In this document: piece after piece, positions 1 through 28,341 of the stretch
Layout of the letters: each line of letters starts with the position of its first letter
Numbering within the stretch: the stretch's first letter is position 1
IMG/VR virus record: IMGVR_UViG_3300006737_000136
Location: 1-28,341 of that record
Strand: one strand, 5' to 3'
Length of the DNA: 28,341 nt
Source of the DNA: a virus
The notes under the pieces: model-generated
The model's database searches: none
What the model was told of the DNA's origin: nothing
Seen by the model: only the letters and a program-made list of their open reading frames with translations
Made by a program: the position numbers and the translations under genes

Positions 1-66
1 TGTATTTATGGTGTTGCATCAGTTGAAAGGTTATTTGGTAGTGTTGAAGAAGGCTCGTATGTGTGA
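1..66 (+). CDS. 3' end of an unidentified plus-strand gene (partial)
   Basis: The first reading frame is open from the window edge for 21 codons and stops with TGA at 64-66. The visible C-terminal residues include GVASVERLFGSVEEGSYV, which is too short to identify. It ends three bases before the stop codon of the minus-strand gp26-like gene, so the two genes converge tail to tail, which fits a real gene end in a tightly packed phage genome. The 21 codons could also be open by chance. No terminator hairpin is visible between the two stops. Confidence 0.4.
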   Translation, partial: CIYGVASVERLFGSVEEGSYV

Positions 67-69
67 GCC

Positions 70-786
70 CTAACCGAAAAAATCCGAGAGTCCAGACAGA
101 ACCACCTCTCTTTCAACCCCGTCTGATGCTGTATATTTTACAATGTGTTCTACTCTTGGAGAAGTAACAAAGAACTCTAATAATTTTTCAAACTGCTCTT
201 TTGTCATATTATCAACAAAAGATACCAGTTCTTCTCTGGAATAGGTTGTTGTGTCTATAACTTCTTCTTTCGTTTCTATTTTTGATATACAATCGGAAAT
301 CAAATCATAAAAAGATGACGGAGAAGTATAATCAATTCCAGTGTTTCTTTCCTTTAGGAGAGCAAGTGAAGGGTATTTCATATGAACAATTAAATCATCT
401 GATATTTTGATTTTATCTGTATGTCCTTTTGTATACTTTACTGCTATATCTGAAAGATTTACAGAAATTTCAATCTCTTCTCCAGTATCTGGACATATTA
501 TTATGGGTTGTACCATTTCACCTACTGATTTTCCTCTGATTCTTAGAAAAAGAAATTCTATATCAAACAGAGGCAGAGAAGAGGCATCGTCAATATCGTC
601 TACGCACGATTCAACTAGTGATTGTAATGCCATTACCATATTATCTGGATCGTTTCCCTCTTGAGCAAGCAGAAGAATCTTTTCTTCCTTTACTAAAAAG
701 GGACGGAAAGAGGTTTTAGTTTTTGTTGAGGGTATTGTTACTTGATATTTTGGTGTCGCTATCAACAAATCGGATAATGAATTCAT
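70..786 (-). CDS. 26: T4 gp26-like baseplate hub assembly protein
   Basis: A 238-residue protein resembling the T4 gp26 / T4_baseplate family of hub-associated proteins. In T4, gp26 is needed to assemble the central hub. The N-terminal third has the family look: a short hydrophobic start, a TKTKTSFRPFLVKEEKILLLA stretch at about 23-43, then acidic helices and a FDIEFLFLRIRGKSVGE segment near residue 75. A small domain containing the CPDTGEE turn follows (about 98-104). The length is close to the T4 family. An AGGAAAT ribosome-binding site lies about 8 bases before the ATG, and 18 bases separate it from the upstream tail-tube-like gene, so the two are probably co-transcribed. Hub assembly genes are expected beside the other baseplate genes. 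Assignment is by pattern recognition. Confidence 0.75.
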   Translation of the reverse strand: MNSLSDLLIATPKYQVTIPSTKTKTSFRPFLVKEEKILLLAQEGNDPDNMVMALQSLVESCVDDIDDASSLPLFDIEFLFLRIRGKSVGEMVQPIIICPDTGEEIEISVNLSDIAVKYTKGHTDKIKISDDLIVHMKYPSLALLKERNTGIDYTSPSSFYDLISDCISKIETKEEVIDTTTYSREELVSFVDNMTKEQFEKLLEFFVTSPRVEHIVKYTASDGVEREVVLSGLSDFFG

Positions 787-804
787 ATTTTAATTTCCTG
801 TACT

Positions 805-1353
805 CTAAAAAGTAGTTGGTGTCTCATAGTCATCTGTAATATATTTATACGACCTAAACTCAATGTTAACTTGCATTTGGGTGTAACTATCTCTTTGTCC
901 ATACCCCAACTGTATTGGTAGTATGCTTGCGGGGTAAACTTCTTCAAATTCATATGTGGATGATACTTTACCCGATGCATTAAGGGTTTTGATGACCATA
1001 GTACCGTAAATAGTACCGTCATTCAAATATGATGTCATTTGAGTGGTAGGATGAACTATTTTGTCCATCCATGCTTCAAAGAATGTTCTCTCTCCCTGTT
1101 TATCATCTACTGGGAATTGCATGAGAATAGTACCCTGAAAGTCTCTTGCGACAGGTATGTTTCTCGAAGGACCAAAAAACAAATCGTCCTGAATCTGAGT
1201 AAATCCTCTTGCCGGTAGATTTAGTAGTTCTGGTTGAAATGTTAAAGTATCCTCTGGACCAGATAGTTCTACAAGATATCTTGTTGGTCTTGCGATACCA
1301 TTCTTCAGAAAAGTATTTTTGAAATGATCAATTGAATTTTCGTTGGTTGCCAT
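805..1353 (-). CDS. Tail tube protein, gp19-like fold
   Basis: A 182-residue protein with the pattern of T4-like tail tube proteins (gp19, 163 residues in T4), which stack as hexameric rings around the DNA channel. The N-terminal part has the motif ARPTRYLVELSG (about 21-32) followed by an LPARGF turn near residue 46. The C-terminal part has the characteristic FEEVYPASILPIQLGYG segment (about 136-152), then an alternating beta strand ending in FRSYKYI. It lies between gp26-like and gp4-like genes, not beside a sheath or portal gene, so it may be a second tube-fold protein and not the main tube subunit; tube cap and initiator proteins share this fold. The ATG at 1353 is preceded by an AAGGGAA ribosome-binding site and an AT-rich CATAAATA-type promoter candidate. 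Confidence 0.68.
   Translation of the reverse strand: MATNENSIDHFKNTFLKNGIARPTRYLVELSGPEDTLTFQPELLNLPARGFTQIQDDLFFGPSRNIPVARDFQGTILMQFPVDDKQGERTFFEAWMDKIVHPTTQMTSYLNDGTIYGTMVIKTLNASGKVSSTYEFEEVYPASILPIQLGYGQRDSYTQMQVNIEFRSYKYITDDYETPTTF
842..849 (-). promoter_or_regulatory. Possible T4-type late promoter box for the gp26-like gene
   Basis: On the minus strand this reads TATAAATA, an exact match to the T4 late -10 box. It lies inside the 3' end of the tail-tube-like gene, 55 bases before the gp26-like start. The same bases encode a Tyr-Lys-Tyr-Ile stretch, so the match could be accidental; a further exact match lies deep inside the large fibre gene (26576-26583). Confidence 0.25.
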
Positions 1354-1371
1354 CTGTGTTCCCTTTTTATT

Positions 1372-1379
1372 TATTTATG
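1372..1379 (-). promoter_or_regulatory. Possible late promoter box for the tail-tube-like gene
   Basis: On the minus strand this reads CATAAATA (7 of 8 to the T4 late box TATAAATA), followed by a second overlapping ATAAATA. It sits 18 bases before the tail-tube-like ATG, in the 41-base gap after the gp4-like gene, at a spacing like that of the exact boxes before the genes at 16015 and 27484. Confidence 0.35.
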
Positions 1380-1394
1380 CTTTTTATGGCAGTT

Positions 1395-1829
1395 TTAGGG
1401 TAAAATATTGTCCTCTGTCAATATAATAAATTCCCAACCTTTCTTTTTGCACAGTCTATTAGCAGACTTCCATTTTGCTTCGTTTACAGCATATGTCATG
1501 CACTCATTTAAGTATGACTTTGTTTGTCTTTTAGGTTTCTTTGGGGGTTTTGTTTGTTTTTTAGGTTTGACTTCTATCACATATGTTTTTATATTCCCGC
1601 TCTTATCTTTAATTTCTGCTATGAAGTCTGGATAGTAACGGTGGTTCTTTTTATCAACTGGTGAGTAATAGGGAATAATCAATTCTTCACTCCCCCATCT
1701 CAGAACATTTATATTTTCATCTAAATATTTACAAACTCTTCTTTCCCATAAAGACCTGCATATAATTTTGGTAGGATCACCTATATATTTTGAAGGGTTT
1801 TCTATTTTATACTTTGTTTTATATGCCAT
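1395..1829 (-). CDS. 4: Head completion nuclease, T4 gp4-like
   Basis: A 144-residue protein close in length and sequence pattern to T4 gp4 (about 150 residues), a head-completion protein with a nuclease-type fold that acts on packaged DNA ends before tail joining. Signature blocks are GDPTKIICRSLWERRVCKYLD (split here as GDPTKIICRS at 17-26 and WERRVCKYLD at 28-37), WGSEELIIPY (45-54) and SPVDKKNHRYYPDF (56-69). The likely metal-binding PD-(D/E)xK centre is Asp68 with Glu86-x-Lys88, and Glu29 may also contribute; all are present, so it looks intact. A lysine/proline-rich linker (88-102) follows the catalytic strand. The start has an AAGGAT ribosome-binding site. It diverges from the plus-strand baseplate genes. 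Confidence 0.85.
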   Translation of the reverse strand: MAYKTKYKIENPSKYIGDPTKIICRSLWERRVCKYLDENINVLRWGSEELIIPYYSPVDKKNHRYYPDFIAEIKDKSGNIKTYVIEVKPKKQTKPPKKPKRQTKSYLNECMTYAVNEAKWKSANRLCKKKGWEFIILTEDNILP

Positions 1830-1879
1830 AAAAGATAATCCTTAACATGAATATATATTAGTAAACGGAGAAAAGAAAA
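1830..1879. promoter_or_regulatory. Divergent intergenic region, probable bidirectional promoter
   Basis: These 50 bases separate two divergent start codons and are the only place where transcription must leave in both directions. They contain the perfect palindrome AATATATATT at 1850-1859, whose symmetry could give a weak late-type box on both strands, plus an AAGGAT ribosome-binding site facing left and a CGGAGAAAAG site facing right. No exact TATAAATA is present, so the promoter call rests mainly on gene layout. Confidence 0.4.
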
Positions 1880-2653
1880 ATGTCGCAACCTAATTTTGGA
1901 AAATTACAATGGCCGTCGTCTCAGTGCGGTTTGGATGGGGCAGACAACACCCCACTCAAATTAAGATTTCAGGCGCAACCATATAGCATTTTTTCAGAAG
2001 TGAGAGACGAAGCACCAGATTCCGGTTCTTCTTTTGCAGATATAGTTCTACCTTTTGTTAAAAATATGGCAAGAGAAAATTCAATTTCATATGGTATGGG
2101 AGAAACCGAGACAGGTCATATGTTTGATTTAACTTCTGGTGGAATTGCTGAATTCTTCAAAACAGGGGGTGGTTTCCTTTCGGTTGCAAAAGACCTACTT
2201 GGTGTGAGTTCTCTTATGGGACAAAGACCTATGGATATGAGGGATTCGATTTACCAAGGGGCAAACTTTAGAACACATTCATTTGAGTGGAGACTCATAC
2301 CGAAATGCGACAAAGATGCACCCGAAATAGCAAAGATCGCTAATGCATTTCAAACGTGTGCATATCCGATGATGTCTGGACTTGAAAGTGCATCTAGAGT
2401 AATTCACCCGGCAGTTTGGCATATAAATGCTATGGGGCCTGGTACAACTAATCCTAATGAAACATGGTTGTTTAAAGTTCTTCCTTCTGTTCTAACTAAG
2501 GTCACAATCAACACCACACCAGAAGGAACATATGGACATGGTAAAAACTTTAAATATTATCCTGCGATTACCACTCTCACATGCGACTTCCAAGAACTAG
2601 AACCAGCAGTTGCTGCCGGAAACACAATCAAGTCAAGAAGTCAGGTAAAATAA
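1880..2653 (+). CDS. Tail tube cap / initiator protein, gp48- or gp54-like
   Basis: A 257-residue protein with the pattern of the T4 gp48/gp54 group, which sit on top of the hub and start tail tube polymerisation. The diagnostic block lies at about 120-165: a YQGANFRTHSFEWRLIPK segment followed by DAPEIAKIANAFQTCAYP. In the family, an aromatic-rich strand is followed by an acidic helix that scans for a proline-ending loop. The C-terminal part has the final tube strands around YYPAITTLTCDFQELE. It is shorter than T4 gp48 (364) and gp54 (320), and gp48 cannot be separated from gp54 by eye. It starts the plus-strand operon, with gp53-like directly downstream (15-base gap). Confidence 0.7.
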   Translation: MSQPNFGKLQWPSSQCGLDGADNTPLKLRFQAQPYSIFSEVRDEAPDSGSSFADIVLPFVKNMARENSISYGMGETETGHMFDLTSGGIAEFFKTGGGFLSVAKDLLGVSSLMGQRPMDMRDSIYQGANFRTHSFEWRLIPKCDKDAPEIAKIANAFQTCAYPMMSGLESASRVIHPAVWHINAMGPGTTNPNETWLFKVLPSVLTKVTINTTPEGTYGHGKNFKYYPAITTLTCDFQELEPAVAAGNTIKSRSQVK

Positions 2654-2668
2654 TAAGAGGAAAGATTC

Positions 2669-3715
2669 ATGTATTTTAATAGGTTTCCTAAAATTGAATA
2701 TGACTTTCCTCAATTGGTTGGGGTTTCTGTTCAGGATATATTTCGTAGAGTTCAATTTACAGAGAAGACACTGAACGATAAGAAAAACTTCGAGGAGTAT
2801 TTGGTAATCGAGGGAGAAAGTCCCGATGATATTGCCAATAAATTTTACGGAAGTCCTTCCTATTGGTGGTTAGTTCTACTTTGCAATAACATAATTGATA
2901 TAGAAAACGAATGGCCTAAATCTATGTCCGAACTTGATAGGTTGTTTTCTGCTTTTCTAAGTGGAAACAGTTACTACTTGTTTGAAGGACTCGATGCGAG
3001 ACATGGTGATGTCATTGTAAAGAGAGATACTGTTTCTGTGGAAAACGGAGGTGGTGGAACCGCAGGTATTGACATAGACAAATATGGAGTTGTAGATAGT
3101 TATGATCCTCTTCTGAGAAAATTAGATGTGAAGATTGGTTCTGGTACATTGAACGCTGGAGACGAGGTTCATATTTTTAGAAAAGGTGTAGAAGGTAACT
3201 ATGTTTCTATTGGTGGATTTGGTGAAACTGGTTGCTACCAACCATACTTCGGTTCAACATCATGCGTTGGGATTTCCGGTCCTGAAAGTAATGACACATT
3301 TACTCATTGGGGAGAACTGTGTGCAACCTCCGGTTCTACCTTTGGTATCATTCAAAGAAAAGATAGTATCAAAGATAGTATTGTAAGTTTTAAATATGAA
3401 GGAGATGATGTAAATCCATATTCTGCCTATCTTTCAAACATCGACGGTCAAGATGATGGTCCAAGTGGTGACTTTTTCTCATACCAAAGTCTGTGCGGAA
3501 TGACAGGAACAATTCTTTATGATTATATCACAGATAATTTAAATCCTAAAATAGAAATTCTTACCACATACGCAGATATTATGAATACCAATGACAGAAA
3601 TAGAAATATCAAATTGATTGTCCCAAGAATGGCAAATATTATCGTTGATGAATTGGAAAGTTTATTAAGTGGTGCTGTTCCAAGAGGAACGACTCGGTTG
3701 ATTGAATTGAATTGA
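2669..3715 (+). CDS. 53: Baseplate wedge protein, gp53-like, enlarged
   Basis: T4 gp53 (about 196 residues) binds wedges around the hub and has a LysM-like core. Here residues 1-120 match: MYFNRFPKIEYDF start, FRRVQFTEKTLND (about 26-38), then the LysM-like YLVIEGESPDDIANKFYGSPSYWWLVLL segment (about 45-72; cited in part) with the paired tryptophans. The end (about 311-335) carries RNIKLIVPRMANIIVDELES, typical of the gp53 C terminus in marine relatives. Between them lies about 180 extra residues, glycine-rich and with several cysteines (for example GCYQPYFGSTSC, LCATSG, LCGMTG), making it 348 residues. The extra part may be an exposed ornament. A GAGGAAAG ribosome-binding site precedes the ATG. 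Confidence 0.82.
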   Translation: MYFNRFPKIEYDFPQLVGVSVQDIFRRVQFTEKTLNDKKNFEEYLVIEGESPDDIANKFYGSPSYWWLVLLCNNIIDIENEWPKSMSELDRLFSAFLSGNSYYLFEGLDARHGDVIVKRDTVSVENGGGGTAGIDIDKYGVVDSYDPLLRKLDVKIGSGTLNAGDEVHIFRKGVEGNYVSIGGFGETGCYQPYFGSTSCVGISGPESNDTFTHWGELCATSGSTFGIIQRKDSIKDSIVSFKYEGDDVNPYSAYLSNIDGQDDGPSGDFFSYQSLCGMTGTILYDYITDNLNPKIEILTTYADIMNTNDRNRNIKLIVPRMANIIVDELESLLSGAVPRGTTRLIELN

Positions 3716-3727
3716 AAGTGAATTATC

Positions 3728-5755
3728 ATGCCTAATGAAAGACAATTAAGATCAGCGATTAATATATCCACTATTAAGATTATAAAACCAGAGGGACAGG
3801 TATTGGATGTTATCCCAGGTCCTGAATCCGCTAAATCTATATTTGCAAATTTAAACTTAATAGAGAGTGTATTTCAAACTGGAATTACTGGGTTGTTGAA
3901 GATAAAAGATCCCGGAATTGTCGGTGATTATTTCAACATGATTGGTAACGAGAAGGTAGAAATACAATTTGAATCACCAGACATTCCGAATTCTTCACAC
4001 ACTCTGACTTTGTGCGTAAGTAATGTTAGGTTTCTTGGAGACGAAGCATTTACTCAAGCACTATCTGGAGACAAAGGTAGGGCAGGAGCAGGTTGGGAAC
4101 TTGATTTAATCGCATGTGAAAGTTATTTTCTTGACAACGGCGTTTTAGATTACATGGACAATGACTTCATTGGACTTAATAGTGAGTTTGTGCAAACAAT
4201 AGCAGAAAAGTATTTAGATCCAGGCTCTACTTCTATGAGTCATGCACAAGAACCAACCTCAGTTGAGGAAACTCACAATTCAATGTGGTTGAAGAAAAAT
4301 CACATGATGTATCCTTGGGGGAAGGACGTTCATCCTCCAAACTTATTGAGTCTTATGAATAATATTTGTGAGAATTCTGTAACAGAGGATACACTTGGTG
4401 TTAATTACTTATTCTGGCAAGATTTCAATGGTTGGCATTTCAAATCGATTAGAAAACTGATTGATGATTCGGACACAACTTGGGGATTTGGTTTGTTTGG
4501 TGAAGATAAGGCAAGAACCTACTACATCACAGATCAAAATGTTCCAGTTAGTGAGTGGGGGGAGTTTGGTGATCCCAGAATAGAATCATTTAAGATTGTT
4601 TCAGAGTATGATCATCTAGCGTCTTTGCAAAATGGAGCATATTCTTCTTATTATGAATTAATAAAACCAAACTATGATGACGATTATTTTGAATATTTAG
4701 ATTTTACTTCCAACCACTCTAGAAGCAATTCCGACAGTTGGGGAGAACGAGAAATCATAACCTATGACTACCACAGAGATTCTGATTTGTGGGGTGATGC
4801 TGACGGTGGTGGTAGAATAGAAAAGTATAAATTGTTACCGGAAACATTTGATACATCAATTGATATCAGTGATCCGATGAACATACATCCTAAGTCGAGA
4901 AGAAAATATGATGAAAGTGGTCTCTATGGTTACTTTTCTTCTCCGTACAATTATTATGGTAGTAATAATCACGACTATATGGGAAGTATACAAACTGACG
5001 GGAAGTATGGAAAAACAAACGATATAATGTGGCAAACTATGTTTGATCAAACAAACTTAGATCCCGAAACCGCAAAGATAATTAAAGATGAAATTAAAGA
5101 ACCAATAAAACAAAATTACCAGAACTATGTTGAGAAGAAAAATTTAAAAGAAAAATGGAACGTCTATAGTCAATCTGTTTGCTGTGATGCAGAAGATTTA
5201 CAGAAGTACACATTCTTTGCAGTGATAGAAGATGCGGTGAAGGTTCAAGATAATGGTAGAGCAGGAATATATGAATATTCTTGGAGAGAAGTGGAAATCT
5301 GGCCAAAAGATTTCATCGATCAGGACGGTGGTGAAGTTATAACACCAGAAGGCGCTCCGGTCACGGTGGTTGCTGTAGAAGGTGGTATGGAAGGAGATTC
5401 GGATGATTCTCCCGCATACAACATAAACGAATTGATGAACTTAGATGAGGAGAATGATGTCTTCGCAGGACCTGGAGTAAACTTGGCAAATGATGATTTC
5501 AATGACTATCCAGAAGCATTCCAAATGATGCCAGTTGGAGGTTACTTTAGAGTAGGCGATGATCCGTGTGAAATTCCAGAGGAAGGAGAGTCTGGAGTTT
5601 ATTTTCATAAGCATATTGTTCAGATGTATAAGATTCCCAATCATGTATTATCGACAATTGTTGCACAAGAGGATGAGGAAAATTCAGAAATTCCAACAGA
5701 CACTTATCTCTTTGATGTCCCGAATGCACACGATGGTTTGTGTAGTTGTCCGTAG
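3728..5755 (+). CDS. 27: Baseplate hub protein, gp27-like, N-terminal part
   Basis: A 675-residue protein whose first 260 residues follow T4 gp27, the trimeric hub ring on which the tail tube and central spike sit. Matching landmarks are FQTGITGLLKIKDPG (about 50-64), the first tube-like domain with VEIQFES, the WELDLIACES strand, and the second-domain block PPNLLSLMNNICENS followed by NYLFWQDFNGWHFKSI (about 226-241), where T4 gp27 has a similar FVFVWQDIMGVNMM. The usual C-terminal strands of gp27 are not here; they appear in the separate gene at 8736. Residues 330-675 are acidic, tyrosine-rich and without an identifiable lysozyme domain; the protein ends with GLCSCP. The ribosome-binding site is weak (GAAAGTGAA). 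No frameshift or damage is visible inside the gene. Confidence 0.7.
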   Translation: MPNERQLRSAINISTIKIIKPEGQVLDVIPGPESAKSIFANLNLIESVFQTGITGLLKIKDPGIVGDYFNMIGNEKVEIQFESPDIPNSSHTLTLCVSNVRFLGDEAFTQALSGDKGRAGAGWELDLIACESYFLDNGVLDYMDNDFIGLNSEFVQTIAEKYLDPGSTSMSHAQEPTSVEETHNSMWLKKNHMMYPWGKDVHPPNLLSLMNNICENSVTEDTLGVNYLFWQDFNGWHFKSIRKLIDDSDTTWGFGLFGEDKARTYYITDQNVPVSEWGEFGDPRIESFKIVSEYDHLASLQNGAYSSYYELIKPNYDDDYFEYLDFTSNHSRSNSDSWGEREIITYDYHRDSDLWGDADGGGRIEKYKLLPETFDTSIDISDPMNIHPKSRRKYDESGLYGYFSSPYNYYGSNNHDYMGSIQTDGKYGKTNDIMWQTMFDQTNLDPETAKIIKDEIKEPIKQNYQNYVEKKNLKEKWNVYSQSVCCDAEDLQKYTFFAVIEDAVKVQDNGRAGIYEYSWREVEIWPKDFIDQDGGEVITPEGAPVTVVAVEGGMEGDSDDSPAYNINELMNLDEENDVFAGPGVNLANDDFNDYPEAFQMMPVGGYFRVGDDPCEIPEEGESGVYFHKHIVQMYKIPNHVLSTIVAQEDEENSEIPTDTYLFDVPNAHDGLCSCP

Positions 5756-5763
5756 TTTAAATT

Positions 5764-8715
5764 ATGAGTACACATAGAACATGTTGTTGTGGTTGTGGAG
5801 ACAGACCTTGTACAGGTATAGAATATCGGTACGAGAATACTTCCGGTTCATGTCCAATTTGTGCCATTGGTAGGTCCGAACGCGAAGAAGATCATGCACA
5901 GAGGTATGGATTTCAAAATACTGTTTATGCACCTATGGAGAACGGGCCAGATATTGATTTTTATGATCAAGCACATCCTTCTAATTTATATGTCGGAGAT
6001 ATATGTTTAGATTCTAGAGCGTTCTTACCTGATGGTGAAGGTTTTTCCGACCCAAGAGAGACGAACCTAGATATTTGTCCTCCATCCTGTAATCCTCAAG
6101 GTGCATATTATTATTCTGAAACAGGATGTGAGTTTAATCGTTGCTGGGAAAGATATCCGGGAAGTGGTAATTTTATCGCGCCCGGATCTAGTCCCGTCCC
6201 GAGAGTTACATATTATCAGTTCACTCCTCCGTGGGGACATCTTCCATGGTCTCCGCAGGTAATGAATGACTGGAAAGAAAATTGGAACGGTCCTCTTCAA
6301 CCAAGAGGAGATTGTACCATGCACTGCAATCCAGAAAACATCGGATGTCATAAATTAGCATTCGTTGGGGGACTTGGTAATTATTGGGGAAATCACATTG
6401 GTAACTCTGTTTTCGATAATTTACCTCGATGTGGTGCTGATATTTCTACAATCCCTCCCGTGAGGGGAGAGAATGATGAAGGTTGGTTATGGGTTAGGGA
6501 TTGGGTACAGAGTGGTGGTAAGTTGGTGATTCTTCAGGAATCTCTCAATACTGGATGCAGATATAAATTTGATTTTAGAGAATGGGCTAATTCTAATGTG
6601 CATACCAATAATGGTGGTGAAATGGGGAGAAGAAATAATTTCTCCTGCATGTATGATGATTGGTGGGAACTAGTAAGAGATCCTGAAGATGAAAGTGAAA
6701 ACCAATATGGAACAAGAGAGAGATACAATTATGTTGAAATAGAAGAACAGTTGAGAGAATTTGCATTCTTCTGTGGTGATGATGGGGAGCAGGATAGAGA
6801 GTTTTATCATCTATGCTATTCCGATTCTTATGTTGGTGTGGATAGATGTTTAGAGGAAGGACAATTTGAACCAACAATTAATAGGATTGAATATGATGAA
6901 ACTGGTGCATTTCCACAGATGTGTTGTCAGAAAACTTTATCTCCGTTTAAAAAAGGCGATGGAGAGGAAGAATATCCGTTTTCAGTCAACACATCCGACG
7001 CTGGTGGACTCGTTCCTCAAAACGGAGGAAAGAGATTAATAGGAAGTTGTGATACTCCGGCATGTACTGCGGTATATAAGAAAAACGGTTTGGGTGCTGT
7101 TATTGTAATTTACGACTCTACAATTTTTGGAGCAAAGGCCACACAAATTCCTATCGGGTGGTATGAACTGGCAGCACAACATCCTTCAAATACCGAAAAC
7201 CTGACAGCAGAAGAATTAAAACTCAAAGACTGCAATAATGATTTTTGGAAATTCTTATGTGAAGAATTTATCAGTGAGGGAGCAGAAGATTATCCTTGTG
7301 ATGAGGGAACTTGTTTTTGGGATGAATTCTCGAAACCATACAATGAGAACCAGTGTTTACTAGATGCAGGAACTGCCGCTTGTTGTTTACCGGATGGTTC
7401 TTGTGTTGATACAAATTACTGGGATTGTTTTAAAGAAGAAGGATTGTGGAGAGGATCTACAGACTTTATTTTTGACCATAACCTCAAATTTTTCGAGGAT
7501 CCACCGCCGTCGAACTTCGATCCCGATTTAAATGCTGGGTTTGGAGATCAAAGATTTTGTGAAGGTCGTTGCAATGCAACATGTGATCAACTAAGATATA
7601 GTTGTCAAGAATTTCCTATAGGTAAATGTTGTCAAACTGTGTTCAATGATGCAGGACAATGGATTGGTTATGAAGAAGCAACATCTGAAAATTACCAACA
7701 TGAATGTTTTTGTTTTGCAACTGAATCAAGCGATAAGTGTTGGGCAGATGGTTCTGGTTTCGCAGGTGGAAGCGATCCTCAATGGGACTGTCCGTGGGAA
7801 AATACAATAGAATGGCGTCGAGAGGGAAGTGGTGATTGGTGTACAACCTTTGATCCAGATCCTCCAGAATGTGAAACAGATTCAGATTGTCCATATAAAG
7901 AATGCTGTAGATTCGGAGAATGTATTTATTGTTCCGGTGGCGAATGTGGTCTGATCGGCGGTAATCCCGACGCAGAAACTTGTCCACCAGGCCTGTGTTG
8001 TAATGATGGATATTGTGAAGAATGTCCTCCAGAATGTTTCGGTGACGCGGATTGCTGCATCGACGCGGGCGAGGACTGTCGCCGGCGTTGCGAGGATGGT
8101 TATTGTGTCGATGAGGAACCACCAACAACAGAACCACCATCAGGAACTTGTCCTGACGGAACACCTGCAACCTGCGAACGGAACGATGATGACGGATCTG
8201 ATTTCGAGGAGAATGGTACAATTTGTGATGAAATGGGAGATTATGGTCAGGCAGGTTGTCGTACTTGCTACTGGGGTACGGCAGATAACGGTGATTGCGA
8301 AGAAGACAATGTACCGTTTCCTGATGATAGTTATGGATGTTGCGGAGTTCCACCAGGCTCATGTTGCGGTCAGTCTTCAAATCCTACAGCACCATGTGAA
8401 TGTAATACTTCCGACAATCAATGCTGTACCACATCATATAGCGAAGATTTCCCCGGCCCAATTCAGACATGCGAAAATTGTGGGTGTTCTGAAGGTGACG
8501 ATAGTGAATGTCCAGAGGGGTATTGTTGTTTTAATTTTGTATGCAACACATGCGAACCACCAGACTATTGTTGTACGGGGGTACAAAATGATTGTTTAGA
8601 GTCGGGTGGTACACCAGAAGAGTGTGATTGTAATAACTGTCTAGCAATCGGCGGTTGTGACATATGTGATTGTTACTGGACTGGAAATAATTTTAGTTGT
8701 TTCACAGATCCTTGA
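5764..8715 (+). CDS. Cysteine-rich structural protein between the two hub genes
   Basis: No known phage family is recognised. Regions in order: a cysteine cluster at residues 7-16 (CCCGCGDRPC) and nearby; a long aromatic-rich part; a probable Rossmann-like, glutamine-amidotransferase-type region made of LAFVGG (198-203), WVQSGGKLVILQES (247-260) and GLGAVIVIYDSTIFG (442-456), resembling DUF4350/ThuA-like domains but with no clear catalytic triad; one six-cysteine-type motif starting ACCLPDGSC at 539; then from about 700 a dense cysteine tail with WAP- or granulin-like spacing (for example ECETDSDCPYKECC). It starts 8 bases after the hub stop with no Shine-Dalgarno sequence, and an in-frame TAA lies 4 bases upstream, so ATG 5764 is the first possible ATG. 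Its place inside the hub cluster suggests a virion component. Residues 760-777 are encoded by a GC-rich patch. Confidence 0.8.
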   Translation: MSTHRTCCCGCGDRPCTGIEYRYENTSGSCPICAIGRSEREEDHAQRYGFQNTVYAPMENGPDIDFYDQAHPSNLYVGDICLDSRAFLPDGEGFSDPRETNLDICPPSCNPQGAYYYSETGCEFNRCWERYPGSGNFIAPGSSPVPRVTYYQFTPPWGHLPWSPQVMNDWKENWNGPLQPRGDCTMHCNPENIGCHKLAFVGGLGNYWGNHIGNSVFDNLPRCGADISTIPPVRGENDEGWLWVRDWVQSGGKLVILQESLNTGCRYKFDFREWANSNVHTNNGGEMGRRNNFSCMYDDWWELVRDPEDESENQYGTRERYNYVEIEEQLREFAFFCGDDGEQDREFYHLCYSDSYVGVDRCLEEGQFEPTINRIEYDETGAFPQMCCQKTLSPFKKGDGEEEYPFSVNTSDAGGLVPQNGGKRLIGSCDTPACTAVYKKNGLGAVIVIYDSTIFGAKATQIPIGWYELAAQHPSNTENLTAEELKLKDCNNDFWKFLCEEFISEGAEDYPCDEGTCFWDEFSKPYNENQCLLDAGTAACCLPDGSCVDTNYWDCFKEEGLWRGSTDFIFDHNLKFFEDPPPSNFDPDLNAGFGDQRFCEGRCNATCDQLRYSCQEFPIGKCCQTVFNDAGQWIGYEEATSENYQHECFCFATESSDKCWADGSGFAGGSDPQWDCPWENTIEWRREGSGDWCTTFDPDPPECETDSDCPYKECCRFGECIYCSGGECGLIGGNPDAETCPPGLCCNDGYCEECPPECFGDADCCIDAGEDCRRRCEDGYCVDEEPPTTEPPSGTCPDGTPATCERNDDDGSDFEENGTICDEMGDYGQAGCRTCYWGTADNGDCEEDNVPFPDDSYGCCGVPPGSCCGQSSNPTAPCECNTSDNQCCTTSYSEDFPGPIQTCENCGCSEGDDSECPEGYCCFNFVCNTCEPPDYCCTGVQNDCLESGGTPEECDCNNCLAIGGCDICDCYWTGNNFSCFTDP
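7375..8712 (+). repeat. Cysteine-rich tail with one six-cysteine repeat and WAP-like motifs
   Basis: Residues 538-983 of the protein at 5764. One motif of the CC-x5-C-x7-C type opens it (ACCLPDGSC), as in the fibre genes further right. After about residue 700 cysteines occur every 3-8 residues in pairs such as CPPGLCC, CCIDAGEDC and CCGVPPGSCC, more like WAP or granulin folds than the regular 40-residue repeat. These sequences are protein-level repeats; the DNA is not a perfect tandem repeat. Confidence 0.7.
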
Positions 8716-8735
8716 TATATAAGTTGGAGAAATAA

Positions 8736-9461
8736 ATGGCAAAAGCAGATCATATCTTAAAACTCTCTTCCTTTGTTAACAATGTTTGGCCTACTATCAG
8801 GGTAGGTCATTCCATTGGTGCAATTAATGACAAATATCCATGTGCAAATCCAGATGGTCCGGTAGATAATTCTGAGTGTGACGAAGATGATCCGTTGTGC
8901 AATTGTCCATGTCAGGAATTAAAACCAACCGAACCAGAACCAACTGACGAAGAATTACAAGAAGCACTCGAATCAATCAAAGAGTGTGATTATATCGAAA
9001 GTTCTTTGGGAGAAGATTGGTTGGGATGTATCTGGGCAGATCAAGATCATCCAAGTAGTTGTGGTTGTCCGTGTAGAGGTGATAACTTTGGTGAATATCT
9101 TGACTATACAAGAACATATGCAACATACTGGAACACTCCCGAGACTACTCCTCTGTGGAGAGATGCACAGATGTTTCTTATAACTGCACAAACTGCACAA
9201 ATAGCACTGAACGGTGATTTAAGTTTAAGACCTGGAGAACTTATTAAAATTATTAATAAAATGCCTGGGAATGATGATCCAAATACAAGAAGATTTTCAG
9301 GTAGGTGGATGGTGACGACTATATCTCATGTAATTCAAAATGAAAGTCATAGGATGCTAATAGGATTATCAAGAGATAGTAGTCCAGTCGAACCAAACGA
9401 AAGTCAAATTTTAGGATGGTTTGATTCGGTTGCGGACTGGTTAGGCGGATTATTTGACTAA
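8736..9461 (+). CDS. Baseplate hub protein, gp27-like C-terminal domain as a separate gene
   Basis: A 241-residue protein whose last 90 residues match the C-terminal tube domain of gp27/late-control-D hubs: TAQTAQIALNGD, then LSLRPGELIKIINKM (about 160-174), a variable loop, FSGRWMVTTISHVIQ and HRMLIGLSRDSS. T4 gp27 ends with the same order (LTPGVKIIFND, FYVDEVIHEL, THLYMFTNATK). The N-terminal half is different: two cysteine clusters (CNCPCQ and CGCPCRG) flank an acidic, proline-rich linker. The start has a clear TTGGAGAAATAA ribosome-binding site, so it is a separate gene. The simplest reading is that the hub is built from two chains, this one and the gene at 3728. It could also be a second, shortened hub-like protein. 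Confidence 0.68.
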   Translation: MAKADHILKLSSFVNNVWPTIRVGHSIGAINDKYPCANPDGPVDNSECDEDDPLCNCPCQELKPTEPEPTDEELQEALESIKECDYIESSLGEDWLGCIWADQDHPSSCGCPCRGDNFGEYLDYTRTYATYWNTPETTPLWRDAQMFLITAQTAQIALNGDLSLRPGELIKIINKMPGNDDPNTRRFSGRWMVTTISHVIQNESHRMLIGLSRDSSPVEPNESQILGWFDSVADWLGGLFD

Positions 9462-9464
9462 TCG

Positions 9465-9492
9465 CCTTATACATATAGTAACCAAAATAAGG
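9465..9492 (+). promoter_or_regulatory. Possible ribosome-site-masking stem and weak promoter before gp25
   Basis: The gap before gp25 holds an inverted repeat, CCTTAT (9465-9470) and ATAAGG (9487-9492), with the second arm overlapping the AAGG of the gp25 ribosome-binding site. TATACATA (9468-9475), 7 of 8 to the late box, overlaps the first arm. A transcript started there would lose the first arm, while read-through RNA would keep it. The stem is short and AT-rich, so this is tentative. Confidence 0.25.
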
Positions 9493-9502
9493 ATTTTGCT
9501 GG

Positions 9503-9907
9503 ATGTCATCAAACTATAAATTCACAGATTTTGATATAGACTTTACTAAAAATAGTTTCACGAATGATGTGTCTATTATGAGAGATCGTAATTCTATTCG
9601 TCAATCTATCATGAATTTAATATTGACAAGAAAGGGTGAAAAACCTTTCAACAGAAACTTTGGAGTTGGTGTTCATGATTTGTTATTTGATAGCCCAACC
9701 GATATAGAACTACAAAGAATGGAGTTGGATATAAAAGATCAGGTAACACTAAGAGAACCTAGAGCAGAGGTTGAAAGTGTAGAATTTAATTTTCCTGATA
9801 CTGATGCGAATTTGTTGAATATATCCGTGAATTATATTGTCCGACAAGGATTAAACGCAGAACCAATCTTAGATTCCCTTCAGATACAAATAACAAAGGT
9901 AAGATAA
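9503..9907 (+). CDS. 25: Baseplate wedge protein gp25
   Basis: A 134-residue protein of the GPW/gp25 family (T4 gp25 is 132 residues), the wedge component that contacts the sheath and triggers its contraction; the family has a lysozyme-like shape without catalytic function. Diagnostic features are RNSIRQSIMNLILTRKGEKP (about 29-48), the GEKPFNRNFGVGVHDLLF block with the conserved R-x-F-G-x-G turn (about 45-62), the REPRAEV strand-turn and a final YIVRQG strand. Full length, no damage. It overlaps nothing but is only 1 base from gp6, so the two are translationally coupled, in the usual gp25-gp6 order. Confidence 0.95.
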   Translation: MSSNYKFTDFDIDFTKNSFTNDVSIMRDRNSIRQSIMNLILTRKGEKPFNRNFGVGVHDLLFDSPTDIELQRMELDIKDQVTLREPRAEVESVEFNFPDTDANLLNISVNYIVRQGLNAEPILDSLQIQITKVR

Positions 9908-9908
9908 A

Positions 9909-11717
9909 ATGGCAAATAAACTAGACGTACAATTAGGAAGTTTAGAGTTTGATGATATCAAACAAAGTATCATAAATCATCTCAAAACTCAAGACACAAT
10001 AAAGGACTTTGATTACTCTGGTTCGGCGGCTCAGGTTCTTTTAGATATTCTTGCATATAACACTCTCTACTATGGTTATTATTCAAATATGGTTGCGAGT
10101 GAGATGTTTTTAGATACAGCACAAAGAGAAGAATCTATAATCTCTCTTGTGAAACCATTAGGGTATGTTGTGCCTGGTAGAACCTCATCGAGTGCAAGAG
10201 TAAAAGTTCGTGGTTATGGTTCTGGTAATCCCGTTATACCTGCTTACACTAGATTTGTAGGTAATAATTCAGCAGGAACTTCTTACACTTTTTATACTAC
10301 TGATGCCTACACAACAGATGATGATGGTGAATCAGTAGTAACCATCACTGAAGCAAAATCACTTACGAAAGAACTTCCCCTTCTGGTGGATCAAGTAACA
10401 CAAAAAGGATTTTTGTCTGGTCTTGATATTGACATAAACACATTGACAGTGGAGGTGTATGACTCTTCGTATATTGATGAAAATAATTTAGACCTGGGGG
10501 TTGTTGGGTGGGTTCCGTGGAGTAGAGCAGGAAACATCGAAGACAATTTAGATAGCAAGAGTCAAGTTTACTGGTTGGAAAGAAGTGAATTAGGATTCTT
10601 TGTAGTTTTTGGTGGTAATCTTTCTAATGTAGTTGGACAAGAACTTTCTGTAAATGATAGAGTTCGAGTCACATACCTAAAAAGTAATGGGGAAATAGGA
10701 AATGACATCGGAAACTTCAGAATAGGAGATGGTTCTGGTGCCGCAGTCGATACTATTTCACTATCGAGTGGTGGAACAAACAAACCAGATTTGGAAGCAA
10801 TACGGTTCTTTGCACCAAAATGGTTTGCTTCTCAGGACAGAGCAGTAACCGTCGAAGATTGTAGAGCATTGTTGGCGAAAGAGGGTTTTGTGAGTGGAGA
10901 TCAAGATCCATATTCTCAATTTAATGTATGGGGCGGAGAGGATGCAAATCCTCCCAGATATGGTAGAGTATTTGTAACACTAAACACTTTACCAGAAGAT
11001 GAACCTGTTCGAGCAACTGTTGCAAGACAATTATTGGAGAGAAAAACATGTGTAAGTATCATACCTGAATTTATTGCACTGGAAGAGTTTAATCTAAAAG
11101 TTGTTGGAGATGTCTACTTTGATCCAAGAACAATAACAAGAGACGATTATAGAAATAGAGTATTCAATCAAATAGATAGTCTGTATGGAACACCCAGATT
11201 TGAACGATCATATTCTCTATCTCAAATTGTAAATCAAATAAATTCTGTTTCTGAAGGTTCAAGAGCAGATGTAGTAAATTTACGACTGGAAGTTCAAACT
11301 CCTATGACAGTTTCTGGTGATTCTGTTAAAATTAAATACTACGGAAATCCGATGAAACCCAACACCCTAAGAACAACAGAACCAACTCTTGCCCACCCAG
11401 ACTTGGCTTCCGAAACAGATGCACCAGACGGATTGATTTCAATAAGAACCTCTGGTAGTGTTCTTGCTAACGGAAAACAAATACTTGAAGCATACTATAG
11501 TGAAAATGGTTTGGTTTCTGTGGTGGATCCAAATATAGGATATTGGACTCCAAATTCTTCTCAATGTGAAATTAGAATTAAACCAAAAATATTTGCGAAC
11601 GGAACTTTTAATATTTCTGCTGAACCAAAAGACGATGAAGGTTCTCAACAATATAATGCATCTACAAATCAGTATAGTAAACTTGGCACCGAATTTACAT
11701 TTAGAATAACAGGATAA
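9909..11717 (+). CDS. 6: Baseplate wedge protein gp6 (baseplate J-like)
   Basis: A 602-residue protein of the gp6/baseplate-J family (T4 gp6 is 660). gp6 dimers form the continuous ring that joins the six wedges around the hub. The N-terminal block FDDIKQSIINHLKTQD (about 14-29), DYSGSAAQVLLDILAYNTLYYGYYSNM and then SEMFLDTAQREESIISLVKPLGYVPG-type sequence (about 38-90, cited in parts) is highly typical. The middle has the J-like domain beginning near EAIRFFAPKWFASQDRAVTVEDC (about 296-318), in which the family pattern P-x-x-F-x-x-Q-x-R-A-V-T is visible. The C-terminal part is beta-rich. It is intact and immediately downstream of gp25, with gp7-like 8 bases further on. Confidence 0.92.
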   Translation: MANKLDVQLGSLEFDDIKQSIINHLKTQDTIKDFDYSGSAAQVLLDILAYNTLYYGYYSNMVASEMFLDTAQREESIISLVKPLGYVVPGRTSSSARVKVRGYGSGNPVIPAYTRFVGNNSAGTSYTFYTTDAYTTDDDGESVVTITEAKSLTKELPLLVDQVTQKGFLSGLDIDINTLTVEVYDSSYIDENNLDLGVVGWVPWSRAGNIEDNLDSKSQVYWLERSELGFFVVFGGNLSNVVGQELSVNDRVRVTYLKSNGEIGNDIGNFRIGDGSGAAVDTISLSSGGTNKPDLEAIRFFAPKWFASQDRAVTVEDCRALLAKEGFVSGDQDPYSQFNVWGGEDANPPRYGRVFVTLNTLPEDEPVRATVARQLLERKTCVSIIPEFIALEEFNLKVVGDVYFDPRTITRDDYRNRVFNQIDSLYGTPRFERSYSLSQIVNQINSVSEGSRADVVNLRLEVQTPMTVSGDSVKIKYYGNPMKPNTLRTTEPTLAHPDLASETDAPDGLISIRTSGSVLANGKQILEAYYSENGLVSVVDPNIGYWTPNSSQCEIRIKPKIFANGTFNISAEPKDDEGSQQYNASTNQYSKLGTEFTFRITG

Positions 11718-11725
11718 TAAGTTAG

Positions 11726-13006
11726 ATGTACGGATTTCTGTTCAACAACACGACTGTTGCAAATACTGCATACCAACTTCTTCTTTTGGGTACAAAAATA
11801 GAAGAAGGTGATTCTGTTGTAGATGAAGTCATTGATGTTAGGCATTTGTTTCCGAAGTGGATTCTCGACAGAAATGCAAATGGAAACATGGTCAAGTTTG
11901 TGCAAGCATATTATGATTGGTTGTATAATAAGGCAGACTATGAATTAAGCACAACCACATTTAATACTACTGGATTGCGAAGACTTATAGACTTAGACGA
12001 AACACCAGTTGAATTTCTTAAGCATTTCACATACACATATGCAAGTGGATTTCCAGAAAATGTTCTCGAACCAACAAATGATGGACAAGATAGAACTTCC
12101 TTTGTTAAAGATTTTATTAAAGGAATTCGCACCAACTTCTATCAGAAGAAATCTACAGAAGAAGCATATCAATATTTCTTCCAAACATTATACGGTGTTG
12201 AGAATCCTATTGACTTCTTCTATCCCAAAAAATATATTCTTAGATTAAATGGGGGTAGATTTTCCGACTGGGCGATTGCTCCACTTCAAGATGGTAATCA
12301 AGGCGGAACATATGAATATAGCACAGATACTTACCAAACACAAAATTTAGGTGGAAGTTATTTAAACGGACCATTTGTTATTCAGGATAGTTATTGGTAT
12401 CAGAATTATTCATATCTCATGAAAGCAGGAATTGAGAACGAAGATGGAGAGAACGAGTTTATTGATCAAGATACAGGTTTACCGATATATGATGATCTAA
12501 TGAAATCTCTCCTACACCCTGCTGGTCTAAAAGGATTTTTTGAAAAAACAGAAATAGACTATATTCCACCCGATGATTACGAAGGTGGTGTTAACATATG
12601 CGAACGGCCTGTTCTTGGAAATTATTTTCCATATAGAATGGCAGATGGTCCTGAGAGCATAGAAAGATGTATAGGTTGTCAAGGTAGTGGATATACCTAT
12701 GCAGGATTGACTGGGATGGCAAGTAACATAATACCGAGTGAATTATCAGCGGGTAATGGATTCACATACGGTGACGGTTGGGCTCTTGCTGGACCTGGTT
12801 CTATCTCGGCAGATTTTCATATGCCAACTTTCCATTACCCAGATTGGGCAGATGGAATAACAGGAGAACTTGTTCACCGTGCGCCGTTTAGAGAGATATA
12901 TATTGGTGACTTCCTTTATCTTTGCCCGATAGAGAATAGTCCTAATCTTGGCATAACCGGATGCACCGCTTATGGTGATACAAACGGTGGAGCATGTTGG
13001 AGTTAA
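11726..13006 (+). CDS. Baseplate wedge protein, probably gp7-like
   Basis: A 426-residue protein. Its N-terminal 180 residues match a domain seen in virion proteins of marine T4-like phages: FPKWILDRNANGNMVKFVQAYYDWL (about 31-55, cited in part), LDETPVEFLKHF (about 91-102), then FIKGIRTNFYQKKSTEEAYQYF, and FYPKKYILRLNGGRFSDW. Position directly after gp6 is that of gp7 in T4 and relatives, but T4 gp7 is far larger (1032), so the name rests on order. The C-terminal half is aromatic- and glycine-rich with scattered cysteines, including CIGCQGSG (315-322) and a final GGACWS. A GGATAAT ribosome-binding site precedes the ATG. The last codons overlap the ribosome-binding site of the next gene. Confidence 0.6.
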   Translation: MYGFLFNNTTVANTAYQLLLLGTKIEEGDSVVDEVIDVRHLFPKWILDRNANGNMVKFVQAYYDWLYNKADYELSTTTFNTTGLRRLIDLDETPVEFLKHFTYTYASGFPENVLEPTNDGQDRTSFVKDFIKGIRTNFYQKKSTEEAYQYFFQTLYGVENPIDFFYPKKYILRLNGGRFSDWAIAPLQDGNQGGTYEYSTDTYQTQNLGGSYLNGPFVIQDSYWYQNYSYLMKAGIENEDGENEFIDQDTGLPIYDDLMKSLLHPAGLKGFFEKTEIDYIPPDDYEGGVNICERPVLGNYFPYRMADGPESIERCIGCQGSGYTYAGLTGMASNIIPSELSAGNGFTYGDGWALAGPGSISADFHMPTFHYPDWADGITGELVHRAPFREIYIGDFLYLCPIENSPNLGITGCTAYGDTNGGACWS

Positions 13007-13009
13007 TAA

Positions 13010-14914
13010 ATGGTAAGTAGAAATACAAATCTTGGTGCTGACGCTTTAAAGAAAGAACTTCTTAATAAGTTTTTGGTATTTAGTAATACCGAAAATAATT
13101 ATTTAAGTAATGTACCGGAAGCATCCTCGGACACAATCAGGGATGCAGTTTTTGCAACTCCAATTCTAGACAAAAATATAAAGAAAGTTGTTCAGGTTCC
13201 AAAGGGAACGAGAGCATTATGGCAAACAGGCGATAGAACGGGAACACAATCTGGAATGTATAAATCCGATGGTGGAGCGTTTTCTTATAATACATCCTCT
13301 TCAAATTGGTATACATGGGTAAATCCTGAAGGTTTTATCTTCGTTGTTCTACAAAATGTTTTAAATGCAAATTCTTCAAATGATGTGATCGTTGCTAAAA
13401 GTATATTAGCGAATACTTCTGGTAAAATATTCACCAATGAGGATGGTATTGTTGCTTGCTGTATAGGTATGACTCCTTCGGATGAAACATTCAATTCGTA
13501 TCGAAAGCACATTACTCTAGAACCAGTGGTAGATGCATACGATTCTCTAAAGAATTCATATACAAGTCCAAACACCAGAGCAACATCAATATGCGGTGCA
13601 GGGAATGAGAGAAGATATGGAACTTGTTGTCTTTATTATTCGTCGGAAAATTATGACAGAATCCGTGGAGTGACATATTCCGCAGGAGATTTCTATAGAT
13701 GTACTTGCACAGAGTGCTATAGATGTTCTGAAATGGCGGAGTCACTCGGTATGCAGTATCGATTTAATATGTGGGAGGGAACTGGTGTGACAGGGGGGAC
13801 TGGAGAGAGTTGTCTTCATTGCGACTCTGAAGATTTCCCATCAAATTGTGGTCCGTGTAAGTGTAGTATTGATTGGAATGAAAGAACTTACCACTATGAT
13901 TCAATTCTAACTACCTCAGATTTCTCTCCACACACATCAGTATACAAGAATGCACAAATTGCAAAAGCAAATGATGAACAGGGTGGTGCTGTAACTTCTC
14001 TCATCACAGAGATTGGAAAATTTTCCCTCGAAGAAAGAACGATACCAAGTTCTTATCGAAACACTCAATTACTAGTACCTTTATTCGGAGATTTTGATGA
14101 AGACTCAATCTCAAAGGTAGAGATGATAACAGAAGTAGATAATAATGGAAATATTGTGTGGATAGGAACAAAAGTTGTCGATCATGGTTCTGGTGCTACT
14201 AAAGTAGAAATAGATTATGATACCTTAATCGCAACTTATCTTCCAAATGCAGACAAGGGTAAGTTGCAGCAATATACAAAAGTTAACATATCACCAATAA
14301 GAGGTTTTCATCTATCAATGGGTGATCTTTATAGTATTAGAACTCTCTTGGATGTTCAAATTCCAAAAAGTTCAATATCTTCCGTGACTAGTGCAATCGA
14401 TATCAATTCAGTTTCTATTGCATCTGGTGGTGGTATTGGTGGTGGAAACCTATTCGCTGGAAATGCAAAGAACGAATCTACTGTTGCAAGACTCACAAAC
14501 AAACTTGAAATTGAAAATACAGAAGTTTCCGAAGCACCTTCGAGTGGAGGAGGAAAGGGTGGTGGAGGAGGAACTTCATCAGTTTCCAGTAATGTATATG
14601 AGGGTAAGGCTACAGAATCGAATGCAACAATTCAGGCTGGTAATATTGTTTCTTCTTCTGCTCTCGTTGGTGGTGTATCAGAAATTGAAATCACAGGAAG
14701 AAAATCTTTATATAAAGTCGGTAAAGTCTTAAAAATTAATGATGATGATTGGACAACAAATTCTGTAGAAGCGCCAACATCTCCTCTAAGTGGTGATGAA
14801 ATTGATACAAGGACTATTAAAGTAGAACATACCCATTCCTTCTTGTCTAAGTTGAATGTCGCCCAAGGATCAGGAAACCAACCAAATTTATTAAACGTGC
14901 AGATTTATCTGTAA
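13010..14914 (+). CDS. Baseplate wedge protein, probably gp8-like, with cysteine-rich insertion
   Basis: A 634-residue protein in the gp8 position; T4 gp8 has 334 residues and forms a wedge dimer. Features consistent with gp8 are PKGTRALWQTGDR and NPEGFIFVVLQNV in the first 130 residues. A compact cysteine-rich block at 195-285 contains a zinc-ribbon-like RCTCTECYRC core and CLHC and CGPCKC pairs. The part after 300 is ordinary beta-rich sequence. Residues 480-540 are a glycine/serine-rich flexible section (GGGKGGGGG). The C-terminal part (about 535-634) is a small beta domain. Start: the ribosome-binding site TTGGAG lies in the last codons of the upstream gene, only 3 bases separate stop and ATG. 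The gp8 name is by gene order; the fold match is weak. Confidence 0.55.
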   Translation: MVSRNTNLGADALKKELLNKFLVFSNTENNYLSNVPEASSDTIRDAVFATPILDKNIKKVVQVPKGTRALWQTGDRTGTQSGMYKSDGGAFSYNTSSSNWYTWVNPEGFIFVVLQNVLNANSSNDVIVAKSILANTSGKIFTNEDGIVACCIGMTPSDETFNSYRKHITLEPVVDAYDSLKNSYTSPNTRATSICGAGNERRYGTCCLYYSSENYDRIRGVTYSAGDFYRCTCTECYRCSEMAESLGMQYRFNMWEGTGVTGGTGESCLHCDSEDFPSNCGPCKCSIDWNERTYHYDSILTTSDFSPHTSVYKNAQIAKANDEQGGAVTSLITEIGKFSLEERTIPSSYRNTQLLVPLFGDFDEDSISKVEMITEVDNNGNIVWIGTKVVDHGSGATKVEIDYDTLIATYLPNADKGKLQQYTKVNISPIRGFHLSMGDLYSIRTLLDVQIPKSSISSVTSAIDINSVSIASGGGIGGGNLFAGNAKNESTVARLTNKLEIENTEVSEAPSSGGGKGGGGGTSSVSSNVYEGKATESNATIQAGNIVSSSALVGGVSEIEITGRKSLYKVGKVLKINDDDWTTNSVEAPTSPLSGDEIDTRTIKVEHTHSFLSKLNVAQGSGNQPNLLNVQIYL

Positions 14915-14947
14915 AATAGGTCTTAGCACTAAGGAGTAGTAATTAAA

Positions 14948-15976
14948 ATGGGAAACAGAAACAAACAACCTTTTTATAGCGGAGGAAGTCCATCATTTCC
15001 TTTGAGTCCGAGTCCATACTTCAGCAGGATAGAAGATCAAAAAGTTGCTTTTGATGGTGGAACAGATTTCGATAGGGTAAAAAACTATCAGTCTATAGCG
15101 TTCCGGCCTGGATTTTCTTTGCAAGCATCGGAACTGAACGAAATACAAGAACATTTTCAGATGCAACTCACGCTATCAATTGCAATGATGAACAACTGGA
15201 TCTGTTCTGGTGGTGGTTTTATGTGGAATGGTGCAAATCCAGATTCACCAGGCGGTGTTGGTGGAGGTGGGGATAATTTCTCCTATCCTACTTCTATTGG
15301 TCAGGGTGGTGGTTATAATGGGACTGGGAATCCATTCCACGATTCAGCGTATCAAATAACAGCGCCTGGATGGAGGGGAACTACACCACTTTATCCATAT
15401 GCAAATCCATATGCACCACAAAGTGGAGATATAAATCATGGACCTGGTGGTAGATTGGTAGAGGCACAACTACTATCTGGTGGACAAGGACAGACTATTA
15501 GAATAAACTTTTATTCTGGTTGGTATTTAACAGAAATCAGACTTCCTGATACTGGAGGTGATATATCTGGTATGAGTGGACTGAAGCATTGGGTTTACTT
15601 AGACACCGATACAGACTCCACATATTCACAAACATATTCTGTTGATGTTCCAATAAATACTAACAATGATCTTGATACTGTTGTTGGGTTAGTAGTTACA
15701 AGTAATTATGTTGGATGTGAACAAACACCTGATCCTATCAACGATCAATTTGATGAAACTTTAGCAGATAACGCCGCTGGGTTCCCAAATCCTGCTTCAT
15801 GTGGTGCATCTAGATATTCTGTAAACTTTTCAAGTGCCGCAGCATCATACCCAAGTTCAAGCACACAAGATATATACACAGTGGCAGATAGAGATCAGAT
15901 TTCTTTATGTGTTAAGATTAACCCCCTACAAAGAACTGTTCGTTATATGAATAATCAAGTTCTTTTCTCATGGTAA
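14948..15976 (+). CDS. Virion structural protein, DUF4815-like
   Basis: A 342-residue protein. The block DFDRVKNYQSIAFRPGFSLQ followed by ASELNEIQEHFQMQLTLS (about 40-77, cited in two parts) matches the N-terminal signature of DUF4815-type proteins found in tail/fibre regions of marine T4-like phages, in which a feature like RPGFALQARELNQLQ is followed by an amphipathic helix. A glycine-rich segment and a beta-rich C-terminal part follow. It probably links the baseplate with the fibres, but no binding activity can be read from the sequence. A strong CTAAGGAGTAGT ribosome-binding site precedes the ATG; a small palindrome (14922-14933, CTTAG/CTAAG) overlaps it. It is the first gene downstream of the wedge genes and just before the fibre promoter. 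Confidence 0.6.
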   Translation: MGNRNKQPFYSGGSPSFPLSPSPYFSRIEDQKVAFDGGTDFDRVKNYQSIAFRPGFSLQASELNEIQEHFQMQLTLSIAMMNNWICSGGGFMWNGANPDSPGGVGGGGDNFSYPTSIGQGGGYNGTGNPFHDSAYQITAPGWRGTTPLYPYANPYAPQSGDINHGPGGRLVEAQLLSGGQGQTIRINFYSGWYLTEIRLPDTGGDISGMSGLKHWVYLDTDTDSTYSQTYSVDVPINTNNDLDTVVGLVVTSNYVGCEQTPDPINDQFDETLADNAAGFPNPASCGASRYSVNFSSAAASYPSSSTQDIYTVADRDQISLCVKINPLQRTVRYMNNQVLFSW

Positions 15977-15988
15977 TATAAAAAAGGT

Positions 15989-15996
15989 ATAAATAA
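15989..15996 (+). promoter_or_regulatory. T4-type late promoter box before the tail fibre gene
   Basis: An exact TATAAATA in a short intergenic space, 18 bases before the ATG of the 818-residue fibre gene. Position and sequence fit the -10 box recognised by a gp55-type late sigma factor in T4-like phages. The spacing would leave a very short leader carrying the AAAGAGA ribosome-binding site. Confidence 0.6.
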
Positions 15997-16014
15997 AGTA
16001 AAAGAGATAAACCT

Positions 16015-18471
16015 ATGGCCGGACTTCCAGACGACAATTTATATCAGATTCCATACCTTCAAGGAAATGACACTTTCTATGATTGGGTAAACTATCACAA
16101 TACACTTCATGTAAACAAATTAAATAACTTGAAGATATATGATGGATTGTCCGGCGATGGTATTGTTTTTACTTTAGGAACAACTGCGAGTAATGATCCG
16201 CAAGGAGGAGCAACCGCTGGTTCTGACTTGATTGCAGGTTCGTTTAGATGTGATATCGCTGAAACGATTGCTAGAGGAGTTACCTTTCAGGGTGATGTTA
16301 GTATAAATGGAATATTAAACTATGACATAAACAGTCTAGAACTTCCTTCTATTACGAGCAGAGTACATCCTGTAGGTGGTTATACTGCGGCAAGAGATGG
16401 ATTTACTCTTGGTCAAGCAGTCAGAGTAGAAGACTTCGGGCATCAAAATGCTGGGGGAACAGGAACACCAAACTATTATCTTGCAAGAGCAGATAACGCT
16501 CCTTTCGCAGAGGTATTTGGTATTGTTTCTGGTGTTACTTGGCCTATGAGTTCTGGTGTTCCCAGTCCTCCGTATACTTCTACAAACACATATATTGAAG
16601 TTACTACACACGGTAAAGTCGTTGGTGATTTCTCACAAGCGACAACATATGGTGCAGGACTAAGTGCAGGATGTATCTACTTTCTAGATGCAGGCACAAG
16701 CGGTGGACTTACTCCGCACGAACCAACGATTGCTGGTTATGTAAGTAAACCATTAATTATGGGTATAACAGCAGACACAGGATATGTTCTTAATTATAGA
16801 GGACAGTTGCTCACTGGTTCTGGTACTGGTGGTACTGGTGGAATTAATGACAACAGATTCATTGTTGCACACGGGGAAGCGGAAGGAACCTTTGAAAGAG
16901 GACATGTTGTAGGATATAAATCTGGACGAGGAACCGCCGGGTGGTTTGTTGCGAAACAAGAAGATGATGATTTAAATCATGCAGTCGGTTTGGTACTGGA
17001 TGAATTTATACTGGATAGCACTCGGTATATGACAGTCGTTACTACTGGGTGGTGCGGAGATTTACCTACAGTAAATGTTGAGACTGGATTACTGTATGTT
17101 AATAGAAACGGAAAATTAGAAAACGAATTTGATGCAGATGGAACACCAAACACAATTGGAAATCCCAAAAAACCATTTGCTGTTGGATGGTCTTCTAATG
17201 GTGATGGAACCGGAAATGTTAAAGGTGCAATCATCAATCAAAATCACCTTGCAGGTGAAGCGGCCGTAAATAATCTTGGTGCGCCAAGGTCAGCGGGAGA
17301 CACCACACAAGGTCCATACGGAATGGGAAACTGGGCGTTCAAATCCACAAGTGTTGGTGGTACAACTTATGGTAGTGCCATCAATGAAAATATTCTAATC
17401 AACGGTGGGTTTGATGTGTGGCAAAGAGGTATTGGTACATCTTCTTATGGTGCTACTGGTACAACCTACTTTGCAGACAGATGGGTGAGAATAGATGGTG
17501 CTTCGGGCAGTGCAGCGTGGAATGCAAGCGGAGCAACCACCGGAACATTCAATATTGAAAGAAAAGCATTCTCAGCAAACCAAATAGAAGTATTCGGTAA
17601 TCCTACTTATTATACTCGATTCCAGAATGACTTCCATCCACAAGGTGATGCTGTGGGTAGTCATGCAATAATCGAAAATAGAATTGAAGATGTCCGAACA
17701 TTGAGAAATGAAAATGCTACTCTCTCGTTCTGGGCAAAATCTGGTGTTGCTGGTTCTACTGGTTCGATTGTTCTAAACCAATATGATGGTTCAGATACTT
17801 ATACACATAGGCCATCCAACTTCACACTAGGCACTAGTTGGACAAAATATGAAGTGGCATTCCATGTTCCAAATATTGAAACAACACCATCCGGTAAACA
17901 TTACCTCGGTGTCGGTTTTGATACTACACATATGAATACTACTTTTGATTTAGCACAAGTAAAACTCGAAAGAGGAATAGTTGCTACAAGAAATGCATCA
18001 ACACCACAACAGAGAGAAGATGATTTACACAAATGTAGTAGATATTATCAAAGAAGTTATGGTTTAGATCAAGCAACCGTAAGTTCTACTATGTTGGGAA
18101 GTGTACCAGATGTAACTGCGGTGAACTTTACAGTTTCTCCAACAAGAGACAATCATTACACATTCCCAGTAGTAATGCGTGCTGATCCTACGATAACATT
18201 ATATTCACCATTCAGTGGTCAAACATCAGATGCATATAACCAAAGTGCAGGTGTTGATTTAAGACACACTGCTGGAACGTATGGTTGGTCTTCTGACGGA
18301 TCTAATACTACCCCAAGAAATGCTCCCGCAGGTACAACCACAATTACTTCGGAGTATGCAACAAAGAATGGTATTTATCTCTTTGTTCCTGCCGGTACGG
18401 TTATATTTGACGAAGTTTCTGTTCATTATGTTGCAGATGCAGACTTAACCGACAATATGAACAATACATAG
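16015..18471 (+). CDS. Tail fibre protein with carbohydrate-binding-like domain
   Basis: An 818-residue fibre. The N-terminal 120 residues (YLQGNDTFYDWVNYHN) look like a fibre attachment domain. Two related beta modules follow at about 128-264 and 281-407, separated by GSGTGGTGG; the first is also found in the next gene. At 459-660 lies a module common to many phage fibres: the start NILINGGFDVWQRG (459-472), a FADRWVR strand, and LSFWAKSG inside a jelly-roll-like domain, resembling carbohydrate-binding modules. After it the motif DDLHKCSRYYQRSYG (about 665-680) precedes a beta-rich C terminus, the probable receptor-contact end. Cysteines are few, unlike the downstream fibres. No catalytic residues of a depolymerase are evident. 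Confidence 0.78.
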   Translation: MAGLPDDNLYQIPYLQGNDTFYDWVNYHNTLHVNKLNNLKIYDGLSGDGIVFTLGTTASNDPQGGATAGSDLIAGSFRCDIAETIARGVTFQGDVSINGILNYDINSLELPSITSRVHPVGGYTAARDGFTLGQAVRVEDFGHQNAGGTGTPNYYLARADNAPFAEVFGIVSGVTWPMSSGVPSPPYTSTNTYIEVTTHGKVVGDFSQATTYGAGLSAGCIYFLDAGTSGGLTPHEPTIAGYVSKPLIMGITADTGYVLNYRGQLLTGSGTGGTGGINDNRFIVAHGEAEGTFERGHVVGYKSGRGTAGWFVAKQEDDDLNHAVGLVLDEFILDSTRYMTVVTTGWCGDLPTVNVETGLLYVNRNGKLENEFDADGTPNTIGNPKKPFAVGWSSNGDGTGNVKGAIINQNHLAGEAAVNNLGAPRSAGDTTQGPYGMGNWAFKSTSVGGTTYGSAINENILINGGFDVWQRGIGTSSYGATGTTYFADRWVRIDGASGSAAWNASGATTGTFNIERKAFSANQIEVFGNPTYYTRFQNDFHPQGDAVGSHAIIENRIEDVRTLRNENATLSFWAKSGVAGSTGSIVLNQYDGSDTYTHRPSNFTLGTSWTKYEVAFHVPNIETTPSGKHYLGVGFDTTHMNTTFDLAQVKLERGIVATRNASTPQQREDDLHKCSRYYQRSYGLDQATVSSTMLGSVPDVTAVNFTVSPTRDNHYTFPVVMRADPTITLYSPFSGQTSDAYNQSAGVDLRHTAGTYGWSSDGSNTTPRNAPAGTTTITSEYATKNGIYLFVPAGTVIFDEVSVHYVADADLTDNMNNT

Positions 18472-18488
18472 AACAGGAGTAAACATTA

Positions 18489-19838
18489 ATGGCACATTCT
18501 AGTTGCGGAAACAGTTCAAATATTTCAGGAAACCTAAATGTTCGTAATATAACGAACAGCGGAGCAAGGTTATTGATGACCCATGAGTTATCTGGGTTTT
18601 CTGGTGGTAGAGTTTCTGATTACATAGGAGACGATGGTGTTACAGCAGGTGATGCGATTCGCTATGATGTTGTTCCATATAAATCTGATGGAGTAACAGA
18701 TTCTCCAAGTTACCAAAAGTACAGAAAAGCACAAGCGGATACTGCTGAGAATGCAGAAATTATTGGTATTGTAGAAAGTATCGATGATGGTATGGTGAAT
18801 GTTGTGTTATCTGGACAAATGATATATCCTGATCGTATTATAAATGCGACACATATAGATGAAACTCTAGGAACTTCTGGTGCAACTGGCGGGAATGATA
18901 TTTACTTCTTAAGTGAAGTTACAGCAGGAGCAGTTCAAAATCTTGCTCCAAATTCACCAACTAAAATTGCGAAACCAATTCTACAACAGGCTGCTGATGG
19001 TACATATACTCATCATGTAGTAAACTATATTGGTTATCAGGTTGGAGGTTCGGTGGTCGCTTCGGTTGGTGGTGAAGAAGAACCCTTGGGTCTCCGGTCA
19101 TTTGTTGACATAGAAGGAACTGAACTTATACTCGCAGACAATGAGTGGGATGCAAACAAACCTAATAATTTTGCTCCTATTAGTTCCAATTCTCCAGACG
19201 CATCTTCACGAAATTATAAAACATTCAATAATTTAGCAAACGGGAAACTAAAAAATGATCCGTTTGGTGCGAGATATTCCTTTACATCCTTAACAGGATT
19301 TGTGGAGAGTCTTTGGTTGGGTAAAGCGGTTTACTTTATCAGTGGTTCTGGAGAAAGAGTATGGAAAGGCACATGTACCCAAGTTGGTGATGTGAATAGA
19401 CCGAATATAAATTGCATTTATGTTACAACAACAGAAACTTCAGGTCCTGATATTGGAAATAGACTTCATTCTTCTTCTGGAGAAAATATAATCATATCAA
19501 ATTCAGAAAAAACTGATGTTGCACTACCACAAATTCCAAATAGAAATACAAGTATAAGAGCAAAAACTATAAGTGGTGCAACGAAAATTGTAACAGAACG
19601 ATACAAAATTTCAGTGAAGTCGGATCAGGGAGATGATGTTGCAACTGTTCCTTCAAAAGTCACCGTTAATGAATTATCTGTTACAGGAACCGTTACTGTA
19701 GAAAATAGTGCAAAATCTGTCGCTGATTTAGCAGGAACAATTAACACATTGGCAGATGAACTTGCAAGTTTGAAAACGCAAGTGAATGGTGATGGTGCTT
19801 CTACTACCGCAATTACTGCAAACATTACGAGCAAATAG
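18489..19838 (+). CDS. Fibre-associated structural protein with C-terminal coiled coil
   Basis: A 449-residue protein without a known family name. Residues 37-186 share the module of the upstream fibre: pattern DGVTAGDAIRY, then AENAEIIGIVES, a DIYFLSEVTAG turn, KPIL, and a NYIGYQ end, each with a counterpart in the fibre at 16015. A beta-rich middle follows. Near 410-434 the sequence SVADLAGTINTLADELASLK has hydrophobic heptad spacing and is likely a trimeric coiled coil ending the chain. It may be a fibre hinge or accessory fibre. The ribosome-binding site is CAGGAG, 12 bases before the ATG. It lies 17 bases after the fibre gene and 15 before the collagen-like fibre. Confidence 0.65.
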   Translation: MAHSSCGNSSNISGNLNVRNITNSGARLLMTHELSGFSGGRVSDYIGDDGVTAGDAIRYDVVPYKSDGVTDSPSYQKYRKAQADTAENAEIIGIVESIDDGMVNVVLSGQMIYPDRIINATHIDETLGTSGATGGNDIYFLSEVTAGAVQNLAPNSPTKIAKPILQQAADGTYTHHVVNYIGYQVGGSVVASVGGEEEPLGLRSFVDIEGTELILADNEWDANKPNNFAPISSNSPDASSRNYKTFNNLANGKLKNDPFGARYSFTSLTGFVESLWLGKAVYFISGSGERVWKGTCTQVGDVNRPNINCIYVTTTETSGPDIGNRLHSSSGENIIISNSEKTDVALPQIPNRNTSIRAKTISGATKIVTERYKISVKSDQGDDVATVPSKVTVNELSVTGTVTVENSAKSVADLAGTINTLADELASLKTQVNGDGASTTAITANITSK

Positions 19839-19853
19839 TGATAAGGAAGCAAT

Positions 19854-22800
19854 ATGGTAGCACCAGTAGTTCATGGAAGTAGTTTCTTTTTACCAATAGG
19901 CGGTGATGCAATCACCGGTCCTATCGGACCCACCGGACCTACTGGAGATTCTGGTTCTACTGGACCTACTGGACCTACTGGTGCAACTGGACTTACTGGT
20001 GCAAGTATGATGGGTTCTACTGGACCTATCGCTGGTTCCACTGCAATGTATATTCAGGATGGAAAATTACACCAAATATTTCATGGATATAATTTTCATG
20101 GAGATCCGATTGGTGGTTACACTGGTGGTTATGTGACATCCACTCTTGCTAAAGGACCTACTGGAAATTCAATAAACAATATAGATGGCGGTAACACTTC
20201 GGGTGGACCAGAAGGAACACCGCCTGGTTATACATTGCCTAGCGGTGGTGCAACTGTATTTAAGGTTAGGAATTCTAGTAATACAATCACTATAAAAGCA
20301 ATCGAAGTTGCAGGTGATGCTTTAACCTTAACAGATAATACTGCAACCAGTGAAATAAATCTACACTACGATAGAGGAAACTTTGGTTATCTAAACACAC
20401 AACCAAGTTCGGGAATCGGTTCTCTTGTTGGAACAGACGAGGGACAACCAGTTCGTCTTCATGGTTTCACTGGTGCTTCTTACGACAGTGGACTAAATGC
20501 ACTTGATGTTCGTGTAAAATCATATAAAGAAAAGTCCAAGTATTTAACCGTTGACAATGGTGATCCCGGAACATACGATATTCGGAGATTTGGTGAAGAA
20601 GGTAATCCTCCATTTTATCAAGGAACAATAGATCCGAATATCGCAAAGGTATTCATAGCAGATATGAGAGGACTCACCTTTGCGGATATGCATGAGAGTG
20701 GTTCTACTGGTCCAGTTCAATTTGTTATAAATGATGCATCCTTTGGATATACAGGAAATAATATTTCAGGAATTCCAGCAGAAGGAAAACCAAACTTAAC
20801 AAAGGCATTCACTCTCATTGTTCACGGTGCAGAAAATTCATTAGTTCCTGTGGAAAGATTTACGAATGTTACTTGGCCTTTAGATTTAGCACCATGTTTC
20901 AGTGGTGGTACTGATATCTTTAACTTCTTTTGGCTTCCATGTGAAACACGGGGAGAAATATGTCCCAATGGAGTAGCATGGCATGGAAATCTGATTCAGT
21001 GGAAATCTCCCGATAATATAATGGACAATGATACAGATAATAATCCTTTCTTCTGCCATGAAGTTGCAGGAACAAGAAACTTATATACTGATGGTGTTCA
21101 AGATTATCCCGGTATTGAATTTTTAGATTCAGCAGGAACAACGGGCGCAACAGGTGCCTGTTGCTTGGGTGATGGAATTTGTGTTCATACAACAGAGTCA
21201 AAATGCTTCGGTGGTTACTTTGTTGGGTGCGGAACAACATGCGGAAGTTCAACAGAATCAGTATGTTTTGAAAAAGGACCTTGTTGTTCCTATAACACAT
21301 CAACAAAGGAAACAGATTGTACGCAACAAACAATTGATGCTTGTGTAAATTATTCTGATGTTCTCTATATTGAAACCACATTTGGTGGAACAGGAAATGA
21401 ATGCTACAACATGGACTGTGAATCTGCATCAAAAGATTTAGGTGCCTGTTGTGATGGTTTGGGAAATTGCGAACTACTGACACATTCAGAATGTGATACT
21501 TTAGGAAGATTTTTCCAAGGTGAAGGAATTCCATGCACAAAGAGATATGGAAATGATATTATTGAAATTTGTGCGGGTGGGACTGGTGCTTGTTGTGAAG
21601 GTTCTTCTTGCAGTAATAGCACCACATTCAAAACTTGTGTGAACGCAGGCAATCTATATGCTGGAGACAGAAGCAAATGCTGTGGTGTTGACTGTGTTTC
21701 AGATGACGAATTTAACGGAAACTCTGGAATTCAAGCACTAAATCTACAACCCGGTGATTTATATGCAGGTGGAATGGTTGTTGGAATATACAGACCTCAT
21801 GGTGGTTCTGTGCTTGGACACAACAGTTTCGGAAAGGATAGAACTGCAAACTGGGAAGAATTGATGGTTGGTGCTACTGGTTCTACCTCAGACAGTGGTT
21901 TAATAGGAGAAACATACAGGTCAAAGTATGATTTCCACGGTTATGGATTCACATCTGACAAGGGATGTACAGAATTTAATGAGTTGGATATTCTGAATGA
22001 CCAAACCCGTGTTGATGCGTACTATGTGATCACTGCATTATCTCCACTTGCTGTAACAGGTGATAGAGAAGTAGTTCTTTTACAAGACTATCCAAGTGCA
22101 ACAGCAGAATTTTATTGGAGTAACAGAGGAAGTTCTTGGGGACCAATCTATAATCAAGACACTCTACAATATAATGACTTAAACGAAGACTATAAAAATA
22201 AATTTAGTCTAAATGAAGGTTACTGGTATGATAGATTTATGGAAGAACCTTCTCTGATAAATCTTCCTTTCAATACTTATACCACATGTGCAAAGGCAAG
22301 AAGTCTTGGAGTCGATGGTGTAAGTAAACTCCTAACAAGACCGAATCAATCAGCAAACGGTTTCTGGCATCGAAACTATGGATTCCATAACAACTTAAGA
22401 ATTATTAGTGCGGACAATGCATTATCACAGGTATATAACGAAACTAATAATTTATACACATCAGAGCAATTTGGACCTGGTTTGACTGCTGATTATATTT
22501 CTGCGTTCAGAATTTGTAGATTATATAGAGATGAATTAAATGGAACCACAGGGGCGGTTGATGGTTTGACTGGTTCTAATATTCCTGAAGTTTCTTCTTG
22601 GTATATTCCAAGTCATGATGAACTAGGATTTATTGCAGAGAATTGTGTTCGTGATAATCAATACGACTTTGATTTGAATTCTCATCTTTTAGCATATGGT
22701 GGTAGTCCATATAAAGGATGGTATTGGACATCTACTGGTGCATTCGATGAGACAAGAGGAATCACAGGGGGATATGAAGAAGGTGTAATGGTATCTTCCA

Positions 22801-23024
22801 ATTCTGGTGCAACTGCTGATCCCGGAACAGTTGCCTGGGCAATGAAGTTTGACGTTGAAGGAAATAAAGACGAATTTTTGGTAGGCAAGAAAAATAGAAC
22901 TACGAATACATATCAAGTAAGACCTATTCGTATGATTCGTTGCGACGGAAAATCTTCAAGTGACAAACTCACAAAAATGCCTAAGGTGTTGCGAGACAGC
23001 GATAAAAATATAAATCAGGATTAA
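19854..23024 (+). CDS. Collagen-like fibre with six-cysteine repeats and C-type-lectin-like tip
   Basis: A 1056-residue mosaic fibre. Residues 22-51 are a collagen-like Gly-X-Thr/Pro stalk. A beta module at about 134-230 has a counterpart in the next two fibres. Residues 434-613 hold three to four six-cysteine repeats beginning GACCLGDGIC (434), GPCC (475), GACCDGLGNC (530) and GACCEGSSC (578). The C-terminal 430 residues look like a DUF1566-type C-type-lectin fold: QPGDLYAGGMVVGIY near 628, SSWYIPSHDELGFI (914-927), GWYWTSTG (955-962) and RPIRMIRC (1023-1030), matching the usual W-x-P-x-x-x-E-L, YW-S/T-ST and VRP-R strands of that family. Such folds bind ligands in many phage and bacterial surface proteins. 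A TAAGGAAG ribosome-binding site precedes the ATG. Confidence 0.82.
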   Translation: MVAPVVHGSSFFLPIGGDAITGPIGPTGPTGDSGSTGPTGPTGATGLTGASMMGSTGPIAGSTAMYIQDGKLHQIFHGYNFHGDPIGGYTGGYVTSTLAKGPTGNSINNIDGGNTSGGPEGTPPGYTLPSGGATVFKVRNSSNTITIKAIEVAGDALTLTDNTATSEINLHYDRGNFGYLNTQPSSGIGSLVGTDEGQPVRLHGFTGASYDSGLNALDVRVKSYKEKSKYLTVDNGDPGTYDIRRFGEEGNPPFYQGTIDPNIAKVFIADMRGLTFADMHESGSTGPVQFVINDASFGYTGNNISGIPAEGKPNLTKAFTLIVHGAENSLVPVERFTNVTWPLDLAPCFSGGTDIFNFFWLPCETRGEICPNGVAWHGNLIQWKSPDNIMDNDTDNNPFFCHEVAGTRNLYTDGVQDYPGIEFLDSAGTTGATGACCLGDGICVHTTESKCFGGYFVGCGTTCGSSTESVCFEKGPCCSYNTSTKETDCTQQTIDACVNYSDVLYIETTFGGTGNECYNMDCESASKDLGACCDGLGNCELLTHSECDTLGRFFQGEGIPCTKRYGNDIIEICAGGTGACCEGSSCSNSTTFKTCVNAGNLYAGDRSKCCGVDCVSDDEFNGNSGIQALNLQPGDLYAGGMVVGIYRPHGGSVLGHNSFGKDRTANWEELMVGATGSTSDSGLIGETYRSKYDFHGYGFTSDKGCTEFNELDILNDQTRVDAYYVITALSPLAVTGDREVVLLQDYPSATAEFYWSNRGSSWGPIYNQDTLQYNDLNEDYKNKFSLNEGYWYDRFMEEPSLINLPFNTYTTCAKARSLGVDGVSKLLTRPNQSANGFWHRNYGFHNNLRIISADNALSQVYNETNNLYTSEQFGPGLTADYISAFRICRLYRDELNGTTGAVDGLTGSNIPEVSSWYIPSHDELGFIAENCVRDNQYDFDLNSHLLAYGGSPYKGWYWTSTGAFDETRGITGGYEEGVMVSSNSGATADPGTVAWAMKFDVEGNKDEFLVGKKNRTTNTYQVRPIRMIRCDGKSSSDKLTKMPKVLRDSDKNINQD
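19917..20030 (+). repeat. Collagen-like Gly-X-Y coding repeat
   Basis: Nine-base units close to GGACCTACT are repeated in frame, encoding GPTG and GATG-type triplets. A near-perfect Gly-X-Y run covers residues 22-51 and continues less regularly as GSTGPIAGS. Such runs form triple-helical stalks in phage fibres and can change length by recombination. Confidence 0.85.
21153..21695 (+). repeat. Six-cysteine repeat array (three to four units)
   Basis: Encodes residues 434-613 of the fibre at 19854. Units start at 434, 475 (divergent), 530 and 578, each with a CC pair, a cysteine 4-5 residues later and another 7-8 residues on; the fourth spacing is 11-13. A GG or GR aromatic position follows the fourth cysteine (GGYF, GRFF), as in the array of the next gene. 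Confidence 0.8.
23010..23017 (+). promoter_or_regulatory. Possible late promoter box before the large cysteine-rich fibre
   Basis: TATAAATC, 7 of 8 to the late box, in the last codons of the upstream fibre and 21 bases before the ATG at 23039. Its spacing is similar to that of the exact boxes at 15989 and 27448. It is coding DNA, and similar TATAAATN matches occur by chance elsewhere. Confidence 0.3.
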
Positions 23025-23038
23025 GGGAATGATTTGTT

Positions 23039-26000
23039 ATGCCATCTATTCAGGGTTCTAGTAGGATATTAACCACCAGTGGGACAAACTCTCTCACTGG
23101 TCCCGCTGGGCCTATAGGCCCTACTGGTGCTACTGGTGCTACTGGAGCAACAGGTCCCATTGGTGGTGTTGCAACTGGTATCGGTATTATATCTGCGACT
23201 GGTGCAAGCGGCGGACCTGGTGGTTCGTATGGTAACGACTTGATTACATTTTATTTAACAGACGGAAGCACTGTCGGTGTGAGTGGTGCAAGAGGCGCTA
23301 CTGGTGTGGACGATAGTGAAAATTTCCAGATCATCAATGCAATCGAAGGACCTGAATACGGACAAATTTTCCAAGTCAAGAATGGTATTACTGCCTATTT
23401 TAAATCACTTACAGTTAGTGGTGAAGACATTTCGATTGGTGTAACTTCTGATTACACCATACTTCTTTCTGGTACAACATACGATCAAGGCAGATTAGGA
23501 AACACAGGTGAACTTGTTTATAATTTCTCTGGTGCATCTGCACACGGAGCATTAAATACATTCTGGAGTGGTGATCAACTCACTGCAAGAATATTAACTC
23601 ATAGAGAATCGAAAACCGGAGAACTCAATAATAATATTGTTATTGGGACAGAGGTTAATCAAAGAGGATCAAATCCTATAAACACATCTCCGATTGCAGG
23701 TACGGCAGAGGTTCATGGAACTGTTGTTCCATTTACTTATATAACTCAACATCAAGAAAATTCAAATTCTCCGATCACAAAAGGAATGGTAAGTGCATTT
23801 CATCTAGGAAAAACTGGAGATGATAATGTAATTTACGAATTCACTGGATTGACATTTGACAATTTAATTCAGGGTGACATTTTTATTGGTTCTTGTTGTT
23901 TCTGTGAAAACTCTAATGGTCCAGATAGATCAGGATGTGTTGATTATGTCAATAAAACTTATTGTGATTCTGTTGGTGGTTCATTCTCATCTATTCCTTG
24001 TTTAAATCGTCCTGAAGGACCTGATTGCTATCCACAGGGAGCATGTTGTCTTCTTGGTGGATGCACAGACACCTCCGAAGAAAAATGTCAAACGTATGGT
24101 GGATTCTTTGTTGACGGTAATACATGTCAAGAAGTTGAACTTCTGGGAGGATGTCCAGATCCATGCTCAGAAGAAGAAATAGGCGCATGTTGTATCAACC
24201 AAGTTTGTTTTGAACTGACAGAATATCAATGTTCCTTTGAACCAAACAGTGTTTGGATACAAGGTTCGTGTACTGGTGATGACGCTATCAATTGTTGCCT
24301 CGAAACTCAAAATGGTGCGTGTTGTTTAGACGAGGCGTGTTATAACACATCTGCACTTCTTTGTTCTAAGATGGTATCAAGTGGTGGTACGCCAGGAATA
24401 TTCTGGGGAATCGGTTCAAAGTGTGCAGGACCAGATGAAGAAAGTTTATACTATCCCCACGATTGTACTCGAAGAGGATTTGGTAATCAAACTTTCGGGG
24501 AATTGGAGGATGGTCTTTGTCCGAATGGAGATTTACCTCCATGTACAGATTGTGTTGGTTGGACTCAAGAAATTTCTTCTGATCCTACAATAAACATATG
24601 TGCTGCTGATGATGTCTATTGTCCCTGTGATACTGGTGACGGTCAATATGGGTGTAATGTCTGCGGTTCAAATTTAGAATCATGTAGTACAATTATCACT
24701 GTCGATGGAACATGCTGGGAATGTTGTTGTGAAACAAAAGAAGAAGACGAAGAACCGCCAGTCGAACTGGGTGCATGTTGTGTGGATCAAACGTGTTCAT
24801 ATGTAACAGTCGAAGAATGCAACAATAGTGGTGGATATTTCCTAGAAGGACAGACTTGTGAATCAAATCCATGCAGTAACCCTCAAGGGGCATGTTGCTA
24901 TGAGTTTGATAATTGTCAACTTATAGATGAGATAACATGTAGCAATAGTGGTGGTACTTTCTATCAAGATTCTACATGCAGTATTTGCGACACACTTCAA
25001 TCTCCGCTTGGTGCTTGCTGCTATACGGATGGTTCTTGTATCGAAGAGGCTACAGAAGAGCAATGCGATATTACTGGAGGTGAGTTTAAAGAAGATTTAA
25101 CTTGCAGTTCTTGTGATACTATCATAACTGGTGCATGTTGTAATAGTGATGGTACTTGTACTGATGATTCTACCGAAGAAGATTGTGACGGTAAATTCAA
25201 CGAAGGTTTAAGTTGTGCAGATGCTGGTTGTGATGAAGTAGGAATATGTTGTGGTGGAGCATATAATATTAACGGTCAACCAAGACCATGTACTGCCAGT
25301 GGTGTTCCTATTACGGAAACTATTTGCGATTCGCTTTCCACTCAAGAATATCCAACTATATGGTATTCGGATACTAATCATGAATGTTGCGGAAGTTGTT
25401 GCTGGTGGGGAGGAAACCCCGGCGAAGAAAGTTATCATTGCGATGAAACTGGTAATAAATTATTCTATGATTGTGAGAATTTAGCAGATGTAGGTGCTGA
25501 GGCTGGAACAGTTCCTTGTTACCCAGATGGTGATTATCAAGATGTGACATGGACTTCGGGTGATTGTTCGTCGGAGAATGGAAATCAAGGATGTCCGAAT
25601 GAAATTATAGGATGTTGCCTAGATGGTGAAGTGCAGATAGGAGAAACTTCTAAATGTTACTGTGAACAATACAATGGAAATGATTCCGGTTGGACGGAAG
25701 GTCCATGTCCCGATGATAAAGACACCAATGCGTGTTGTATTACTGGTTTCTGTGTAGACGATATACCCCCAGAAGATTGTGCCGGTCTTGGTGGAACAAC
25801 AGTATTTAATACACTGTGTAATGACACTACATGTGATGGTGCTTGTTGTGATGCTGCTAATGCCGACTGCACTCAAACCAATGAAACTGCCTGCTTTGGA
25901 ACCTCTACATTCCTCGGAGTTGGTGTGAGTTGCGATGCTTGTCAGGCATTTACTGCTGAAGGTGCTTGTTGCTTCCAAGATGGAACATGTGAAATTAGAG

Positions 26001-27439
26001 AAGAAACTAATTGTGCTGCAAGTAATGGTTATTGGCAAGGTCCCGAAACAACTTGTAATGATAATGATGTAGATTGTTCGATTTACATGCTGGGTGCATG
26101 TTGCTCTGCTCGGAACGCATTATGTGTTGAGGTAACCGAGGCCGAATGTGCAAGTAAACTTCCTGCCATATATGAGGAGACAGGAGATTCAACACCACCA
26201 GTTGGAATGCAAGCACCAGATGTCGAATATCTATGGGCAGGACCAGGAACGTCTTGTGGAAGCACATACACTCTCGGTGGTACTACCTTCACTTTACCAT
26301 TTTCTCTTACACCTGATCTTGGCTCGAATACATGTGGATATTACTTCGGTGGTATAGATGCGCCTGGACGCTTCAGTGTTCCAGAAGAATATCGGTTGGG
26401 TGACTCTGATATGGGATTATGTTGTCAGCAGAAAGAATGGGCTACGCAATCTATTCCTCCGTATGGTTGTGGGTGTCAAGGTTCCCGGCCTCCAGTGGAA
26501 GATGATGAGGGAGGTAAGACTTGCCCAGAATTACCAGAAGAACCTTGGTGTACATTCTGTCAGACTGAGGCTATCTATAAATATTGCGGTGGTCCATCGA
26601 TAGTAACTAAATCTTCTTGGGAATGTAGTGCTTGTAATACAGGTGTGAATCCGGGATTATCTCTCAATAGAAGAAGTATTTGGACAACAGATGCTCTGGG
26701 AAATCCCGCTTTGATATTCAGACCAATCGATGGTGCTATTGATCAACTATATAAAAATAGTGATGCTTTTGGAACAGAGGTACTTGATCCTAAATTGCGT
26801 ATACTTGCCGGCCTGTCTCCTCAAGTAATGTTTACGGTTGAAGTCGAAGGTGTTGAAGAAGAAAGACCTGCTGTCATTATTGGTCCCCCTGCACAAGAGT
26901 GTATGGGTATCAAACCACCTGAGATCGTCATTGACTGCCCAACTGTACAGACTGCTCCCCGTGCAGACTATGGTGAGTATCCATGCAACGGATACGAATA
27001 CCAAGGCGATTTATATTGCGGTCCACTAGAGTTCGGATTATGCGCTCCTGAAGATGGATGGGAATGTCCTGATGGTTACTTCGAGGTGGAGCCGGGAGTA
27101 TGTCATCTGAACGGTACGACGCTCGGACATTGTTGCTGTAAACACCCTCACAAATATAGAACTGACACCACCGCTCCCGGTGGCGTAATTTGTGAATGTT
27201 ATCATGGGTACATAACAGAAGAGGAATGTAAACTGAAGAAGTGCGGCCCGGTTCCCAATGATTTAGGTCAGGGAGAGCCTACGGACGCGAACTGGTGTTG
27301 TCCCCACACGATAAACGCACAAGGACCCTGTCCTCCATTTTGTGGCCAGAAATGCACCGAGGCCGCATGTGAACAGGAATGCTGTGATGGTCATCAATGT
27401 TGTGGTGAAGGGCCGCCTCCCCCGATTCAGGAAGGATGA
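23039..27439 (+). CDS. Large collagen-like fibre with about fifteen six-cysteine repeat units
   Basis: A 1466-residue protein with about 140 cysteines by hand count, none before residue 286. Residues 1-20 begin MPSIQGSSRIL; 21-43 form a collagen-like run; about 60-283 form a cysteine-free beta module shared with the partial gene at 27484. Repeat units start at 284, 334, 382, 426, 578, 617, 658, 698, 735, 858, 897, 934, 975, 1019 and 1126. Regular units follow CC-x(4-6)-C-x(7-8)-C-x(9-13)-C-x(2-8)-C with a GG-aromatic after the fourth cysteine; units at 426, 735, 1019 and 1126 are expanded. A cysteine-free segment at about 1206-1286 is followed by a second, irregular cysteine-rich end with CCCKH and QCCGEG. 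Probably an extended, disulfide-stiffened or metal-binding virion fibre; function not recognised. The ribosome-binding site is AAGGGAA. Confidence 0.85.
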   Translation: MPSIQGSSRILTTSGTNSLTGPAGPIGPTGATGATGATGPIGGVATGIGIISATGASGGPGGSYGNDLITFYLTDGSTVGVSGARGATGVDDSENFQIINAIEGPEYGQIFQVKNGITAYFKSLTVSGEDISIGVTSDYTILLSGTTYDQGRLGNTGELVYNFSGASAHGALNTFWSGDQLTARILTHRESKTGELNNNIVIGTEVNQRGSNPINTSPIAGTAEVHGTVVPFTYITQHQENSNSPITKGMVSAFHLGKTGDDNVIYEFTGLTFDNLIQGDIFIGSCCFCENSNGPDRSGCVDYVNKTYCDSVGGSFSSIPCLNRPEGPDCYPQGACCLLGGCTDTSEEKCQTYGGFFVDGNTCQEVELLGGCPDPCSEEEIGACCINQVCFELTEYQCSFEPNSVWIQGSCTGDDAINCCLETQNGACCLDEACYNTSALLCSKMVSSGGTPGIFWGIGSKCAGPDEESLYYPHDCTRRGFGNQTFGELEDGLCPNGDLPPCTDCVGWTQEISSDPTINICAADDVYCPCDTGDGQYGCNVCGSNLESCSTIITVDGTCWECCCETKEEDEEPPVELGACCVDQTCSYVTVEECNNSGGYFLEGQTCESNPCSNPQGACCYEFDNCQLIDEITCSNSGGTFYQDSTCSICDTLQSPLGACCYTDGSCIEEATEEQCDITGGEFKEDLTCSSCDTIITGACCNSDGTCTDDSTEEDCDGKFNEGLSCADAGCDEVGICCGGAYNINGQPRPCTASGVPITETICDSLSTQEYPTIWYSDTNHECCGSCCWWGGNPGEESYHCDETGNKLFYDCENLADVGAEAGTVPCYPDGDYQDVTWTSGDCSSENGNQGCPNEIIGCCLDGEVQIGETSKCYCEQYNGNDSGWTEGPCPDDKDTNACCITGFCVDDIPPEDCAGLGGTTVFNTLCNDTTCDGACCDAANADCTQTNETACFGTSTFLGVGVSCDACQAFTAEGACCFQDGTCEIREETNCAASNGYWQGPETTCNDNDVDCSIYMLGACCSARNALCVEVTEAECASKLPAIYEETGDSTPPVGMQAPDVEYLWAGPGTSCGSTYTLGGTTFTLPFSLTPDLGSNTCGYYFGGIDAPGRFSVPEEYRLGDSDMGLCCQQKEWATQSIPPYGCGCQGSRPPVEDDEGGKTCPELPEEPWCTFCQTEAIYKYCGGPSIVTKSSWECSACNTGVNPGLSLNRRSIWTTDALGNPALIFRPIDGAIDQLYKNSDAFGTEVLDPKLRILAGLSPQVMFTVEVEGVEEERPAVIIGPPAQECMGIKPPEIVIDCPTVQTAPRADYGEYPCNGYEYQGDLYCGPLEFGLCAPEDGWECPDGYFEVEPGVCHLNGTTLGHCCCKHPHKYRTDTTAPGGVICECYHGYITEEECKLKKCGPVPNDLGQGEPTDANWCCPHTINAQGPCPPFCGQKCTEAACEQECCDGHQCCGEGPPPPIQEG
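23099..23167 (+). repeat. Collagen-like Gly-X-Y coding repeat
   Basis: In-frame GGTGCTACT-type nine-base units encode residues 21-43, a GPIGPTGATGATGATGPIGG run. It is equivalent in position to the runs at 19917 and 27544. Confidence 0.85.
23888..26545 (+). repeat. Six-cysteine repeat array (about fifteen units)
   Basis: Encodes residues 284-1169 of the fibre at 23039. The DNA of most unit starts resembles GGTGCATGTTGT (GACC), recurring at irregular distances: about 117-120 bases for regular units, longer where sequences are inserted. Units at 578, 617, 658 and 698 form the most regular stretch. The units differ in most other residues, so this is an old or diversified array and not a recent perfect tandem repeat. 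Confidence 0.85.
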
Positions 27440-27447
27440 ATGGTGCT

Positions 27448-27455
27448 TATAAATA
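27448..27455 (+). promoter_or_regulatory. T4-type late promoter box before the last fibre gene
   Basis: An exact TATAAATA in the 44-base gap after the large fibre gene and 28 bases before the next ATG. Both this box and the one at 15989 are intergenic and just upstream of fibre genes, which supports a real late promoter. An ATAGGA ribosome-binding site follows. Confidence 0.58.
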
Positions 27456-27483
27456 GTTTAGCATTAAAGTATAGGATTTAATT

Positions 27484-28310
27484 ATGCCATCGATTCAGGG
27501 TTCTAGTAGAATATTAAACACCAGTGGTATCAACGGATTAACCGGAGATGCTGGTCCGATAGGGCCTACTGGTCCTACCGGAGCAACTGGTGCGGCAGGT
27601 GCTACTGGTTCCATCGGTTCGGTTGGAGTTGGTATTATATCTGCGACGGGAGCAAGTGGTGGAATCGGTGGTTCGTATGGCAACGACTTGATTACATTTT
27701 ATCTAACAGACGGAAGCACAGTTGGTGTAAGTGGAGCAAGAGGTGATACGGGTGCAACTGATTCTGAGAATTTCCAGATCATTAATGCAATTGAAGGACC
27801 TGAATACGGACAAATTTTCCAAGTCAAAAATGGTATTACTGCATATTTCAAATCACTTACAGTTAGTGGTAAAGATATTTCGATTGGTGCAACTTCTGAT
27901 TATACAATTCTTCTCAATGGTGTTGCATACGCTCAAGGTAGATTAGGTAACACAGGTGAACTTGTTTATAACTTTAGTGGTGCTTCCGCACATGGTGCGT
28001 TGAATACCTTCTGGAGTGGCGATCAACTTACTGCAAGAGTATTAAGTTTTAGAGAATCTTCAGGAAGCAACACACTTTTATCAACTCCAGAAAATACTTC
28101 TCCAATTGCAGGAACAGCAGATGTTGATGGGACCGCAGTTCTCTTTGAATATGTGGTTGATGTTGATTATGATATCAATGGAATGACTGCAACGAGCAGT
28201 GGAATTCATTTAGGAAAAACCGGAGATGAGAATGTAATATACCGATTTGCGGGAGTGACTCATGGAGCAATATATGACACAGGTTCTCGAATAGGTTCCT
28301 GTTGTTTCTG
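27484..28310 (+). repeat. Second copy of the fibre N-terminal module (first copy 23039-23903)
   Basis: Start codon, collagen run, beta module and first CC pair follow in the same order and nearly the same length as at 23039. Long identical DNA blocks are visible, for example the stretch coding PEYGQIFQVK and ITAYFKSLTVSG, with scattered silent changes. The segment before the first cysteines is the least similar. Confidence 0.85.
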
Positions 28311-28341
28311 TGAAAAGGAAGGCGAATATTCGTCTAGCACA
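27484..28341 (+). CDS. Collagen-like cysteine fibre, tandem paralogue, cut by window end
   Basis: An open frame of 286 codons with no stop before the window edge. It starts MPSIQGSSRIL, has a collagen-like run at residues 21-48, and then the same beta module as the gene at 23039: DLITFYLTDGSTVGVSGARG, then NFQIINAIEGPEYGQIFQVK and NGITAYFKSLTVSG are identical between the two. It reaches the first cysteine block (GSCCFCEK) right at the edge, so the remainder is probably cysteine-rich too. It is a tandem duplicate; DNA differences in the module are mainly at third codon positions. It diverges more in the part before the cysteines (about 195-270), where the paralogue has SNPINTSPIAGTAEVHG. The ribosome-binding site is AGGA, with an exact late promoter box upstream. 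Confidence 0.85.
   Translation, partial: MPSIQGSSRILNTSGINGLTGDAGPIGPTGPTGATGAAGATGSIGSVGVGIISATGASGGIGGSYGNDLITFYLTDGSTVGVSGARGDTGATDSENFQIINAIEGPEYGQIFQVKNGITAYFKSLTVSGKDISIGATSDYTILLNGVAYAQGRLGNTGELVYNFSGASAHGALNTFWSGDQLTARVLSFRESSGSNTLLSTPENTSPIAGTADVDGTAVLFEYVVDVDYDINGMTATSSGIHLGKTGDENVIYRFAGVTHGAIYDTGSRIGSCCFCEKEGEYSSST
27544..27627 (+). repeat. Collagen-like Gly-X-Y coding repeat
   Basis: In-frame nine-base units encode residues 21-48 (GPIGPTGPTGATG and following), matching the runs in the two upstream fibres but differing in length and unit order, as expected where such repeats expand and contract. Confidence 0.85.

Follow-up and report, generated by a model that had tools for sequence, protein, structure and literature searches.

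Phages that carry several receptor-binding proteins with shared N-terminal parts and differing distal parts are already established. In the Ackermannviridae, the branched tail spikes TSP1-4 are encoded by several receptor-binding genes with conserved N-terminal and variable C-terminal parts, and recombination between added and resident tail-spike copies has been observed (PMC11414711). The Alcyoneusvirus RaK2 has a cluster of fibre genes, several of them with related N-terminal heads (PMC10253068). In pelagimyophages and cyanomyophages a variable host recognition cluster lies ahead of the neck gene gp14, and marine T4-like phages encode structural proteins with triple collagen repeats near the host recognition cluster (PMC7029224).

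Here we analyse an array of fibre genes, called A, B and C by type, in an IMG/VR record and in related contigs. The window, that is the whole stretch of DNA analysed, is the entire record of 28,341 bp (G000) and stops at position 28341. In outline, the array appears to resemble the known multi-fibre systems. It is like the Ackermannviridae TSP1-4 genes in comprising several genes, here putative receptor-binding ones, with a conserved N-terminal part and, in the G011 pair, differing distal parts, but differs from these spikes in that its stalk appears collagen-like and its body is cysteine-rich. Neither a gp10-like XD domain nor a beta-helix depolymerase was matched by Pfam or PHROG in A, B1 or B2 of the window, or by Pfam in the B and C proteins of relatives that were scanned, and because no defining domain was found we do not file the array among the tail-spike systems. 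RaK2 and the array are both fibre-gene clusters with related heads, although several RaK2 fibres carry polysaccharide-degrading domains (PMC10253068) and none was detected in the array. The pelagimyophage and cyanomyophage cluster and the array are both variable fibre regions ahead of neck genes in T4-like phages, with collagen repeats near the former and apparent ones in the latter, whereas the main text of PMC7029224 makes no mention of duplication or cysteine, both features of the array.

The array sits among T4-like tail genes

By its gene content, the source of the window can be assigned to an uncultured T4-like myovirus, of which we see the tail and structural region. PHROG matches within the window include a tail tube, a head closure protein, a baseplate tube cap, wedges (phrog_232, phrog_261 and phrog_219) and a gp6-like wedge, and in the relative G012 the array is followed by matches to a head-tail adaptor, the head closure Hc2, a tail sheath stabilizer and a terminase. 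Taken together, window and G012 hold T4-type baseplate, tube, neck and terminase genes, with the fibre array between the baseplate genes and the neck and terminase genes. The gp6-like protein of the window has less than 60% identity to T4-like phages in all 2108 INPHARED records with a match, and its best matches include pelagiphage, cyanophage and Vibrio phages. Elsewhere (3728-9461 of the window), two ORFs match separate parts of phrog_350 (profile positions 173-299 and 350-435), and between them stands an ORF of 983 aa (5764-8715) that is rich in cysteine and has no PHROG match, as if one tail gene had been split around it.

Table 1. Features of the fibre array in the window.
Feature	Position	Strand	Description or basis
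Fibre A, 1056 aa	19854..23024	+	N-terminal GSS motif, collagen stalk, conserved C-terminal 406 aa
Fibre B1, 1466 aa	23039..27439	+	GSS motif, collagen repeat, beta module, cysteine-rich GACC-repeat body
B1 N-terminal module, residues 1-289, to GSCCFC	23039..23905	+	Alignments A1 and A3
B1 module, strongly constrained part, residues 1-185	23039..23593	+	dN/dS 0.14 against B2
B1-B2 spacer	27440..27483	+	Resembles the B-C spacers of relatives
TATAAATA late-promoter-like box	27448..27455	+	36 nt upstream of the B2 start
Fibre B2, first 286 codons, open at record end	27484..28341	+	ORF call, alignment to B1

Two homologous B genes stand in tandem

B1 and B2 are homologous, and as adjacent genes with a common conserved N-terminal module they form a multi-fibre array (Table 1). 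An earlier note on this DNA had read the gene at 27484 as a repeat of the N-terminal module of the gene at 23039, and this is borne out: the two are 82% identical in DNA over 575 bp (E 8e-163) and 75% identical in protein by search (E 4e-121), a figure that becomes 73% when 285 residues are aligned globally. The N-terminal module of B2 reaches residue 276 (28311), after which 10 further residues are readable. Similarity is highest in residues 1-185, with divergence from residue 186 to the GSCCFC motif, and the earlier statement that the DNA changes fall mostly at third positions holds for the first part and not for the whole: the differences at the three codon positions are about 20/17/60 over the first ~175 aligned codons (residues to ~185) and 62/53/113 over all 285. 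B2 matches the PHROG annotations 'tail fiber' and 'collagen like minor tail'; a short GxTGxTG stretch is visible, and the Pfam Collagen match (Gly-X-Y repeat) is under the cut-off. B1 contains 9.5% Cys. Fibre A, which has a weak Pfam match to Lcl_C, is single-copy in every relative examined.

The second copy could in principle come from another strain, its B gene having been fused to the contig during assembly, since the record ends within the copy and contigs of this group often end in B genes (G006 and G007 within B, G014 within B2). We regard such an artefact as extremely unlikely, because upstream of the two starts the sequences differ and have no word in common at the junction, because exact matches between the copies extend to 35 bp at most, and because the same arrangement is found in independent contigs, one of them with both copies complete.

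Relatives carry one or two copies of B and C

Relatives were IMG/VR contigs found by scans with the B modules, the C-terminus of A and the C modules; near-identical contigs were counted once, and records very near the window are possibly absent from these searches. Their common order is A-B-C, followed by D or other cysteine-rich genes. In 12 arrays one can read which gene comes after B: it is C in nine (G001, G002, G004, G005, G009, G010, G012, G013 and L144) and a second B in three (the window, G011 and G014). G011 has the order A-B1-B2-C1-C2, in which both B genes are full length (990 aa and 1101 aa), so that complete tandem B copies are present in a relative of the window. In G014, B1 is 3870 aa long and B2 is readable for 43 codons, the contig ending 129 bp into B2; the final stretch before the contig end is identical in B1 and B2, and this may be why the contig breaks there. 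Two copies of C are present in G009, G010, G011 and G012. B2, A and B1 had no protein match in INPHARED, nor did a scan of GTDB genomes yield one. A scan of viral contigs with alignment A3 gave 79 loci, five of which were examined in detail: L055 is a fibre array, L057 has a similar order of collagen- and cysteine-rich genes, and the remaining three look like unrelated collagen-repeat proteins.

Two oddities were seen in these contigs. The 3870 aa B of G014 (L048 172-11784, minus strand), which has no Pfam match, compares with 885-1466 aa in the other complete B genes, and the C1 gene of G011 (L049 6966-9807) is interrupted by Ns and changes frame, which may reflect an assembly fault.

The shared module is under strong purifying selection

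The N-terminal module of B is under strong purifying selection in residues 1-185. A comparison of dN/dS along the paired modules, which the earlier note had proposed as a check, put the window pair at 0.14 in residues 1-185 (95% bootstrap 0.07-0.22) and at 0.48 in residues 186-292 (0.25-0.82). Of five further paralogue pairs checked, four show a similar contrast between module and distal part: dN/dS is 0.13 in the module and 0.35-0.64 beyond it in the B pair of G011, and 0.12-0.14 and 0.39-0.49, respectively, in the C pairs of G009, G010 and G012, whereas in the C pair of G011 it is 0.15 in both parts, and constraint does not fall outside the module. The low value in the window pair implies that both copies have been constrained during most of the period after they split. 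This makes it very improbable that the visible part of B2, although only 286 codons long, is a decaying duplicate fragment without function, and its start codon, AGGA and late promoter are all present.

B and C were duplicated separately

In the tree of N-terminal modules, B1 and B2 of the window are sisters (97/98), as are B1 and B2 of G011 (100/99). Grouping B1 with B1 across the window and G011 was rejected (AU p 1.2e-7), and so was grouping B2 with B2 (AU p 1.5e-6). Since the B copies group by genome, the B duplications look lineage-specific. The C copies of G009, G010 and G012, on the other hand, group by copy downstream of the module, and C1 does so in the N-terminal module as well (94/99), so the C duplication is older than the split of these three lineages; the C pair of G011 stands apart from them in the tree. 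Judged from these trees, the duplications of B and of C are separate and took place in different lineages, and copies have arisen more than once. The idea that the cluster grows by gene duplication is thus supported, with complete B1-B2 and C1-C2 pairs in relatives and B copies that group by genome.

A single ancient duplication of B, with N-terminal modules kept alike by gene conversion, could give a similar picture, and dS is indeed somewhat lower in the N-terminal module than downstream in all six pairs. Furthermore, a first count of sites in the C1/C2 pairs leaned toward conversion, but this signal was lost when only synonymous codons were considered (p 0.4-0.7). In the window pair, synonymous change does not differ between the N-terminal module and the rest (p 0.57); in the B pair of G011 it does (p 0.0125) in a test that includes poorly aligning tails, and synonymous comparisons over these tails were discarded because the alignment is unreliable there. 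Moreover, the C1 modules retain their orthologous grouping, and the bodies of the two G011 B proteins, like their modules, group together (89/91). Gene conversion after one ancient duplication seems improbable to us on these grounds.

B2 follows a spacer of the kind found between B and C

The late promoter and ribosome-binding site that had been attributed to B2 are both there, as the TATAAATA box of Table 1 and an AGGA 7 nt upstream of the start, but spacer and promoter are of the type found between B and C. By count alone the box is not significant (4 in the window against 2.0 expected). Its position is conserved: the same box stands ahead of the first C gene in L028, L030, L033, L035 and L144, and it is followed by GTNTAGCA in the window, L030 and L035. 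When the B1-B2 spacer of the window was compared with the B-C spacers of G001, G002 and G011, 0 of 2000 shuffles reached the observed score, the shuffles being mononucleotide ones and the TATAAATA box supplying part of the alignment score; the same test found no likeness to the B1-B2 spacers of G011 or G014. A spacer and promoter of this type ahead of B2 suggest that B2 starts where C starts, and that it is not a plain copy of B1 together with the upstream region of B1. The TATAAATC at 23009, 30 nt before the start at 23039, still belongs to the coding sequence of the preceding gene, at its very end (..NINQD stop), and B1 therefore lacks an exact late-promoter box of its own.

We consider it probable that a second tail-fibre-like B gene begins in the window, in an array whose fibres have a common docking head and diverging bodies, and that this copy originated by crossover between the starts of B and C. 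The N-terminal module (GSS motif, collagen stalk and beta module) would dock each fibre at the same kind of site on the virion, and the cysteine-rich distal parts would be free to diverge and to bind different surface structures. A crossover between the similar starts of a B and a C gene would place the new copy behind a B-C spacer and its late promoter, and would keep C downstream.

The spacer could also be read in another way, namely that the gene at 27484 is a chimera with a B head on a C body, formed when a copied B module took the place of the N-terminal module of a C fibre. Such a replacement would leave a B-C spacer without a second B body; B2 does directly follow a B-C-type spacer with a C-type late promoter, no C gene is visible in the window, and C follows B in 9 of the 11 arrays of relatives in which the next gene is visible. 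We nevertheless hold this to be unlikely, as B-type sequence runs through GSCCFC almost to the contig end, and the second B of G011 retains a B-type body and is then followed by a C gene. With regard to the favoured crossover between B and C starts, one such route does not cover all cases, since the B1-B2 spacer of G011 is not of the B-C type. More generally, and tentatively, we hypothesise that the array may grow through crossovers in the similar start regions of the fibre genes, each event supplying a complete new fibre with a ready promoter and a docking head while its body is free to change, with B and C copy number varying by lineage as a result.

Inspected by eye, the spacers ahead of C2 (L028 19648, L033 20296 and L050 12050), which contain CATAAATA, resemble variants of the B-C1 spacer in which the box has a different first base.

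These phages form a natural series with one or two copies per fibre type, in which the origin of a new fibre can be traced through its spacer, head and tail. If the heads dock at one kind of site, the array could serve as a model for how a phage gains receptor-binding proteins without breaking its tail.

Likeness among the fibres, and differing tails in G011

The proposal of a shared end with different cysteine-rich bodies agrees with the conserved N-terminus and needs correction as to the bodies. In 30-residue blocks, the two B proteins of G011 are 80-100% identical to residue ~209, 32-73% to residue ~610 and 9-38% thereafter, and their tails beyond residue ~610 have no mutual similarity by BLASTP (E 1). 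In this pair the beta module and the first cysteine-rich block thus belong to the recognisably shared part, and the difference is confined to the tails.

Likeness also extends across fibre types. A distant copy of the beta module had been proposed for the gene at 19854; with collagen removed, A and B match weakly (hhalign probability 30%, E 5.5e-4), and the likeness of B to the C modules of relatives is clearer (probability 93%, E 2.5e-7). Every A, B and C protein listed has GSS among its 10 N-terminal residues, and this motif could plausibly be a common docking peptide. Sequence searches with either profile found no PDB match, and AlphaFold2 gave low pLDDT for the B N-terminal module and the A C-terminus (32 and 27). 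Docking by the head, receptor binding and diversification of host range through the bodies may be supposed.

Pfam found no family in B1 of the window or in the C proteins of G010. In the B protein of G008 (L027 11224-14298) it detects a von Willebrand A domain (residues 631-796, E 2e-8), and that of G007 (L031 11255-16177) has a sub-threshold Pfam match to FG-GAP; both would fit an adhesive role and do not show one. The G007 protein also has an insertion of several hundred residues between its collagen stretch and its beta module.
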